Assembly: GCF_900106785.1 (NCBI RefSeq)
Contig: NZ_LT629839.1
Coordinates: forward strand, 42,195 to 106,194
Direction: 5' to 3'
DNA length: 64,000 nt
DNA from: Prevotellamassilia timonensis
Lineage (GTDB): Bacteria > Bacteroidota > Bacteroidia > Bacteroidales > Bacteroidaceae
Below are positions 1-64,000 of the stretch, piece after piece (the first letter of the stretch is position 1; every line of letters starts with the position of its first letter). The translations under genes and the position numbers were made by a program. Under the pieces are notes generated by a model. The model made no database searches, was not told where the DNA came from, and worked only from the letters and a program-made list of their open reading frames with translations.

Positions 1-2
1 CC

Positions 3-398
3 TATGATCTGTCAAAGGCAAGTGTGGCGGACCTCCATTATATGAAGGATGTAAAACATACTTATCACGACTGTAGCATCTATGGTGACAAAGGGTATAT
101 TGGAGCTGACGTACAGCTTGACTTGTTCGAAACCGCACACATAAGACTGGAGTGTCCGTATCGGCTCAACCAAAAGGATTGGAAACCGACATTCATTCCG
201 TTTGCAAAGGCAAGAAAGAGGATTGAGACAATATTCTCACAACTTACAGACCAGTTCTTGGTCATCAGGAACTATGCGAAAATAACGAATGGTTTGTTTG
301 CCAGGATCATTGGCAAAATTAGTGCACTTACCATTCTGCAATACGTAAACTTCATTAACGACAAGCCCATTGGCAGAATTAAGTATGCACTAAATTAA
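3..398 (+). mobile_element. IS982-family transposase, 3' part (cut by window edge)
   Basis: The open frame enters from the left edge and stops at 396-398, so only the C-terminal ~131 residues are visible. The catalytic-core motif GDKGYIG (about residues 29-35 of the visible part) holds the second DDE aspartate, and the glutamate in RKRIETIF is a good candidate for the final acidic residue. This pattern and the downstream aromatic-rich helix fit IS982-family DDE transposases. The visible part has no frameshift, so the element may be intact, but its 5' half and left end lie outside the window. The right terminus was not located with certainty; the sequence just after the stop (ATTCCGCCAAC, 398-408) is a candidate end. 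Confidence 0.82.
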
Positions 399-439
399 TT
401 CCGCCAACAGGTATATATAATATATATAACACAACTATC

Positions 440-1276
440 ATGATACTGAAACACCCCCTTGCCTTCATACTTACCGCCACCCTTGCTCTTGGCACATTTA
501 CTGCCTGCAGCAACGACGACCCCGCCCCCATGCGCCCCAACCTGCCCGCCACCACGGGCAAGGCCGTGCGCAGCATCAGCCGTCTGGGAAGCATTGAGAG
601 CGGTTACGACTGGACATTCACCTACAACGACGGCCGTCTGACCCAGGCCGCAGGCACATTGCGCAAACCAAGCGCCGACACCGACCGCACCTTCAGCTAC
701 ACCAGCACCCTCAGCTACGGCCCCACATCGGTGAAAATGAGCAACACGAGTGGCGAGCGCGTTGGACTGCAACTCAACATGCAGGGCCTTGTGGGCCAAA
801 TGACGGTAAACCGCAACGTGTACCACTTTCAGTACAACAGCGACGGCCGCATGGTGTCGTGGACGCGTACCATATTCGAGAGTTCGCTGGGCGAGCTGAC
901 AGAGTACAGGTCGTCGGCCACCATCAGCTACACCCCGGCAGGTGCGCTGCAGCAGATTGTGTACAATGGCACCGACAACCGCCGCGTGTTGCTCACCTTT
1001 ACGCAGTCGGCGCAGCAAAATGTGAATGGCCACATGCCGCCCACCGTGAGCAAGGAAATGGGCATCGACGGCTTTGAACACCTCTACTACGCCGGCCTGC
1101 TTGGCAAGGCACCCACCATGCTGCCGCAGAGCATTACCTACGAGTATCCCGATGCCGCGGTGCCTACGGCCGCTACCACCACTACCTTTGAGTATGGTGT
1201 GCATGCCAACAACGTGACATTGTGCAACTACCATGTGGCCTCTGGCGCTGTGGCGAGTGTGAGCTACGGATATTGA
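440..1276 (+). CDS. Putative DUF4595-like secreted lipoprotein
   Basis: A 278-aa protein whose N-terminus is a lipoprotein signal (hydrophobic stretch ending TACS, so acylation of Cys about residue 23 is expected). The mature part is beta-rich with repeated short Tyr/Thr strands such as FTYNDGRL, FQYNSDGRM and TYEYPD, resembling the DUF4595 family of Bacteroidota surface lipoproteins, which have no established biochemical role. It starts 41 bp after the transposase gene and may be transcribed from within or beside the IS. It stands alone: the next gene is 1.2 kb away across repeats. Family assignment is from recognition of strand pattern only, so it is moderate; the lipoprotein call is firmer. 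Confidence 0.7.
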   Translation: MILKHPLAFILTATLALGTFTACSNDDPAPMRPNLPATTGKAVRSISRLGSIESGYDWTFTYNDGRLTQAAGTLRKPSADTDRTFSYTSTLSYGPTSVKMSNTSGERVGLQLNMQGLVGQMTVNRNVYHFQYNSDGRMVSWTRTIFESSLGELTEYRSSATISYTPAGALQQIVYNGTDNRRVLLTFTQSAQQNVNGHMPPTVSKEMGIDGFEHLYYAGLLGKAPTMLPQSITYEYPDAAVPTAATTTTFEYGVHANNVTLCNYHVASGAVASVSYGY

Positions 1277-1320
1277 GCGCGCAAGGCGGGTCTTGCTCGC
1301 TGATGTGCAAATATTGTTTG

Positions 1321-1842
1321 TGAGTTATGAGATCTGCCGCTAACGCGGAAACAGAAGAACATAAGGACATAAGAACATAAGATAACGTTCGTGTTAGCCG
1401 CTTAGCGCGGAAAACATAAGCAACATAAGTTTACATAAGAAACACATAAGGCCGTTGCGCGGCTAACGGCCACGGACTAACGTCCGGGTGGCCTCAAGAG
1501 ACATAAGGGCTGACGCCGTAGCGTGCCTTGGTAGCCGCTAACGCGGTAAACATAAGAACATAAGGACATAAGGGCTGACGCCGTAGCGTTACTATATGTA
1601 ATACTACGGCGTCAGCCCTTATGTCTCTTGAGGCCACCCGGACGTTAGTCCGTGGCCGTCAGCCGCGCAGCGGCCTTATATGTATCTTATGAAAACTTAT
1701 GTTCTTATGTTCCCGCGGTAAGCGGCTAACACGAACGTTATCTTCTGTTCTTATGTCCTTCTGTTCTCCGCGTTAGCGGCTGCCAAGCCACGCAACGGCC
1801 TTTTGTTCTTATGCCCTCCGCGTTAGCGGCAAATCTCATTGA
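1321..1842. repeat. Family B mosaic palindrome, copy 1
   Basis: A ~520-bp giant inverted repeat centred near 1595. Modules in order on the left arm are CCGCTAACGCGG, an 8-bp-period run of AACATAAG/GACATAAG, ATAACGTTCGTGTTA, GCCGCTTAGCGCGG, GGCCGTTGCGCGGC, GGCCACGGACTAACGTCC and GGGCTGACGCCGTAGCG; all recur reversed on the right arm. The core hairpin is 1572-1618. No plausible coding sequence is present. The function is unknown. Confidence 0.9.
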
Positions 1843-1885
1843 GCACCACATTCTCCCGGCCTCGTCACTTTCAACTTGTACACAA

Positions 1886-2330
1886 ATATTTATTCTCTCC
1901 CCGTCAGCCTACCTATAAACGAGTGTATGTACTTTTACTGCCATCTTACACTTTTCGTGCGTAACAAGTTGATATACAATGGTTCCGAGAGTGTAAGATA
2001 ATTTCAAAGCATCATACACACCCCTGCATACATCTTACACATCACACCCCGCAGCCATGCAGCCGATTGGGACGTATGCGGCGGGGTTTACACCATAGGG
2101 ACGTAGAGAAATCTGTTGGAGCAACAGACTTTTCTGTTCCCCTATGCCATGATATCGCCCTCCCGTGCTTGTGCTGTGTGGCAGTATGTGCGGTGTGTAG
2201 GTTGCGTGTAGGTGGATTTGGTAGTATCCTACACCGAGTAAAGTGTTGATAGTCAACAAGTTGCAGCGTGTTAGTGTAAGATGTAAGATACTCGGCAAGT
2301 AAAGCTTTTGTAGTATGGTAAAGGTTCCGC
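1886..2330 (-). repeat. Duplicated ~445-bp non-coding element, copy 1
   Basis: Reverse complement of this segment aligns end to end with 22757-23200 at roughly 80% identity by eye. It keeps four exact and two one-mismatch copies of GTGTAAGAT at the same places as the other copy, plus a CCATAGGG...CCCTATG inverted repeat in the middle. No shared reading frame is evident between the copies, so it is not an obvious gene. It may be a small non-autonomous mobile element, a structured RNA or a protein-binding locus; the sequence does not decide. Confidence 0.85.
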
Positions 2331-2460
2331 TACCACTAAACACAAGCACAAAACGCTACTATAATCTGCACATCTTCGTATCTGCACACCGGCACATTCG
2401 CGAGCGAAAGCGCACGACACATTTTTCCTGTCATTTCTTCTGTTTTCTGTTACTTTGCAG

Positions 2461-2468
2461 TACCTTTG
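2461..2468 (+). promoter_or_regulatory. Candidate sbcDC promoter (-7 box)
   Basis: TACCTTTG matches the Bacteroidota -7 consensus TAnnTTTG and sits 27 bp before the sbcD start. No clear TTTG lies at the expected -33 position, so only the -7 element is well supported. Confidence 0.4.
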
Positions 2469-2495
2469 CTCACCAATAAATAACAACATTGCACA

Positions 2496-3743
2496 ATGAA
2501 GATACTGCATACAGCCGACTGGCACCTGGGCAACACCTTTCACGCCCACAGCCGGCTCAATGAACACAAGCATTTCCTCAGATGGCTGCTCGGTGTGCTC
2601 AAGGAGCGACAGCCCGACGCACTACTCATTACGGGCGACGTGTTCGACTCGCCAAACCCCTCTGCCGCGGCCGAGGAACTGCTCTACGACTTCTTGCTGC
2701 GTGCCACACTCACCGTGCCGGGCCTGCAGGTGGTGATGACCGCTGGCAACCACGACTCAGCCGGACGCCTCGAGGCCCCCGCACCACTGCTCAAAACACA
2801 CAACATATACGTGCGCGGCACCATGCACTACACCCCGCAGGGCGAGCCCGACTTCGACTATTACCTGCTTCCCCTTGCCGAGCGCGCCACGGGCCAGGCT
2901 GCCTGTGTGTGCATGGCTGTGCCCTATCTGCGCAGTGCCGACTACCCCATGGGCATGACTCCCGAGCAAGGGCTGCGTTATGTGTTTGGCGAGCTGCACA
3001 AGCACCTGCGCCAGTCAGAGTTCAAGGGTCTGCCCATTGTAGTGGGCGCCCACTTCTATGCCGCCGGCGCCGAGGTGTGTCAGAGCGGCCACTCAGAGCG
3101 CCTTGTGGTGGGCGGACAAGATTGTGTCAACGCCGACGTGGTGGGCAGCAATGTGAGCTACACCGCCTTAGGGCACATACATAAGGCGCAACCCGTGGGC
3201 AAGAGCGGCAAGGCATGGTATGCAGGCAGCGCCTTGCCCATGTCGTTTGCCGAGACAGGCTACAGCCATGGTGTGCAGTGGGTAGAGATTGACCACCAGG
3301 GCGAGGCCGTGGTAGAGCGCATAAAGTATGAACCGCTGCGCCGCCTTATCACCATACCGGCCAAAGCACGCGCCGTGAGTGCTGCCGAGGCCATGGAGCA
3401 AATAGCCGCACTGCCCAAGCGCGCCAAGGGCGACATGGGCGAGGCGTGGCCCTACCTTGAGTTGCACATCGAGGAAAAGCAGCCCGAACCATCACTCATG
3501 CACGACGTGATGGAGGCCCTGGCCGACCGTGCCGTGCACTTTTGCCGCATACAGCGCGTGATGCCCGCCACCGCCGCTGCCAAGGCCGACAAGCAAGATG
3601 CCCCCTCGGCCGACGCCCTCACCACCATGCAGCCGCTCGACCTGGCCCGCCGCTACTTCGAGTCGCGCTACAACGAGCCTATGCCCGACCCCCTGGTGAC
3701 GCGTTTTGAACAAGCCTGCCACGAGGGCGCACCACAGGCATAG
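2496..3743 (+). CDS. sbcD: Exonuclease SbcD (Mre11-like nuclease subunit)
   Basis: A 415-aa calcineurin-like metallophosphoesterase. The metal-binding motifs are all present: DWH (residues 8-10), GDVFD (47-51), GNHD (84-87), H186 and GHIHK (226-230), followed by the SbcD C-terminal capping domain. With SbcC it forms an ATP-dependent nuclease that opens DNA hairpins and trims blocked ends, acting in the cytoplasm in repair and in removing long palindromes. The length is normal for SbcD. sbcC follows after 60 bp in the same direction, the usual operon. Its hairpin-cutting role is notable here because the window is unusually rich in long inverted repeats. Confidence 0.97.
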   Translation: MKILHTADWHLGNTFHAHSRLNEHKHFLRWLLGVLKERQPDALLITGDVFDSPNPSAAAEELLYDFLLRATLTVPGLQVVMTAGNHDSAGRLEAPAPLLKTHNIYVRGTMHYTPQGEPDFDYYLLPLAERATGQAACVCMAVPYLRSADYPMGMTPEQGLRYVFGELHKHLRQSEFKGLPIVVGAHFYAAGAEVCQSGHSERLVVGGQDCVNADVVGSNVSYTALGHIHKAQPVGKSGKAWYAGSALPMSFAETGYSHGVQWVEIDHQGEAVVERIKYEPLRRLITIPAKARAVSAAEAMEQIAALPKRAKGDMGEAWPYLELHIEEKQPEPSLMHDVMEALADRAVHFCRIQRVMPATAAAKADKQDAPSADALTTMQPLDLARRYFESRYNEPMPDPLVTRFEQACHEGAPQA

Positions 3744-3803
3744 TCTCATGGGGCCATAGCCCCACCTTTTTATACCACCGAACTTTACTAAACTCTCACA
3801 CTT

Positions 3804-6800
3804 GTGAAGATAGACAAGATAACTCTCTGCAATCTGACGTCGATTGAGGGAGAACAAACCATCGATTTTACCGAAGAACCCCTGCGCTCGGCCGGCCTCT
3901 TTGCCATAACAGGCGATGTAGGCTCGGGCAAGAGCACCATACTCGACGCCATCTGTCTGGCACTTTACAACCGTGCACCCCGTTTCGACAACGTGGAGCG
4001 CATACCGGCCGACGACCTCAAGCTCGTCACCGACAAGGCACAGCAGGTGCAGGCCACCAACACGGCCAGCATATTGCGCCGCGGACAAAAGCAGGGCTGG
4101 GTGAGCGTGACCTTCACCACCACCAAGGGCCACACCTACGAGGCCACGTGGAGCGTGCGTGTAAAGCGCAGCGGCACCATAGCCTCGCCCGAACGCCAGC
4201 TCACACAGCTCGCCCCCGAACATCAGGTGGTGGACAAGGCACAGCTGCAAGCCTGCATCGACGAGGTCGTAGGGCTAACCTACGAGCAGTTTACACGCAC
4301 CGTGATACTGGCACAGAACTCCTTTGCCAACTTCCTGCGTGCCAAACAGGCCGACAAGGCAGCCCTGCTCGAAAAGTTGACTGGCACAGAGGTGTACAGC
4401 GCCGTGAGTGAGCGCATATTCCGTCTGGCACAACAGGCCGAGGCCAATGTGGCCGCCCTGCAGAGCGAGATGCAAGGCTTGCTCCACACTCGCCTCGACG
4501 CCCACCTGCTGGCCGAGCAGCAAGAGCGCGCCCGTCTGCTCGAGGCACAACACCAAAATGCCGCCGACGAGGCGCAGCGCACCGAACGGCAGCTGGAGTG
4601 GATAGCCCGTTTCGACCAAGCGTCGGCACATGTGGCCCAGTGCGAGGAGGCTTATGACACAGCCACCAAAGCCTGTGTCAAGGCACGTGCCGACGAAATG
4701 CGCCTGCAGCGCTACGATGCCGTGCTCGACATGCAGCCACTCTACCAGGCCATCAAGATGCGCCGTGCCGACGTAGAGCACATCAAGGCCGACGAGGCTG
4801 CCAATGCACAGGCGCTCAACGAGGCCCGTCAGCAACTCGACAAACTGAGCCAGCAGCTCGATGTGGCGTGCGAGCGCACTGCCGATGCCGAAAAGCGGCT
4901 CGACGAGCGCCGCCCCGCCATCAACCGCGGCTATGCCCTGACGGGCGAGATAAAGGTGGCCAACGAGCAACTCAAGCGCTTGGACGAGCAACTTGTGGCT
5001 GCCACCCAAACCTATGGCAAGCGCCAGGCCACCCTGCAGACCAAGCAAGAGGAGCAGGCCAAGGTGGCCGACACCATCAAGCGCCACCAGCTGCACAAGC
5101 AGTCGCTCGAGGCACACCGCCAGATGTTCGACAAGTTCGACCTTATCATGAACAAGCTCCCCACACTCGGCGATGAAACACGCCGCAATGTAGAGAGCCA
5201 CAACAAGCAGACCGAGTTGCGCAAGCGCCAGACCGAGCTGCGCGCACAAGGCGAAAAGGCAGAGCAAGAGCAGCACAACAAGCAGGCACGCCTCAATGCC
5301 CTGAAGAGCGAACTGCTCATTCACCGCCAAACCAACCAGGGACACGACTCGGCCAAACTGCAAAAGACTGCGGCCGACAACCGCAGCCGCCTTACCGCAC
5401 TCGAGCGTGCCGCCATGCTGTGGCAGCACATCAGCGATGGGTATGCCCGCATCTCTGAAAAGACGGCCACCCAGCGCCGCGAAGAGACCGAGCTGGCACA
5501 AAAGCAAACTACCGCCGCCCGCATGGAGGTGGAGGTAAAGGTGGCCGAGGAGGCTTTCTCGCGCATAGCCACCACCTACACCCTGAGCCAGTCGCAAAAC
5601 ATTGTGCAGCTGCGCAAACAGCTCAAGGAGGGTACCGCCTGCCCCGTGTGCGGTGCCACACACCACCCCTACCACACCGAGACCGAGCGCGAGCTGGGCG
5701 AACTGCTCAGCAGCATGGCCAAGGAGTATGCCGACCTGCAGCAAGACCTCCTGCTCAAGCGTGAGCGCCTGGCCGCCATGCGCGAGGAGATAGCCGCCGA
5801 TTCCGCACGCATCGAGGCCGACGGCCGTGCGCTCGACGACCTCAAGCGCCGCCAGCAGGCCGATGTAGAGGAGTGGCAGCAGTGCGCCTACCTCGACAAC
5901 TCATTTGCCGACTGCTCGGCCACCGTCAACCGCGACGCACGCCGCATGATGATACAGCTGCTCATCGACAACACCACGCGCGCTGCCGACGAGGCCGACA
6001 AGGAACTGGAGGCTTACAACTTCCATCAAGGCCACATCAACCGTTTGAACGAGGAGATTGACGTGCTCAAAGCCGAGATGGAGACGAACCAAACCTATCT
6101 CGACAATGTGCGCACGGCCGCCCGCATAGCCTCCGCATCGGCCGAGGAGCTGCAGCAAGTCATCAACGAGTCAGATCGCGCCTGCTCCGAACTGTACACC
6201 GACCTCGACGAGATGATAACCCTCTCGGGCTGGTTTGCAGAGTGGAAGAACAATTCCGACGGGCTGCGTCTGCGCTTGACCAACCTGCATGCCGACTGGA
6301 ACAACACGTGCAAGATGCTCGACGAGGCTGAGCGCCAGCAAACGTTGCTGCATGAGGAGATAAAGAATGCTGAGGCCAATGTGGCCGAAGAGCAGCGCCA
6401 TGTGGCGGCATGCCGCGAGAGCCGCGATGCCACACGCGAGGCGCTGGGCGAAAAGGACGAGGAGCTGCGCCGCCTCATGCCCGACACCACGCCCCAAAAG
6501 GTGGCCGAGGCGCTCGAGGCCGAAATAGCTGCCACACGTGCCGCCGAGGGCCGCGTGCGCAAGGCTTGCGAGGAGGTGAAAGGCACCTTGCGCCAGCTCG
6601 AGGGACACCGCGACAATTTGCTGAAGACGCGCCTCGACAGCCAGGCCGAGCAGCAAAAGCAGCAGCAGGAGCTCGACCTCATGATACTGCGCTTTAACGG
6701 CACGCACTCGCCGGTGCAGTTTGCCGAACTCGACAGCATATTCACCGACACCACCGACTGGAAAGCCCTGCGCCAGCAGCTCAGCACCTTGAGCAATGCC

Positions 6801-7622
6801 CGCCTTGTGGCCGACAACAACCTGCAACAGGCCCGCAAAGCCTTGCAAGCTCTGCAAGGCGATGCCGCCCGTCCGGCCACCGTGCCCCTTGTCTCTGCCG
6901 CCGATGAGGCTGAGGCAGAGCAGCCCGCCGATGGCAGCCGTGCCTACTATGCCGCTTTGCAGCACACGCTCGAGCAGACACTCGATGACGCCCGCAAGCG
7001 CTTGGCCGACCTTGCCGCCCAACTCTCTGAGGTGAACGCCCGCCTGTTGGCGCACCGCGACAGCAGCGAGCGTGCCGAGGCCATGCAGCAGCGTCTTGAT
7101 GCCGCCCAGACCGATGCACGCGAGTGGGCAAGGCTCAACGCCATGTTTGGCTCGGCCGATGGCAAAAAGTTCCGCACCATGGCCCAAAGCTACACCTTTG
7201 GCTACCTTGTGGCCCATGCCAACCGCCACCTGCAGCAACTCTCGCCCCGCTATGAGTTGCGCAACATACCCGGCACCCTCACGCTCGAGATAATCGACCA
7301 CGACATGTTCGACGAGCACCGCTATGTCACCTCCCTCTCGGGTGGCGAAACCTTTGTGGTGTCGTTAGCCCTTGCCTTGGGACTTGCCTCGTTGTCGGGC
7401 TCGGGCCTGGTGATAGGTTCGCTCTTCATCGACGAGGGTTTTGGCAATCTCGACCGCGAGTCGCTCGACCTTGTGATGCTTGCGCTCTCCAACCTCGAGA
7501 ACACCCAGGGCCGCAAGGTGGGCGTGATAAGCCACACCGAGCAGATACGTTCGCAAATACAGCCACAGGTTGTGTTGTGCCGTCGGCCGGGGGGCAGTAG
7601 TTACATGATAGACGTCCGCTGA
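3804..7622 (+). CDS. sbcC: Exonuclease SbcC (Rad50-like SMC ATPase)
   Basis: A 1272-aa SMC-type ATPase starting with GTG at 3804. It has a Walker A motif GDVGSGKST (residues 37-45), very long Gln/Glu/Arg-rich coiled coils, a central zinc hook CPVC (near residue 612) where two molecules dimerise, the ABC signature LSGGE (near 1177) and Walker B LFIDEG (near 1207). Together with SbcD it forms the double-strand and hairpin nuclease complex. The GTG start is chosen because the adjacent residues MKIDKITLCNLTS match the first strand of the ATPase head and no ATG is nearby upstream. The gene is intact. Confidence 0.97.
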   Translation: MKIDKITLCNLTSIEGEQTIDFTEEPLRSAGLFAITGDVGSGKSTILDAICLALYNRAPRFDNVERIPADDLKLVTDKAQQVQATNTASILRRGQKQGWVSVTFTTTKGHTYEATWSVRVKRSGTIASPERQLTQLAPEHQVVDKAQLQACIDEVVGLTYEQFTRTVILAQNSFANFLRAKQADKAALLEKLTGTEVYSAVSERIFRLAQQAEANVAALQSEMQGLLHTRLDAHLLAEQQERARLLEAQHQNAADEAQRTERQLEWIARFDQASAHVAQCEEAYDTATKACVKARADEMRLQRYDAVLDMQPLYQAIKMRRADVEHIKADEAANAQALNEARQQLDKLSQQLDVACERTADAEKRLDERRPAINRGYALTGEIKVANEQLKRLDEQLVAATQTYGKRQATLQTKQEEQAKVADTIKRHQLHKQSLEAHRQMFDKFDLIMNKLPTLGDETRRNVESHNKQTELRKRQTELRAQGEKAEQEQHNKQARLNALKSELLIHRQTNQGHDSAKLQKTAADNRSRLTALERAAMLWQHISDGYARISEKTATQRREETELAQKQTTAARMEVEVKVAEEAFSRIATTYTLSQSQNIVQLRKQLKEGTACPVCGATHHPYHTETERELGELLSSMAKEYADLQQDLLLKRERLAAMREEIAADSARIEADGRALDDLKRRQQADVEEWQQCAYLDNSFADCSATVNRDARRMMIQLLIDNTTRAADEADKELEAYNFHQGHINRLNEEIDVLKAEMETNQTYLDNVRTAARIASASAEELQQVINESDRACSELYTDLDEMITLSGWFAEWKNNSDGLRLRLTNLHADWNNTCKMLDEAERQQTLLHEEIKNAEANVAEEQRHVAACRESRDATREALGEKDEELRRLMPDTTPQKVAEALEAEIAATRAAEGRVRKACEEVKGTLRQLEGHRDNLLKTRLDSQAEQQKQQQELDLMILRFNGTHSPVQFAELDSIFTDTTDWKALRQQLSTLSNARLVADNNLQQARKALQALQGDAARPATVPLVSAADEAEAEQPADGSRAYYAALQHTLEQTLDDARKRLADLAAQLSEVNARLLAHRDSSERAEAMQQRLDAAQTDAREWARLNAMFGSADGKKFRTMAQSYTFGYLVAHANRHLQQLSPRYELRNIPGTLTLEIIDHDMFDEHRYVTSLSGGETFVVSLALALGLASLSGSGLVIGSLFIDEGFGNLDRESLDLVMLALSNLENTQGRKVGVISHTEQIRSQIQPQVVLCRRPGGSSYMIDVR

Positions 7623-7654
7623 CGCGGCATGTGCTAATATGTCAATATGCTAAT

Positions 7655-8013
7655 GGGCTGACGCCGTAGCGTGGCTTGGCAGCCGCTAACGCGGTAAACA
7701 AAAGAACATAAGGACATAAGAACAAAAGGGCTGACGCCGTAGTATTACTAAGTAGTAACGCTACGGCGTCAGCCCTTTTGTTTCTTATAGTCTGGAACGC
7801 AGTTCCCAGACTCCAAATTATGTCTCTTATGTAGCTTATGTTCTTATGTTATCGCGGTAAGCGCTTCAAAAGTCCGCCCCTCGGCGTCAGCCCTTATGTC
7901 CTTATGCTCTTATGTCCTTATGTTTACCGCGTTAGCGGCTGCCAAGTCACGCCTCGGCGTCAGCCCATAAGCAAGCATAAGCACATTGACATATTGCCAC
8001 ATTAGCCTCGGCA
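7655..8013. repeat. Family B mosaic palindrome, copy 2
   Basis: This fills the whole gap between the convergent genes sbcC and metG. It contains the GACATAAG/AACATAAG run, CCGCTAACGCGG modules and a core hairpin at about 7727-7773 (GGGCTGACGCCGTAG ... CTACGGCGTCAGCCC). Its position between converging genes would suit a bidirectional transcription stop, though a T-run is lacking. Confidence 0.88.
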
Positions 8014-10053
8014 TCAGCCCACCTGGCTACCGGCCACCACCTTGCGGTCAACCGTCACCACCGAGAGCGAGTCGTCAAAGTTGACGGCCGACAAAATCAT
8101 GCCTTGGCTCTCGATACCATTGATAGTGCGTGGAGCCAAGTTAGCCACAAAGCAAACCTGCTTGCCCACCAAGTCCTCAGGCTGGTAGTACTGCGCAATA
8201 CCGCTTACGATAGTGCGGTTCTCGGCACCGTCGGCAATCTCAAACTTCAGCAGCTTCTTGCTCTTCTTCACCTTCTCGCACGAAAGCACAGTGCCCACGC
8301 GCACATCAAGCTTTTCAAACTGCTCGAAGGGGATATTCTCCTTCACCGGTGCAGCCTTAAAGTTAGCCGCCTCGTTAGCCTTCTTGGTGTCGAGCAACTT
8401 CTGCACCTGAGCTTCCACCACGCTGTCCTCAATCTTTTCAAACAGCAAGGCCGGTTCGCCAAGCACGTGTCCCTCGGGCAGCAAGTCAGTAGCCCCCAGG
8501 CGGTCCCATTGCGCCTCGTCGATGTGCAACATCTGACGCAGTTTCTCGCTCGAGAAGGGCAAGAACGGTTCAAAAGCAATAGCCAGGTTAGCCACAAGCT
8601 GCAATGACAGGTTAAGCACCGTCTTCACACGCTCGGGGTCAGTCTTGATCACCTTCCAAGGCTCAGAGTCAGCCAGATACTTGTTGCCGATGCGGGCCAG
8701 GTTCATAGCCTCCTTCTGCGCGTCGCGGAAGCGGAAACCCTCAATCAGGCGCTCCACCTCAGCCTTCACGTCCTTAAATTCCTCAATAGTCTGGCGGTCG
8801 TAGTCAGTCAGTTCGCCGGCAGCCGGCACCACCCCGTTGTAGTACTTCTTGGTAAGTTGCAGCGCACGGTTCACAAAGTTGCCGTACACAGCCACCAGCT
8901 CGTTGTTGTTGCGAGCCTGAAAGTCCTTCCACGTAAAGTTGTTATCCTTCGTTTCGGGTGCATTTGCTGTAAGCACATAGCGCAGCACGTCCTGTTTGCC
9001 GGGCAAGTCCTTCAGGTACTCATCGAGCCATACCGCCCAGTTGCGTGAGGTCGAAATTTTGTCGTCCTCAAGATTGAGGAACTCGTTGGCAGGCACATTG
9101 TCGGGCAGAATGTATGAGCCTTCAGCCTTCAGCATGGCCGGGAACACGATGCAGTGGAACACGATGTTGTCCTTGCCAATAAAGTGGATAAGGCGTGTGT
9201 CGTCGCTCTTCCACCACTTCTCCCAGTCGTTGGGCAGCAGTTCCTTGGTGTTGCTGATGTAGCCAATAGGCGCGTCGAACCACACATAGAGCACTTTGCC
9301 CTCAGCCCCCTCAACCGGCACCGGAATGCCCCATTCAAGGTCGCGGCTCACGGCGCGCGGTTTCAGTCCCATGTCAAACCAACTCTTACACTGTCCCATC
9401 ACATTGCTGCGCCACTCTTTGTGCTGCTCCGTAATCCACGGCTCGAGCCACTTTTGGTGCTTGTCGAGCGGCAAGTACCAGTGCTTGGTTTTGCGCAGCA
9501 CCGGTTTCGACCCGCTCACGGTAGAGCGCGGGTTAATCAGTTCGGTAGGCGAGAGCGCCGTGCCACACTTTTCGCATTGGTCGCCATAAGCCCCCTCAGC
9601 GTGGCAGTGCGGACATTCGCCCGTAATGTATCGGTCGGCCAGGAAGGTGTGCGCTTCCTCGTCGTAGTACTGTTCGCTCTCCTGCTCCACAAACTCTCCC
9701 TTGTCGTAGAGCTTGCGGAAAAAGTCCGAAGCCGTCTTTTTGTGCACCTCCGAGGTGGTGCGTCCGAACACGTCGAACGAGATGCCAAAGCCCTCAAACG
9801 ACTCGCGTATAATCTTGTTGTAGCGGTCAACCACCTCTTGCGGTGTGCAGCCCTCCTTGCGGGCGCGTATGGTGACGGGCACGCCATGCTCGTCGCTACC
9901 GCAGACAAACAGCACGTCACGTTTCTTCAGGCGCAAGTAGCGCACATAAATGTCGGCAGGCACATACACCCCGGCCAGGTGGCCGATGTGCACACCGCCA
10001 TTAGCGTATGGCAAGGCGGCGGTAACCAGCGTACGGTTAAATTTCTTTTCCAT
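8014..10053 (-). CDS. metG: Methionyl-tRNA synthetase with C-terminal tRNA-binding domain
   Basis: A 679-aa class I synthetase that charges tRNA-Met with methionine. The HIGH signature is at residues 22-25, the zinc knuckle CPHC ... CEKC at about 147-165, and a KMSKS variant in DKISTSRN near residue 333. The last ~105 residues form a Trbp111-like tRNA-binding/dimerisation domain containing LDVRVG, typical of the longer MetG form. Converges on sbcC and diverges from secDF. Upstream are two tandem promoter copies (see 10093 and 10180). Confidence 0.97.
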
Positions 10054-10092
10054 TATATCTTGTTATATTATATATGCGTGTAAAACTTTGTG

Positions 10093-10133
10093 CAAAATTA
10101 CTGCAAAGTGAGAGATATGCAAAATAAGTGGGC
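10093..10133 (-). promoter_or_regulatory. metG promoter, proximal copy
   Basis: Read on the minus strand this gives TTTG (10120-10123), a 19-bp spacer, then TAATTTTG (10093-10100), an excellent match to the Bacteroidota sigma-factor consensus. The 41-bp segment is repeated almost exactly at 10180-10220. The -33 box also lies in one arm of an inverted repeat AAATAAGTGG/CCACTTATTT (about 10121-10151). Confidence 0.75.
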
Positions 10134-10179
10134 TGTAAAGTCCACTTATTTTCATATCCGAGCTGCCGCGTAATTTATT

Positions 10180-10220
10180 CAAAATAACTGCAAAGTGAGA
10201 GATATGCAAAATAAGTGGGC
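10180..10220 (-). promoter_or_regulatory. metG promoter, distal duplicated copy
   Basis: A 41-bp direct repeat of 10093-10133 with one mismatch. On the minus strand it carries TTTG (10207-10210), a 19-bp spacer and TTATTTTG (10180-10187), one base off the -7 consensus. It probably arose by an 87-bp tandem duplication, giving metG two start sites. Confidence 0.6.
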
Positions 10221-10310
10221 CTTTATCTGCTTACAAAACAGACTTTTTAGCGAGACCCTTTTGGGGAATTTTTAAGTTGCTTGAAACGCGCTGCAAAAAA
10301 CGCAAGCACT

Positions 10311-10442
10311 AATGGGGGCGACGCGTCCCGCGTCGGGAAAATGCCATGTCCTTGCCCCAAATAAAGGCTCTCAGACAGTACTAATACACTTCTGTCTGTG
10401 AGCTTTTGCCTTGATGCCCGACGCGGGACGCGTCGCCATTAG
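10311..10442. repeat. Family A inverted-repeat element, copy 1
   Basis: The left arm 10311-10340 (CTAATGGGGGCGACGCG ...) pairs with the right arm 10417-10442. The loop holds an inner hairpin (CTCAGACAG ... CTGTCTGTGAG). The right arm has lost four C bases relative to other copies. It lies between divergent metG and secDF. Confidence 0.85.
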
Positions 10443-10552
10443 AGGTAGCGTTGGGCGCTTTGAACGCCCTGACTGTAAGGGCACAGGTGCGGGCAAAACG
10501 GCTGTCCTTTAACAAAAAGAGGGTAAAAGCCCTGTCTTTCAAAAAAATCGCG

Positions 10553-10560
10553 TATATTTG
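10553..10560 (+). promoter_or_regulatory. Candidate secDF promoter (-7 box)
   Basis: TATATTTG fits TAnnTTTG, 100 bp before the secDF start. No convincing -33 TTTG is visible at 19-21 bp upstream. Confidence 0.45.
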
Positions 10561-10660
10561 CACGTTCAAAGGCGTGCCGTTAGGAGTAATTGTGCCCGGG
10601 CGCGACTTGACGGACTGGAAAAACAATAAATAAAAATAATAATTACACAATCACACACTA

Positions 10661-13591
10661 ATGCAAAACAAAGGATTTGTTAAAGTAATTGCAGTGCTGC
10701 TATCCTTGATTTGCCTCATGTACCTCAGCTTCTCGTACCCCACTCACAAGTACGAGGCCAAAGCCGAGCAAATGACGGCACAGGGCAAGGACGGCGCCGC
10801 CTACCTTGACTCCATGCGTAACGAGACCGTATGGCTCGGCAAGACACTCAAGGACTGCGAGGCATTGCAAATCGGCCTGGGTCTCGACCTCAAGGGCGGT
10901 ATGAACGTAGTGCTTGAGGTGAGCGTGCCCGACGTGGTGAAGAACCTCGCCGGCGAGAGCGCCAACGACCCCAAGTTTAAGGAAGCCTACAGCAAGGCAG
11001 TGGCTCAGGCCAAGAAGGGCGATATCGACTTTGTCGACGCCTTCGTGAGCGCCTACCAGCAGCTTAACGGCACGAACAAGCTTGGCGGCATATTCGCCTC
11101 AAAGCTTGGCGAGAAGAACATCTCGTACAACTCGAGCGACGCCGACGTGAAGAAGGTGCTCAACGAGGAGGTGAATGCAGCCGTTGAAAACTCCAACAAG
11201 GTGGTACGCTCGCGTATCGACCGTTTTGGTGTGGCACAGCCCAACATTCAAATCCTGCGCGGCAAGGGCCAGATAGGCCAGATTATGGTAGAAATGCCGG
11301 GTATCAAGGAACCCGAGCGTGTGCGCAAGCTCCTTCAGGGTAGCGCCAACCTCGAGTTCTGGGAGACTTACACCCTTGGCGAGACCATGTCGTCGCTCAC
11401 AGCCCTCGACAAGCGTCTGGCCGGTGCCGATGCCAAGGACTCTGCCGCTGCCGACAGCACAAAAGCCAAGGCTGCCAAAGCCAAGAGCGGTGCCGAACAG
11501 CACCCCCTCTTTAGCAAGCTCATCATGATACAGGGCATGCAGCCCACCAACTGCGTGGTAGGTTATGCCATTGCCAAGGATACAGCCGCCATCAACGCCA
11601 TGGTCAACAGCGAGGCCGCCAAGAGCATTCTGCCTGCCGACCTCAAACTGGCTTGGGGTGTGAAGAACGCCAGCGGCATGAAGGCCAATGTGTTTGAGCT
11701 TTATGCCTTGCGTGCCAACAACGGCCAGCCCTCAATGCAGGGCGACGTGATAGCCGACGCCAAGGACGAGTTTGACCAGAACCACCGCCCCATTGTGAGC
11801 ATGACCATGACCACAAGCGGTGCACGCGACTGGGCCACACTCACCAAGAAGAACCTCAAGAAGTGCGTGGCCATCGTGCTCGACGGCTACGTGTACAGCG
11901 CCCCTGTGGTGCAGAACGAGATAACCGGTGGCAACTCACAGATTTCGGGTAACTTCACTACCGACGATACCCGCGACCTTGCCAACGTGCTCAAGAGCGG
12001 TAAGATGCCCGCCCCCACCAAGATTGTACAGGAGGAGACAGTAGGCCCGAGCCTCGGTGCCGCCTCTATCCAGGCAGGTTTCACCGCTTGTGTGGTAGCC
12101 TTTGTGCTCTTGATGGTGTTCATGTGCTGCTTCTACGGCATTATTCCGGGTATGGTGGCCAATGTGGCATTGATTCTCAACTTCTTCTTCACCTTCGGTA
12201 TCCTCACCTCGTTCCAGGCTGCCCTCACCATGAGTGGTATTGCCGGTATGGTGCTCTCGCTCGGTATGGCGGTTGATGCCAACGTGCTTATTTACGAGCG
12301 TACCAAGGAGGAACTCAAGGCCGGCAAGGGCATCAAGACAGCCTTGGCCGAGGGTTATGGCAATGCCTTCTCAGCCATCTTCGACTCCAACCTTACCTCA
12401 ATCATTACAGCCGTAATTCTTTACAACTTCGGTACAGGTCCTATCCGTGGTTTTGCCATGACACTGGGCATCGGTATTGTATGTTCGTTCTTTACCGCCG
12501 TATGGGTGAGCCGTATTGTGTTTGAGCACTTCCTCAACAAGGACAAGTGGCTTGGTCTTACCTTCACCACTGGCATGTCGAAGAATTTCCTGAGCAACGC
12601 CAACGTCAACTTTATGAAGATGGGCCGCCGCTCAATCTACGTGTTCATCATTGGTGCCGTTATCGCTATCGGCTTCCTGGCCACCCGTGGTTTGTCGAGC
12701 GGTATCGACTTTACCGGTGGTCGCAACTACGTGATAGAGTTTGAGCAGAAGGGTGTAACCCCCGAACAGGTGCAGAAGGCTGTGGCAGCCAAGGTTAATG
12801 CCAAGGATCCCAACGCCAGCGTGAGTGCCATTGCCATTACTACTACGAGCAATGCTGCTGTGCGTTTGTCAACCAACTACCGCATCGACGACGACAACGA
12901 GAGCATCGACCAGGATGTTGAGCACTTCATCTACGACGCTCTGCACGAGGCCAAGCTCATCAAGGCCGACTACAATACGTTTATCGACCGCGACAACCAC
13001 ACTGGTGGTTCAATCATCTCGGCCCAGAAGGTAGGTCCTACCGTGGCCAACGACATGGTGCGCGGTGCCATTACAGCCGTGTTGCTCTCATTGGCCGCCA
13101 TCTTTGTTTACATATTGATACGTTTCCGCAACGTGGCCTTCTCGGTAGGTTCGGTTGTGGCCCTTGTGTTCGACACACTGCTTGTGGTGGGTGTCTACTC
13201 AATTTGCTGGGGCTGGATAGGCTTCTCTCTCGAAGTTGACCAAACCTTTATCGGTGCCATTCTTACGGTGATAGGTTATTCTATCAACGATAAGGTGGTG
13301 GTGTTCGACCGTATGCGTGAAAATCTTCAGTTGCACCCGCGCATGAAGTACTTCGACTTGTTTAACATGTCGTTGAACAGCACGCTTACTCGTACGGTGA
13401 TGACTTCGGCCACTACCTTCCTCGTGTTGTTGTGCATCTTTATTTTGGGTGGCGACAGCATTCGCTCATTCGCCTTTGCCATGATACTGGGTGTCATCTT
13501 CGGCACACTTTCATCTATTTTCCTTGCAGCGCCCATCGCTTACCGTACGCTGAGCCGCAAGCAGAAGGGTGAGGAGGAGAAGATTTGCTAA
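10661..13591 (+). CDS. secDF: Fused protein translocase subunit SecDF
   Basis: A 976-aa inner-membrane protein joining SecD (about residues 1-620) and SecF (about 640-976) in one chain, the usual form in Bacteroidota. SecD parts visible are an N-terminal membrane segment, LGLDLKGGMNVVLEV, a large periplasmic region and the membrane block with GMAVDANVLIYERTKEEL. SecF parts are the GIDFTGG motif and the second block with GYSINDKVVVFDRMREN. It uses the proton gradient to pull precursors released by SecYEG. A Lys/Ala-rich insertion at about residues 255-277 of the periplasmic region is low-complexity. It ends before a family B repeat that separates it from convergent prmC. Confidence 0.97.
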   Translation: MQNKGFVKVIAVLLSLICLMYLSFSYPTHKYEAKAEQMTAQGKDGAAYLDSMRNETVWLGKTLKDCEALQIGLGLDLKGGMNVVLEVSVPDVVKNLAGESANDPKFKEAYSKAVAQAKKGDIDFVDAFVSAYQQLNGTNKLGGIFASKLGEKNISYNSSDADVKKVLNEEVNAAVENSNKVVRSRIDRFGVAQPNIQILRGKGQIGQIMVEMPGIKEPERVRKLLQGSANLEFWETYTLGETMSSLTALDKRLAGADAKDSAAADSTKAKAAKAKSGAEQHPLFSKLIMIQGMQPTNCVVGYAIAKDTAAINAMVNSEAAKSILPADLKLAWGVKNASGMKANVFELYALRANNGQPSMQGDVIADAKDEFDQNHRPIVSMTMTTSGARDWATLTKKNLKKCVAIVLDGYVYSAPVVQNEITGGNSQISGNFTTDDTRDLANVLKSGKMPAPTKIVQEETVGPSLGAASIQAGFTACVVAFVLLMVFMCCFYGIIPGMVANVALILNFFFTFGILTSFQAALTMSGIAGMVLSLGMAVDANVLIYERTKEELKAGKGIKTALAEGYGNAFSAIFDSNLTSIITAVILYNFGTGPIRGFAMTLGIGIVCSFFTAVWVSRIVFEHFLNKDKWLGLTFTTGMSKNFLSNANVNFMKMGRRSIYVFIIGAVIAIGFLATRGLSSGIDFTGGRNYVIEFEQKGVTPEQVQKAVAAKVNAKDPNASVSAIAITTTSNAAVRLSTNYRIDDDNESIDQDVEHFIYDALHEAKLIKADYNTFIDRDNHTGGSIISAQKVGPTVANDMVRGAITAVLLSLAAIFVYILIRFRNVAFSVGSVVALVFDTLLVVGVYSICWGWIGFSLEVDQTFIGAILTVIGYSINDKVVVFDRMRENLQLHPRMKYFDLFNMSLNSTLTRTVMTSATTFLVLLCIFILGGDSIRSFAFAMILGVIFGTLSSIFLAAPIAYRTLSRKQKGEEEKIC

Positions 13592-13608
13592 TATGACAAT
13601 TTGATAAT

Positions 13609-14137
13609 GGGCTGACGCCGTGGTGTTACAGGTAGTAACGCTACGGCGTCAGTTTTGTTTGCGTATTAGTCCATTGTCCTCGGCGTCAGCCCTTATGTTC
13701 TTATGTCCTTATATCCTTATGTTTACCGCGTTAGCGGCTGCCAAGCCACGCTACGGCGTCAGTTTTATTTGCGTATTGCATCGCTCGCTTTGGCCGCTGC
13801 GCGGAAAACATAAGGATATAAGAACAGAAGGACATAAGGCCGCTGCGCGGCTGACGGCCACGGACTATCGTCCGGGTGGCCTCAAGAGACATAAGGGCTG
13901 ACGCCGTAGCGTGGCTCGGCAGCCGCTAACGCGGTAAACATAAGAACATAAGGACATAAGAACATAAGGCCGTTTCGCGGCTGAAGACCACGGACTAACG
14001 TCCGCGTGGCCTCAAGAACATAAGGGCTGACGCCGTAGTATTACTAAATAGTAGCACTACGGCGTCAGCCCTTATGTCCTTATGTTCTTATGTTCTTCTG
14101 TTTACCGCGTTAGCGGCTGCCAGGCAGCGCTACGGCG
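13609..14137. repeat. Family B mosaic palindrome, copy 3
   Basis: This occupies the gap between convergent secDF and prmC. Two core hairpins are visible (about 13609-13651 and 14026-14070), separated by CCGCGTTAGCGG, GCTGCGCGGC and GGCCACGGAC modules and AACATAAG runs. It is more rearranged than copies 1 and 4, as if two elements had been joined. Confidence 0.87.
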
Positions 14138-15007
14138 TCAGCCCATTGGCATACTGGTGCGTCCTCCCACCATGCGGTCGAGGCCGAAGGCGTCCTGCCG
14201 CAGTTGCACGTGTTGCAGCCCCAGTGCGGTAAACAGGCGGGCCGTGCCAGGGCCGTAGGCACTGTTGATTTCAACCAGCAGATGGCCGCCTGGCGAGAGG
14301 CTGGCCTTGGCATGATGGCACAAGGCACGGTAAAAGCGCAAGGGGTCGGCGTCGGGTACAAACAAGGCCGTGTGAGGCTCGTGCTGGGTGACATGGGCCT
14401 CCATGCTGGACTGCTCACACTCGCAAATGTAGGGCGGATTGCTTACAATGATGTCGTAACACGTGGCCGCATCGGGCGGTGCCAGTATGTCGCGCTGCTC
14501 AAAGTGCACGTCGGCACCAAGTGTGCGCGTATTGTCACGTGCCACATTGAGCGCCTCGGGCGATATGTCCCAGGCCGTGACATCGGCATCGGGCAGCGCC
14601 AGTTTGAGGCTCACCGCTATGCAGCCCGAACCCGTGCCGGCATCGAGCAGTCGCAAGGGCCGTCCCTCGGGGCGCGGCATCAGTCTTGCCACATCGGTGG
14701 CCCATGCCACAAGTTCCTCGGTTTCGGGACGCGGAATGAGCACAGCGGGCGACACGGCGAATGTGTGGCCGCAAAATGAGGCCTTGCCCAGCACATACTG
14801 CACGGGCACACCCTTGGTCAAAAGTTGGCACATATTGTTGAGGCGTGCGCGCTCATCTTCAGAAAATTGCCTAACTTTGTCGGCATAAATATCGGTACGG
14901 CTCACGCCGAATGCGTCCTCGTAGAGCATGAAGGCAATGGCGCGTGCCTCGCCTTCGCCGTAGAGTGGGGCAAGGCTTTGGCGCAGGGCTGTAAACTGGG
15001 TATCCAT
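14138..15007 (-). CDS. prmC: Release factor glutamine N5-methyltransferase
   Basis: A 289-aa SAM-dependent methyltransferase that methylates the GGQ glutamine of release factors RF1 and RF2. It has an N-terminal helical domain, the SAM-binding loop DAGTGSG and the catalytic NPPY motif near residue 190. The start is set at 15007 (MDTQFTALRQ): upstream in-frame residues look unlike the family and would run into the divergent ribD gene. Only 25 bp separate the two divergent starts. Confidence 0.93.
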   Translation of the reverse strand: MDTQFTALRQSLAPLYGEGEARAIAFMLYEDAFGVSRTDIYADKVRQFSEDERARLNNMCQLLTKGVPVQYVLGKASFCGHTFAVSPAVLIPRPETEELVAWATDVARLMPRPEGRPLRLLDAGTGSGCIAVSLKLALPDADVTAWDISPEALNVARDNTRTLGADVHFEQRDILAPPDAATCYDIIVSNPPYICECEQSSMEAHVTQHEPHTALFVPDADPLRFYRALCHHAKASLSPGGHLLVEINSAYGPGTARLFTALGLQHVQLRQDAFGLDRMVGGRTSMPMG

Positions 15008-15032
15008 CAGTGTATATATTATAAGGTATATT

Positions 15033-16004
15033 ATGCAAGTTAACGAACGATATATGCGCCGCTGCATAGAGCTGGCGCGCTACGGCCAGATGCACGCTGC
15101 ACCCAACCCCATGGTGGGTGCTGTTATTGTGCATGGCGACCGCATCATAGGCGAGGGCTACCATGCCGTGTGTGGCAAGGGTCATGCCGAGGTGAATGCC
15201 ATAGCCAGTGTGCGTGCTGCCGACCGTGCGCTGCTGTGCGACAGCACGATGTATGTGAGCTTGGAGCCTTGTGCCCATTATGGCAAGACGCCGCCTTGTG
15301 CCCGCTTGATAGTGAAGACGGGCATTCCGCGTGTGGTGGTGGGGTGTGTCGACCCCTTTGCCAAGGTGCAGGGCCGCGGCATTGCCATACTGCGTGAGGC
15401 TGGCGTTGAGGTGGAGGTGGGTGTGCTCGATGCTGAATGTCGTGCACTGAACCGTCGCTTTATAACGGCTCAGACCAAGCGCCGCCCTTACATTACGCTC
15501 AAATGGGCGCGTTCGGCCGATGGTTTTATCGACCGCTGGCGCGACGAGGCTGAGGGCGAGGCTGCGGCGCGCTTGTCGTCGGAGGCGTCGCTCATGCGTG
15601 TGCACCAGTTGCGTGCCATGCACCAGGCCATATTGGTGGGGCATAACACGCTGCGCATGGACCGTCCGCAGCTTAATGTGCGCCATTGGGCGGGCAACCA
15701 GCCGCGCAGGGTGGTGCTGGGTCGTGTGGCCGAGGGCGAACTGCCTGCGGGGTGGCTGGCTTATGCCGACATCGATACTGCGCTGGCCGAATTGTACCGC
15801 ACTGAGGGGGTACAGTCGCTGTTGGTTGAGGGCGGGCAGCAGACGCTGCAGAGCTTTATTGACCAGGGACTGTGGGACGAGGCTTATGTTGAGCTTTCGC
15901 CCGTGGTGCTTGGCAGCGGTGTGCCCGAACCGCGTATGCCGGTGGGCGTGACGCTCAATGAGGAACACTACTTCGGTGCCACTGTGTGGCATTATACTGA
16001 GTAG
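15033..16004 (+). CDS. ribD: Riboflavin biosynthesis deaminase/reductase RibD
   Basis: A 323-aa bifunctional enzyme for the second and third steps of riboflavin synthesis. The N-terminal cytidine-deaminase-like domain has the zinc site HAE (51-53) with Cys80 and Cys89 in EPCAHYGKTPPC, and APNPMVGAV upstream. The C-terminal reductase domain (about 150-323) includes TLKWARSADG and VEGG. The reductase part is somewhat short but appears complete. Divergent from prmC; no other rib genes are nearby. Confidence 0.95.
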   Translation: MQVNERYMRRCIELARYGQMHAAPNPMVGAVIVHGDRIIGEGYHAVCGKGHAEVNAIASVRAADRALLCDSTMYVSLEPCAHYGKTPPCARLIVKTGIPRVVVGCVDPFAKVQGRGIAILREAGVEVEVGVLDAECRALNRRFITAQTKRRPYITLKWARSADGFIDRWRDEAEGEAAARLSSEASLMRVHQLRAMHQAILVGHNTLRMDRPQLNVRHWAGNQPRRVVLGRVAEGELPAGWLAYADIDTALAELYRTEGVQSLLVEGGQQTLQSFIDQGLWDEAYVELSPVVLGSGVPEPRMPVGVTLNEEHYFGATVWHYTE

Positions 16005-16054
16005 GGGAGGCTGAGGGAGTTTTGAGTTTTGAGGTTAGGTGAGTTCTGAGTTTT

Positions 16055-16292
16055 GAGGTTATAAGGTTATAAAGTAACCTTTGTGAGCAGGTAGCCTAAC
16101 TCTAATGGGGGCGACGCGTCCCGCGTCGGTAGTTAAGGCAAAGCCCCCCCACAGTATTCGCGTGTGATTTGTGCTGCCTGTGAACATCTATTTGGTGTAT
16201 GAACATAGCGCATTTTCCCGACGCGGGACGCGTCGCCCCCATTAGAGGTAGGGGGCCTGCTCACAAAGGTTACTTTATAACCTTATAACCTC
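16055..16292. repeat. 36-bp perfect inverted repeat enclosing a family A element (family C)
   Basis: The left arm 16055-16090 and right arm 16257-16292 are exact reverse complements, based on GAGGTTATAAGGTTATAAAG and CCTTTGTGAGCAG. Weaker complementarity continues outward through GAGTTCTGAG repeats. A single arm of the same family recurs at about 37243-37300. Confidence 0.85.
16102..16245. repeat. Family A inverted-repeat element, copy 2
   Basis: The left arm starts with CTAATGGGGGCGACGCG at 16102 and the right arm ends ...CGCCCCCATTAG at 16245. It sits inside the family C repeat, giving a hairpin within a hairpin. Lies between ribD and the rhomboid gene; the rest of this gap shows nothing else. 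Confidence 0.88.
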
Positions 16293-16384
16293 AGAACTCA
16301 GAACTATCCCAACCTCAGAACTCACTCCCCCTCCAACCCTCGCACAAAGTTACAGAAAATAAATTCCAATACGTTACACTATTC

Positions 16385-17332
16385 ATGCAAAAGATTTCAC
16401 CCATCACGCGCAACCTGCTGCTTATCAATGTGCTGTGCTACCTGGTGCAGGCCGTAATGCGCACGCGCGGCATCGACCTGACCGAATGGCTCGGACTGCA
16501 CTTTGCGCTGGCTGACAACTTTTATGTGTTTCAGCTGCTCACATACATGTTCCTGCATGGCAGTTTCACACATTTGTTTTTCAACATGTTCTCGCTGTGG
16601 ATGTTTGGCGGACTGATAGAGCGCACTTTGGGGGCCAAACGCTTCCTTATATATTATATGGTGTGTGGCATAGGCGCCGGCATCTGTCAGGAACTGTGGC
16701 AAACGGCCGACTACTTTATTGAGGGCATGTATGCCTATGACATGGTGAATACGGGGTCGAGCCTCATGCCTATGGGGCTGTTCCTCAACCAGTGGACCAC
16801 CATTGGTGCCTCGGGCGCCTGCTATGGTGTGCTGCTGGCCTTTGGTATGCTCTACCCCAATGAGCGCATCATGCTGCTGCTGCCGCCCATACCGATGAAG
16901 GCCAAATATTTTGTGGCGGGCTATGCTGCCATTGAACTGATATCGGCTTACGCCTCGAACGATAATATTGCGCACTTTGCCCACTTGGGCGGCATGCTGT
17001 TCGGGTGGTTCTTGCTGCGCTGGTGGCGGCGCCGTGCGCACAACCGACAGACGGTGGGCGGCTGGCAGCGCTGGGACGACCGCACCAAAACACACCGCAC
17101 GCTGTGGCAGCGCATCAAGCAATGGCTCGGCATGCCGCAGACGGCTACGCCGGGCAATGCGCATCACACCGCTACGCGCGAGAGCGACTATGAGTATAAC
17201 ATGCGCGCCAAGCGTGAGGCAGAACGCAATGAGGCGCGTATGGACGAGATACTTGACAAGGTGCGCCGCTCGGGTTACGACAGTCTGACTACCGACGAGA
17301 AGCACGAGCTCTTTAGGCTCAGTCGCAAGTGA
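16385..17332 (+). CDS. Rhomboid-family intramembrane serine protease
   Basis: A 315-aa polytopic membrane protein. It has the rhomboid hallmarks: an HGSFTHLFFNM loop-1 segment (near 58-68), the catalytic Ser in GASGACYG (near 141-148) and the catalytic His in HFAHLGG (near 197-203). These enzymes cut transmembrane substrates within the bilayer. The soluble C-terminal tail (about 225-315) ends in a short conserved helix containing SGYDSLTTDEK, like the DUF6576 tail of Bacteroidota rhomboids. It precedes an EEP-family gene, an arrangement common in this phylum. The substrate is unknown. Confidence 0.93.
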   Translation: MQKISPITRNLLLINVLCYLVQAVMRTRGIDLTEWLGLHFALADNFYVFQLLTYMFLHGSFTHLFFNMFSLWMFGGLIERTLGAKRFLIYYMVCGIGAGICQELWQTADYFIEGMYAYDMVNTGSSLMPMGLFLNQWTTIGASGACYGVLLAFGMLYPNERIMLLLPPIPMKAKYFVAGYAAIELISAYASNDNIAHFAHLGGMLFGWFLLRWWRRRAHNRQTVGGWQRWDDRTKTHRTLWQRIKQWLGMPQTATPGNAHHTATRESDYEYNMRAKREAERNEARMDEILDKVRRSGYDSLTTDEKHELFRLSRK

Positions 17333-17459
17333 TGTATGTGCGCTTTGCTTAGCTGTCGGAATGAGCTGCAAAGTGCCTGTTCGTGCTTTTGCTCTTTAGC
17401 CCTTTAGCCCTTACAGGCAGGGCGTAGATTACTGGATAGAGAATAGATGAAACAGAACT

Positions 17460-18527
17460 ATGACTAAACTGCTCACCTTTTTGGCGTGGCTCGCGGTGCT
17501 CATTATGTGGGGCTGCGCAGCCACTGTGTATGTCAGTGCCGCCACCTATGGCAAATATATAGCTGTGGTGGGGCTTGGCTTCCCCTTTTGTGTGGCAGCG
17601 GTGCTGGCAGTGGGCATGGTGTGCCTGCTGCTCAAACCGCGGCTGGTGTGGATACCCGTGGTGGGCCTTGTGGGCTGCTGTGGCTCGGTGCGCGACTACT
17701 TTCCGGTCAATTTGAGCTCGCCCCCGCCCAAGGGCACACTCAAGGTGATGAGTTACAACACGCTGGCCTTGGGCAATATGCGCATGTCGGATGATAGCGT
17801 GAACTATGAGGTGGTGCGCTACATCATAGACCAGCGGCCCGACATAGTGTGCCTGCAGGAGGTGTCGTTCCGCAACGACGAAGACCGCGGACGCATGACA
17901 CGCTCGATGCGCCGCTATGGCTACCACTTCGAGACCATCTGGGTGGGCGAGAACCAACTTGGCGTGATGGCCCGTATGCCCATTGCCGACAAGCGGGTGG
18001 TGTGCCACTCCAAGGGCAATGGCTTTGCCGCCTTCAGCCTTGTGCCGCGCCGTGGCGACACCATTACCGTGGTGTGTGCCCACCTGGAGTCGATGCACTT
18101 GTCGGGCGAGGAGCGCAGCGAGTATCACGAACTTGTAAAGTCGCCTACCAAGGCCGACAAGGTGCACGGCAAGCTGACGCTTGTGCGCAAGATAGCCACC
18201 GGTGGCTATGAGCGCGCCTTACAGGCCGACACGCTGGCACAGTTTATTGACCGCCACAAGGGGCGCAAACTGATAGTGATGGGCGACTTTAACGACACGC
18301 CCATATCGTATGCCCACCACCAGGTGTGCAGCCGCCTGACCGACTGCTTCAGGGCCACGGGCAACGGCATAGGCCGCTCGTTTAACCGTGATGCCATATA
18401 TGTGCGCATTGACAACATATTCTGCTCGTCGCACTTCAAACCTTATGCCATGCGCATCGACACGTCGGTTTCGTGGTCGGACCACTATCCCATGGTGGGC
18501 TATCTGAAGGAGCTTGGCTCGAAGTAG
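17460..18527 (+). CDS. Membrane-anchored endonuclease/exonuclease/phosphatase family protein
   Basis: A 355-aa protein with about three N-terminal membrane segments (residues 1-80) followed by an EEP (DNase I-like) domain. Conserved points are YNTLA (near 99), QEVSF (near 132), GDFNDTP (near 273) and the catalytic SDHYP (near 340). The family includes nucleases and lipid or sugar phosphatases; the membrane anchor suggests an envelope substrate, but the sequence does not say which. It follows the rhomboid gene after 127 bp and is ended by a strong hairpin. Confidence 0.87.
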   Translation: MTKLLTFLAWLAVLIMWGCAATVYVSAATYGKYIAVVGLGFPFCVAAVLAVGMVCLLLKPRLVWIPVVGLVGCCGSVRDYFPVNLSSPPPKGTLKVMSYNTLALGNMRMSDDSVNYEVVRYIIDQRPDIVCLQEVSFRNDEDRGRMTRSMRRYGYHFETIWVGENQLGVMARMPIADKRVVCHSKGNGFAAFSLVPRRGDTITVVCAHLESMHLSGEERSEYHELVKSPTKADKVHGKLTLVRKIATGGYERALQADTLAQFIDRHKGRKLIVMGDFNDTPISYAHHQVCSRLTDCFRATGNGIGRSFNRDAIYVRIDNIFCSSHFKPYAMRIDTSVSWSDHYPMVGYLKELGSK

Positions 18528-18557
18528 CGGGGCGCTTGCGGCATGGTTGATACGCTC

Positions 18558-18617
18558 AGGGGGCTGTAAAGACAATTTGGGCCGATTGGTACGCCCGTGA
18601 TGTCTTTACAGCCCCCT
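18558..18617. terminator. Hairpin after the EEP-family gene
   Basis: A 16-bp perfect stem AGGGGGCTGTAAAGAC (18558-18573) pairs with 18602-18617, loop 28 nt. There is no long T-run, so termination is likely but not certain. Confidence 0.6.
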
Positions 18618-18730
18618 GTTCCGTTGCGGGCAGATGGGGTACGCTCCCTCCGTGTTGGTTATCAATGACATTGGCGTTTTGGGGTAAAGTAATAGGTGAA
18701 ACGTGTGAACTGCGAGACGCAAAGTTGTCC

Positions 18731-18793
18731 GAAAGTTTTCCGAAAAAAACATTTTCGATTGCTTTTTTTGTTAGAAAGTTTTCCGTATCTTTG
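18731..18793 (+). promoter_or_regulatory. nrdD promoter with repeated GAAAGTTTTCC boxes
   Basis: TATCTTTG (18786-18793) fits the -7 consensus, with TTTG at 18767-18770 (spacer 15, shorter than usual). GAAAGTTTTCC occurs at 18731-18741 and again at 18774-18784, the latter inside the spacer, where a bound protein would block or assist polymerase. Transcription from here would give a leader of about 340 nt. Confidence 0.5.
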
Positions 18794-19068
18794 CCTTGCA
18801 ATTAAGAAATAATTCCAACACGAAGGTTCGTTGGAGACGAAGCGCGGCCCGCAATGGCGCCACGTTAGATTAGGTGCACGTGATGTGTGTAACGCGTTGA
18901 TAATCAGTAGGTTAACAATGTTGTGTGACACGCATTCGATGAAAAACAGCAGCGTGCGCTTACGGATAACACCCTCCCTGAAAACTACTGTTAAGGCATG
19001 CCTGCCACGAGATTGACGGGTAGGGAAAGTGTTTGTCATAACGGACAATTCTGATGACGGTGTTGCGC

Positions 19069-19096
19069 GAAAAGTTTTCCAAAACGGATAACTTTC
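19069..19096. promoter_or_regulatory. Dyad of GAAAGTTTTCC-type boxes before nrdD
   Basis: GAAAAGTTTTCC (19069-19080) faces GGATAACTTTC (19086-19096), the reverse complement of GAAAGTTATCC. This makes a dyad 42 bp before the nrdD start that uses the same box as the upstream promoter. TAACTTTC within it could also be a weak -7 element of a proximal promoter. The regulator is unknown. Confidence 0.45.
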
Positions 19097-19137
19097 TGCT
19101 CCCGGCGAGCCTTTAGAAAAACCTATATTCCTGCCCC

Positions 19138-21234
19138 ATGTGTACTGACAACTTTATCATTACCAAGCGTAACGGCAAGACCGAGCCGTTGAGCATTGAG
19201 AAAATTAAATCCGCTGTGCTGAAAGCCTTTCAGTCGCGCAAAAAAGAGATAGATGCCGAGGCTTTGAACCGCATCATGCAGCGCCTGCGCTTTTGCAACG
19301 GCATGAGTGTGGAAGATGTGCAGAACCAGGTGGAAGTGGCCCTGATGGCCGAGCACCACTATGAGGTGGCCAAGTCGTTCATGCTCTACCGCAAGCGTCA
19401 TGAGGACGACCGCGAGACGGCCGACAAGCTGCGCTTCTTGATAAACTACTGCAACTCGGCCAACCCCGCCACGGGCTCGAAGTATGACTCAAACGCCAAT
19501 GTGGAGAACAAGAATATAGCCACACTCATTGGCGAACTGCCCAAACAGGGCTTTATACGCTTGAACCGCCGCCTGCTGTGCGACCGCATCAAGGAGATGT
19601 ATGGCAAGGAGCTGTCAGACCGCTACCTTTATTTGCTCAAGAACCACTTTATATATAAGAACGACGAGACGTCGCTGGCCAACTATTGCGCCTCGATAAC
19701 AATGTATCCGTGGTTGCTCAACGGCACCAAGGACATTGGCGGCAACTCTACGGCTCCGACCAACTTGAAGTCGTTCTGCGGTGGATTTGTCAACATGGTG
19801 TTCATTGTAAGTTCAATGCTCTCGGGCGCTTGCGCCACTCCGGAGTTCTTGATGTACATGAGCCACTTCCTCGAGCTGGAGTATGGCACCGACTATTATG
19901 CCCATGCCGACAAGGTGGTTGACCTGTCAGCACGCCAGCGCACCATCGACAAGATTATTACCGACTGTTTTGAACAGATAGTATACTCTATCAACCAGCC
20001 TACGGGTGCGCGCAACTTCCAGTCGGTGTTCTGGAACATTTCGTACTACGACAAGTATTACTTTGACAGCATATTCGGCGAGTTCCGCTTCCCCGACGGC
20101 TCGCGTCCCTCATGGCCCGCACTCGACTGGCTCCAGCGCCGCTTCATGAAGTGGTTCAACCAGGAGCGCACCAAGGCGGTGCTCACCTTCCCGGTGGAGA
20201 CGATGGCGCTGCTCTCGAAGGACGGCGACGTGATGGATACGGCGTATGCCGACTTTACGTCGGAGATGTATGCCGAGGGCCACAGTTTCTTTACTTACAT
20301 GAGCGACAATGCCGACTCCCTGGCCTCGTGCTGCCGTCTGCGCAACGAAATTCAGGACAATGGGTTCAGTTACACGCTCGGAGCCGGCGGTGTGTCGACC
20401 GGTTCGAAGTCGGTGCTCACTGTCAACCTTAACCGCTGTGTGCAGCAGGCTACCCGCGAGGGACGCTCATACGTGGAGTATCTTGACGACGTGATAGACC
20501 TCATGCACAAGGTGCAGCTGGCTTATAACGCCAACCTCAAGGACTTGTTGGACAAGGGTATGCTGCCGCTGTTCGATGCCGGCTATATCAACATCAAGCG
20601 CCAGTATCTGACCATTGGTGTGAACGGTATGGTGGAGGCTGCCGAAAGCCTTGGCATCACCATTTCAGACAACAAGGAGTATGAGGAATTTGTAGGCAAT
20701 ATATTGGGCCTGATTGAGGGCTACAACCGCAAGTACCGTTCAAAGGACGTGATGTTTAACTGCGAGATGATTCCGGCCGAGAATGTGGGCGTGAAGCATG
20801 CCCGCTGGGACCGCGAGGATGGCTATTATGTGCCGCGTGACTGCTACAACTCTTACTTCTACGTGGTTGAGGACCCCAATACCGACATCATTGAGAAGTT
20901 CCGCCTGCATGGCCGCCGCTTTATAGAACACCTTACGGGTGGTTCGGCCTTGCACATGAACCTTGACGAGCACTTGAGCCAGCCGCAATACCGCCAGTTG
21001 CTGCGCGTGGCTGCCAAGGAGGGTTGCAACTACTTTACGTTTAACATACCTAACACGTTGTGCAACGACTGTGGCCACATTGACAAGCACCACTTGCACA
21101 AGTGCCCCAAGTGCGGGTCGACCAATCTCGACTATCTGACCCGTATCATTGGCTACTTGAAGCGTGTGTCAAACTTCTCGCTCGACCGTCAGAAGGAGGC
21201 CGGCCGCCGCTACTACCAGAAGGTGGAGGCTTAA
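19138..21234 (+). CDS. nrdD: Anaerobic (class III) ribonucleoside-triphosphate reductase
   Basis: A 698-aa glycyl-radical enzyme that makes dNTPs from NTPs without oxygen. It has an N-terminal ATP-cone (about 3-95) for allosteric control, a long catalytic barrel, a C-terminal zinc site CNDCG ... CPKCG (near 642-660) and the radical glycine in RIIGYLK (near 672). It requires activation by NrdG, encoded 195 bp downstream. The length is normal for the family. The upstream region has repeated boxes that suggest dedicated transcriptional control. Confidence 0.96.
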   Translation: MCTDNFIITKRNGKTEPLSIEKIKSAVLKAFQSRKKEIDAEALNRIMQRLRFCNGMSVEDVQNQVEVALMAEHHYEVAKSFMLYRKRHEDDRETADKLRFLINYCNSANPATGSKYDSNANVENKNIATLIGELPKQGFIRLNRRLLCDRIKEMYGKELSDRYLYLLKNHFIYKNDETSLANYCASITMYPWLLNGTKDIGGNSTAPTNLKSFCGGFVNMVFIVSSMLSGACATPEFLMYMSHFLELEYGTDYYAHADKVVDLSARQRTIDKIITDCFEQIVYSINQPTGARNFQSVFWNISYYDKYYFDSIFGEFRFPDGSRPSWPALDWLQRRFMKWFNQERTKAVLTFPVETMALLSKDGDVMDTAYADFTSEMYAEGHSFFTYMSDNADSLASCCRLRNEIQDNGFSYTLGAGGVSTGSKSVLTVNLNRCVQQATREGRSYVEYLDDVIDLMHKVQLAYNANLKDLLDKGMLPLFDAGYINIKRQYLTIGVNGMVEAAESLGITISDNKEYEEFVGNILGLIEGYNRKYRSKDVMFNCEMIPAENVGVKHARWDREDGYYVPRDCYNSYFYVVEDPNTDIIEKFRLHGRRFIEHLTGGSALHMNLDEHLSQPQYRQLLRVAAKEGCNYFTFNIPNTLCNDCGHIDKHHLHKCPKCGSTNLDYLTRIIGYLKRVSNFSLDRQKEAGRRYYQKVEA

Positions 21235-21283
21235 AGCGGGGAGGACGGCTTTAATATGAACAAGCATGGGCTGCCTGAAGCCC

Positions 21284-21336
21284 AATGAGCCCATAGCCCA
21301 GAGTGCCGCTCGGCTGCCTTGGACTATGGGCTCATT
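21284..21336. repeat. Hairpin between nrdD and nrdG
   Basis: AATGAGCCCATAG (21284-21296) pairs perfectly with 21324-21336. The sequence GCTGCCTGAAGCCCAA beside it resembles family D repeats. It could attenuate or terminate nrdD transcripts before nrdG. Confidence 0.6.
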
Positions 21337-21429
21337 ATCTTAATATTGTTGTTTGGTAAAACGCAAGCACTAATGGTTTTATAGAACAGCAATAGTTCTT
21401 TAGCGCATTATCTGCACATTACTACTACT

Positions 21430-21915
21430 ATGCTCAAATATTACAACTACGACATTGTATTTCAAGAATATCCCGACGAGGTGACCCTTGCCATCAATCT
21501 GACCATGTGCCCCAACCGCTGTGTGGGTTGCCACAGTGCCTACCTGCGCGAGGACATAGGCGAGGAACTGACCCATGAGCGCCTGACGGCACTGATAGAC
21601 TCGTATGACGGCACTATAACCTGTGTGGGCATACAAGGCGGCGACAACGACCCCGAGGCCGTGCTGGCCGCAGGGCGTTACATCAAGCAACATTATGAGG
21701 GCCGCTTGCGCACAGGGTGGTATTCGGGCCGCACGTGGCTGCCCGATGCCGCCACCCTTGCCGCCAGTCTGGATTATGTAAAGACTGGCCCCTATTCGGC
21801 CAAATTCGGTCCGCTCTCATCGCCCACCACTAACCAGCGCTTTTGCCGCGTTGAGGCCGACGGCACACTGACCGACATGACGCTACGCTTCAAAAAGAAG
21901 GGGGTGAATGACTGA
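21430..21915 (+). CDS. nrdG: Anaerobic ribonucleotide reductase activating protein
   Basis: A 161-aa radical-SAM protein. The iron-sulfur cluster site CPNRCVGC (Cys27, Cys31, Cys34) has the CxxxCxxC spacing, with the family's GGDNDPE motif near residues 76-82. It cleaves SAM to generate the glycyl radical on NrdD. It overlaps the following HD-domain gene by 8 bp, implying translational coupling. Confidence 0.95.
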   Translation: MLKYYNYDIVFQEYPDEVTLAINLTMCPNRCVGCHSAYLREDIGEELTHERLTALIDSYDGTITCVGIQGGDNDPEAVLAAGRYIKQHYEGRLRTGWYSGRTWLPDAATLAASLDYVKTGPYSAKFGPLSSPTTNQRFCRVEADGTLTDMTLRFKKKGVND

Positions 21916-22582
21916 CATGACACACACCACAGAACAAGTGCAGGCTTACATGGCCCGTGTGCCCGAGAGCCTTGTGCGGTACCTTGAGGACGAGGTGCTG
22001 CCACAGTACGACCATTTTGACCCGGCCCACCAACGCGACCATGCCCGCAGTGTGATGCAGCGCAGCATGGCCATGGGGGCGCACTATGCCGACACCGATG
22101 CGGGCATGTTGCTCACGGCGGCAGCCTGTCACGACCTTGGTCTGTGCGAGGGACGTGCGTGTCACCACCTTGTGTCGGGGCGCATTGTGAGGGCTGACCA
22201 ACGGTTGCGCCAATGGTTTGACGGGGCGCAGATTGAGTTGATAGCCGGGGCCGCCGAGGACCACCGCGCATCGGCCGATCGTGCGCCGCGCACCATTTAT
22301 GGCATGATAGTGGCTGAGGCCGACCGCCTGATAGACCCCTTGGTGTCGATGCGCCGCGCGGTGCAGTATGGCTTGGCCAACTATCCGGAGCTCACGCGTG
22401 AGCAGCACTATCAGCGTATGGTTGCCCACCTGCACGAGAAATATGCCGAGGGCGGCTACTTGCATTTGTGGTTGCCCGAAAGCCCCAACGCGGCCCCGCT
22501 GGCCGAACTGCGCCGCATGATGGCTGATGAGCCGCTGATGCGCCAAACGTTTGACCTGCTGTGGCGGCAGGAGGTGCAGTAG
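21908..22582 (+). CDS. HD-domain putative phosphohydrolase
   Basis: A 224-aa HD-domain protein with His45 (QRDHARS), the His-Asp pair H75-D76 (ACHDLGL), EDHRAS near 120 and EADRLID near 140, the layout of metal-dependent HD phosphohydrolases. Its start lies inside the end of nrdG, so the two are probably co-translated. The context suggests a role with nucleotides, such as hydrolysing a (d)NTP or a damaged nucleotide, but this is inferred from position; the specific substrate cannot be read from the sequence. Confidence 0.82.
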   Translation: MTDMTHTTEQVQAYMARVPESLVRYLEDEVLPQYDHFDPAHQRDHARSVMQRSMAMGAHYADTDAGMLLTAAACHDLGLCEGRACHHLVSGRIVRADQRLRQWFDGAQIELIAGAAEDHRASADRAPRTIYGMIVAEADRLIDPLVSMRRAVQYGLANYPELTREQHYQRMVAHLHEKYAEGGYLHLWLPESPNAAPLAELRRMMADEPLMRQTFDLLWRQEVQ

Positions 22583-22603
22583 CGCAAGCACAAAACGCTA
22601 TCT

Positions 22604-22712
22604 CTAATGGGGGCGACGCGTCCCGCGTCGGTGATAGTGCAGCTGTTGTTTAGTGTGTTTTGTGTGTCTTTTCTTTTTATTTTCCCGACGCGAGACGCGT
22701 CGCCCCCATTAG
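22604..22712. repeat. Family A inverted-repeat element, copy 3
   Basis: Arms from 22604 (CTAATGGGGGCGACGCG) and to 22712 (CGCCCCCATTAG). The loop (GTGCAGCTGTTGTTTAGTG and a T-rich stretch) is nearly the same as in copy 8 at 56578. Confidence 0.9.
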
Positions 22713-22714
22713 AG

Positions 22715-22760
22715 GTTGCGTTTTGTGGTTGCGTTTTGTGGTTGCGTTTTGTGGTTGCGG
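22715..22760 (+). repeat. 13-bp tandem repeat GTTGCGTTTTGTG, 3.5 copies
   Basis: Exact units at 22715-22727, 22728-22740 and 22741-22753 and a partial fourth. The unit derives from the usual right flank of family A elements (GGTTGCGTTTTG), so it looks like local slippage. Confidence 0.9.
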
Positions 22761-23200
22761 TATCTTTACTATACTACAAATACTTTACTTGCCGAGTATC
22801 TTACATCTTACACTAACTCGTTGCAACTCATTGACTGTCAATGCTTTACTCAGTGTAAGATGTTACAAATTCCACCTACACGCAACCTACACAACTCACA
22901 TGTTGCCACACGGACAAGCACGGGAGAAAGATGTCACGGCATAGGGGAGCAGAAAGGTCTGTTGCTCCGACAAATTGTTCTGCGTCCCTATGCCGTATTA
23001 TCTACTGCATACGTCCAAACCGACTGCGTGACAGGGGGTGAGGTGTGTAAGATGTATGCAGGAGTGTGTAAGATACTTTGAAATCATCTTACACTCTTGA
23101 AATCTCTGTATATCAACTTGTTACGTATAAAAAGTGTAAGATGACAGTAAAAGTACAGACACTCGTTTATAGGTAGGCTGACGGGGAGAGAATAAATATA
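22757..23200 (+). repeat. Duplicated ~445-bp non-coding element, copy 2
   Basis: This carries six exact GTGTAAGAT sites: 22853-22861, 23045-23053, 23066-23074 and 23134-23142 on plus, 22805-22813 and 23086-23094 on minus. They form two facing pairs. A central inverted repeat GGCATAGGG ... CCCTATGCC encloses GCAGAA ... TTCTGC. It is ~80% identical to the reverse complement of 1886-2330 and is bounded exactly by two family A elements. No protein is conserved between copies. Confidence 0.87.
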
Positions 23201-23209
23201 ACGCTACCA

Positions 23210-23378
23210 CTAATGGGGGCGACGCGTCTCGCGTCGGGATTTTTCAGTAGCCTCTGGACGCATCGGGATTAAGGCAAAGGCTCACAAACAGACGTGTAAT
23301 TAGCGCTGTTTGTGAGCCTTTATTATTTATGTATGAACATTGCCTTTTTTCCGATGCGGGACGCGTCGCCCCCATTAG
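23210..23378. repeat. Family A inverted-repeat element, copy 4
   Basis: Arms from 23210 (CTAATGGGGGCGACGCG) to 23378 (CCCCCATTAG). The longer loop carries GGCTCACAAACAG ... CTGTTTGTGAGCC, the reverse-oriented relative of the copy 1 loop. Confidence 0.88.
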
Positions 23379-23439
23379 AGGTTGCGTTTGGCATATTAGC
23401 ACATTGCTATATTAGCACATTAGCCACACGTTACCGCAT

Positions 23440-24762
23440 TTACGCGATAGTTTCGCCCTTGAGTGTGGCACTTGAGGCGTCGGTGATGCGCACGCGTGCA
23501 TACTGCCCGGGACGATAATTGCCGCGGTCGAACACCACCACCTTGTTTTGCTCGGTGCGTCCGAAAAGCTGCTCCTTGGAGCGCTTGCTCACACCCTCAA
23601 TCAGCACCTCGTACTCCTGGCCTATGCAACGCTGGTTGCTCTCGGCGCTCAGTTCGTTTTGCAGCGCGATGAGCTCCTCAAGACGGCGTATTTTCACCTC
23701 CTCGGGCACGTCGTCGGGCAAGTGGCGTGAGGCGTAGGTGCCGGGGCGCTCGCTATACTTGAACATGAATGACGAGTCGTAGCCGCACTCACGCATGAGC
23801 GAGAGCGAGAGCTGGTGGTCCTCTTCGGTTTCAGAGCAGTAGCCGGCAAAGATGTCGGTGCTTAGTCCGCAGTCGGGAATGATGCGGCGTATGGCAGCCA
23901 CGCGGTCGAGGTACCATTCGCGTGTGTACTTGCGGTTCATGAGTTTAAGTATGCGGTTGGAGCCGCTCTGCACGGGCAGGTGAATGTGTCGGCACACATT
24001 AGGCTCCTCGGCAATGACGCGCAGAGTGTCGTCGCTCATGTCCTTGGGGTGGCTTGTGCTGAAACGTATGCGCATGGTGGGCACGGCGCGGGCCACGGTG
24101 CGCAGCAGTTCGGGAAATAGCAGGTCGGTGCCGTCCTCGCGGTGCCAGCAGTACGAGTTGACGTTCTGGCCCAGCAGTGTCACCTCCTTGTAGCCGTGGC
24201 TTTCAAGGTCGCGCACCTCGGTGAGTATGCTTTGCACGTCGCGTGAGCGCTCGCGTCCTCGGGTGTAGGGCACGATGCAATAGTGGCAAAAGTTGTTGCA
24301 GCCGCGCATGATGCTCACAAAGCCCGATATGCGGCTTCCGCAGTAGCGCTCGGGCACAATGTCGCGGTAGGTTTCGGTGGTGCTCAGCTCAATGTCGATG
24401 GCCTTGTTGCCCACTTCGGCCTGTGCTATGAGGTCGGGCAGGCTGAGGTAGGCGTCGGGTCCGGCCACGAGGTCGACACCATGCTCGTTGAGCAGCCCTT
24501 CTTTTACGCGTTCGGCCATGCAGCCCAGCACACCGATGATGAGTTTGCGGCCCTTGCGGCGCATGGCGTTGAGGGCCTCGAGGCGGTGTATGATTTTTTG
24601 CTCGGCATTGTCACGCACCGAGCATGTGTTGAGAAATACAGCGTCGGCCTGGTCCAGACTTTCGCAAGGCTCGTAGCCGGCCATTTTCATGACAGAGGCC
24701 ACCACTTCGCTGTCGGCCACATTCATCTGGCAGCCGTATGTTTCGATATAGAGATGTTTCAT
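23440..24762 (-). CDS. miaB: tRNA-2-methylthio-N6-dimethylallyladenosine synthase
   Basis: A 440-aa radical-SAM methylthiotransferase acting on i6A37 of tRNAs reading UNN codons. The N-terminal cluster cysteines are Cys11, Cys47 and Cys81; the radical-SAM cysteines are in MRGCNNFCHYC (155, 159, 162); a C-terminal TRAM domain binds tRNA. All six cluster ligands are present. It is the last gene of a minus-strand run and ends at family A copy 4. Confidence 0.96.
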   Translation of the reverse strand: MKHLYIETYGCQMNVADSEVVASVMKMAGYEPCESLDQADAVFLNTCSVRDNAEQKIIHRLEALNAMRRKGRKLIIGVLGCMAERVKEGLLNEHGVDLVAGPDAYLSLPDLIAQAEVGNKAIDIELSTTETYRDIVPERYCGSRISGFVSIMRGCNNFCHYCIVPYTRGRERSRDVQSILTEVRDLESHGYKEVTLLGQNVNSYCWHREDGTDLLFPELLRTVARAVPTMRIRFSTSHPKDMSDDTLRVIAEEPNVCRHIHLPVQSGSNRILKLMNRKYTREWYLDRVAAIRRIIPDCGLSTDIFAGYCSETEEDHQLSLSLMRECGYDSSFMFKYSERPGTYASRHLPDDVPEEVKIRRLEELIALQNELSAESNQRCIGQEYEVLIEGVSKRSKEQLFGRTEQNKVVVFDRGNYRPGQYARVRITDASSATLKGETIA

Positions 24763-24778
24763 GTGTGTGAATATTACG

Positions 24779-24826
24779 CGTTGGCGGATTTCTTGGTTGA
24801 CTCGTCAACCTGAAATTCCGCCAACG
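24779..24826 (-). terminator. Near-perfect 48-bp palindrome between rnhA and miaB
   Basis: CGTTGGCGGATTTC on the left pairs with GAAATTCCGCCAACG on the right, with TTGAC/GTCAA continuing to a tiny loop. It follows the RNase H gene and precedes miaB, so it could end rnhA transcripts or attenuate miaB. ATTCCGCCAAC also occurs just after the IS transposase at 398-408. Confidence 0.6.
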
Positions 24827-24840
24827 GTTTTGCGTTATTG

Positions 24841-25578
24841 TTATTTGCGTCCGAAGTCGGCCGGCACCTCGCCCCAGCGTTTCGTCTCCCACTTGATGAT
24901 GGGAATGTCGCTGTAGTCGTGTGTGCGCAACCACTGTTCGGCGCGCTCAATGAGTTGGAACAGTTGTTCGGTGCGTGGGGTGCGCTCCAGTTTGGTGCGG
25001 CATTTGCGGGCCTTGACCCACAGTAGCGCGTTGCGGCTGTCGGTGTAGATGGTCATGGTGCGGCCGCGCTGCTTGAGCAGTGCCAGTGCATGCACTATGG
25101 CCAGGAATTCGCCAATGTTGTTGGTGCCGTGCACTGGGCCGTAGTGAAATATCTGTTGCCCGGTGGCCAGATACACGCCGCGGTACTCCATGGGGCCCGG
25201 GTTGCCCGAGCAAGCTGCGTCCACGGCCAGGGCGTCGGCCTTGACTTCGGGTGGCAGCGGCAGCACGGTGTCGTGTCGCCAGTCGGGTGGGGGTGGCGGA
25301 CAGCCTTTTGGACCGGCGGCAGGCTTGTAACTGCGGGTGTCGGAAGGCTTTTCGGCATGGTCTGCACCTTGGCTGGCGGCGTCGGCATGGGGTGCACCGC
25401 TTGCGCTGTTGGGCTCGGGAGCGTTGGCAAAGGCCGCTTTGGCCTCGTCCTCACTCTTGAACGATTTGAACAGGGCACAAGGAAAGCCCGCCACTTGTTG
25501 TTGGCAGGCTTCCCATGTGCGGTAAATGCCCGGCTCGCGGCCACGCCACACTACATAGTATTTGGGGGTTGATGACAT
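24841..25578 (-). CDS. rnhA: Ribonuclease H with N-terminal viroplasmin-like domain
   Basis: A 245-aa protein. Residues 5-50 (YYVVWRGREPGIYRTW) form the caulimovirus-viroplasmin-like RNA/DNA-hybrid-binding domain, then a linker of low complexity (about 52-110), then the RNase HI domain with D120 (LAVDAACSG), E157 (NIGEFLA) and D180 (YTDS). It removes RNA from RNA-DNA hybrids in replication and R-loops. This domain order is usual in Bacteroidota. The gene is tandem with miaB. Confidence 0.93.
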   Translation of the reverse strand: MSSTPKYYVVWRGREPGIYRTWEACQQQVAGFPCALFKSFKSEDEAKAAFANAPEPNSASGAPHADAASQGADHAEKPSDTRSYKPAAGPKGCPPPPPDWRHDTVLPLPPEVKADALAVDAACSGNPGPMEYRGVYLATGQQIFHYGPVHGTNNIGEFLAIVHALALLKQRGRTMTIYTDSRNALLWVKARKCRTKLERTPRTEQLFQLIERAEQWLRTHDYSDIPIIKWETKRWGEVPADFGRK

Positions 25579-25594
25579 GAGGCGGTGTTAGTTG

Positions 25595-25738
25595 TTAATG
25601 GGCTACTTTACCGCCACCGAGCCACCTTTTCCCACTTGGACTTTGAAACCATATTATTCCAATGACGGAACCTATAATCATGAGAATAAACAGCCAGAAT
25701 ACGGGTTGTTTGATGGCTTCATTTATTGCTTGAGTCAT
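25595..25738 (-). CDS. 47-aa single-pass membrane microprotein
   Basis: An open frame of 47 codons starting ATG at 25738. It has a short amphipathic start (MTQAINEAIKQP), one strong membrane segment (FWLFILMIIGSVIGIIW) and a basic, Gly-rich end (GKRWLGGGKVAH). It overlaps the end of the upstream DUF6722 gene by 20 bp in another frame, so the two are probably coupled. The composition argues for a real gene; the function is unknown. Confidence 0.6.
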   Translation of the reverse strand: MTQAINEAIKQPVFWLFILMIIGSVIGIIWFQSPSGKRWLGGGKVAH

Positions 25739-25916
25739 AGTCGTCTTTTTTTGAGATGAATAATGCTAATATCAAAATGCCGAGAGCGGCTAAAAGTCCT
25801 AAAAGATAGATTATCCACTTGTTTTCGAATTCGTTGAAAAAAGAGGATATTACGACGGCCGTCAGTATATATTTTGACACGTCAAAGCAGTAATCGCTGA
25901 GTTTCCCCACATACAC
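25719..25916 (-). CDS. Small DUF6722-like membrane protein
   Basis: A 65-aa protein with two predicted membrane segments (about 17-30 and 35-54) and a charged C-terminus (KKDDYDSSNK). It resembles the DUF6722 family of small Bacteroidota membrane proteins of unknown role. It lies 10 bp after the argS stop and overlaps the following 47-aa gene, forming a small membrane-protein pair downstream of argS. Base composition is more AT-rich than its neighbours. Confidence 0.68.
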   Translation of the reverse strand: MYVGKLSDYCFDVSKYILTAVVISSFFNEFENKWIIYLLGLLAALGILILALFISKKDDYDSSNK

Positions 25917-25926
25917 GACCTACTTA

Positions 25927-27744
25927 TTACATGCGTTCGGGCATTTCGATGCCCAGCAGCCCCATGCCCAGACGCACCACTTTGGCCACGTTGCGCGAGA
26001 GCACAAGGCGGAAGAGTTGCTTTTTGGCATCGGGCTCGCGCATGATGCTGAAGTCGTGGTAGAACTGGTTGTACTCCTTAACCAGCTCGTAGCAGTAGTT
26101 GGCCACGGCAGCGGGCTGGTATTCGGTGCCAGCCTGGCGCACCACAGCGGCAAAGTCGGCTATGTGCTGAATGATTTCCTCCTCCTTGGTCGAAATCTCC
26201 ACGTCGGCAGGCAGTGTGTCGGGAATGTTGATGCCGGCATCGGCAGCCTTGCGCAGGATAGAGCGTATGCGGGCATAGGTGTACTGTATGAACGGGCCCG
26301 TGTTGCCGTTGAAGTCGATACTCTCTTCGGGGTTGAACAGCATGTTTTTGCGGGCGTCGACCTTGAGCAGGAAGTATTTGAGGGCGCCCATGCCCACGAT
26401 GCGTGCCACCTCGTTCTTTTCGTCCTCGGTCATGTCGGGGTTCTTGTTAGCCTCGTCAATGGTCTGGCGGGCCTGGGCTATCATGCCGGCCACCAGGTCG
26501 TCGGCGTCAACCACCGTACCCTCGCGGCTCTTCATTTTGCCGTTGGGCAGTTCCACCATGCCGTATGAGAAGTGTACCAAGCTCTTGCCCCACTCAAAGC
26601 CCAGGCGGTCGAGCAGTATTGAGAGCACCTGGAAGTGGTAGTTCTGCTCATTGCCCACCACATACACCATCTTGTTGATGGGGAAGTCCTGGAAGCGGAG
26701 TTTGGCTGTACCAATGTCCTGTGTCATGTACACACTGGTGCCGTCGGCACGCAGCAGCAGTTTCTCGTCAAGTCCGTCCTTGGTAAGGTCGGCCCATACC
26801 GAACCGTCCTCCTTGCGGAAGAAAAGGCCCTTTTTCAAGCCCTCCTCAACGGCCTGTTTGCCCACGAGGTAAGTGTCGCTTTCGTAGTAAATCTTGTCAA
26901 AGCTTACGCCCAGAGCCTTGTAGGTCTCGTCAAATCCGGCATACACCCACTCGTTCATCTTGCGCCACAGGGCACGCACCTCGGGGTCGCCAGCCTCCCA
27001 CTTTACAAGCATGGCGTGCGCCTCCTTAATGAGCGGACTCTCCTTTTCGGCCTTGGCCTTGGCATCGTCGGCAGTCATGCCCTCAGTCTCAAATTTAGCC
27101 TGCAGCTCCTTCACCTCGGCACGGTAGTGCTTGTCAAAGGCCACATAGTAGTCGCCAATCAGGTGGTCGCCCTTCTTGCCGCTGCTTTCGGGTGTCTCGC
27201 CGTTGCCATATTTGAGCCATGCCAGCATCGACTTGCAGATGTGTATACCGCGGTCGTTCACGATGTTGGTTTTCACCACGCGGTTGCCGTTGGCCTCTAT
27301 TACGCCGGCCAAGGCCCAGCCCAGCAGGTTGTTGCGCACATGGCCCAGGTGCAGAGGCTTGTTGGTGTTGGGCGATGAATATTCAATCATCACCAGCGGA
27401 CTGTCGGCCGTGGGGTGTGTAATGCCATATTCGGCATTAGCGTCGATATCGTTGAGCAGCCCAATCCACTGTGCGGGAGCAATGACAAGGTTAAGAAAGC
27501 CCTTCACCACATTAAAGCCTTGCAGCAGGGTGGTGTTGTCTTTGAGCCATTGGCCAATTTCCTGTGCCGTGTCCTCAGGCTTTTTGTGCGAAATGCGCAA
27601 CAAGCCGAAAACCACCAGTGTGAGGTGTCCTTCAAATTCTTTCTTAGTCTTTTGCAGAGCCACTTGCGCGGCAGTGATGTCCTGCCCGTAGAGCGCCTTC
27701 ACGGCCTCAATGACAGCGTTGGTGAGTTGTTGTTCTATTTTCAT
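25927..27744 (-). CDS. argS: Arginyl-tRNA synthetase
   Basis: A 605-aa class I synthetase. It has the N-terminal Add-1 tRNA-recognition domain, the HIGH-type motif HLGH (132-135) in KPLHLGHVRNN, a GKMKSREGT motif near 402-410 that stands in for KMSKS, and the C-terminal DALR anticodon-binding domain ending ERM. The start MKIEQQLTNA at 27744 is chosen because the longer in-frame extension is unlike the family and overlaps the upstream gene. Confidence 0.96.
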   Translation of the reverse strand: MKIEQQLTNAVIEAVKALYGQDITAAQVALQKTKKEFEGHLTLVVFGLLRISHKKPEDTAQEIGQWLKDNTTLLQGFNVVKGFLNLVIAPAQWIGLLNDIDANAEYGITHPTADSPLVMIEYSSPNTNKPLHLGHVRNNLLGWALAGVIEANGNRVVKTNIVNDRGIHICKSMLAWLKYGNGETPESSGKKGDHLIGDYYVAFDKHYRAEVKELQAKFETEGMTADDAKAKAEKESPLIKEAHAMLVKWEAGDPEVRALWRKMNEWVYAGFDETYKALGVSFDKIYYESDTYLVGKQAVEEGLKKGLFFRKEDGSVWADLTKDGLDEKLLLRADGTSVYMTQDIGTAKLRFQDFPINKMVYVVGNEQNYHFQVLSILLDRLGFEWGKSLVHFSYGMVELPNGKMKSREGTVVDADDLVAGMIAQARQTIDEANKNPDMTEDEKNEVARIVGMGALKYFLLKVDARKNMLFNPEESIDFNGNTGPFIQYTYARIRSILRKAADAGINIPDTLPADVEISTKEEEIIQHIADFAAVVRQAGTEYQPAAVANYCYELVKEYNQFYHDFSIMREPDAKKQLFRLVLSRNVAKVVRLGMGLLGIEMPERM

Positions 27745-27793
27745 TGTAGTGTAGTGTTTGCTGTTGAAAGTGTAGTGTTGGCAAGCGTTGTGG

Positions 27794-29281
27794 TTATCTT
27801 CCGAGCCAGGCCTCAGGGTTGAGGCGGGCCGTTTCCTTGCGCAGCTGGAAGTGCAGTGTGCTGTTGCCCGAGGCATCGGTAGCCACCGTGCCAAGTGTTT
27901 GTCCGGCCTGCACGTTCTGGCCGCGTCGCACCGAGGTAGAGCTCAAGTTGCAGTAAACCGACATGTACGAGCCGTGTCGCACAATGATGTTGTAAAGTCC
28001 GCCTACGGTAAATATGGCCGTCACCTCGCCCTTGAACACGGCGCGTGCCTGTGCTCCGGGGTGTCCGGTAATGTTGATACCCTTGCTGTCGAGTTGCACG
28101 CCCTTTAGTCCGGCCACGCTGTATGAGCCATAGTGGCGCGTAATGGCATAGCTGCCCGTAATAGGCATGGGCAGTCGGCCGCGGCTACCGGCAAAACTGT
28201 TGTTGATGGCGCGGTCGGCATTGTTCTCGGCAAATACGGGTGCCGTGCTCGTCTCCACCGGTTGGGTATACGTGTGCCTTGGTTTAGTGCCCGTTTTTGT
28301 GGCATTTCGTTTGGTGTTGCTCCTCGTGTTGCCCGATGCCGTTGTTTTGGTGCCGGCATTGTTGGTCTTGGCTCCATTCTTGGCAGCCGCCCTCTTGGCG
28401 TTGGCCGCTGCGGTAGCCTTGCGTTGCGCCTCGGCACGTTCGCGTGCCGCACGTTCGCGTGCCGCCTGTTCGCGTTGCGCCTTGATTTTGGCTTGCCGTG
28501 CCAGTTCGGCCTTGCGTCTGCGTTCAGCCTCGGCCTTGCGTCGGCGTTCGGCGGCAGCAATCTCCTGTTGTATCAGTTGGTCAATGCGGGCATCGAGCGC
28601 GGCAGCCTTTTTGCGTTGTTGCGCTATCGAGGCTTGCAGCTCGGCCTGCCTTTTGTTCAGTTCGTTCACCACCTGTTGGCGTTCTTGCTGTTGGCCCTGC
28701 AGTTTGCGTTGTTCGGCCTGTCCTTCGCGCAGCAAGCGGTTCTTCTCGGTTTTCACGCCAAGCAGTTCGTTGCGTTTGGCCTGCACTTGCGCCTCCTTCT
28801 GCCGTATGATTTCGGCCTGAGCGCGTTGGTAGCGGCTGAAACTGCTCAGGTAGCGCAGGCGGCGGTACATCTGCTTAAAGTTCTTGGCCGACAGAATAAA
28901 CTGCCACTTCGACACCTGCATGCGGTTGTGAAATATGTACGACACCGAGCGCTGATAGCGTCGTTTGCACACAGCCAAGTCGGCCTCGAGCAGTTTCAGC
29001 TGGCGCTCAAGTCCGCTGATGGTGGTAGCCACCTCGGTCAGTTCGGCATGAATGCCGTTCACATACTTTTGTTGTCCTTCAATCTGCACGTTAATCACTT
29101 GCAGGTTGGCCAGTTGCGAGTTGACGTCCTTTTTGGTGGACTTCAGCATGTGCTCTTGGTTGGCAATTTTCTTTTTCAGCGACGTCTGTTCACGCTGCAG
29201 CGAACGTATTTTCTTATTCGTCTGTGCGGGGAGTGCCAGCGCTGTGCCAAGGAGCAATATGCAGAGTAATATGCGGTACAT
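27794..29281 (-). CDS. EnvC-like murein hydrolase activator (M23/LytM domain)
   Basis: A 495-aa secreted protein: signal peptide (residues 1-20, ending LALPAQ), long coiled coil (about 20-245), an Ala/Arg/Lys-rich segment (about 245-330) and a C-terminal LytM domain (about 375-495). The LytM domain lacks a normal zinc site: ITGHPGAQ stands where D is expected and LHFQLR replaces HxH. Known EnvC/NlpD proteins with such degenerate sites activate amidases rather than cut peptidoglycan. Last gene of the dut-TPR-DUF4292-EnvC run conserved in Bacteroidota. Confidence 0.88.
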   Translation of the reverse strand: MYRILLCILLLGTALALPAQTNKKIRSLQREQTSLKKKIANQEHMLKSTKKDVNSQLANLQVINVQIEGQQKYVNGIHAELTEVATTISGLERQLKLLEADLAVCKRRYQRSVSYIFHNRMQVSKWQFILSAKNFKQMYRRLRYLSSFSRYQRAQAEIIRQKEAQVQAKRNELLGVKTEKNRLLREGQAEQRKLQGQQQERQQVVNELNKRQAELQASIAQQRKKAAALDARIDQLIQQEIAAAERRRKAEAERRRKAELARQAKIKAQREQAARERAARERAEAQRKATAAANAKRAAAKNGAKTNNAGTKTTASGNTRSNTKRNATKTGTKPRHTYTQPVETSTAPVFAENNADRAINNSFAGSRGRLPMPITGSYAITRHYGSYSVAGLKGVQLDSKGINITGHPGAQARAVFKGEVTAIFTVGGLYNIIVRHGSYMSVYCNLSSTSVRRGQNVQAGQTLGTVATDASGNSTLHFQLRKETARLNPEAWLGR

Positions 29282-29381
29282 TTACTAATGAGTTAATGAG
29301 GTAATGTGCTAACCCGTTGACGGAATTTCTGGTTAACGGGTTAACAAGTTGACAGGTTAACGAGTAAGAGTATGCTAAACG

Positions 29382-30245
29382 TTACATTCCCAGTTGTCCC
29401 AGCACCTGTTGCACGCTGCGTTGCGTGTATTTGGCAGATACTGTGGTGCGCGTGTCAAATGAGGCATCAGCCTTAAGGCTCGACAGACTCAGGGCCAGCG
29501 TGATATCCTTTTTGCCCGTACCCGTCACCGCCATGCGCATCTGCGTGGGGAAGGGGCGTCCGCCAAACTGCTCAAAGCCGTCGTAGTTAAAGGCAAACTC
29601 GCCCTTCTCGGCAGCATTGTTGCTGCGCACCTGCAAACGTTGAATGGTGTTAGCCTGCGGGTCGGCATAAAAGTGGTAGGCCAGTTTCGGCGTGTTCTTC
29701 GGCGTCAGCACGTTAAGCCCGGCCTTTTGCACCAGTTCAAAGCGCCCCAGCCCTTCGGCCGAAAGCGTGTGCTGGCCCGGAATGAACAGCTCGTTCCAAA
29801 ACAGCGATTGCAAGGCATAAAAGTCGAGCCCCGCCTGGCGCAGAAAACTCACCTCGCCATATTTGGCACGCACAAACTGCTTGTTAATGCGGTCAACCAC
29901 CAGCACATCGTTGGGCGTAAACTCCATCAGGCCCACCTCCATGCCGAGAAAGCGCAGTGAGAGACGTATCACATCGTTGCGCTTCATTTGCAACTTGCCG
30001 TTCACGCTCAGGTCCTTGCCACCCACACCGCTCAGCCTTACCTTCGTGCTCGCCGTCACGCCCTGTTGGCTAAGGTGCATGGCAGCCACCTTTCGCACAC
30101 TGGCCAGGGCAGCCGTGTTATTCGTAATATGCGTAGTCTTGGTTGAGGCCGACGTGTTCGTGTCGGGAGCCTTCACCGCGCTCTTGCTCGAGCGGCAGGC
30201 CGTCAGTGTAAGTGCCACGAGGGCTATGTATAGATAACACTTCAT
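29382..30245 (-). CDS. DUF4292 family lipoprotein
   Basis: A 287-aa lipoprotein (lipobox LTAC, Cys17). The rest fits DUF4292, a LolA/LolB-like fold; conserved stretches include RLSLRFLGMEVGLMEFTPNDVLVVDR and a WNELFIPG segment. Its place between a TPR lipoprotein and the EnvC-like activator is the standard arrangement and suggests an envelope assembly or lipoprotein-handling role, which remains unproven. Confidence 0.82.
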   Translation of the reverse strand: MKCYLYIALVALTLTACRSSKSAVKAPDTNTSASTKTTHITNNTAALASVRKVAAMHLSQQGVTASTKVRLSGVGGKDLSVNGKLQMKRNDVIRLSLRFLGMEVGLMEFTPNDVLVVDRINKQFVRAKYGEVSFLRQAGLDFYALQSLFWNELFIPGQHTLSAEGLGRFELVQKAGLNVLTPKNTPKLAYHFYADPQANTIQRLQVRSNNAAEKGEFAFNYDGFEQFGGRPFPTQMRMAVTGTGKKDITLALSLSSLKADASFDTRTTVSAKYTQRSVQQVLGQLGM

Positions 30246-30322
30246 TTGAAAAGTTGTGTATGTGTTTTAGTGAGTGTATAAAGTGGTGGGGCGGGGGAGC
30301 GAGTTGCCCCCTTCAGTCCCCG

Positions 30323-32212
30323 TCAGCGGGTGCGCCGTGTACGGTACAATTTGCGCTGCACCCGCCGTTTCGCAGTCCGGTCGGTAGACAGCGACAGCGC
30401 CTTGCGCCAGTAGCCAAATGCTGCGTGACGGTTGCCCGCACTGTAAGCAATGTCGCCCGCGTGTTCAAATATCGACGCATTCTCGGCCACCTCCTCAGTG
30501 TACCGCAGCGCCTCCTTTATATATATGTCAGCCTGTGCATATTGCTTTTTCAAGTACAATATCCAGGCATAAGTGTCAAGATACACCGCATTGTCGCCTT
30601 CAGCCTCCACAGTGCGGCGGCTCATGCGCTCCGCCTTGTCAAGCTGCCGCTTGTCAATGCTCAGAAAGTAGGCAAAGTTGTTCAAGCACAACAAGTTGTT
30701 GGCGTTGTACGTCAGCGCATGGTCATAGGCCGCATAAGCGTCCTCCTTCAGTCCCACGCCGTGCATCACATCGCCCATCAGCGCATACACATCGCTCGCC
30801 AGCTCGCGGTCGGTGCTCTCGTCAATGCGTTCCACCCCGTGCTGCAACTGGCGTATTGCCTCGTGGTCGCGCCCCATGCGGTACAGCGCCGTACCCTCGT
30901 AGTAGTAAAACGTCAGTTCGGCCGGGTCATACAGCTCACCCTCGCGGCAGGTAGCGGCCACCTGGTCCATATTGTTGCGTTGCAGCATAATCCGCAATAT
31001 TTGCAAGCGCGCTTTAGTATAGTCCGGCTCAATGCTCAGTATCGTGTGCATGGCCGTAAGCAGCGAGTCGTCGGGCATGCGCTTCTCTACCATGTAGTCA
31101 GCCAGCATCTCCGCCATGTCGCGGTTCTCCTGCGGCTCCGCCAGCGCCTTTCTGAACAGGGCCAGCACCGGAGCCGCATCGCCCCCGTTGCGCACATTGT
31201 CCACCGCAAAGCCACGCATAGCCTCAAGTCGTGCCCCGCTTTGCGTGCGCGGGTTGAGCACCACCCGGTTCAGCAGGTCAAGGTAGAGCGAGTCTGCCCC
31301 CGCCGCCTTGTAGTAAGCCAATAGCGAAATCTGTGCATAGCTGTTGTCAGGTTCTGCCGTCAGCACATCGCGGTATATGTCAAGAGCCTGCTCGTGGTAG
31401 CCGTGCTGGTCATACAAGTCGCCCAGCAACACACGGTAGCGCAGGTCGTAGGGATATTCGGCACACAAGTCCTCAATGGCCTGATAGGCATGTTCGTCGT
31501 CCTTCATGGCCAGATACGTCTGAAACTTCTCCATACTCAGCGGTTCGCTGCGTCCGTCAAGCTTTTCAAGCCGCTCGATGGTACGTATGGCCCCGGCGTA
31601 GTCGCCGCTCGTTTTGTACAGCCATATCAAGGTCGAGAGCGTCTCCTCATTCTCTTTGTTCTCAGCTATCTCCTCATACAGGTTGATAGCCTCGGCAAAC
31701 TTTGCGCTGTTGGCCAGATAGGTGGCCAGGGTCTCCTTAAAGTAGCAGTTGCCTGGTTCAAGCTCCACCGCCCGCCGCAGCAGCGTGTCACCCTGTGCCC
31801 GGCTCAGCGTGTCCGAGTACATGGAGTACGACAATTTCAGCACCCCCATTTCATACAGTGCCTCAGGTGCGTCAGGCCTTATTTTGAGTGCCGCGTCAAG
31901 CAATTCATATTCAGCGTCAATGTGCTCCGCCTCCTTTTGCCGTATAGCTTCCAAAAACAAGGCGTCAAATCGCCGTCCGGCAGCATAGCTCACCTGTGTG
32001 GCCACCCCCGTGTGCTGTTGTCTGTTGGGTTTAACCCCCTTAGGCGCCGTCATAGCCACCGTGTCGGGCTTGACCAGCGGTTTTGCCGTGTGGCACGCCG
32101 TCAGCACGCCGCTTGCCATAGCCAGCAACAGCACACCGCACCAATGCAGCAAGGCCGGGGACCAACTCGTCCTCGGCTTGTGCCATTCAGGTATGTACGA
32201 CGTCTGTTTCAC
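30323..32212 (-). CDS. TPR-repeat lipoprotein
   Basis: A 629-aa protein with a signal sequence and lipobox LTAC (near residues 37-40) followed by many tetratricopeptide repeats spanning most of the chain, such as PEALYEMGVLKLSY and ANSAKFAEAINLYEEIAENK. TPR arrays bind other proteins. The gene precedes DUF4292 and the EnvC-like activator and follows dut in the same direction, as in other Bacteroidota. Probably an outer-membrane-anchored scaffold in the periplasm; no enzyme activity is suggested. Confidence 0.85.
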   Translation of the reverse strand: MKQTSYIPEWHKPRTSWSPALLHWCGVLLLAMASGVLTACHTAKPLVKPDTVAMTAPKGVKPNRQQHTGVATQVSYAAGRRFDALFLEAIRQKEAEHIDAEYELLDAALKIRPDAPEALYEMGVLKLSYSMYSDTLSRAQGDTLLRRAVELEPGNCYFKETLATYLANSAKFAEAINLYEEIAENKENEETLSTLIWLYKTSGDYAGAIRTIERLEKLDGRSEPLSMEKFQTYLAMKDDEHAYQAIEDLCAEYPYDLRYRVLLGDLYDQHGYHEQALDIYRDVLTAEPDNSYAQISLLAYYKAAGADSLYLDLLNRVVLNPRTQSGARLEAMRGFAVDNVRNGGDAAPVLALFRKALAEPQENRDMAEMLADYMVEKRMPDDSLLTAMHTILSIEPDYTKARLQILRIMLQRNNMDQVAATCREGELYDPAELTFYYYEGTALYRMGRDHEAIRQLQHGVERIDESTDRELASDVYALMGDVMHGVGLKEDAYAAYDHALTYNANNLLCLNNFAYFLSIDKRQLDKAERMSRRTVEAEGDNAVYLDTYAWILYLKKQYAQADIYIKEALRYTEEVAENASIFEHAGDIAYSAGNRHAAFGYWRKALSLSTDRTAKRRVQRKLYRTRRTR

Positions 32213-32304
32213 TGTTCGTTTATGAGGGGGTAAGTAAAGAAGAGGGGGGCTTCATGAGGGGGCATTTTAAGTTGCCTGAAACGCGCTGAAAGAAAGCGCA
32301 AGCT

Positions 32305-32413
32305 CTAATGGGGGCGACGCGTCCCGCGTCGGGATTGAGGAGGGAGGGAAATACGAACTCTGCTAAACAATAGCAGCATCTTTTCCCGACGCGAGACGCG
32401 TCGCCCCCATTCG
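32305..32413. repeat. Family A inverted-repeat element, copy 5
   Basis: Arms from 32305 and to 32413, the right arm ending CCCCCATTCG instead of CCCCCATTAG. The loop (GGAAATACGAACTCTGCTAAA...) matches copy 6 at 48141. Lies between dut and the TPR gene. Confidence 0.88.
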
Positions 32414-32486
32414 AGGTAGCGTTTGGTGCTTTTGGCCTTTCAACCCGTCAACTTGTCAACCCGTTACCCCGTCAACCCATATAAGC

Positions 32487-32921
32487 TCACTGTTTGCCAG
32501 TATGCCCAAATCCGCCGTCGCCGCGTTCCGTACTGTCAAGAGCCTCCACAGCCTCCCATTCAGCCTGTTCGTAGCGGGCAATCACCAGTTGGGCAATGCG
32601 GTCGCCATCGGCAATGTTAAAAGGCGTGTCCGACAGGTTCACCATTATCACCCCAATCTCGCCGCGGTAGTCGGCATCAATCGTGCCGGGCGTGTTGAGC
32701 AGCGTGATGCCATGCTTCAAGGCCAGTCCCGAGCGCGGCCTTACCTGGGCCTCATAGCCCTCGGGCAGTGCAATGCTCAGTCCTGTGGGCACCAGCCGGC
32801 GTTCCATCGGTTGCAGCGTGATGCCCTCCTCCAGGTTGGCACGCAAGTCAAGGCCCGCGCTCAGTGCAGTGGCATACTGTGGCAGAGCGTGGTGCGAGCG
32901 GTTCACTATTTTAATCTTCAT
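32487..32921 (-). CDS. dut: Deoxyuridine 5'-triphosphate nucleotidohydrolase
   Basis: A 144-aa trimeric dUTPase. All five motifs can be seen: AGLDLRA (22-28), PRSGLALK (about 61-68), [13 protein letters not shown] (about 77-89), DRIAQLVI (about 104-111) and [10 protein letters not shown] (about 132-141). It removes dUTP and supplies dUMP for dTTP synthesis. Transcribed toward the TPR operon and divergently from dgt, another dNTP-pool enzyme. Confidence 0.96.
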
Positions 32922-32979
32922 ACTGATATATTACTTCGTAAATGAGTGCATCGTGGGCTACAACAGCCCTATGATAGTG

Positions 32980-32987
32980 CAAAAGTA
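32980..32987 (-). promoter_or_regulatory. Candidate dut promoter (-7 box)
   Basis: On the minus strand TACTTTTG fits TAnnTTTG, 59 bp before the dut start. A TTTG occurs upstream but at a short spacing of 12 bp, so the -33 element is unclear. Confidence 0.4.
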
Positions 32988-33030
32988 GTGATTTTGGGGC
33001 AAACTTGTCCGCTTATAGCGTGTTTTTCAA

Positions 33031-33038
33031 TAAATTTG
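33031..33038 (+). promoter_or_regulatory. Candidate dgt promoter (-7 box)
   Basis: TAAATTTG fits TAnnTTTG, with a TTG 23 bp upstream. Transcription would begin near 33045, before both possible dgt starts. Confidence 0.45.
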
Positions 33039-33105
33039 CCACACCTTTGTGTGGTGACAGCACATGACGCAAACCACACCATCATTCCACACATTCAAGA
33101 GCAAC

Positions 33106-34461
33106 ATGAACTGGCAAAATCTCATATCGTCAAAACGCCTTGGCAAGGAGGCTGAGACCAAGCCCCTCGAGGAGCGCCGCACCGAGTTTCAGCGCGACTA
33201 CGACCGCCTTATATTTTCTGCCGCCTTCCGCCGCATGCAGAACAAGACACAGGTGTTTCCGCTCCCCGGCAGCGTGTTCGTACACAACCGCCTCACCCAC
33301 AGCCTCGAGGTGTCGAGCGTGGGCCGTTCGCTTGGCACCGATGTCAGCCGCGAGCTCATAGCCCGCCACCCCGCATTGGCCAACACCGAGGTCACCGGCA
33401 TGGGGGCTATAGTCAGTGCCGCCTGTCTGGCCCACGATATGGGCAATCCGCCCTTTGGCCACTCGGGCGAGCGGGCCATACGCACCTACTTCAGCGAGGG
33501 GCGCGGAGCACGTCTGCATCAGCTCGTCACCCCCGACGGCAAACGCCTCTCCGAGGCCGAATGGCTCGACATGACGCGTTTCGACGGCAATGCCAACACC
33601 TTTCGCCTGCTCACCCATCACTTCAATGGCCGGCGTCCGGGAGGCTTTGTCATGACCTACGCCACCCTGGCCTCCATTGTCAAATATCCCTACGGCTCCG
33701 ATGCCGCAGTGCGCAAACCCAAATTCGGCTTTTTCGAGGCCGAGCGCACCACCTACCTCCACATAGCCGACGCCCTCGGTCTCAAACGCTTGCCCGACCT
33801 CCCCGGCGGCATCATACGCTACGCCCGTCACCCACTGGTCTACCTTGTCGAGGCTGCCGACGACATCTGCTATGAAATAATGGATATTGAGGACGCCCAC
33901 AAGCTCCGGCTCCTTTCCGACGAGCAAACCATGGAGTTGTTCCTCGCCTTTTTCGAGCCCGCCGAGCGCGAGCGTCTGCGCAGCCGTTACACGCCCGACA
34001 CTGATGTCGACGACCAGATTGTCTACTACCGCTCCTGCGTCATCAATGCCCTTGAGCGAGCCTGTGTACGCATCTTTGTCGACAACGAGCAAGCCATACT
34101 CAACGGCACCTTCGAGGGCTCGCTCATCAGCCATTTGCCGCCCCTTTTGCACAACGCCTACCACCAGTGCGAGCAGGTGGCTGCCACACGCATTTACCGT
34201 TGCCACGAGGTTACCGATGTCGACCTCGCCGGTTACCACATCATCTACACCTTGCTCGAGCTCATCACCGATGCCGTCATGGCCCCCGACAAGGCCTATT
34301 CACAGTTGCTTTTGCAACAAGTGTCCACGCAGTATGAGGTGCACGCCTCACGCGAGGGCGACCGTCTCATGGCTGTGCTCGACTACCTCAGCGGCATGAC
34401 CGATGTGTATGCCCTCGACCTCTACCGCAAAATCAACGGCCACTCGCTGCCGAGTGTGTAG
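33106..34461 (+). CDS. dgt: Deoxyguanosinetriphosphate triphosphohydrolase-like dNTPase
   Basis: An HD-domain dNTP triphosphohydrolase of 451 aa (465 aa if ATG 33064 is used). Metal ligands lie in RLTHSLEVS (His near 65), HDMGNPPFGHSGE (H-D near 111-112) and EAADDICYEIMDIEDAH. It converts dNTPs to nucleosides and triphosphate. The start at 33106 (MNWQNLISSKRLG) is preferred since conservation begins there. It diverges from dut, so the intergenic region controls two opposing dNTP enzymes. Confidence 0.92.
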   Translation: MNWQNLISSKRLGKEAETKPLEERRTEFQRDYDRLIFSAAFRRMQNKTQVFPLPGSVFVHNRLTHSLEVSSVGRSLGTDVSRELIARHPALANTEVTGMGAIVSAACLAHDMGNPPFGHSGERAIRTYFSEGRGARLHQLVTPDGKRLSEAEWLDMTRFDGNANTFRLLTHHFNGRRPGGFVMTYATLASIVKYPYGSDAAVRKPKFGFFEAERTTYLHIADALGLKRLPDLPGGIIRYARHPLVYLVEAADDICYEIMDIEDAHKLRLLSDEQTMELFLAFFEPAERERLRSRYTPDTDVDDQIVYYRSCVINALERACVRIFVDNEQAILNGTFEGSLISHLPPLLHNAYHQCEQVAATRIYRCHEVTDVDLAGYHIIYTLLELITDAVMAPDKAYSQLLLQQVSTQYEVHASREGDRLMAVLDYLSGMTDVYALDLYRKINGHSLPSV

Positions 34462-34486
34462 TGAACTTGCTTGTTAATATGCTAAT

Positions 34487-35040
34487 GGGCTGACGCCGTA
34501 GCGTGGTTTGGCAGCCGCTAACGCGGGAGACATAAGAGCATAAGTATATCGTTTGTGTTAGCCGCTAACGCGGTAAACAAAAGAACATAAGGACATAAGA
34601 ACATAAGATATAACGTTTGTGTTAGCCGCTTACCGCGGGAACATAAGAACATAAGCTACATAAGAAACATATAAGGCCGCTGCGCGGCTGTCGGCCACGG
34701 ACTAACGTCCGGGTGGCCTCAAGAAACATAAGGGCTGACGCCGTAGTATTACATATAGTAACGCTACGGCGTCAGCCCTTATGTTCTTATGTTCTTCTGT
34801 TTACCGCGTTAGCGGCTGCCAGGCAACGCTACGGCGTCAGCCCTTATGTTTCTTGAGGCCACCCGGACGTTAGTCCGTGGCCGTCAGCCGCGCAGCGGCC
34901 TTATATGTTTCTTATGTAGCTTATGTTCTTATGTTCCCGCGGTAAGCGGCTAACACAAACGTTATATCTTATGTTCTTATGTTCTTATGTCCTTATGTTT
35001 ACCGCGTTAGCGGCCAACCAAGCAACGCTACGGCGTCAGT
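34487..35040. repeat. Family B mosaic palindrome, copy 4
   Basis: This fills the gap between convergent dgt and pdxB. It is the most regular copy: two nearly symmetric arms around a core hairpin at about 34733-34780 with loop ATTACATATAGTAAC, with CCGCGG, GGCCGCTGCGCGGC and AACATAAG/GACATAAG modules in mirror order. Confidence 0.9.
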
Positions 35041-35051
35041 TCATTAACACA

Positions 35052-36167
35052 TTAGCAAGATTCCTCCCTCCTCAGCGGGTAATTACCGCGCAGCCGTTCA
35101 AAGTCATCAGGGCATTCTTTCAGCGCCACACTGTCGCGCACAGGGTCATAAAGCCGCAGTTCCGGTGCAAGCAAATGCCCCACGCCCTCAGGGTAATAAG
35201 CAAACCCCTCAGGCAACTCAGGCGCCGACACCGCCTCGAAAGCAGACGCGTCCAATCCAAAATGCTCTGCCACAGCCTCCAAACTCATTCGCGTACCGTT
35301 AGCCTTGCCGTCAGCGCTGTAACCCGCAATGTGCGGTGTACCCACAAACACCATGTCAAGCAATTCACGGTCAATGCCAGGCTCATGCTCCCAAGTGTCA
35401 ATCACTGCCGTGCGCACGCGTCCGGCCTTCATGGCAGCCTTCAGCGCAGCAGTGTCCACCACCTCGCCGCGACTACTGTTAATCACCACAGCCCCCTTGC
35501 GCAACTTGCCAAAGAACTCCCGTCCTGCCAAGTGGAACGTAGGATAAGGCTGAGGCTCACGCGTCAGCGGCGTATGAAACGTCACCACGTCAGCCCTTTC
35601 AGCCACCTCGTCAAGCCCTACAAAGTCAGGTCCCGACGCCCCCTCGTGCGCGGCACGCAGCGGGTCGCAAAGCAGCACCTCCTTAAATCCCAGCCTTTCA
35701 GCCATCAGCAGCACCTGCGTGCCCACATGACCCACACCCACAATGCCCAGCGTCAAACCGCCAAACACCGTGCGGTCAAGTTCACCGCGCGTCACCCGTG
35801 CCGTAGCAGGCAGCAGTTCACCCCCCGCGCGCCAGCACCCGTGTGCAGCCAGTTGCAGCAGCACAGCCTCAATATACTGTGCCACACTGCGAGCATTACA
35901 GCCCGGGCAGTTAGTCCATGCTATGCCAGCCTCCTTCAGCCACGCCGTGTCCAGGTGGTCATAGCCAATAGTAGCCGTTGCAATAAACTGAACCTTCGAG
36001 CCTTCAAGCAGCGCCCTGTCACAGTGCGTGCGAGTGCGCACAATCAGCGCATCAGCGTCACGCACATCATCGGGACCAATTTCAGCCCCCGCCTTATACG
36101 TCACATCACCCAGCAGTTCGGCATAGCCGTGCATAAAGGGTATTTTAGAGTCAATGACCAGTTTCAT
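35052..36167 (-). CDS. pdxB: Erythronate-4-phosphate dehydrogenase
   Basis: A 371-aa D-2-hydroxyacid dehydrogenase of the deoxyxylulose-independent start of pyridoxal 5'-phosphate synthesis. It has the NAD-binding fold GIVGVGHVGTQV (near 140-151), catalytic Arg in NSSRGEVVD, a His near GTPHIAGYSADGK, and a C-terminal PdxB dimerisation domain that separates it from SerA-like enzymes. Intact and normal in length. No other pdx genes are present here. Confidence 0.94.
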   Translation of the reverse strand: MKLVIDSKIPFMHGYAELLGDVTYKAGAEIGPDDVRDADALIVRTRTHCDRALLEGSKVQFIATATIGYDHLDTAWLKEAGIAWTNCPGCNARSVAQYIEAVLLQLAAHGCWRAGGELLPATARVTRGELDRTVFGGLTLGIVGVGHVGTQVLLMAERLGFKEVLLCDPLRAAHEGASGPDFVGLDEVAERADVVTFHTPLTREPQPYPTFHLAGREFFGKLRKGAVVINSSRGEVVDTAALKAAMKAGRVRTAVIDTWEHEPGIDRELLDMVFVGTPHIAGYSADGKANGTRMSLEAVAEHFGLDASAFEAVSAPELPEGFAYYPEGVGHLLAPELRLYDPVRDSVALKECPDDFERLRGNYPLRREESC

Positions 36168-36251
36168 GTCCTTACGTCTGTTGTAGTAAAGGCCATTGCT
36201 GCCAGCATTCGCGCAGCAATGGCCTTGTTCAAATCATTATTCAATGCCACA

Positions 36252-37124
36252 TTATGGTATGGCATCAATATCCTTTTGAGTCAGTCCTGTCAGTTTTTCT
36301 ATCAAGTCATAGCCCAGGCCCTCCCTCTTCATTTTGCTAACCATTTTGTTGAGCGTCTCAACTCGTCCTTTAGCCATGCCCTCGGCACGTCCCTCGTCCT
36401 TGGCAGTATCAAGCGAGTTCTTTATGTCGCGGTAAGCCTTCAAGCTATCCTCATATTCCTTCAATTCTGTGTGGGTGAAACTTGCGATTTCGGCTTCCGA
36501 AAACAAGTGGTCAAACACCGCGTTGCGCAGGTGTGCAGGTTGCTTGTTGAGTCGGGCAAGGTTCTTCAGCACATATATCCATTTGTCATACAACGTGTCA
36601 AGCTCGTCCAGGTTCTTGTTGAATTTAGCTACTTCCACATACTTAAACCTCAGCTTCTCGTTGAACACCTTGTTGGTTTCCTTGTCAATCAGCGCCACAT
36701 CATGGCTGATAGAGTCCTTTGCAAAAGCCTCTTCGTGCATGTCAAAGTTGAGCAGAGCCACCACGTAGACGTGTGCCAGCTTAAAGTTCCAGTCCTGTCC
36801 CTTTGGAGCTTGTTCGCGTATGGGAAAGGTTGCATAATACAATGAGCGGTCCTTAAAGTAGTGCTGCTTTGCATTCTGCATCTCCACAATAAACTTCTCG
36901 CCTCGCTCATTCTCGCAATACACGTCAAAAATGGCCTTGCGTTCGGCATACACGTCGCCCACATGTTCGCTGTTCAGAAAGTGCACATCTTTCACCACCT
37001 CCTCACCATTAAAAAGCGAGTTAAGGAAACTTATCAGCAAGTCCTTGTTAGGCAGCGTGCCGAAAATGCGCTTAAATCCAAAGTCTGTAAGAAGACTTAT
37101 ATAACGTTCCTCAGTATATCTCAT
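36252..37124 (-). CDS. Rpn/PD-(D/E)XK nuclease family putative transposase
   Basis: A 290-aa protein of the PF12784-type family. The conserved start (LLTDFGFKRIFGT) and a nuclease core FDVYCENERGEKFIVEMQ, with the motif D ... ExQ, are visible, then a helical and charged C-terminus with REGLGYDLIEKLTGLTQKDI. Relatives (RpnA-E) promote recombination by DNA cleavage; many copies occur in Bacteroidota genomes. It carries no terminal repeats that could be recognised, so it is listed as a gene, not an insertion sequence. Composition is more AT-rich than neighbours, compatible with transfer. Confidence 0.88.
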   Translation of the reverse strand: MRYTEERYISLLTDFGFKRIFGTLPNKDLLISFLNSLFNGEEVVKDVHFLNSEHVGDVYAERKAIFDVYCENERGEKFIVEMQNAKQHYFKDRSLYYATFPIREQAPKGQDWNFKLAHVYVVALLNFDMHEEAFAKDSISHDVALIDKETNKVFNEKLRFKYVEVAKFNKNLDELDTLYDKWIYVLKNLARLNKQPAHLRNAVFDHLFSEAEIASFTHTELKEYEDSLKAYRDIKNSLDTAKDEGRAEGMAKGRVETLNKMVSKMKREGLGYDLIEKLTGLTQKDIDAIP

Positions 37125-37129
37125 AATTT

Positions 37130-37228
37130 GGGTTAGGGGGTTAGAGGGTTAGGAGGTTAGCGGGTTAATGGGTTAGGGGGTTAGAGGGTTAGAGGTTAGC
37201 GGGTTAAGAGGTTAGAGGGTTAAAAGAT
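37130..37228. repeat. GGGTTAG-type short-period repeat
   Basis: About ten degenerate units of GGTTAG/GGGTTAGAG/GGTTAGCGGGTTA with a 7-10 bp spacing. Followed by one arm of a family C repeat (AAAGGTTACTTTATAACC, about 37251-37268). Lies between gldN and the PD-(D/E)XK gene. Confidence 0.8.
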
Positions 37229-37310
37229 TACCATAACGTGCCTAACACACAAAGGTTACTTTATAACCTCATAACCTTATAACCTCAAAACCTCTCATAA
37301 CCTTGCTTCC

Positions 37311-38444
37311 TCAATGCCTCTGGCGGCGTACAGAGTAGCCACCACCCGACGATTTGCCGGTTGAAGCCTTAGTCTGGCGCGAACTCTTCGTCTTGGCCGG
37401 TTTGCTCTGCTTCGTCGAGCTGCCAGTCGACACCTTCGTTGTGCTTGTGCGGCGCGTGCTCGACGTGCGACGCGAAGTAGACGTGCGCCGGCTTGTGCGC
37501 GAAGCCTTGCCAGCCGCAGCTAACGAGTCAGCCGCCGCCTGCGCCAGCGAGTCGGCACGCAACTTGGCATAATAAGCACTGTCGCGACCGTAAACGTGCT
37601 CCTGCACATCAACCAGCTGCTTCTCAATGCGCTTCTGTTCGCGAATTACCGCAGAGTCGTCCGTGCAATAGTTCGACAGCAAGCGGTCCTGCAAATTCAC
37701 AGCCTTGTAAATGTCGCCCTTGTAACACTTCATTGTAAAAAAGTCGTCGGCCGACATCATAGCCGCATTATTCAGCGACGAGCCCATCAGCATCAGCTTG
37801 CCCAGATAAGGCGCAATGTCGCTCATCTTCACCCAGAACATGGGGTACTGCGCCAGCTCGCCGCCAAAGTCAGCATCGCCGCGTTTCAGCACAGGGCAGA
37901 GCGCCGTCACCTGACTGCGGAAAGTAGCCGTATGCTGGTCGTAGTAAGTGCTCTCCTTTACAAAGTAAGCCTTCACCTCGTCCGACGGAATGTCAGCATC
38001 GTTCACACGCACCTTGTCACCCTTCGACTCGTAAAAGATGTGGTAGCGGTCCATCAACTGCTTGGCCGTCACCTCGTTCTTGGCCGAAAAGTCCTCGTTG
38101 CCGTCAAGCTTATAGTCGTAAGCCTTGATTTGCTTGCGCAGCAGCAACTTAAACAAGTACGTAAACAAATTCTCGCGTCCGTCCTGCGGCGTAGTAGGGT
38201 AGTAGAGCACCGCATTCTGTTCCTTGCTCAAGTCGATGGTGCGGTACAAGTCGCGTCGCCAGGCCGCATCAGCCGGCATGGTCTGTGCGGTCGGAAACTC
38301 GCGGTATGTGCTGCCTTGCGGCGCGTTGAGTTGTTGTTCCTGTCGAGCCTGCTGTTCAGCGCGCCGGCGTGGCGGCTGGGCCTGGGCCACATCAGCATAA
38401 GCCGTGGCGCAGAGCAGCAGTACAAGGGCAAATATCTTTTTCAT
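37311..38444 (-). CDS. gldN: Type IX secretion / gliding protein GldN (PorN)
   Basis: A 377-aa periplasmic protein with a signal peptide (ending VAQAQ, about residue 23) and the GldN core (about 55-290): WRRDLYRTIDL, NAVLYYPTTP and NLFTYLFKLL are typical. In the type IX secretion machine PorN forms the periplasmic ring with PorK. The last ~65 residues are a low-complexity tail of Ser, Thr and Arg (SRRTSTSRRTSS ...) ending GGGYSVRRQRH, longer and more repetitive than expected. It starts 9 bp after gldM ends. Confidence 0.94.
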   Translation of the reverse strand: MKKIFALVLLLCATAYADVAQAQPPRRRAEQQARQEQQLNAPQGSTYREFPTAQTMPADAAWRRDLYRTIDLSKEQNAVLYYPTTPQDGRENLFTYLFKLLLRKQIKAYDYKLDGNEDFSAKNEVTAKQLMDRYHIFYESKGDKVRVNDADIPSDEVKAYFVKESTYYDQHTATFRSQVTALCPVLKRGDADFGGELAQYPMFWVKMSDIAPYLGKLMLMGSSLNNAAMMSADDFFTMKCYKGDIYKAVNLQDRLLSNYCTDDSAVIREQKRIEKQLVDVQEHVYGRDSAYYAKLRADSLAQAAADSLAAAGKASRTSRRTSTSRRTSSTRRTSTTKVSTGSSTKQSKPAKTKSSRQTKASTGKSSGGGYSVRRQRH

Positions 38445-38453
38445 GAGGTTGTG

Positions 38454-40004
38454 TTAATTTACTATTACTTCGAGACTACCGTTAAGGTTGCGCGCAATGC
38501 CGTCGGGACCGATGGCACGCACCTTCGATATGTAGAAACGCTGGCCGCGGCGCAGCTCGCGCATCAAGTTACGTTGGTTCTCGGTAAAGTTGGCACCCGC
38601 CGAGGGTTCGGGGCGGAAGTTGCCCATGCGGTCGGCAAACACCGTTTCAAAACTCAGCACCCTGAACGGGATATTGAGCAACCCGTCGTCAATGGCAGCC
38701 CCCAGGCCATGAGCACCAATAATGCTCCCCTTGGCTATGCGGCCACCCCTAAAGCGGTCGGCGCCCACCTGTATAAAGGCCGTCGGGTCGGGCAGTTTGC
38801 GCACCTGGAAGGTAAACTGGCCCATATTCTGCGCCTTGCCGTTCACCGTGCCGCTCACCGTAAAGGTCACGTGTTCGCCCACTCTGGCCGGACGTGCCGT
38901 ATACTTGCCAGGGCCGCGCTGCACAAGCGAGCCGCCCGTCATGGTCAAGTGCACACCAGCATTGCCGCCCGCAGCCGTCACACTGATGGGGTTGTCAAAG
39001 CCCGCATAGAGCACATTCATTAAGTCGGCCGCCACAGTGGCACCCGTAGGCGGTGCTATCACATTATACTTCTGCGTAAAGTTGCGGCGTATCACATCGC
39101 CCGCAGCATTAGGCATAAGTATGTAGCCCGAAAAACTGTACTGGCCCGGGCCACCCACCGTAAAGTTGTAAGAGCCGTCGGCCGCAATGCGCCGGCCATT
39201 CACATATATCTCGGGGCGCTGCGTGGTGTCGACAGCCGCCATAAATATCTTAGATCGGAACTGCTCACCGGGGTACAGCGTGGTAGCCTCGGCCGACACA
39301 TAGGCGTTAAGCTGGTTCACGCGGATATCCTTCAAATCGATGTTAGCCAGCAGCGTGTGCACCACCTCGTTCTCAGCCTTGCGCACATCACTCTGCAGCT
39401 TGGCCAGCATCGTCACCGCAGCCACCGAGGGCATCTCCTCAAACATATACTGCTGCCAGTTCTTGCCCACCGTGTTCTCGTTGCGGGGCACATCAGTCGA
39501 CAGGTTCGAGGCAATGATAGCCTTTTGCCGAGGGTCGGTCACGAGGGCCAGAATGCGGTTGCGGAACGAGTTGATGGCATCGAACAGCTGTTTGCCCTTG
39601 CCCCGTGCCGGAGCCAGCATCACGCGGTTAGAGCCCTCAAGGTCCTCCTTATTCTGCAAGTTGTCGGGGTCAGCGTCCTTGCCGTCAGCCTCACGGGCAA
39701 TGGCCATACGCAGTTCGCCGGCAAAGTTGTATAGCGAGTCGCTCATACGTTTCACCTCCATGGCCTTGTCGTACCATGGCTTCACCTTTGCCGGATTACC
39801 CTTCATGGCCTCGGCAAAGTCAGCGTAGAGCGCTTGGTTCTCCTTCATGGCATTGCCAGTGGTGCGCTTCAGGCTCTCGCCAATCATGGTGAAGCCCTTC
39901 AGCACGTCACTCGACACATTGAGCGCCAACATAGCCATTAACACGATATACATCAAGTTAATCATCTTTTGGCGTGGAGATACCGGTCTTTTCTTTACAG
40001 ACAT
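38454..40004 (-). CDS. gldM: Type IX secretion / gliding motor protein GldM (PorM)
   Basis: A 516-aa protein with one membrane helix (KMINLMYIVLMAMLALNV, about 13-30) and a long periplasmic part. GldM/PorM dimers span the periplasm in four domains and couple the proton-driven GldL motor to the PorK/N ring. Conserved features are the N-terminal VKKRPVSPRQKM and the glycine-rich mid-domain. Uncommonly, it is separated from gldL by 740 bp of repeats. Confidence 0.95.
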   Translation of the reverse strand: MSVKKRPVSPRQKMINLMYIVLMAMLALNVSSDVLKGFTMIGESLKRTTGNAMKENQALYADFAEAMKGNPAKVKPWYDKAMEVKRMSDSLYNFAGELRMAIAREADGKDADPDNLQNKEDLEGSNRVMLAPARGKGKQLFDAINSFRNRILALVTDPRQKAIIASNLSTDVPRNENTVGKNWQQYMFEEMPSVAAVTMLAKLQSDVRKAENEVVHTLLANIDLKDIRVNQLNAYVSAEATTLYPGEQFRSKIFMAAVDTTQRPEIYVNGRRIAADGSYNFTVGGPGQYSFSGYILMPNAAGDVIRRNFTQKYNVIAPPTGATVAADLMNVLYAGFDNPISVTAAGGNAGVHLTMTGGSLVQRGPGKYTARPARVGEHVTFTVSGTVNGKAQNMGQFTFQVRKLPDPTAFIQVGADRFRGGRIAKGSIIGAHGLGAAIDDGLLNIPFRVLSFETVFADRMGNFRPEPSAGANFTENQRNLMRELRRGQRFYISKVRAIGPDGIARNLNGSLEVIVN

Positions 40005-40059
40005 CTGTAGTAATGTTATTATATATTCAAATTCTTCGCTTGGCGTGGGCAGGCCGCAA

Positions 40060-40167
40060 TATCCGTTATTGCAGTATCGTATACTTTGCTTGTAGTTAGT
40101 GAGGGCTGAAAGCTATCCGTTATTGCAGTATCGTATACTTTGCCTGTAGTTAGTGCGGGCTGAAAGC
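40060..40167. repeat. 54-bp tandem duplication upstream of gldM
   Basis: Two 54-bp units (40060-40113 and 40114-40167), nearly identical, containing CCGTTATTGCAGTATCGTAT and GGGCTGAAAGC. They lie 55 bp before the gldM start and include the palindrome-like GTATCGTATAC. The second unit runs into family D copy 1. They could carry a duplicated promoter or operator. Confidence 0.8.
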
Positions 40168-40378
40168 CCAATGTAGCACATAGCCCAGGGCAAGCGTAGC
40201 GACACCCTGGGTGTCCTGTGTTGGAGCAGTCGCGCCCTGTAAGGGCAAAAGCCTTAATTATGTACACCCTTGCCGCTCTATCTATGCTTTTGCCCTTACA
40301 GGGCGCGTCAATAGGTGCTGTGGGTGTAACCCAGGGTGTCGCTTCGCTTGCCCTGGGCTATGTGCTCCACTGGGCCTT
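40157..40378. repeat. Family D nested inverted repeat, copy 1
   Basis: Concentric pairs: GGGCTGAAAGCCCAAT/CACTGGGCC, CACATAGCCCAGGGCAAGCG/CGCTTGCCCTGGGCTATGTG, ACCCTGGGTGT/ACCCAGGGTGT and GCGCCCTGTAAGGGCAAAAG/CTTTTGCCCTTACAGGGCGC. It sits in the gap between gldL and gldM. Related repeats are found in many Bacteroidota sequences as far as I recall; their role is unknown. Confidence 0.85.
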
Positions 40379-40463
40379 TATTGACATCATCGGCTGCGGC
40401 TCAGCAATTCAAGCAAGCTTGATTGCATTCGCCTTGCACGATGATTCAGCCCGCCTTTCAAGC

Positions 40464-40711
40464 ACGTCACGGCGTCAGCCACATCAGCATATCAGCCCAT
40501 TAGCATATCAACCCATACTCCTCGGCGTCTGCCCTTATGTTCTTGCGGCCACGCAGACGTTAGTCCGTGGCCGTCCGCCGCGCAGCGGCCTTATGTCCTT
40601 ATGCGCTTATGTCCTTATGTTTCCCGCGTTAGCGGCAGCCATGCCACGCTACGGCGTCAGCCCTTATGTTTCTTATGTAGCTTATGTTCTTATGTCCCCG
40701 CGCTAAGCGCA
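40464..40711. repeat. Family B element, partial (copy 5)
   Basis: One arm only, with GGCGTCAGCC, GGCCACGCAGACGTTAGTCC, GCCGCGCAGCGGCC and CCGCGTTAGCGGC modules plus CTTATGTCCTTATGT runs. The mirror arm is absent, so it would not form the giant hairpin. Fills the remaining gldL-gldM gap. Confidence 0.83.
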
Positions 40712-40745
40712 AAGAAAAGAACAACGTCACATCAACATGCCCGAT

Positions 40746-41759
40746 TTACTCTGCCTGCTTCGGCATATTCACCGCCATGGCGTCAATCATGCGGCGGTAC
40801 ACACCATTAAGCTCCTCAATGCGTTTGGCCAGCTGGCGCGTTTCCTCATTGATTTGTTCGATAGTGCCCACCTGCTTGCTGATGCTCTGAAAGTGCAAGT
40901 CATAAGTCTTGTTGATAGCCGTAAGCGTGCGGTTGAGCTGCGCCATCTCCTCGCTGTCGTGAGCCAGACGTGCGCTCTGCTCGTCCACCTTGGTAAAGGT
41001 GTCGGCCAATGTGTGCAACTTGGCAATGTATGCCTGCGTAGCCTCCTCCATTTCGGGCGAGAGCACCGCCTGTGCGCGACGCAGCAGCTCATCGTTTGCC
41101 AGCCGTATGATTTCGGCCAACCGTTTGGCCTCGGCGTCAAAGGGCTGGGCACCAGCCGGTGTGGCAGCCGCAATGGCAGCTTGTGCCGCCTCGGCCGCAT
41201 TCGGTGCCGCCGCAGCAGTAGCAGCCGCCGTTTCGGGCGCAGCAGCAGTACCACCCCCGTCAACAGTAGCAGATGTAGCAGCGGCACTCGGTGCAGCGGC
41301 AGCAGCAGCGCCACCACCCACAAACACCACACCACTCACGCCCTGAGCCACAGGTTGAGCCGCAGCAGCAGCAGGTTGAGCCGCAGGCTGAGAAATCGCC
41401 TCATCAGCTGTCGTATCCTCAATGGTATCCTCGTCAGTGTCGTCAGCCTCCTCGTCGTCATCATCGGTCAAACCGAGTCGTGCCGCAATCTCCTCGTCAG
41501 TCTCATAGTCGTGCGGCAGTTCCTTGCCAATCTCATCCTTATCGAAGGGGCGGTCAAAGGCCGAGAGGAAGAACACCACAACCTCGGTGCCCATACCCAT
41601 AAAAAGCATAAAGTTGCCGCCCGGCAGGTGAGTCAGTTTGAACAGCGCACCAAGAATTACGATTGATGCACCCCACGAGTAGGCATAATTAAGGAACGTC
41701 TGTCCGGGCACACTATCCATCCAGTGTTGCAAGCGGACTACTATGTTAATCTTGCTCAT
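40746..41759 (-). CDS. gldL: Type IX secretion / gliding motor protein GldL (PorL)
   Basis: A 337-aa inner-membrane protein with two helices in the first ~75 residues (LNYAYSWGASIVILGALFK and FMLFMGMGTEVVVFFLSAF); the second carries the conserved membrane Glu of the proton-driven motor. The cytoplasmic part has a region of acidic residues (about 85-125), then an Ala-rich low-complexity stretch (about 130-205), then a helical C-terminus. Overlaps gldK by one base. Confidence 0.93.
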   Translation of the reverse strand: MSKINIVVRLQHWMDSVPGQTFLNYAYSWGASIVILGALFKLTHLPGGNFMLFMGMGTEVVVFFLSAFDRPFDKDEIGKELPHDYETDEEIAARLGLTDDDDEEADDTDEDTIEDTTADEAISQPAAQPAAAAAQPVAQGVSGVVFVGGGAAAAAAPSAAATSATVDGGGTAAAPETAAATAAAAPNAAEAAQAAIAAATPAGAQPFDAEAKRLAEIIRLANDELLRRAQAVLSPEMEEATQAYIAKLHTLADTFTKVDEQSARLAHDSEEMAQLNRTLTAINKTYDLHFQSISKQVGTIEQINEETRQLAKRIEELNGVYRRMIDAMAVNMPKQAE

Positions 41760-43207
41760 TATTTCTTCTTCTTGCCATTGTTAGTTGCACTTGTCGTGTT
41801 AGCCTTCGACCTCACGCAGCGGAAACCGATGTACGAGCGCGGCTGGTTTTGATACTCCCACGTGCGCCATGCCGAGCGAATGTACGACATGGGGTCCTTC
41901 CACGAACCGCCGCGCACACTCTTGCGCTTCAGCACATAGGGGTCCTCCTTGGCAGCGTTGTAAGCCAGTTGCGGATTGAGGTCGGCCATGGCGTCCACAC
42001 CCGCCTCGGTGTACACCGTGCTGGTCCATTCAGCCACATTGCCCGCCATGTCGAACAAACCGTTAGAGTTGGCGCCATAGATGCCCACGCGCGAGGTAAT
42101 AAGGTTGCCGTCGTCGGTATAATTGCCGCGGTCGGGCTTAAAGTTGGCATAGTAGCAGCCGTCCTGGCTCTTCGACTCCATGCCCTGCCACGGATAGGGG
42201 TTACCCTCCTTGCCGCGTGCAGCATATTCCCACTCCACCTCGGTAGGCAGGCGGTAGCGCTGAATAAATTTGGCCTGTGGCCCCATGCCCTTGAGCAGAT
42301 AGTTGGTGCGCCAGGCGCAGAAAGCCTCGGCCTGCTCCCACGACACGCCCACCACGGGATAGTCGTTGTAGTTGGCCGACGAAAAGTAAAGCTTCATGTA
42401 CTGCTCGTTGTTGGCATTCGAAAAGTCGTTCACCCACACCGTCGTGTCGGGGTACACAGGCACGATGTAAGTGTTCAGAAAGTCGTAAAGACTCGATAGC
42501 GGCCGTTCGATAGTCTGTCGCACAATCTGTCCGTTATCGTCCACATAAGCCGTATCCTTCGATATCATCACCACCTCGTCGGGGTCGGTAGGGTGGTCGG
42601 TGTTGAGCGAGCGCTCCTTAGGGTCGAGCCGGTATTTGCGCAGTGCAGCCTTTTCGTAGTCAAACACCTCGTAGCGGTAGTTAAGCTGTTTGGTGTCAAT
42701 CATGCGCGTGCCGTCAATGGGGTGCGTGTAGTACACACTGTTAATGGCGCGTTCTTGGTCCTCGTTAGGTTTGCGCGGCAGCGGTTTAGCCCAGTTAAGG
42801 TGCGGTTTCACGGGGTCGCCGTTTCTGTCCACCTCAATTTTGTACGTTTCATCGCCGCCATATTGCGGGTCGGCCAGTCTTTCGCGAATGATGGAGTCGC
42901 GCACCCACTCCACAAACTGTCGGTACATGCCGTTAGTCACCTCGGTTTGGTCCATCCAGAACCCGTCCACCGAGATGTCCTTTTGTGATGTCACCGTGCC
43001 CCACAGCGAGTCATTCTTTTCGAGACCCACCTTCAAGTAGCCGCGTTTCACCTCCACCATGCCGTATGGTGTCGGTTCGTTAAACGAGGCACCGCGTGCG
43101 CCGGTCACCTCGCCGCCGCTCATCATGGCCCTGCCGCTGCCCATGCACGATGCCATCAGGCCGCACAGGGCAAGAGCCGCGAGTATATTTGCTATTTTGT
43201 GTAACAT
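41759..43207 (-). CDS. gldK: Type IX secretion / gliding lipoprotein GldK (PorK)
   Basis: A 482-aa lipoprotein (lipobox MASC, Cys21) with a formylglycine-generating-enzyme/sulfatase-modifying fold. Conserved parts are VDGFWMDQTEVTNGMYRQFV, PVVGVSWEQAEAFCAWR, YRLPTEVEWEYAARG, NGLFDMAGNVAEWT and the end RSYIGFRC. In this family the fold is structural: PorK forms the periplasmic ring with PorN on the outer membrane. First base of gldL overlaps its stop. Confidence 0.94.
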   Translation of the reverse strand: MLHKIANILAALALCGLMASCMGSGRAMMSGGEVTGARGASFNEPTPYGMVEVKRGYLKVGLEKNDSLWGTVTSQKDISVDGFWMDQTEVTNGMYRQFVEWVRDSIIRERLADPQYGGDETYKIEVDRNGDPVKPHLNWAKPLPRKPNEDQERAINSVYYTHPIDGTRMIDTKQLNYRYEVFDYEKAALRKYRLDPKERSLNTDHPTDPDEVVMISKDTAYVDDNGQIVRQTIERPLSSLYDFLNTYIVPVYPDTTVWVNDFSNANNEQYMKLYFSSANYNDYPVVGVSWEQAEAFCAWRTNYLLKGMGPQAKFIQRYRLPTEVEWEYAARGKEGNPYPWQGMESKSQDGCYYANFKPDRGNYTDDGNLITSRVGIYGANSNGLFDMAGNVAEWTSTVYTEAGVDAMADLNPQLAYNAAKEDPYVLKRKSVRGGSWKDPMSYIRSAWRTWEYQNQPRSYIGFRCVRSKANTTSATNNGKKKK

Positions 43208-43315
43208 ACAGTAGTTGTAAGTACTAATGGTATTTATGTGTATTATAATATTACCTAAGTCTTGGATATGGCCAGGGCAGATAGAAATCGCTCATGTCTT
43301 TAACATGGTCAAGAC

Positions 43316-43513
43316 GGGCTGAAAGCCCAATTCTTACATAGCCCAGGGCAGCGCCCTGGGTGAATTTGAGCAAGGCTGTGACGCCCTGTAAGGGCAGAAG
43401 TAAAAATACTTCATTGTACTTTTGCCCTTACAGGGCGTGTAGCTTGGCATGTGGGTAACCCAGGGTGCCGCTTCGCTTGCCCTGGGCTATGTACTCCATT
43501 GGGCTTTCAGCCC
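43316..43513. repeat. Family D nested inverted repeat, copy 2
   Basis: The same concentric design as copy 1 but more perfect: GGGCTGAAAGCCCAAT/ATTGGGCTTTCAGCCC, TACATAGCCCAGGGCA/TGCCCTGGGCTATGTA and ACGCCCTGTAAGGGCA/TGCCCTTACAGGGCGT. It lies between gldK and porP. Confidence 0.9.
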
Positions 43514-43572
43514 GCGCAGGGTGTTTTGCCAATCTACCCATCTACTCATCAGCGAGCACAGTTCGTTTCGCT

Positions 43573-43770
43573 CGCTACGGCGTCAGCCCTTATGTTTCTT
43601 GAGGCCACCCGGACGTTAGTCCGTGGCCGTCAGCCGCGCAGCGGCCTTATGTGTATCTTATGTAAACTTATGTTCTTATGTTCCCGCGGTAAGCGGCAAG
43701 CACGAACGTCATATCTTATGTCCTTATGTCCTTATGTCTCCCGCGTTAGCGGCTGTCAAGCTACGCTACG
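43573..43770. repeat. Family B element, partial (copy 6)
   Basis: One arm only: CTACGGCGTCAGCCC, GGCCACCCGGACGTTAGTCC, GCCGCGCAGCGGCC, CCCGCGGTAAGCGGC and CCGCGTTAGCGGC with CTTATGTCCTTATGT runs. It directly follows family D copy 2, as copy 5 follows family D copy 1. Confidence 0.85.
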
Positions 43771-43792
43771 AGCCAATTAACACGCAAGCCCG

Positions 43793-44752
43793 CTACAGCC
43801 ACCTCACCGAGCGGTGCAAGTTCCGTCCCTTCTTGCCAAGGTTAAGGTCCAGGCGGTAGCCCAGTGTAATTTCGTGCTGTCCGGCGCCCAGCCCCATGCC
43901 CGACGTGTTAGCCTCGTACGAGTAGCCAAGGTCCACGCCATGAAACATGCCGCCCACAAAGCCCGTCACCGAGTGTTGCGGACTGTAGCCAAGACCGCAG
44001 TACAGCCGTTTCTTTTGATGCGCATATTGCAGCCGCGCCGTAATGTCCGCCCTGAAAGCCGTGCCATCGTAGCGCAACATGGTAGAGGGTGTTATAGTAA
44101 ATAACGGACTTCGCAGCCGAATATTGTATGCCGCCGTCAAATTATATAAAGCTTTTACCTTCAGCTCGTTCGTTTCGCCCATCGTCACCGTGGGCGAAGT
44201 CACGTGCTGCATGGCCAGTCCCACCTGCCAGCGCCGGTGTGCGTAGTACAGGCCCACCGAGGCATCAAACTTCGATCCGTCAAGGTCAGTAGTAGGAAAA
44301 GCCGGGTCATTGGCGTCGCCCAGATCAGCCTTGGAACCTTTAAGACTCTCGTTCAGCATGTCCGCCTCGGCACCGATGCTCAGTGTGCCGCCCCACAGCT
44401 TGAAGTGGTAAGCATACTGCACGCTGAACCGCTTGTGGCTGAACAAGCCGAAAGCATCGTTCATAAAGTACACCCCCACGCCGTGCCGTGTCTTGCCCAG
44501 CTGAAAGGCCATGTCAGCCCCGGCATACATGGTAGAGCCGCCATCTTCGTAGCCAGCGGCATGAGTCTGCAGGGCCGCGTTGATGTTGAGTTGCGGAGTG
44601 CGTCCCACGGCAGCGGGGTTAAACTGCGGTTCAACCAGCCAGTAGTGCGACAGTGCAGGGTCCTGCTGCGCCCATGCCACATTGCCCGTGGCCGCAAGGG
44701 CTACGAGCACACCTATAATATATATATATGTGCGTGTGAGGCGTTGGTGCAT
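43793..44752 (-). CDS. porP: PorP/SprF family type IX secretion outer-membrane protein
   Basis: A 319-aa beta-barrel protein with a signal peptide (ending NVAWAQ) and the typical start QQDPALSHYWLVEPQFNPAAVG. Repeated aromatic strand motifs run to the end. PorP/SprF proteins are outer-membrane parts of the type IX system, often paired with specific cargo. It is the first gene of the por/gld cluster but is 585 bp from gldK, with repeats between. Confidence 0.92.
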   Translation of the reverse strand: MHQRLTRTYIYIIGVLVALAATGNVAWAQQDPALSHYWLVEPQFNPAAVGRTPQLNINAALQTHAAGYEDGGSTMYAGADMAFQLGKTRHGVGVYFMNDAFGLFSHKRFSVQYAYHFKLWGGTLSIGAEADMLNESLKGSKADLGDANDPAFPTTDLDGSKFDASVGLYYAHRRWQVGLAMQHVTSPTVTMGETNELKVKALYNLTAAYNIRLRSPLFTITPSTMLRYDGTAFRADITARLQYAHQKKRLYCGLGYSPQHSVTGFVGGMFHGVDLGYSYEANTSGMGLGAGQHEITLGYRLDLNLGKKGRNLHRSVRWL

Positions 44753-44845
44753 CTCAGTTTAGTTGCGGGTGTCAGCTCTATTGTTTTATAATTTTCATTG
44801 TCACATTTGTCACGGTGCTTTGTCAAGGCCGTACCATGTGCGCTG

Positions 44846-44853
44846 CAAAGTTA
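44846..44853 (-). promoter_or_regulatory. Candidate porP promoter (-7 box)
   Basis: On the minus strand TAACTTTG fits TAnnTTTG, 94 bp before the porP start. No strong -33 TTTG is seen at normal spacing. Confidence 0.4.
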
Positions 44854-44973
44854 ATATTAAATGCCGAAGTATGTTGTGCGCGGGCGGATTTTCAGTTGCG
44901 GGAGTGCGGATTTTTTGTTGCTCCGTGTGAAAAATCGCTCGCTCGGCTCGGTGTGGCTGCTGTGCTAATGTGT

Positions 44974-45330
44974 AGACGCCGTAGCGTGTCTTGGCAGCCG
45001 CTAACGCGGTAAACATAAGAACATAAGGACATAAGAACATAAGATAACGTTCGTGTTAGCCGCTTACCGCGGGAACATAAGAACATAAGTTTGCATAAGA
45101 AACATACAAGGCCGCTGCGCGGCTGACGGCCACGGACTACCGTCCGGGTGGCCTCAAGAAACATAAGGGCTGACGCCGTAGTATTACATATAGTAACGCT
45201 ACGGCGTCAGCCCTTATGTCCTTATGTTCTTATGTTCTTCTGTTTGCCGCGTTAGCGGCTACCCAGCCACGCTACGGCGTCAGCCCTTATGCCCTTATGT
45301 TCTTATGTTTCCCGCGTTAGCGGCTGCCCA
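44974..45330. repeat. Family B mosaic palindrome, copy 7
   Basis: A near-symmetric copy with core hairpin at about 45168-45215 (loop ATTACATATAGTAAC). It closely matches copy 4. Lies between divergent porP and the PCMD gene, so this family is not limited to convergent gaps. Confidence 0.9.
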
Positions 45331-45441
45331 TCAGTCCATTAGCCCACACGCCATTTCCCTCAAAAAAGCGGTAAATACCGATTTTACCGGTATTATCCGC
45401 CTTGATTATCAGCACGTATATACCCATTAGTATTTTTTTTG

Positions 45442-45449
45442 TAACTTTG
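45442..45449 (+). promoter_or_regulatory. Candidate promoter of the PCMD gene (-7 box)
   Basis: TAACTTTG preceded by a run of T, 117 bp before the start at 45566. The -33 element is not clear. Confidence 0.4.
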
Positions 45450-45565
45450 CACCCGGAGAAAAAGGGGATAGCACGCGTTGTGCCTGTAACACCGACATAA
45501 CGTACAAAATCTTCTACTTAACTACACACGATTACACATTACACACATACAATTTTGACTGACTG

Positions 45566-46756
45566 ATGAAACGCATAATACTGTTCATGCAGGCGGCACT
45601 GCTGCTCTGCACCCTCAACTCGTGCATACAGGACGAACCACTCAATGCCGAGTGCGACATAACGGGGGTGGACACACTGTGGCTGCAGCAAAACCGCAGC
45701 TTGATAAAGGGTAATCCGCGTATAGACAACAACCGCGTGTCGTTTACTGTGCCTTATGATGCCGACCGTTCGGCCCTTGCCCCCAAATTCTATCTTACCC
45801 CGGGCGCACACCTTACGGCTATGGTTGAAGGGGTGGAGGTGGCAGATGCCAACGGCATGACGCGCGACTTCAATACACCGCAAACCTATACTGCCCATTC
45901 GGAGGACGGCCAATGGAGCAAGCCCTACGAGGTGACCTTTGAACTTGAGGCACGGCCGGTTGAGAAGTGGGCACTCGACTTTGAAAACTTTGAGCTCGAC
46001 CCCTCGGGACGTTACCAAGTTTGGTTCGAGATGGACGCCAACGATGCCAGCAATCCGCGCCGCAACTATTGGGCGTCGGGCAATCCGGGCTACAACCTTA
46101 CGGGGCTTGGTTCGTCGCCAGAGGTGTTCCCCACTACGGCGGCTGAGGGGGGCGTGTCGGGCAAGTGTATAAAGCTCGAGACTAAAGACACTGGTATGTA
46201 TGGCATGAACACCAGACCCAAGATGCCTATTGCAGCCGGCAACCTGTTCATTGGTGAGTTCGAGCTGAGCAAGGCATCGCGCTTCCCGCGCAAGGCCACC
46301 AAGTTTGGTCTGCCATTGGTGCGCAAAAAGCCCGTCACGCTCGAGGGCTACTACAAATATAAGGCCGGTGCCAAATTTACCGATGCCAAGAAAAAGGTGC
46401 AGCCCACCATGCACGACACGGCCGACATCTATGCTGTGGTGTATGAGATTGACCCCGACAATTTTGTGCCACTCGATGGCGACAACATACTTACTGCCTC
46501 AAACATAGCCCTTATGGCACGCATCGACAAGCCCGCAGAATTTGAGGGCGACATGTCGGAGCTTGCGGCTGCAGACTGGGTGCACTTTAGCGAACCCTTC
46601 AAACCTATGAACGGTAAGGAATTTGACGCAGAGCGTTTGGCCCGCGGCGGCTATGCCATAGCCATTGTCATGACCTCGAGCCGCCAGGGTGCCTACTTTG
46701 AGGGCGCTATTGGTTCAACGCTCTATGTAGACCAGCTGCGCGTGGTGTATGAGTAG
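45566..46756 (+). CDS. PCMD-domain surface lipoprotein
   Basis: A 396-aa lipoprotein (lipobox LNSC, Cys20). After an Ig-like N-terminal region (about 25-130, ending EVTFELE), residues ~135-396 fit the PCMD family (putative carbohydrate metabolism domain): LDFENFELD, GVSGKCIKLETKD, IAAGNLFIGEFEL and the closing STLYVDQLRVVYE. Such proteins are thought to bind glycans at the cell surface, but no ligand can be read here. Probably monocistronic; the downstream toxin-antitoxin pair begins 42 bp later. Confidence 0.85.
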   Translation: MKRIILFMQAALLLCTLNSCIQDEPLNAECDITGVDTLWLQQNRSLIKGNPRIDNNRVSFTVPYDADRSALAPKFYLTPGAHLTAMVEGVEVADANGMTRDFNTPQTYTAHSEDGQWSKPYEVTFELEARPVEKWALDFENFELDPSGRYQVWFEMDANDASNPRRNYWASGNPGYNLTGLGSSPEVFPTTAAEGGVSGKCIKLETKDTGMYGMNTRPKMPIAAGNLFIGEFELSKASRFPRKATKFGLPLVRKKPVTLEGYYKYKAGAKFTDAKKKVQPTMHDTADIYAVVYEIDPDNFVPLDGDNILTASNIALMARIDKPAEFEGDMSELAAADWVHFSEPFKPMNGKEFDAERLARGGYAIAIVMTSSRQGAYFEGAIGSTLYVDQLRVVYE

Positions 46757-46798
46757 TGGGAAGAGTGAAATTTGATCATTTAATATATTATCGTAATT

Positions 46799-47017
46799 AT
46801 GAATATTGCATTAGACAACAATAATATTGAAACACTGTCTTTGAACATACCCAAGGACGATATCAAACTGCTCAAAGACCTGGTAAAGAAATTCGGTTGG
46901 AAAATCAATCGCAAGAAGAAAACCGGACTTGAAGAAGCCATGGACGATATCAAGCACGGACGAGTGCACGAGATAGATGATTTGGACGACTATTTTAGGA
47001 AATTTGGTGTGAAATGA
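46799..47017 (+). CDS. Antitoxin of a YafQ-type system
   Basis: A 72-aa acidic/basic protein (LSLNIPKDDIKLLKDLVKKFGW ... EIDDLDDYFRKFG). Its C-terminal part is similar to antitoxins found next to YafQ/RelE toxins in Bacteroidota, and its stop overlaps the toxin start (ATGA). The N-terminal NIP-DDIKLL segment probably forms a small DNA-binding fold. It should neutralise the toxin and autorepress the pair. Confidence 0.75.
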   Translation: MNIALDNNNIETLSLNIPKDDIKLLKDLVKKFGWKINRKKKTGLEEAMDDIKHGRVHEIDDLDDYFRKFGVK

Positions 47018-47289
47018 AGTACACTCTGAAGGAAACTAACAAGTTTAAGAAGGACGTGAAACGTTGTGTTAAGCGTGGACTTCCCTTGATAGAACTAAAA
47101 AAAGTCATGGCGTTGTTAAAGGTTGATGGCCAACTTCCGCCACAATACCGCCAGCACAAGCTCAGTGGCAATTACGACAACTGCTGGGAGTGTCACATCA
47201 AGGCCGACTGGCTGCTCGTTTGGGAAGAGCATGAAGACGAACTCGTGCTTGTAATGACTGACACTGGCTCACACGCCGACTTGTTTTAG
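47014..47289 (+). CDS. YafQ-like mRNA interferase toxin (RelE/ParE superfamily)
   Basis: A 91-aa toxin. The family pattern FKKDVKRCVKRG, LPPQYRQHKLSGNYDNCWECHIKADWLLVWEE and DTGSHADLF is clear, with likely catalytic residues His53, His66 and His87 region. YafQ cleaves mRNA on the ribosome. Overlaps the antitoxin by 4 bp; antitoxin-first order is the usual type II arrangement. Confidence 0.88.
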   Translation: MKYTLKETNKFKKDVKRCVKRGLPLIELKKVMALLKVDGQLPPQYRQHKLSGNYDNCWECHIKADWLLVWEEHEDELVLVMTDTGSHADLF

Positions 47290-47307
47290 CAAATCATCAT
47301 TCGTTCA

Positions 47308-48102
47308 ATGAAAAAGATACTACTCAGCATACTCCTGCTGCTGACCCTCATGCCCGCTGCCCAAGCGCAGAAGATGGGCGAGGCCAAAGAAACGGACACA
47401 AACTTGATAAAGGCTGCCCTGAAGGGCTGGCACGTGCGCATAGGCGCCGGTGTGAGCCTGGGCGGCACATCGCCCATGCCGCTGCCGGCCGAGATACGCA
47501 AGATTAACAGCTACAACCCCACGCTGTGCATTCAGCTCGAGGGCGCTGTGCAACGCAAGTTTGGCCCGCACTGGGGCACCATGATAGGCGTGCGCTTCGA
47601 AAACAAAGGTATGAAAACCGACGCCAAGGTGAAGAACTACCACATGGAGGCCACCAACAACAATCCGGCCGAGGGCACATCGGGCCAGGTGATAGGTGCC
47701 TGGACGGGTAATGTAAAGACCGAGGTGAATAACAATTACCTCACCTTCCCGGTGCTGGCCGTGTATGAGTTCAACGACCGTTGGCAGGTGCAGGCCGGAC
47801 CTTACTTTTCGTACCTCATCAATGGCACGTTCAAGGGCGAGGCTTACGACGGTTATATCCGCGATGGTGTGCCCACGGGCAACAAGGCCGAGATAGAGAG
47901 CGCCACTTACGACTTCAGCAACGATTTGCGCCGTTTTGCATGGGGCGTGCAGTTGGGCGGCGAGTTCAAGGCATACAAGCACTTGTCGGTGTCGGCCAAC
48001 TTGACATGGGGTTGCAACAGCATTTTCCCCTCCGACTTTTCGGCTGTGACGTTCAAGCTCTTCCCCATTTATGGCACGTTAGGGTTTAATTACCTGTTCT
48101 AA
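47308..48102 (+). CDS. Outer-membrane beta-barrel protein
   Basis: A 264-aa protein with a signal peptide (residues 1-21, AQAQ) and alternating hydrophobic/aromatic strands typical of PorT-like/OMP_b-brl_2 proteins: WGTMIGVRFENKGMKTDAKV, NYLTFPVLAVYEFNDRWQVQ, GPYFSYLINGTF and the C-terminal GTLGFNYLF with terminal Phe. No function can be assigned. It begins 18 bp after the toxin gene, but the join is probably coincidental. Confidence 0.85.
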   Translation: MKKILLSILLLLTLMPAAQAQKMGEAKETDTNLIKAALKGWHVRIGAGVSLGGTSPMPLPAEIRKINSYNPTLCIQLEGAVQRKFGPHWGTMIGVRFENKGMKTDAKVKNYHMEATNNNPAEGTSGQVIGAWTGNVKTEVNNNYLTFPVLAVYEFNDRWQVQAGPYFSYLINGTFKGEAYDGYIRDGVPTGNKAEIESATYDFSNDLRRFAWGVQLGGEFKAYKHLSVSANLTWGCNSIFPSDFSAVTFKLFPIYGTLGFNYLF

Positions 48103-48140
48103 AATAAGTTGCTTGAAAGGTGCTGCAAAAAACGCAAGCA

Positions 48141-48249
48141 CTAATGGGGGCGACGCGTCCCGCGTCGGGACAGAGAAAGGGAAGAAATACGAACCCTGCT
48201 AAATAATAGCTGCGTCTTTTCCCGACGCGAGACGCGTCGCCCCCATTAG
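48141..48249. repeat. Family A inverted-repeat element, copy 6
   Basis: Arms from 48141 (CTAATGGGGGCGACGCG) to 48249 (CCCCCATTAG). The loop is nearly the same as in copy 5. A stray CACTAATGGGGG follows at 48307-48318, perhaps a decayed arm. Confidence 0.9.
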
Positions 48250-48360
48250 TGTTAGCGTTTAGTAGTAGCGTTTATTGTAGTGTTTGGTGCTGCAAAAAAG
48301 CGCAAGCACTAATGGGGGCATTATAACCGACAACAATAACAAATATATTCATACTTTTTT

Positions 48361-50115
48361 ATGAGAAAACTTTTACTTATGGCTGTGGCCGTGTGCTGCA
48401 GTGCGCCCACTTTTGCACAGACCGACGTGCAACCCGTGGTGGGTGGCTATGAGGGCAACCTCTACGTCAATGTGGGTAGTGCCGACTATCTGGAGAACAA
48501 CGACCTGCGTATGTACGCCAAGGTGTTTGTCAATACTTCGGAGGACGCTACCGGCAAGGTTGACTTCAGCTTGCCCAACTTCTCGTTTGTGGGCATGAAA
48601 CTCGGCGACATCTTTTTGCCAACTATTGGCTTGAACGCCCAAAATGGCGTTTACACCTTTGGCGAGAATCCCGAGGTGCGTCTGACATTCAAACTCTCCG
48701 AAACGAACAGCATCTTGGCTGATGCCAAGCTTGATGAGGCCCTTTCGTATGTGAAGGGCGACAGCATCGTGGCCTACATACCCGTGCAGTGGGTGCAAAG
48801 TGAGACACAGAAGATGCCTATCGCCGTACTGTTCAAGGGCGTGCGCGTGAACCCCTACGCCTTGAGCAACTACAACTTTAATGATGCTATGCGTTGGGAG
48901 CAGAGCCGTCCGTGGGACAGCACGCATGGTTATTTTGACTGGACAACGTTGGAGGACAACGACGAATATTGGGAGCAGTCAAAATGGCAGATGGAAGACT
49001 ATACCACCCCCGACGCTTGGTGCATTTCGCACGTGATGGGCATGAACGGCATCGGTGCCACAGTGGTGGGCGCTAAGGAATTGACCAACGGCGACGAAGA
49101 AAATCCCGACTATGCGGTGCGTTTGACCAACACCCCCAACCCCTTTATGCCCACACAGGTTGTGCCGGGCTATATGACGCTCGGCACGAGCTTTGCCTCG
49201 GCCAGTGTGTCAGACCTCGGCAAGGCCGACGGTGGTACGTTTGGCGGTGTGGCCTTTACTGGCAAGCCCGACGCCATACAGTTTGACTACAGCCGCTCAC
49301 ACACACAGGCTGGCGACACACTCTATGCTGCTGAGGTGATTAACAGCGAGGAGCCTGCCACTGTGGTGGCTTACTTGTGGAAGGGCCAGTACAAGCAGGA
49401 GGCTGTGCCGGGCGAAACGAATTTTGCCGATCCTTCGACAGTGACCATGTATGGCCGCGAGCGCAACATACTCGACATCAAGACCACTACTGGCGGTGCT
49501 GCAACCAAGAGCGACGACGCGGCTTGCATAGCCAAGGTGGTGAAGAGCATTACCGGCAATGTGGAGGGCAAACTCGAAACGATGGTTGTGCCCCTCGACT
49601 ATGGCAAGTATGCCGGTACTGATGTGCAGCCCGACTCGCTGAACATCATCTTTGCGGCCAGCGACTACTTTGGCCAGCGCAGCAAGGTGGGTGCAGGCAA
49701 TGCTTTGGTGGTGGACAATGTGAAGTTGCTCTACTATCATGACATTAAGGATGCCAGCTACAACGGCGAGGGCTTTGAGTTCGGTCCCAGCCATGCTGCC
49801 GACTTCAGCACAGAGGCTTATGTGCCTGCCAACTTGCAGTTTACCAAGGTGGGCCAGGGTGCCACTGTGGAGCAGAGTTATAACGACGAGACTGGTGTGT
49901 TGACCATTACGGTGAAGGGTCAGGACGTGCGTTTCAACCCCGAGTCTGTAACGGTGTACACCATTCAGTTCGACGCTGTGAAGACTGCCATAGCAGGTGT
50001 GAAGGCTGATGCCGCTGCTGAGGTTGCCCCTGCCGTTTACGGTATTGATGGCCGCCGTTTGGCCGCTCCTGTAAAGGGTGCCAACATCATTGGTGGCAAG
50101 AAGGTAATCAAGTAA
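48361..50115 (+). CDS. Secreted calycin-like/PCMD-like protein with type IX tail
   Basis: A 584-aa protein: signal peptide (ending TFAQ, about residue 20); a calycin-like domain (about 25-165) with YEGNLYVNVGSADY and FSLPNFSFVGMKLGDIFLP; a PCMD-like jelly-roll domain (about 170-470) with DGGTFGGVAFTGKPDAIQFD and TVVAYLWKGQYK; and a C-terminal segment ending VYGIDGRRLAAPVKGANIIG followed by GKKVIK, resembling short type IX sorting tails. Likely exported by the por/gld system encoded nearby. It is paralogous to the next gene in part. The ligand is unknown. Confidence 0.83.
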   Translation: MRKLLLMAVAVCCSAPTFAQTDVQPVVGGYEGNLYVNVGSADYLENNDLRMYAKVFVNTSEDATGKVDFSLPNFSFVGMKLGDIFLPTIGLNAQNGVYTFGENPEVRLTFKLSETNSILADAKLDEALSYVKGDSIVAYIPVQWVQSETQKMPIAVLFKGVRVNPYALSNYNFNDAMRWEQSRPWDSTHGYFDWTTLEDNDEYWEQSKWQMEDYTTPDAWCISHVMGMNGIGATVVGAKELTNGDEENPDYAVRLTNTPNPFMPTQVVPGYMTLGTSFASASVSDLGKADGGTFGGVAFTGKPDAIQFDYSRSHTQAGDTLYAAEVINSEEPATVVAYLWKGQYKQEAVPGETNFADPSTVTMYGRERNILDIKTTTGGAATKSDDAACIAKVVKSITGNVEGKLETMVVPLDYGKYAGTDVQPDSLNIIFAASDYFGQRSKVGAGNALVVDNVKLLYYHDIKDASYNGEGFEFGPSHAADFSTEAYVPANLQFTKVGQGATVEQSYNDETGVLTITVKGQDVRFNPESVTVYTIQFDAVKTAIAGVKADAAAEVAPAVYGIDGRRLAAPVKGANIIGGKKVIK

Positions 50116-50206
50116 TTAACAACAAAACAATAACAACAATGGGGCTGTGCCAGGCCGGTGCAAACCTTGCGCTTGGCGCAGCCCCTTTTTAACGCAAAAC
50201 AAAACA

Positions 50207-52513
50207 ATGAAAAAACAACTTTTGACGCTCGCGTTGCTGGCTGTGGCTGGCACGGCGGGGGCGCAGCAATTGCCGAATGGTAGTTTTGATGAGGGTAATT
50301 GGGTGGATTGTGTGCCTTGGACAAGTGACGGTAACACTTCCAAATATGGTAATCAACCTAAATCATGGAAAATTTCGAATGTAATTGGATTTTGGGACCA
50401 AGGAAAAACTATTGTCGGGAAAGATGACGCAAAAGGCAGAACTGGAAAAGCTGTGTGCGTTTATAATTCTCCCAATACCGCTTCATCGAAAGGAGCAATT
50501 GTTCCAGGTTACGTAACATTGGGCACGCCTTGGAATACTGCAATAGCTCCCGACGAAACTGGAAAAGATGGTGGTACATTCGGTGGAATTAGTTTTAAGA
50601 ACAAGCCCGATGCACTTCGTTTCTACTATAAGAGGAGTGTTACTGGTACAAATACACGTTCTTCAGTAGTTGCTTATTTGTGGAATGGAACTACGACACA
50701 AAAAAAAGTTCCTGGAAATATTGGTTTTACTGTGAAGAAAGTCGACATGGCTGATCGTGACATTAATGTCCTCAAGATGTCAAGAGTCGGTCATCAAGGA
50801 GGTTCTCTTATCGGTGAACATAAACTTATTGCAAAGATAGAGTCGTATACGACAGAGCAACCTACGGAATGGACAGAATGGACGATACCTTTTGACTATG
50901 TTGCAGAAAACATTGGTGAAACACCAGAGAAGATAAATGTCATATTTGCTGCAAGTGATTATTTCAATTCTTCAAATGTGACTGATGGCGTTTCTATGAG
51001 CATTGATGATGTAGAACTCGTATATTACAGTACATTGAGCAGTCTGAAGGTAAATGGAACAGACATCAAATTGCAAGATGGCGTGTACGAATACAACGGA
51101 GTCGGTTCTATAGCAAAAGATTGTGTTGTGGCTACCCCTACAAGTCAGTTTGCTACGGTTGCTTATAGCTGTGATAAGAATGTGGTAACTGTTACAGTAA
51201 CTGCGAACGATGGAACATCAAAGGAATACAAAGTGGTGTTCCCCAGTGCAGAGGGTATAGCTACCAACTACAAGAACCAAATCAATGTTGATTTTGCAAG
51301 AAACGTTACATCAAGTGCCAATGATGTTGTAATATCTGCGAACAGCGATAATACAATCAATTTTAAGTTGAACAACTTCGCATTCGCGGGTAAGGTGGTA
51401 GGCGACATACTCGTGCCTAATGTGCAAATAGCGTGGAATGGTGATAAGGTACATTTGACAAGCAAGCAAAACATCACGATCGAAAGTGAGGCATTTGCAG
51501 GTCTTAAAGATATGCCGATGACACTTGATGCTGATGTTGACAAATATAAAAATTTGACGGCATCGCTTGATATCACGTGGAACTCGCAAAAGATAGGTGT
51601 CAGCGTGTGTAAGATGCCATTCGATTATTCTATAGATGGTACGGCACTGACCATAAAGAATGGTGAAGTAAAGGCAGCTGATTATTCGACCAACCTTGTT
51701 GCAGGTTTGGCTATGGGTATGACAAGTATAGACCTTAGTGGGGTTACAATTGCCGATGAGAATTTTTATGACAATGTTGTAGCTGCATATGGGAACAATG
51801 CTGTATATTTCGTAGGAAACAACAACGTTGAAGGTGATAACATTGTAAAGAATGGCAAAGCACAGACTCTGACATTGATAGACGAAGATGAAAGCATGCC
51901 ATTTGGTAGCGCGTTTGACTTCACTGCCACAGCAGTAAGCTATGACCGAGCATTTAACACAGAGGACAACTATGTGCAGAGCTTTGTATTGCCCTTCGGC
52001 TTTACTGTGCCCGCTGGTACTACGGTGGCTGAACTCAGCAGCGTGAATGGTGACAACCTCGTGTTCAAGCCCGTGGCTGAGACAGTGGCCAACAAGCCTT
52101 ACTTGGTGGTGACTAATGATGGTGAATTTATCAACAAGCTGACAAATGTGCAGGTGAAGGCTACTACTGGTGCCGACCTGACTACTACCGTGGATGGTGT
52201 AAGCCACATTGGTTCGTACACTGCTCAGAATGTAACAGACGTGTATGGCTATGCTAATGGCAAGTTTGTAAAGGCTAACACTGGTTCGGTTAAGCCCTTC
52301 CGCACTTATATCAAGGTGGCAGGCACACAGGCTGCTCCCATGGCTTTCGGTGTGAACATTGAGGGTACTGTAACGGGCATCAACAATGCCACTACTGCTG
52401 CCACAGCCAAGGAGGCTATCTACAACCTGCAGGGCGTGCGCGTGAGCGGTGACTTGAAGCACCTGACAAAGGGTGTGTACATTGTGAACGGCCAGAAGGT
52501 GGTAGTGAAGTAA
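50207..52513 (+). CDS. Secreted PCMD-like/calycin-like protein with type IX tail
   Basis: A 768-aa protein starting MKKQLLTLALL (50207), signal peptide to about residue 20. A PCMD-like domain (about 20-280) comes first (DGGTFGGISFKNKPDALRFY, SSVVAYLWNGTT), then a calycin-like domain (about 360-500; FKLNNFAFAGKVVGDILVP), then a beta-rich region and a tail ending AIYNLQGVRVSG ... KGVYIVNGQKVVVK, a good type IX-like end. The domain order is the reverse of the upstream gene. Codons 30-595 are clearly more AT-rich than both ends of the gene. Confidence 0.82.
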   Translation: MKKQLLTLALLAVAGTAGAQQLPNGSFDEGNWVDCVPWTSDGNTSKYGNQPKSWKISNVIGFWDQGKTIVGKDDAKGRTGKAVCVYNSPNTASSKGAIVPGYVTLGTPWNTAIAPDETGKDGGTFGGISFKNKPDALRFYYKRSVTGTNTRSSVVAYLWNGTTTQKKVPGNIGFTVKKVDMADRDINVLKMSRVGHQGGSLIGEHKLIAKIESYTTEQPTEWTEWTIPFDYVAENIGETPEKINVIFAASDYFNSSNVTDGVSMSIDDVELVYYSTLSSLKVNGTDIKLQDGVYEYNGVGSIAKDCVVATPTSQFATVAYSCDKNVVTVTVTANDGTSKEYKVVFPSAEGIATNYKNQINVDFARNVTSSANDVVISANSDNTINFKLNNFAFAGKVVGDILVPNVQIAWNGDKVHLTSKQNITIESEAFAGLKDMPMTLDADVDKYKNLTASLDITWNSQKIGVSVCKMPFDYSIDGTALTIKNGEVKAADYSTNLVAGLAMGMTSIDLSGVTIADENFYDNVVAAYGNNAVYFVGNNNVEGDNIVKNGKAQTLTLIDEDESMPFGSAFDFTATAVSYDRAFNTEDNYVQSFVLPFGFTVPAGTTVAELSSVNGDNLVFKPVAETVANKPYLVVTNDGEFINKLTNVQVKATTGADLTTTVDGVSHIGSYTAQNVTDVYGYANGKFVKANTGSVKPFRTYIKVAGTQAAPMAFGVNIEGTVTGINNATTAATAKEAIYNLQGVRVSGDLKHLTKGVYIVNGQKVVVK

Positions 52514-52537
52514 CACATAATAATATAAAGAAAGACA

Positions 52538-52708
52538 ATGAAAAAGACATATATGCGCCCCGAGGGCACTGTAATACAGCTCTGCATGGAGCAGCACATT
52601 CTTGACGGTTCGATTACGGCTAACACTTCACAGGCCGACGCCCAGGACAATGTGGAGTTTGAATCGGCCGCCAAGGGCTGGGGCAGCGAAAGCTGGAGCG
52701 AGGAGTAA
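52538..52708 (+). CDS. 56-aa small protein of the MKKTY-P-E type
   Basis: ATG at 52538, stop 52706-52708. The N-terminal half MKKTYMRPEGTVIQLCMEQH with ILDGSI resembles the start of many short Bacteroidales proteins of unknown function that begin MKKxYxxPxxxV and have a Leu/Gly/Ser turn; the C-terminal half is acidic and rich in Gly, Ser, Trp and Glu (GWGSESWSEE). It has no signal peptide or membrane segment. It lies 24 bp after the large cargo gene, so it is probably in the same transcript. Its overall design (conserved leader, variable tail) is precursor-peptide-like, but no modifying enzyme is adjacent. Confidence 0.7.
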   Translation: MKKTYMRPEGTVIQLCMEQHILDGSITANTSQADAQDNVEFESAAKGWGSESWSEE

Positions 52709-52745
52709 AGGCGCTCATTAAGCTTTAGCTCAAAACTCAAGCATA

Positions 52746-52826
52746 AATGGGGGCGATGCGTCCCGCATCGGGGTAAAAGGGGGTTGCACTCTCTTTGCCC
52801 CGGCGCGAGGGGTGTCGCCCCCATTG
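52746..52826. repeat. Family A inverted-repeat element, degenerate copy 7
   Basis: Shortened and mutated arms (AATGGGGGCGATGCGTCCCG; CGCGAGGGGTGTCGCCCCCATT) with a short loop. Lies after the 56-aa gene. Confidence 0.75.
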
Positions 52827-52842
52827 GTGTTTTTTGGGGGGT

Positions 52843-52940
52843 GGGGCATAATGGGCATATTGGGCATAATAGGCACATTAGGCATATTAGGCATATTAGG
52901 CAATGGGCATAATAGGCTTGATAGGCATAATGGGCTTGAT
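52843..52940 (+). repeat. GGCATA(T/A)TA short-period repeat, block 1
   Basis: About ten units of GGGCATAAT/AGGCATATT/AGGCATAAT with 9-10 bp spacing. Matches a second block at 54976. Confidence 0.85.
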
Positions 52941-52943
52941 AAC

Positions 52944-52989
52944 ACAGCCCGCTCGCACATTTTTTTGAAAAAAAGTGCGTGCGGGCTGT
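52944..52989 (+). terminator. Strong hairpin before the ECF sigma gene
   Basis: ACAGCCCGC-CGCAC-TTTTTTT pairs with AAAAAAA-GTGCG-GCGGGCTGT, a nearly perfect stem of about 21 bp with a very small loop, followed by AACTTTTT. It should end transcription from the cargo genes, or act as a leader structure 43 bp before the sigma-factor start. Confidence 0.65.
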
Positions 52990-53032
52990 AACTTTTTGCC
53001 GCTATGACCGTCTACATAACAGAGAGCCAAAA

Positions 53033-53545
53033 ATGAAAGAGATAGATTTTCGACAAGACCTCCTTCCGCTAAAGGATAAAATATACCGTGTGGGCCTGCG
53101 CATCACGCTCAACGCCCAAGAGGCGGAAGACTTGACGCAGGACACGCTGGTGCGTGCCTGGACAAGGCGCGCAGAGCTGGCGGGGGTGAAGAACTTGGAG
53201 GCTTTCTGCATAACCATTTGCCGCAACCTTGCATTCGACCGCATGGCGCGGGCCGAAAATGCTAACCAGCCGCTCGAGGCTGCGGGCACGGAGGCTTGCG
53301 ACACGGCTCCGGGGCCCGACGAGAGGCTGGAGAGGGACGAGAAGTTGCAGCGGGTGCACCAAATATTCAACGCTCTGCCCGAAAGGCTGCGCACGGCGCT
53401 GCAGTTGCGCGACATTGAGGGTTTGAGTTATGCCGAGGCCGCCGGGGCAATGGAGCTGACGGAGGCCGCCTTTAAGGTGACGCTGCACCGCGCTCGCAAG
53501 GCTGTTAAGACACAATACGAAAAAATTGAGAACTATGGACTATAA
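53033..53545 (+). CDS. ECF RNA polymerase sigma factor
   Basis: A 170-aa group 4 sigma factor with region 2 (about 10-75; AEDLTQDTLVRAWTRR and CRNLAFDRMAR) and region 4 (about 105-160; LPERLRTALQLRDIEGLSYAEAA then a helix-turn-helix). It starts at ATG 53033 (MKEIDFRQD); the in-frame extension upstream overlaps the hairpin. The next gene, a membrane protein with anti-sigma features, overlaps its end by 11 bp. Target genes cannot be told from sequence. Confidence 0.93.
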   Translation: MKEIDFRQDLLPLKDKIYRVGLRITLNAQEAEDLTQDTLVRAWTRRAELAGVKNLEAFCITICRNLAFDRMARAENANQPLEAAGTEACDTAPGPDERLERDEKLQRVHQIFNALPERLRTALQLRDIEGLSYAEAAGAMELTEAAFKVTLHRARKAVKTQYEKIENYGL

Positions 53546-54086
53546 GTATATTGAACAACTCCTTGACCGCTACTGGGCCTGCGAGACCTCTGAGGAGGAG
53601 GAACGCATACTGAAGGCTTTTTTCAGCCAAAAGGACGTGCCGGCCGCACTGGCGCGCTACAGGGCTTTGTTCGTATATGAAACCGAGCAATGTGCCGCCA
53701 GCACGCTGGGCGACGACTTTGACCGCCGCGTGATGGAAGCTGCCGGTGTGGCTGACGGGGCTGAGGCTCCTGCCGCAGGGCGTGTGGTGTCGGTGCACCA
53801 CATTACGCTGGGGCGCAGGTTGCGTCCGCTGTGGCGCGCCGCTGCTGCTGTGGCCATAGTGACGCTGCTTGGCACGGCTGCGCAGCACTCGTTTATGCAG
53901 CCTTCGGCCACGGACCAGGCTGCTGGCTGGGACTATAACCAGTCGGCTTACAAGGATTCGTACCAGGATCCGCAGAAGGCTTACGAGGCGAGCATGCGCA
54001 CGCTGGAGATGTTTAAGGAGGGCGCACAGACTGCTGTGAACGACTCTGCTACTCATAATGCGGCTGGCAAGGCTGCCAAGAACTGA
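53535..54086 (+). CDS. Putative anti-sigma factor (membrane protein)
   Basis: A 183-aa protein with a helical N-terminal region (MDYKYIEQLLDRYWACETSEEEE, about 1-60) of a type often seen in anti-sigma proteins, one membrane helix (WRAAAAVAIVTLLGTAAQH, about 97-115) and a short periplasmic tail. It overlaps the ECF sigma gene and the DUF4252 gene. The role is inferred from layout and topology; no zinc (ZAS) motif is visible. Confidence 0.75.
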   Translation: MDYKYIEQLLDRYWACETSEEEERILKAFFSQKDVPAALARYRALFVYETEQCAASTLGDDFDRRVMEAAGVADGAEAPAAGRVVSVHHITLGRRLRPLWRAAAAVAIVTLLGTAAQHSFMQPSATDQAAGWDYNQSAYKDSYQDPQKAYEASMRTLEMFKEGAQTAVNDSATHNAAGKAAKN

Positions 54087-54583
54087 TGGGCGGGGCTATG
54101 GCACTGAAACATTGGTTTGTGACTTTGCTGCTGGCCCTTGTGGCTGCGGTGGCCGCCCGTGCACAGGGTGGCGGCGAGCAGGATTTTGCCTCGCGCTTTA
54201 TGTCGCTCTATGGCAAGGGCCGCGCGGTGGAGTGTACCACGGTGTCGCCGCTGATGCTTGAGCGCATGATGCAGCTGCCTGATGTGGAGGGTGACTCGCA
54301 CACGCGTGAGGTGCTGAAGCAGCTCAAGTCGATAAGGCTGGTGAGCAGCACGGCGGGGCATGATGTGACGCACCTTTATGCTAACGCGCGCCGGCTGGCC
54401 GAACGTAATGCCTTGCGCTACAAGTTGTACGCCGAACGGGCTGGCAAACGCCTGTATGTGCGCCGCAGGGGCAAGTATATTGTGGAGATGGTGCTGATGA
54501 TGAGGCACTCGGGCCGCTTTGACTTGATTAACCTGACGGGTAACATGACGAACGACTTTCTGGACACGCTGATGAGGCGCTGA
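54086..54583 (+). CDS. DUF4252 family secreted protein
   Basis: A 165-aa protein with a signal peptide (about 1-26, ending ARAQ) and a compact domain with FMSLYGKGRAVECTTVSPLMLERM and LKQLKSIRLVSS, fitting DUF4252. Members commonly sit with ECF sigma and anti-sigma genes in Bacteroidota, as here; the ATG overlaps the stop of the previous gene. Its role, perhaps sensing or responding to envelope stress, is not established. Confidence 0.83.
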   Translation: MGGAMALKHWFVTLLLALVAAVAARAQGGGEQDFASRFMSLYGKGRAVECTTVSPLMLERMMQLPDVEGDSHTREVLKQLKSIRLVSSTAGHDVTHLYANARRLAERNALRYKLYAERAGKRLYVRRRGKYIVEMVLMMRHSGRFDLINLTGNMTNDFLDTLMRR

Positions 54584-54970
54584 GGCGCTGGGGCGGGCTG
54601 AGCCTGGCTGTTTTGGCTTTGGTCTCTCGCTCTTGACTTTTGACAATCAATTTGCACTTTATCATAAAACAATCAAACGCTCCCGCCCGTGCCACGGGGT
54701 TGAAATAATGGCGCAAGCGATCTTTAATAAAACAATCAACTTTTGACTGTATGCCTCTGGGCGCGGTGCACGACTTTGCCTTTTACCTGTGTGCTGCATG
54801 GCTGTTTCTGGTCCCCGGAATAATGGTTTCAGTTTTCTCTCTCTCAAAATGGGTGGCTGTGTGGCACTAACTTGCTGGCAGGCGCTCTATGCAAGATAAA
54901 CAGGGGAGCATGTTGCTCGCACACAATGTGGTGGGCTGCTTGCTTCCCTTTATCTTTTGCTCGGGGGGGT
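54584..54970. other. Non-coding gap with a weak inverted repeat
   Basis: No gene is supported here. ATAAAACAATCAA occurs twice (about 54663 and 54728), and an imperfect inverted repeat GCAAGATAAA ... TTTATCTTTTGC spans about 54891-54960. Nothing else stands out. Confidence 0.5.
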
Positions 54971-54975
54971 GGTAA

Positions 54976-55088
54976 TGATGGGCATATTAGGCATAATAGG
55001 CAATAAGCATGATGGGCAATAGGCATAATGGGCATATTAGGCACAATAGGCATAATAGGCATGATAGGCAATAGGCATAATAGGCCTA
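54976..55088 (+). repeat. GGCATA(T/A)TA short-period repeat, block 2
   Basis: About twelve units of GGGCATATT/AGGCATAAT/AGGCAATAA with 9-10 bp spacing, followed at once by a family B-like hairpin. It belongs with the block at 52843. Confidence 0.85.
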
Positions 55089-55096
55089 ATAAAAAG

Positions 55097-55141
55097 GGCT
55101 GGCGCCTTAGCGTTACTACTTGCAACGCTAAGGCGCCAGCC
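55097..55141. repeat. Variant family B core hairpin
   Basis: GGCTGGCGCCTTAGCGTT (55097-55114) pairs perfectly with 55124-55141, loop 9 nt. Compared with the usual GGCTGACGCCGTAGCGTT it has two changes, each matched by the complementary change on the other arm. Confidence 0.85.
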
Positions 55142-55180
55142 TATTAGCACATTAGGCTCGCGGCAGCGGGCTTTTGTGCA

Positions 55181-55217
55181 CAAAAAAATATCCCGACGCT
55201 TCACAGCGGCGGGATAT
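55181..55217 (-). terminator. mdh rho-independent terminator
   Basis: On the minus strand ATATCCCGCCGC pairs with GCGTCGGGATAT (one mismatch), 8-nt loop, followed by seven T. It lies 94 bp after the mdh stop. A second small hairpin (CGTAGAGGAGACTCCACG) precedes it. Confidence 0.85.
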
Positions 55218-55310
55218 CTTCTTCGTGGAGTCTCCTCTACGAATATTTGGATTTTAATGGAAAAATGAATGGAGAAATGAAATTCAGTCCATGTATGAGT
55301 ATGTCATGAA

Positions 55311-56303
55311 TTACAAGTTGGGGTTATCCTCGCCCCACTTCTCAACGGGAGGTACGATGCCGAGTTCAACAATCTCGTCGCGCATCTTGCAGAGGTGCTC
55401 ATACGACTTGTTGAGGGCAGCCATTTCCTCTTCGGTGCCAGTGGGCTGTGTAAAGTGCACACCGGTTTTGTCGATAGTGGTAGGCATGGCCATCATGACA
55501 TTCTTGTAACCACACTTGTCGCAGTTTACGTAGCAGCCTGCGGGCAGAGTGAAGGGTTCGCCGCCCATGGCAGCTTCGATCATCTTGACAGCGTTGTAGG
55601 CAGGGCTCTGGAATGAGCTGCGGCCACGGAGCTTGATGATGTTTGAACCACCCTGTACGGTGTGGTGCTTGATTTCCTCCCAGCGCTCGGCAGAGAGTCC
55701 CATCTCTGAGAGGGGCTTGCCGTCAACCTTTACCTGTGAGGCAAATACGGCCATTTGTTCGCCGTGGCCGCCATAGGTGTGTGCGCCGGTCACCTTGTCC
55801 TGCTGTACGCCGAACTCGTGGGCGAGAGCCTGCTGCAAGCGAGTAGAGTCGAGTGCAGCGAGTGAGGTGAGCTGGTTGGGCTTGAGGCCTGAGTGGATAA
55901 GTGCTGTAAGGGCAGTAACGTCGGCAGGGTTGAAGATAACGACTACGTGCTCTACATCGGGGCAGTACTTCTTGATGTTGTCGCCAAATTCGGCAGCAAT
56001 TTTGCAGTTGCCTTTGAGCAGGTCCTCACGAGTCATGCCGTCCTTACGGGGTGCACCACCTGATGAGATGATGTACTTGGCACCGGTAAAGGCCTCTTTG
56101 GGGTCGACGGTGTAGGTTACGTTGGCTCCGGGGAATGCGCACTGCTGTATTTCGTCGAACACGCCGTGTACGCCCGGTTCGTAGATATCGTAAAGACAGA
56201 TGTTGGGAGTAAGGCCGAGCATCAAAGCGCTCTGTACCATGTTTGAACCGATCATGCCGCCTGCGCCGACAATGACGAGTTTCTCATTGCTTAAGTATGC
56301 CAT
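55311..56303 (-). CDS. mdh: Malate dehydrogenase
   Basis: A 330-aa NAD-dependent dehydrogenase of the LDH/MDH superfamily, interconverting malate and oxaloacetate. Visible are the nucleotide-binding loop VGAGGMIGSN (near 11-20), the NPADV segment (near 124), and the catalytic HTYGGHGEQM (near 174) with the active-site His. The start MAYLSNEKLVIVGAG at 56303 is chosen because the upstream extension is low-complexity promoter DNA. It has its own promoter and terminator, so it is probably monocistronic. Confidence 0.93.
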   Translation of the reverse strand: MAYLSNEKLVIVGAGGMIGSNMVQSALMLGLTPNICLYDIYEPGVHGVFDEIQQCAFPGANVTYTVDPKEAFTGAKYIISSGGAPRKDGMTREDLLKGNCKIAAEFGDNIKKYCPDVEHVVVIFNPADVTALTALIHSGLKPNQLTSLAALDSTRLQQALAHEFGVQQDKVTGAHTYGGHGEQMAVFASQVKVDGKPLSEMGLSAERWEEIKHHTVQGGSNIIKLRGRSSFQSPAYNAVKMIEAAMGGEPFTLPAGCYVNCDKCGYKNVMMAMPTTIDKTGVHFTQPTGTEEEMAALNKSYEHLCKMRDEIVELGIVPPVEKWGEDNPNL

Positions 56304-56393
56304 AGTTGTATTACTATATATATTGGTTATATATGTGTGTCTGTATGGTGTGTACGGTTGCACACCGGAGGGGGTGTGTGTCGTATCACGCCG

Positions 56394-56401
56394 CAAAATT
56401 A
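56394..56401 (-). promoter_or_regulatory. Candidate mdh promoter (-7 box)
   Basis: On the minus strand TAATTTTG fits TAnnTTTG, 91 bp before the mdh start. The -33 box is not evident. Confidence 0.45.
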
Positions 56402-56577
56402 CAAACTTTCGCGAATTATGGTATATGCGACGCGTTATTTTTTTGATACATCTTTCGGCTTGTGCGCTTTTTTAGGTTTTTTGAACTTTTGCGGTTGGGA
56501 GGTGCCAAGCAAAAAACGGGTATTGCTGGTTGGTAAAACATGAACATGCGATAGGACTCAAGCACCAAACGCAAGCT

Positions 56578-56685
56578 CTAGTGGGGGCGACGCGTCTCGC
56601 GTCGGGATAGTGCAGCTGTTATTTAGTGGGGCTTGTGTGTCTTTTCTTTTTATTTTCCCGACGCGAGACGCGTCGCCCCCATTAG
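56578..56685. repeat. Family A inverted-repeat element, copy 8
   Basis: Arms from 56578 (CTAGTGGGGGCGACGCG) to 56685 (CCCCCATTAG). The loop closely matches copy 3. Lies between divergent mdh and nadA. Confidence 0.9.
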
Positions 56686-56730
56686 TGCTTGCGTTTGGTG
56701 CTTGAGTTCGTTAGCATGTTTGCGGTTCGG

Positions 56731-56772
56731 AAGTGCAAAGTCGAAAGTTTTAAGAACTTTCACTTTGCACTT
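56731..56772. promoter_or_regulatory. Operator-like palindrome at the nadA promoter
   Basis: AAGTGCAAAGTCGAAAGTT (56731-56749) faces AACTTTCACTTTGCACTT (56755-56772), 18 paired bases with a one-base bulge and a 5-nt spacer. Its right arm contains the TTTG of the nadA -33 box, so a protein bound here would block the promoter. Confidence 0.75.
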
Positions 56773-56794
56773 CACTCACCTTGCACTAATTTTG
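56764..56794 (+). promoter_or_regulatory. nadA promoter
   Basis: TTTG (56764-56767), 19 bp, TAATTTTG (56787-56794): an exact match to the Bacteroidota consensus. Transcription would start near 56800, about 20 nt before the nadA ATG. Confidence 0.8.
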
Positions 56795-56818
56795 CACACA
56801 GAATATAACGCAAGGACA

Positions 56819-57805
56819 ATGACACAGATTAAAGATAGCTGGAAAGCGAAGGGCTATGTTGACGAGCCCGTGCCGCAGGGCGTTGACCTCAAGGCCGAAA
56901 TTCGACGCATGTGCAAGGAGAAAAATGCCATCATTCTGGCACACTACTACACCGAGGGCGTGCTGCAGGATATTGCCGACTTTGTGGGCGACAGCCTCGG
57001 ACTGGCCCAACAGGCGGCTAAAACTGATGCCGACATCATCGTGATGTGCGGCGTGCACTTTATGGGCGAGACTAACAAAATTCTCTGTCCGCAGAAAAAG
57101 GTGCTCGTGCCCGACCTCAATGCCACATGCTCGCTGGCCGAAAGCTGTCCGGCAGACAAGTTTGCCGACTTTGTAAAGGCGCACCCCGGCTACCAGGTGG
57201 TGTCGTATGTCAACACCACGGCGGCCGTCAAGGCGCTGACCGATGTGGTGGTGACGTCGAGCAACGCCAAAAAGATTGTCGAAACTTTCCCCAAGGACGC
57301 CAAGCTCATCTTCGGTCCCGACTACAACCTGGGCAACTACATCAATGCGCAGACGGGACGCCAGATGCTGCTCTGGAACGGCGGCTGCCATGTGCACGAG
57401 CGTTTTTCGGTGACGAAACTCGTGGAGCTTAAAAAGGAACACCCCGGAGCCAAAGTGCTGGTGCACCCCGAATGCCGCGGCGCGGTGGTGAAACTGGCTG
57501 ATGTGGTGGGTTCTACGGCCGCACTGCTGAAATATGCCATCGACTCGCCGTGCAACACCTTCCTGGTGGTGACGGAGAGCGGCATACTGCACGAAATGCA
57601 GAAGCACTGTCCTGACAAGCACTTCATACCCGTGCCGCCCGACGACAGCACCTGCGGCTGCAACGAGTGTAACTATATGCGCCTCTGCACACTCGAAAAG
57701 GTGTATAACACGCTGCGCTACGAGTGGCCCGAAATTGAGGTGCCGGCCGAGGTGGCCGCACGCGCCATCAAGCCCATCGAGCGCATGCTCGAACTGAGCA
57801 AATAG
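56819..57805 (+). CDS. nadA: Quinolinate synthase NadA
   Basis: A 328-aa [4Fe-4S] enzyme that condenses iminoaspartate with dihydroxyacetone phosphate to quinolinate in de novo NAD synthesis. Cluster cysteines lie in VMCGVHFMGE, near ATCSLAESCPAD and in the C-terminal CGCNECNYM region. Other conserved stretches are ILAHYYTEGVLQDIADFVGDS and HPEC. The start ATG 56819 (MTQIKDSWKAKG) lies just after the promoter; longer frames run back through a repeat. No nadB or nadC is next to it. Confidence 0.94.
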   Translation: MTQIKDSWKAKGYVDEPVPQGVDLKAEIRRMCKEKNAIILAHYYTEGVLQDIADFVGDSLGLAQQAAKTDADIIVMCGVHFMGETNKILCPQKKVLVPDLNATCSLAESCPADKFADFVKAHPGYQVVSYVNTTAAVKALTDVVVTSSNAKKIVETFPKDAKLIFGPDYNLGNYINAQTGRQMLLWNGGCHVHERFSVTKLVELKKEHPGAKVLVHPECRGAVVKLADVVGSTAALLKYAIDSPCNTFLVVTESGILHEMQKHCPDKHFIPVPPDDSTCGCNECNYMRLCTLEKVYNTLRYEWPEIEVPAEVAARAIKPIERMLELSK

Positions 57806-57819
57806 AAGGCTGGCATGCG

Positions 57820-58137
57820 ATGATTGTAATTTTCAAGAAAGACTATCTGAAGGAATTGTATGAGCAGGGTGTTGCGAAGAAAAAGAAATACAGGTTCCAA
57901 CCTCAGATTGTGCGACGTTATCAAGACCGCATCAATTTCCTTATAAAGGCGAGTCGCGTAGAGGATTTGTTCTCTATAAAGTCCTTGCACTATGAAGTGC
58001 TGACTGGCGACAAAGCTGGCATGTCTTCGGTACGGGTGAATGACCAATACCGCATAGAGTTTGAAGTGGAGACTGTTGAAGGCGAGTCTGTACTGACGTT
58101 GTGTAACATAATAGGACTCTCAAACCATTACGATTAA
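57820..58137 (+). CDS. HigB-like toxin (RelE/ParE superfamily)
   Basis: A 105-aa protein with the HigB/RelE fold pattern: FKKDYLKELYEQG, QIVRRYQDRINFL, SLHYEVLTGDKAGMSSVRVNDQYRIEFEV. Such toxins cut mRNA on ribosomes. It begins 14 bp after nadA and precedes an XRE antitoxin, the toxin-first order typical of HigBA. It is more AT-rich than nadA, fitting acquisition. Confidence 0.85.
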   Translation: MIVIFKKDYLKELYEQGVAKKKKYRFQPQIVRRYQDRINFLIKASRVEDLFSIKSLHYEVLTGDKAGMSSVRVNDQYRIEFEVETVEGESVLTLCNIIGLSNHYD

Positions 58138-58204
58138 ACGCGTTGGCAGAATTGGTAAGCAAGTTGACAAAGAATTCAACCAACGTAAAACATTTTACAG
58201 CAAA

Positions 58205-58549
58205 ATGATTACGCTTAAAGATGTAGACCCCAATATGATAGCCAACAATCTGACGCCGCAGCATGTGTCGGCGCCAGGCTACTTGCTGGCAGACGAAATA
58301 GCTGAAAGAGGCATTACTGTTGAGCGTTTTGCACAACTCACAGGCATTGATGCCGAAAGTTTGAGGGGGATTATTGACGGACAGGCACCCATTACTCCAG
58401 CCCACGCCATGATATTTGAGGCAGCCCTTGGCATAAGAGCCAACATTTGGCTGGGGCTACAGGCAGATTATGACATGCAGAAGGAGCGCAGCAACAAGTC
58501 GTTTGTAGAGCGCTTGCGTTCCATTCGCAAAATAGCGGCTGTGCTGTAA
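58205..58549 (+). CDS. HigA-like antitoxin (XRE family)
   Basis: A 114-aa protein with a helix-turn-helix: PGYLLADEIAERGITVERFAQLTGI ... RGIIDGQAPITPAHAMIFEAALGI, followed by WLGLQADYDM, a hallmark of HigA antitoxins. It binds and neutralises the toxin and represses the pair. The gap to the toxin is 67 bp, longer than usual, and was checked for a tRNA without success. Confidence 0.88.
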   Translation: MITLKDVDPNMIANNLTPQHVSAPGYLLADEIAERGITVERFAQLTGIDAESLRGIIDGQAPITPAHAMIFEAALGIRANIWLGLQADYDMQKERSNKSFVERLRSIRKIAAVL

Positions 58550-58596
58550 ATGCAAGGCTGTACCCGCTCCGTCACCCAACATATAAGTTTATACCC

Positions 58597-60396
58597 ATGA
58601 CAATATCCCAACGTGTAGAGGCCCTTGGCCAGTGGCTCGCAAGCCATGCCGGGGCCGAGGGTGGGGCAGTAGAGGCATACATCGTGCCCACTGCCGACCC
58701 GCACAATGATGAGTACATACCCGTGCGCTGGCAGTGCCGCCAGTGGCTCACGGGATTTGACGGCTCGGCCGGTCTGGCCGTGGTCACCACCCGTGGCACT
58801 GCCGCACTGTGGACCGACTCGCGCTATTGGCTGCAGGCCGCCACACAACTCGACGGCACACCCTTTGCACTGATGCGCGAGGGCAACCCCGACACGCCCA
58901 CCATGGCCCAGTGGCTCAAGGCGCAGGGCATCACACGCGTGAGCGCACCGGCCGACATGGTGACACTGGCTGACGTGGCCGCACTGTCTGCCGACGGACT
59001 GGAATATGTGGCACTGCCCGACGCCTTCGACACCCTGTGGACCGACCGTCCCGCCGTGCCGGCAGAACCCATCGTGGTGCAGCCCGCCACCTATGCCGGG
59101 GCCACCATGCAGCAAAAGCTCGAACGCCTGCGCCAGCACCTCAGCAAGAGCGGCATGACCGACGCCTGCCTCTTTACCGACCTGGCCGACCTGGCATGGC
59201 TGCTCAACCTGCGCGGGGCCGATGCGGCCTACAACCCCGTGTTTGTGGGCTACCTGGGCTACGAGCCCGCCACGGGCCGCTTCACCCTCTTTACCCACAC
59301 CAGCACCCTCACCGCCGAGGCCAGCGCCCAGCTGCACGAGGGTGGGGTAGCCGTGCAGCCCTACGAGGCCGCGGCACCCTGGGTGGCCACCCACACCACA
59401 CGCCTCGACCCCTCGCAGGCCACCATGTCGCTGTGTGCCGACCCACGGCAGCAGCCCACCTTCAGTTCGCCCCTCGAGGGTTGGCGCGCCATCAAGACCG
59501 AGGCCGAGGCCGAAGGCTTTCGCCAGGCCATGCTGCGCGACGGTGTGGCCATGGTACAATTTCTGCGCTGGCTCGACGAGCAGCAAGCCGCCGGCAACGA
59601 GGTTACCGAAATCTCGGCCGACGAAAAGCTCACCGCCCTGCGCGCCCAGCAGCCCGGCTATTGCGAACTGAGTTTCCCCACCATAGCCGCCTGTGGCGCC
59701 CACGGAGCCATCGTACACTACGAGGCCACCCCCCGCACCAATGTGCGCCTCACCCCCCACGGCCTGCTCTTGCTCGACAGCGGTGCACAGTACGACTGCG
59801 GCACCACCGACCTCACACGCACCATAGTCCTTGGCAACCTCACCGCCGAGGAGCGCCGCGTCTACACCCTTGTGCTCAAGGGCCATCTGCGACTGGCGCA
59901 CCTGCAGTTTCCCGAGGGCACCACGGGTCTGCAGCTCGACCTTGCCGCACGCCAGGACATGTGGGCTGCCGGCTACGACTTTGGCCACGGCACGGGTCAC
60001 GGCGTGGGTTCCCACCTGTGTGTGCACGAGGGTCCGCACCAGATACGCAAAAATGTGCGTCCCTGCACACTCATACCCTTCGAACCCGGCATGACCATTA
60101 CCGACGAGCCCGGCATCTATGTTGAAGGGCGCTTTGGCGTGCGCATCGAGAACACGCTCCTTTGCGTACCGTCGCGTGAGACGGATTTTGGCCGTTTCTT
60201 GCGTTTCGAAACCCTCACCCTCTGTCCCTACGACCTGCGTGCCGTAGAGCGCGACATGCTCTCCCCCGACGAGGTGGAGCAAATCAACGCCTACCACATG
60301 GTGGTGCGCCGCCGCCTCATGCCGCTGCTCACCGACGAGGCCGACAAAATATGGCTGGCCCGCGCCACAGCAAGCATCGAGGACGACCGCGGGTAG
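58597..60396 (+). CDS. pepP: Xaa-Pro aminopeptidase (M24B family)
   Basis: A 599-aa three-domain Xaa-Pro aminopeptidase, close to the eukaryotic-type APP length. Two creatinase-like N-terminal domains (about 1-300) precede the pita-bread domain. Metal ligands: Asp in LLLDSGAQYDCGTTDLTRT (two Asp near 393 and 404), His in the GHGTGHGVGSHLCVHEGP region (about 465-482), Glu in TDEPGIY (near 503) and Glu in RIENTL (near 516). It removes an N-terminal residue preceding proline, probably in the cytoplasm as no signal peptide is seen. The symbol is by family, not by proven orthology. Confidence 0.9.
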   Translation: MTISQRVEALGQWLASHAGAEGGAVEAYIVPTADPHNDEYIPVRWQCRQWLTGFDGSAGLAVVTTRGTAALWTDSRYWLQAATQLDGTPFALMREGNPDTPTMAQWLKAQGITRVSAPADMVTLADVAALSADGLEYVALPDAFDTLWTDRPAVPAEPIVVQPATYAGATMQQKLERLRQHLSKSGMTDACLFTDLADLAWLLNLRGADAAYNPVFVGYLGYEPATGRFTLFTHTSTLTAEASAQLHEGGVAVQPYEAAAPWVATHTTRLDPSQATMSLCADPRQQPTFSSPLEGWRAIKTEAEAEGFRQAMLRDGVAMVQFLRWLDEQQAAGNEVTEISADEKLTALRAQQPGYCELSFPTIAACGAHGAIVHYEATPRTNVRLTPHGLLLLDSGAQYDCGTTDLTRTIVLGNLTAEERRVYTLVLKGHLRLAHLQFPEGTTGLQLDLAARQDMWAAGYDFGHGTGHGVGSHLCVHEGPHQIRKNVRPCTLIPFEPGMTITDEPGIYVEGRFGVRIENTLLCVPSRETDFGRFLRFETLTLCPYDLRAVERDMLSPDEVEQINAYHMVVRRRLMPLLTDEADKIWLARATASIEDDRG

Positions 60397-60444
60397 GCGG
60401 CAGGCACAGGGCGCTGGCAACAAACTCAAGCACAAACTCTAGCT

Positions 60445-60890
60445 CTAATGGGGGCGACGCGTCCCGCGTCGGTACAACTCAGCCACTAACCGCTAACGCG
60501 GGAAACATAAGGACATAAGGACATAAGAACATAAGATAACGTTTGTGTTAGCCGCTTACCGCGGAAACATAAGAACATAAGTTTACATAAGAAACACATA
60601 AGGCCGCTGCGCGGATGACGGCCACGGACTTGCGTCCATGTGGCCTCAAGAAACATAAGGGCTGACGCCGTAGCGTGCTTGGTGCTTTTGCTTCCTTACA
60701 TATATAATATGACGCTCGAGGTTGTAACGGCGTAGCCCTTATGTTCTTGAGGGCACATGGACGCAAGTCCATGCCCGTATGTCTTGAAACACTTATGTTC
60801 TTATGTCCTTATGTTCTTATGTTTTCCGCGTTAGCGGTTAGTGCCTGGGTGCTTGAGTAGCACCGACGCGAGACGCGTCGCCCCCATTAG
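60445..60890. repeat. Family A element, copy 9, split by a family B element
   Basis: Left arm 60445-60472 (CTAATGGGGGCGACGCG ...) and right arm 60863-60890 (... CGTCGCCCCCATTAG) are in the correct order but are separated by ~390 bp instead of ~50-110 bp, with a family B element inside. Confidence 0.87.
60479..60842. repeat. Family B mosaic palindrome, copy 8 (inside family A copy 9)
   Basis: It begins CAGCCACTAACCGCTAACGCGG and ends CCGCGTTAGCGGTTAGTG, so ACTAACCGCTAACGCGG is its terminal inverted repeat here. The interior has AACATAAG/GACATAAG runs and GGCCACGGACTTGCGTCC but a disrupted core. Confidence 0.87.
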
Positions 60891-60990
60891 AGCGAGCGTC
60901 TTGTGCTCATATCCAGAGCTTGCGTTTCGTGCTTGACTCCCCCCCCAAAAAAAACTCTTTACCCCTAATCAATAACACACACTTACAAAT

Positions 60991-61371
60991 ATGGAAACAA
61001 CAAGACAACAAAAGATAGCTCGATTGATACAGAAGGAGCTAAGTGACATATTCCAGCGTCAGACACAAGCCACCCACGGTGTGCTCGTGTCAGTAAGCGC
61101 CGTGCGCGTAAGTCCCGACCTCAGCATAGCCCGCGGCTACCTGAGCATATTCCCCTCAGAGCGCGCCCACGAAATACTCGACAACATCAACGCCAACACC
61201 CGGCAAGTGCGCTACGAACTCGGCACACGCGTGCGCCACCAGCTCCGCATCATACCCGAGCTAAAGTTCTTCATCGACGACTCCCTCGACTACCTCGACC
61301 ACATCGACAGCCTGCTCAACGAAGGCACACACAAACCACAACCCGACGACACCACCCCGAGCCATGCTTAA
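60991..61371 (+). CDS. rbfA: Ribosome-binding factor A
   Basis: A 126-aa KH-like protein that binds the 30S subunit during late 16S rRNA maturation and cold adaptation. Conserved stretches are TRQQKIARLIQKELSDIFQ, VSVSAVRVSPDLSIARGYLSI and RHQLRIIPELKFFIDDSLDY. The length is typical. It overlaps the start of the downstream permease gene by 8 bp, a coupling common in Bacteroidota. Confidence 0.94.
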   Translation: METTRQQKIARLIQKELSDIFQRQTQATHGVLVSVSAVRVSPDLSIARGYLSIFPSERAHEILDNINANTRQVRYELGTRVRHQLRIIPELKFFIDDSLDYLDHIDSLLNEGTHKPQPDDTTPSHA

Positions 61372-62590
61372 CAGCCAACGCCTGCCATGGTTCATGGCCT
61401 TGCGCTACCTCTTCTCGCGCAAACGCGTGGCCAGCATCAACATCATATCCGGCATAGCCGTCACAGGCGTAGCCTTCGGCACGGCAGCCCTGCTCTGCAC
61501 CCTGAGCGTGTTCAATGGCTTTCACGACCTCATCGGCTCCCTCTACACCGCCTTCGACCCCCCCATCGAGGTAGTGCCCACCCAGGGCAAACTCGTCACC
61601 GCCGACGACCCCGCCCTGCAGCGTATGGCCACCATGCCCGAGGTGGAGGCCGCCTCATACTGCCTCGAGGACAACGCCCTCATACTCTTCCGCGGCCGTC
61701 CCACCATCATCACCCTCAAGGGCGTCGACGACCACTACGACCACGTCACCGGCATACGCTCCATACTCTACGGCACAGGCACCTACCAGCTCCACCGCGG
61801 CACCATCGAGTACGGCATACCCGGCATCGGCCTGGCCTCCGCCATGGGCAGCATCGACTACGGCACACTCCAGATATGCGCCCCCCGCAAGGGCGAGCGC
61901 ATCAACCTGGCCAACCCCGGCGAGAGCATCAACGCCCTCGACATCACCTCACCCCGCGTCTGCTTCAACGTCAACCAGCGCAAGTACGATGACAACTACC
62001 TCATCACCTCCCTCACCTTTGCCCAAGCCCTCTTCGAGCAACCCGGTTGCGTGAGCGGTCTTGAGCTAAAACTACGTCCCGGGGCCGACCTCCAGACCGT
62101 CAAGTCGCGCATGCAGCAGGTGGCAGGCAGCCGTTTCAAGGTGCAGGATCAGCTTGAGCAGCAGCAGGACGTGTTCAACGTCATGCAAATCGAAAAGCTC
62201 ATGGCCTACCTCTTCCTCACCTTCATCGTCATGGTAGCCTGTTTCAACATCATCGGTTCTGTGTCCATGCTCATCATCGAAAAGCGTGGCGACATGGCCA
62301 CCCTGCGTCATCTTGGAGCCACCGACAGCATGATATTCCGCATCTTCCTCTACGAGGGCCGTCTCATCACCCTCCTCGGCGCCGTCATCGGTATCGTGCT
62401 CGGCCTCCTGCTGTGCTGGCTGCAGCAAACCTTCGGTTTCATCAGCCTCTCCTCGTCGGGTGGCAACTTCATCATCGACGCCTATCCCGTCAGTGTCCAT
62501 GCCCTCGACGTGCTCATCGTCCTCCTCACCGTAGTTGTGGTAGGCTCCCTCGCCGTATGGTACCCCGTGCGCTACCTCAGCCGCCGCTGA
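61364..62590 (+). CDS. FtsX-like ABC transporter permease (LolC/E type)
   Basis: A 408-aa permease with one N-terminal membrane helix (about 28-48), a periplasmic MacB-like domain (about 55-270) and three C-terminal helices: MAYLFLTFIVMVACFNIIGSVSML, LITLLGAVIGIVLGLLLCWL and LDVLIVLLTVVVVGSLAVWY. It resembles LolC/LolE, which release lipoproteins from the inner membrane. No ATPase gene is adjacent, so the partner is encoded elsewhere. Confidence 0.9.
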   Translation: MLNSQRLPWFMALRYLFSRKRVASINIISGIAVTGVAFGTAALLCTLSVFNGFHDLIGSLYTAFDPPIEVVPTQGKLVTADDPALQRMATMPEVEAASYCLEDNALILFRGRPTIITLKGVDDHYDHVTGIRSILYGTGTYQLHRGTIEYGIPGIGLASAMGSIDYGTLQICAPRKGERINLANPGESINALDITSPRVCFNVNQRKYDDNYLITSLTFAQALFEQPGCVSGLELKLRPGADLQTVKSRMQQVAGSRFKVQDQLEQQQDVFNVMQIEKLMAYLFLTFIVMVACFNIIGSVSMLIIEKRGDMATLRHLGATDSMIFRIFLYEGRLITLLGAVIGIVLGLLLCWLQQTFGFISLSSSGGNFIIDAYPVSVHALDVLIVLLTVVVVGSLAVWYPVRYLSRR

Positions 62591-62950
62591 TGCAGTAGCG
62601 TGTTCGGCCGCCGCTAACGCGGGAGACATAAGGACATAAGGACATAAGAACAGAAGATATGACGTTTGTGTTAGCCGCTTACCGCGGAGACATAAGAACA
62701 TAAGCTACATAAGAAACATATAAGGCTGACGCCGTAGCGAATAGTAACGCTACGGCGTCAGCCCTTATGTTTCTTGAGGCCACCCGGACGCAAGTCCGTG
62801 GCCGTCCGCCGCGCAGCGGCTTATATGTCTCTTATGTAGCTTATGTTCTTATGTCTCCGCGGTAAGCGCGTCAACAGCCGCGCAGCGGCCTTATGTCCTT
62901 ATGTCCTTCTGTTCTTATGTCTCCCGCGTTAGCGGCTGGCAGGCCACGCT
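62588..62950. repeat. Family B mosaic palindrome, copy 9
   Basis: Almost symmetric: CCGCTAACGCGG, GACATAAG run, GACGTTTGTGTTA, GCCGCTTACCGCGG, core hairpin at about 62726-62764 with the short loop AATAGTAA, then the mirror modules ending CCGCGTTAGCGGCTGGCAG. It follows directly after the permease stop. Confidence 0.9.
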
Positions 62951-63016
62951 CGCGACCACACTGTCCCCATAAATGTCACATAATCAAGCATAATATCAAA
63001 AAATATTGCAAAAAAC

Positions 63017-63047
63017 TTGCACGAAATAAAACAACTCTCTATATTTG
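63017..63047 (+). promoter_or_regulatory. Promoter of the right-edge secreted protein
   Basis: TTG (63017-63019), 20 bp, TATATTTG (63040-63047) matches the Bacteroidota promoter. The start codon follows 110 bp later. Confidence 0.65.
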
Positions 63048-63156
63048 CCCCGTAAAATCTAACGAAAGCAAGCACACTACCTACCTACTCTTTATTAACG
63101 CATTGCCCGCAACAGCAAACACAGGATTTTATAACCATATATTTTAACAACACCAA

Positions 63157-64000
63157 ATGAAAAAAATTACAACTTTCTTGGCGTTGCTCCTCACGTGCAT
63201 TATTGGAGCAACAGCCGCCGACTTCGTACCCAAAGATGGCGCGAAGTACCTTATTAAGTGTAAGGGTGACAGCAAGTATGCTATCTGGAACACCAACTGT
63301 AAGAAAACTTTTGATGGTACAGAGTACAATGTGCTCTCTAACTGGAACCAGTGTGATACCCGTAGCCTCTTCACCGTTGTAAGTACAGGAGACGGTTACT
63401 TCTACATCAAACCGGCTGCCGACGGAACCCGTTATGTCTTTGCTATCAACACCATAGGTGCTGATGGTAATAAAAATGCAGAGGGTAACGTTGCTGTCAA
63501 GGAGGTAACTGATGGTACCCCTGATGATGCCTGCAAGTGGACTATTAGTGCCCAAGGCGATGGTTGGAATATAATACCAAAAGATGGTCAAAATGGCTGG
63601 AATAATCGTGGTACTGATGATAATGGCAACGCTATGATTGGTCAGTGGTATAGTAATGCTAATGCTAACAATACTTGGGAGTTCCATGAGCAAATAGACC
63701 TTAATGGTTATTACACCATGCGAACTAAAGATGACGGTCGTGGTCCTTACCTCTATAATGACTTCAATCAAGACAACGTTACACGTGGTGGCCAGTTGCC
63801 CACCACGGTAAGCAACAAATACGTATGGCATGTCACATCTGCAATAGGCAATAAGTTGACTTTGGTTAATGGTGAAGGAACCCCTCTTGGCACAAGCAAT
63901 TCAGGTACTTTTAAGACTCTTGATATTGCTTGGACTGATGGAACATACCATTTCTTTAGCAATAAACTTGATGCGGGAAATGCTAATGCAGGTTATCAAG
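63157..64000 (+). CDS. Secreted protein, N-terminal part (runs off window)
   Basis: ATG at 63157 opens a frame that stays open to the window edge (281 codons). A signal peptide (MKKITTFLALLLTCIIGATA) precedes a beta-rich, Asn/Gly/Asp/Trp-rich mature part with repeated aromatic strands such as GAKYLIKCKGDSKYAIWN, DGYFYIKPAADGTRYVF and GYYTMRTKDDGRGPYLYND. The pattern suggests a ricin-type or beta-trefoil carbohydrate-binding region, but this is only a resemblance. Composition is more AT-rich than the upstream genes. It is a plausible exported cargo; the C-terminus is not visible. Confidence 0.72.
   Translation, partial: MKKITTFLALLLTCIIGATAADFVPKDGAKYLIKCKGDSKYAIWNTNCKKTFDGTEYNVLSNWNQCDTRSLFTVVSTGDGYFYIKPAADGTRYVFAINTIGADGNKNAEGNVAVKEVTDGTPDDACKWTISAQGDGWNIIPKDGQNGWNNRGTDDNGNAMIGQWYSNANANNTWEFHEQIDLNGYYTMRTKDDGRGPYLYNDFNQDNVTRGGQLPTTVSNKYVWHVTSAIGNKLTLVNGEGTPLGTSNSGTFKTLDIAWTDGTYHFFSNKLDAGNANAGYQ

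Follow-up and report, generated by a model that had tools for sequence, protein, structure and literature searches.

Dispersed palindromic repeats tied to a protein that would act in trans are known from the REP/BIME sequences, whose partner RAYT is a Y1 transposase, and it is in this tie that they resemble the element described here. Genes of the vapE type occur in phage satellites and in the chromosomes of Bacteroidales and, to our knowledge, the role of VapE outside staphylococcal islands has been little tested. SaPI origins consist of oppositely oriented repeats that load helicases head to head (PMC9894130). The C-terminal domain of Cch2 binds the repeat region in the adjacent intergenic DNA (PMC7581432), and REPs are 20-40 bp long (PMC3733652).

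The window analysed here is the whole stretch of 64,000 nucleotides taken from Prevotellamassilia timonensis (NZ_LT629839.1, positions 42,195 to 106,194); its contig, C11, carries metG, secDF, nrdD, gldK and gldM. Two segments of the window, on opposite strands, are copies of a repeated element named F1. The original prediction, made when only these two copies had been seen, described them as aligning over their full length at roughly 80% identity, and the alignment was confirmed at the same places with a measured identity of 85%. Its site counts were likewise borne out, all six 9-mers being exact in 22757-23200 and, in the second copy, four being exact and two differing by one mismatch, and the central inverted repeat GGCATAGGG/CCCTATGCC is present as claimed at 22938-22946/22986-22994. 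The features are listed below, together with the number of intact F1 copies in the genome in which each site of the first segment is exact.

22757-23200, + strand: F1 element, a solo origin-like copy without vapE (nhmmer 22758-23199, E 1.7e-149)
1885-2329, - strand: second F1 copy in the window, also solo (nhmmer E 1.6e-148; 85% identical to the first copy)
22801-23146, no strand: dyad-symmetric (imperfect palindrome) region of the first copy (opposite-strand match to its own model, E 5.7e-27)
1938-2286, no strand: the corresponding dyad-symmetric region in the second copy (self match on the opposite strand, E 1.2e-23)
22805-22813, - strand: 9-mer site 1 (ATCTTACAC), outer left (exact in 50/50 copies)
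22853-22861, + strand: 9-mer site 2 (exact in 46/50 copies)
23045-23053, + strand: 9-mer site 3 (exact in 48/50 copies)
23066-23074, + strand: 9-mer site 4 (exact in 45/50 copies)
23086-23094, - strand: 9-mer site 5 (ATCTTACAC; exact in 49/50 copies)
23134-23142, + strand: 9-mer site 6, outer right (exact in 50/50 copies)
22938-22994, no strand: central inverted repeat of the first copy (GGCATAGGG...CCCTATGCC; arms 22938-22946/22986-22994)
2092-2148, no strand: central inverted repeat of the second copy (read from the sequence)
22716-22754, + strand: 13-bp minisatellite (TTGCGTTTTGTGG), three units adjoining the first copy on its left
22605-22711, no strand: palindromic repeat R1 (a separate repeat family), left neighbour of the first copy
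23211-23377, no strand: palindromic repeat R1, right neighbour of the first copy, occupying the place of the leader and vapE in full copies (compare the copies L118, L139 and L157)

The window contains 11 occurrences of the 9-mer GTGTAAGAT or its complement, of which 10 fall inside the two segments; the expected GTGTAAGAT/ATCTTACAC count is 0.35 for the whole window and 0.0024 for 445 bp. The neighbouring R1 is a GC-rich palindromic repeat (TAATGGGGGCGACGCGT...ACGCGTCGCCCCCATTA), often followed by the 13-bp minisatellite, that is found in the window at 16103-16244, 22605-22711, 23211-23377 and 48142-48248, with single arms at 10310, 32306, 56668, 60446 and 60873. In many F1 copies the minisatellite joins R1 to the left side of the element, at distances of 28, 41, 54, 67, 80 or 93 bp, and the minisatellite/R1 junction may be a preferred site for F1. 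Another dispersed repeat, R4 (TTTTTGTGCCATTGAATGGCGCA...GGGTGACGCATTGACGAAG), stands beside several F1 copies, e.g. on the right flanks of L131 and L139.

The two segments belong to a family of 50 intact copies in the 3.48-Mb genome (17 contigs), a number that leaves out the diverged elements L113 and L123 and two diverged palindromes obtained with the left-end pattern. A genome-wide sequence search scored at least 40 places with full or near-full F1 copies; the right-end 21-mer has 52 matches in the genome and the left-end 21-mer 53, with none for the reversed-pattern controls, and each F1 left end is paired with its right end. Over positions ~45-392 (~350 bp) the opposite strand of every F1 copy likewise matches the F1 model, and the element is thus an imperfect palindrome. 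All copies are intergenic, none of the 50 overlapping an ORF of at least 150 aa, and simple ORF calling places 18 of them between convergent, 20 between tandem and 12 between divergent genes, so that no clear orientation preference emerges. This mixture, together with the lack of ORF overlap, disfavours a promoter or terminator of the neighbouring genes. The copies are spread evenly over the contig groups C14/C16/C17 and C2/C6/C11/C12/C13/C15.

A single gene is linked to this family. Downstream of 24 of the F1 copies lies a candidate promoter, followed by the beginning of a gene for a VapE-like helicase, and the downstream similarity runs in many copies through TGTGTACAAATTGTACACTTTTTTTGTTGGGTGCAATGCCTTGGTGTTACCTTTGCAGC, which resembles a promoter of the Bacteroidetes type (TTTG ... 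TAnnTTTG), into ATGAAACGAATGCTTAAC. The vapE start belongs to one protein family in all 24, with three full-length genes of 455-456 residues. In these three full copies the similarity extends as far as the stop codon of vapE and no further, which sets the unit at ~1.9 kb. The full unit (1912 bp) is made of a 445-bp dyad-symmetric iteron array, the promoter with a leader of ~97 bp, vapE and its stop codon; vapE is its only conserved gene, and no integrase, transposase or primase is encoded in it. The protein matches PF05272 VapE-like (4.5e-26), DUF5906 (7.5e-7) and, weakly at the C terminus, DUF3874; its sole sequence match in the PDB is 7pds, 'Similar to D. nodosus vapE' (2e-6 with a single sequence, 2.3e-12 with a profile), and its PHROG annotation is DNA helicase (1.4e-33). 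SF3-like motifs corresponding to Walker A, Walker B, sensor 1 and RRF were found as EQGVRKST, NLDEF, TSN and GSRRF and are conserved in 17 homologues, with an R in the Walker A loop in place of the G of 7pds. By its PF05272 domain and these motifs, the gene is predicted to encode a VapE-like SF3/AAA+ helicase. The AlphaFold model (mean pLDDT 76) shows a confidently predicted core, with a small helix-helix-strand domain at the C terminus, and no recombinase domain was found by domain and PHROG searches. The coding sequence is under purifying selection, with dN/dS among intact genes of 0.10-0.17 for F1 and 0.13-0.16 for the second type of element described below (F2). A defence system was considered and gave no PADLOC match. 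A phage or plasmid origin was also set aside, as the closest phage or plasmid VapE is ~40% identical and a peptide-pattern search of viral contigs returned none.

Most copies are truncated, and the positions of truncation are not uniform. In the 1912-bp unit, the shared sequence of 47 F1 copies breaks off at points from 422 to 1597, and no break falls in 60-419, where the left-end pattern would have caught copies cut inside the palindrome; with uniform breaks, a break-free 60-419 has P 3.9e-5. In the window, the shared sequence of 22757-23200 ends at ~434 and a different repeat follows, while that of 1885-2329 ends at ~459. The F1 gene fragments recovered by a genome-wide protein search either keep residue 1 or are downstream portions of copies that are split or carry an internal deletion (C17:309197, C17:275010, C16:595365, C17:925647, C17:1188817, C17:645817 and C12:90863), and four deletion derivatives (L143, L145, L149 and L158) have the common joint 842/1796. 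Truncation points and gene fragments taken together indicate that the palindrome is kept while the gene decays.

A similar arrangement is also present at four further vapE genes of the genome (L192, L193, L194 and L195), whose products share 66-68% identity with the F1 protein along their length. The palindrome upstream of each is recognised by the F1 model (nhmmer 5e-10 to 5e-5) and retains the central hairpin with different letters; the iteron is TGTCTRCAC in place of GTGTAAGAT in L192, L194 and L195, and a less clear relative of TGTCTRCAC in L193. A search with one of these palindromes returned many stand-alone relatives, the F2 elements. Their end motif TGTCTGCACTCTGCACTTTT, with at most two mismatches, is found 36 times forward and 37 times in reverse in the genome, a balance that fits ~37 F2 elements, with none for the reversed control and one in 57 congeners. 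In the 27 F2 elements scored, the left half holds 104 forward and 23 reverse sites and the right half 19 forward and 70 reverse, with 4.1 expected in all. The sites thus face inward from both sides, in numbers that vary widely and are unequal between the arms, and they persist although the spacers are hardly alignable (median identity 56%). The elements are terminated by 20-bp inverted repeats, with no obvious matching ends on the F1 unit with vapE, and sit between ordinary genes with no vapE remnant in the genome-wide protein search. Comparison of the F1 and F2 VapE proteins gives 85% identity in the helicase core, 48% in the C-terminal 65 residues and 25-34% in the N-terminal part. The type of site goes with the type of vapE gene, and linkage would assign each iteron to its VapE. 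Two diverged palindromes with F1-like ends on both sides, L245 (C14:246759-247160) and C17:76477-76819, look intermediate between F1 and F2.

The distribution of these elements among relatives was evaluated with the species represented by one genome and the relatives searched at limited sensitivity. F1 was absent from 40 relatives (24 of the same genus) save for one 35-bp partial match. The search of the genus, by pattern or sequence identity, is blind to elements with unrelated iterons and was partly complemented by a scan for origin-like clusters with other iterons, which found none in 400 kb of two congeners while detecting 48 of 50 F1 and 23 of 34 F2 loci. Among 247 genomes of the order, vapE matches outside this genome number at most five per genome (E limit 1e-10). 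The absence of clusters in congeners and these low vapE numbers indicate an expansion that, within the genomes sampled, is specific to this lineage. No clearly homologous palindrome was found upstream of vapE in relatives; at least four copies of an 8-mer are present upstream of 6/21 vapE homologues in congeners versus 5/106 control genes (P 0.003). In Bacteroides finegoldii (L255, 3600-3800), GATAAG/CTTATC repeats occupy the gap that separates a vapE-DUF3874 gene from a divergent gene of the HU family; this may be a single-copy case of such a pairing of initiator and sites.

A third family of the genome, R3, consists of dyad-symmetric clusters of AACATAAG-like repeats bordered by CCGCTAACGCGG, which lie in the window at 1357-1703, 13690-14077, 34583-34991, 45011-45301, 60503-60815 and 62624-62913. 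Its border-plus-iteron pattern occurs 108 times in the genome, mostly on C11 and C13, and not at all in 20 congeners, and no vapE partner was found for it. F2 is almost confined to C14/C16/C17 (about 44/46, P 2e-6, by a hand count from the listed places of the end motif). The bias of F2 towards C14/C16/C17 and of R3 towards C11/C13 possibly reflects two replicons or compartments.

All in all, the segment at 22757-23200 is, with somewhat better than even probability, the origin or initiator-binding left end of a ~1.9-kb one-gene VapE replicon that has been amplified and mostly reduced to solo origins. This reading comes from the facing arrays, the central inverted repeat, the adjacent VapE-type gene and a C-terminal domain that diverges along with the sites, and also from the short-repeat enrichment upstream of congener vapE genes and the repeats in the vapE/HU gap of L255. 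The C-terminal domain of VapE would bind the iterons that flank the central inverted repeat in opposite orientations, two VapE helicase rings would be loaded head to head, in the SaPI/SV40 manner, and the DNA between the loaded rings would be opened for replication. The element has been amplified to its 50 intact copies, most of which, including both in the window, have lost vapE, and the three intact vapE genes could serve the solo origins in trans. Binding by VapE, firing of the origin and spread of the copies are steps that we infer, and an origin-like function of the ~50 scattered F1 copies is likewise suggested by their sequence.

The original prediction had left two readings for the spaced 9-mers, protein-binding iterons or paired RNA arms. 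In the 50-copy alignment, mean column identity is 99.6% within the six 9-mers versus 88.6% elsewhere, and further copies keep these 9-mers, 288 of the 300 sites being exact while the spacers drift. By comparison, the truncated vapE copies beside F1 diverge from their consensus by 6.9% per base, from which 53% of the 9-mers would be expected intact, and 288/300 then has P 4e-63 in a calculation that treats the sites as independent, which is not strictly true. Strong inverted repeats and a consensus fold of -48 kcal/mol could speak for a structured non-coding RNA with paired arms; however, the covariation term is only -2.7, and the palindrome has 7 pairs changed on both sides versus 8.9 in shuffles (score 0.051 versus 0.053). 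With covariation no higher than in shuffles, protein-binding sites fit better than RNA arms, and the symmetry is most readily taken as an ordered array of sites for a protein. The F2 arms, moreover, are unequal in site number, and no Rfam model reaches its gathering score within the window, in agreement with the original remark that no known RNA family was recognised; a structured RNA is thus extremely improbable. The iterons, by contrast, are favoured by the kept sites amid drifting spacers, by the different site that the second family has in the same layout with unequal numbers per side, and by a site type that tracks the vapE type, all of which suggest protein binding. Accordingly, the iteron half of the original reading was supported and the RNA half was not; the palindromic symmetry of the element as a whole and the link to a gene had been missed. 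The sites might otherwise be an operator or promoter of vapE only, autoregulatory in function, with the other copies as passive leftovers. The array does lie directly upstream of the vapE promoter and gene in full copies, and initiators often repress their own genes; yet 288/300 sites are kept although half of the copies are without the vapE start, where 0.53 per site would be expected, and the F2 elements have no gene at all, making this explanation very unlikely.

Two broader alternatives concern the whole set of copies. The palindrome could be a transposon end or MITE-like unit of a non-autonomous mobile element, in which a recombinase, VapE-associated or of the host, would act at the sites and the iterons would serve transposition rather than replication. 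The many dispersed intergenic copies, the deletion derivatives with common joints (842/1796) and the 20-bp inverted repeats that end F2 are consistent with it, but the linked gene encodes a VapE-like helicase in which no recombinase domain was found, and the site numbers per side in F2 vary widely, unlike fixed transposon ends. Target-site duplications are also missing: F2 flanks agree no better than shuffled pairs at 4-9 bp and none was seen by eye at the three full F1 units, with the outer ends in both cases not exactly placed. This alternative appears quite unlikely, and a classical MITE was rejected, as no target-site duplication was found and the parent gene is vapE rather than a transposase; as far as tested in F2, this agrees with the original view that the segment is not a simple MITE. 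Somewhat less unlikely, but still doubtful, is that F1 and F2 are domesticated chromosomal sites, bound at ~90 places by VapE or by a host protein of like specificity for chromosome organisation or replication control, with each copy under selection. The retention of the whole palindrome in all F1 copies, the persistence of F2 iterons despite spacer divergence and the restriction of F2 to particular contigs would fit such a role, as would long-lasting conservation of sites in gene-less F1 and F2 copies. Indeed, ~37 gene-less F2 elements that keep their sites between ordinary genes are not predicted by a plain mobile-origin model. The halves of the F1 copies have no tree signal in common (Mantel r 0.035, P 0.33), which also counts in favour of domestication, and among pairs of common variable sites the majority do not pass the four-gamete test; however, recombination between copies or recurrent mutation could equally have erased this signal. 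The truncated vapE beside half of the F1 copies points instead to a mobile origin, and the cluster-free 400 kb of two congeners indicates a young or lineage-specific system. When tested, the readings as an RNA, a MITE, a defence system or a local promoter proved weaker than that of an amplified and reduced VapE replicon.

For one bacterial genome to harbour ~90 dispersed origin-like sites, belonging to at least two types, is unusual. A tentative possibility is that they represent an undescribed kind of selfish or domesticated DNA, i.e., a one-gene element that would spread as its own origin plus VapE, without a recombinase, and whose ~90 sites of at least two specificities would, as solo sites, still be maintained by selection. 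With two paralogous VapE types whose sites differ within one origin-like frame, at ~90 places, the genome amounts to a natural repeat experiment. The system offers a direct means of asking which part of VapE recognises the iterons, whether solo origins can fire in trans and how a chromosome copes with dozens of additional origin-like sites.

The comparison with known systems places this locus beside several of them. The BrickBuilt MITE of Porphyromonas gingivalis is also a species-limited intergenic repeat of Bacteroidales, with a minisatellite part and 19 copies (PMC4596501), but it is a 23-nt tandem repeat with small inverted-repeat ends, whereas F1 is an ordered iteron palindrome tied to vapE. 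F1 differs from REP/BIME in its length of 445 bp and in having a helicase as partner. The chromosomal vapE/HU pairs of Bacteroides share with it a VapE-DUF3874 gene with short repeats in the upstream gap (L255), although they are paired with a divergent HU-family gene and no amplified solo repeats were seen for them. In the putative SCCmec origin, Cch2 is similarly the initiator helicase of a mobile genetic element that binds direct repeats in the adjacent intergenic region, but it is of a different helicase family and is present in single copy with only three iterons. As for SaPI, the module found here stands alone, without integrase, primase or packaging genes; of the SaPI/PICI island hallmarks (integrase, phage-linked regulation, packaging genes), none is in the conserved unit, which has vapE only. 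Its array, moreover, lies upstream of the gene, in ~50 copies and with at least two site types in this one genome. Nevertheless, it has in common with the SaPI replication module a VapE-type helicase homologous to PDB 7pds and an origin-like region of oppositely oriented short repeats beside the initiator gene (PMC9894130, PMC7581432), an arrangement present at both F1 and F2-type vapE loci. Collectively, the layout seen here, in which iterons of opposite orientation adjoin the gene of a self-loading helicase of the VapE type, follows the plan of SaPI and SV40 origins.
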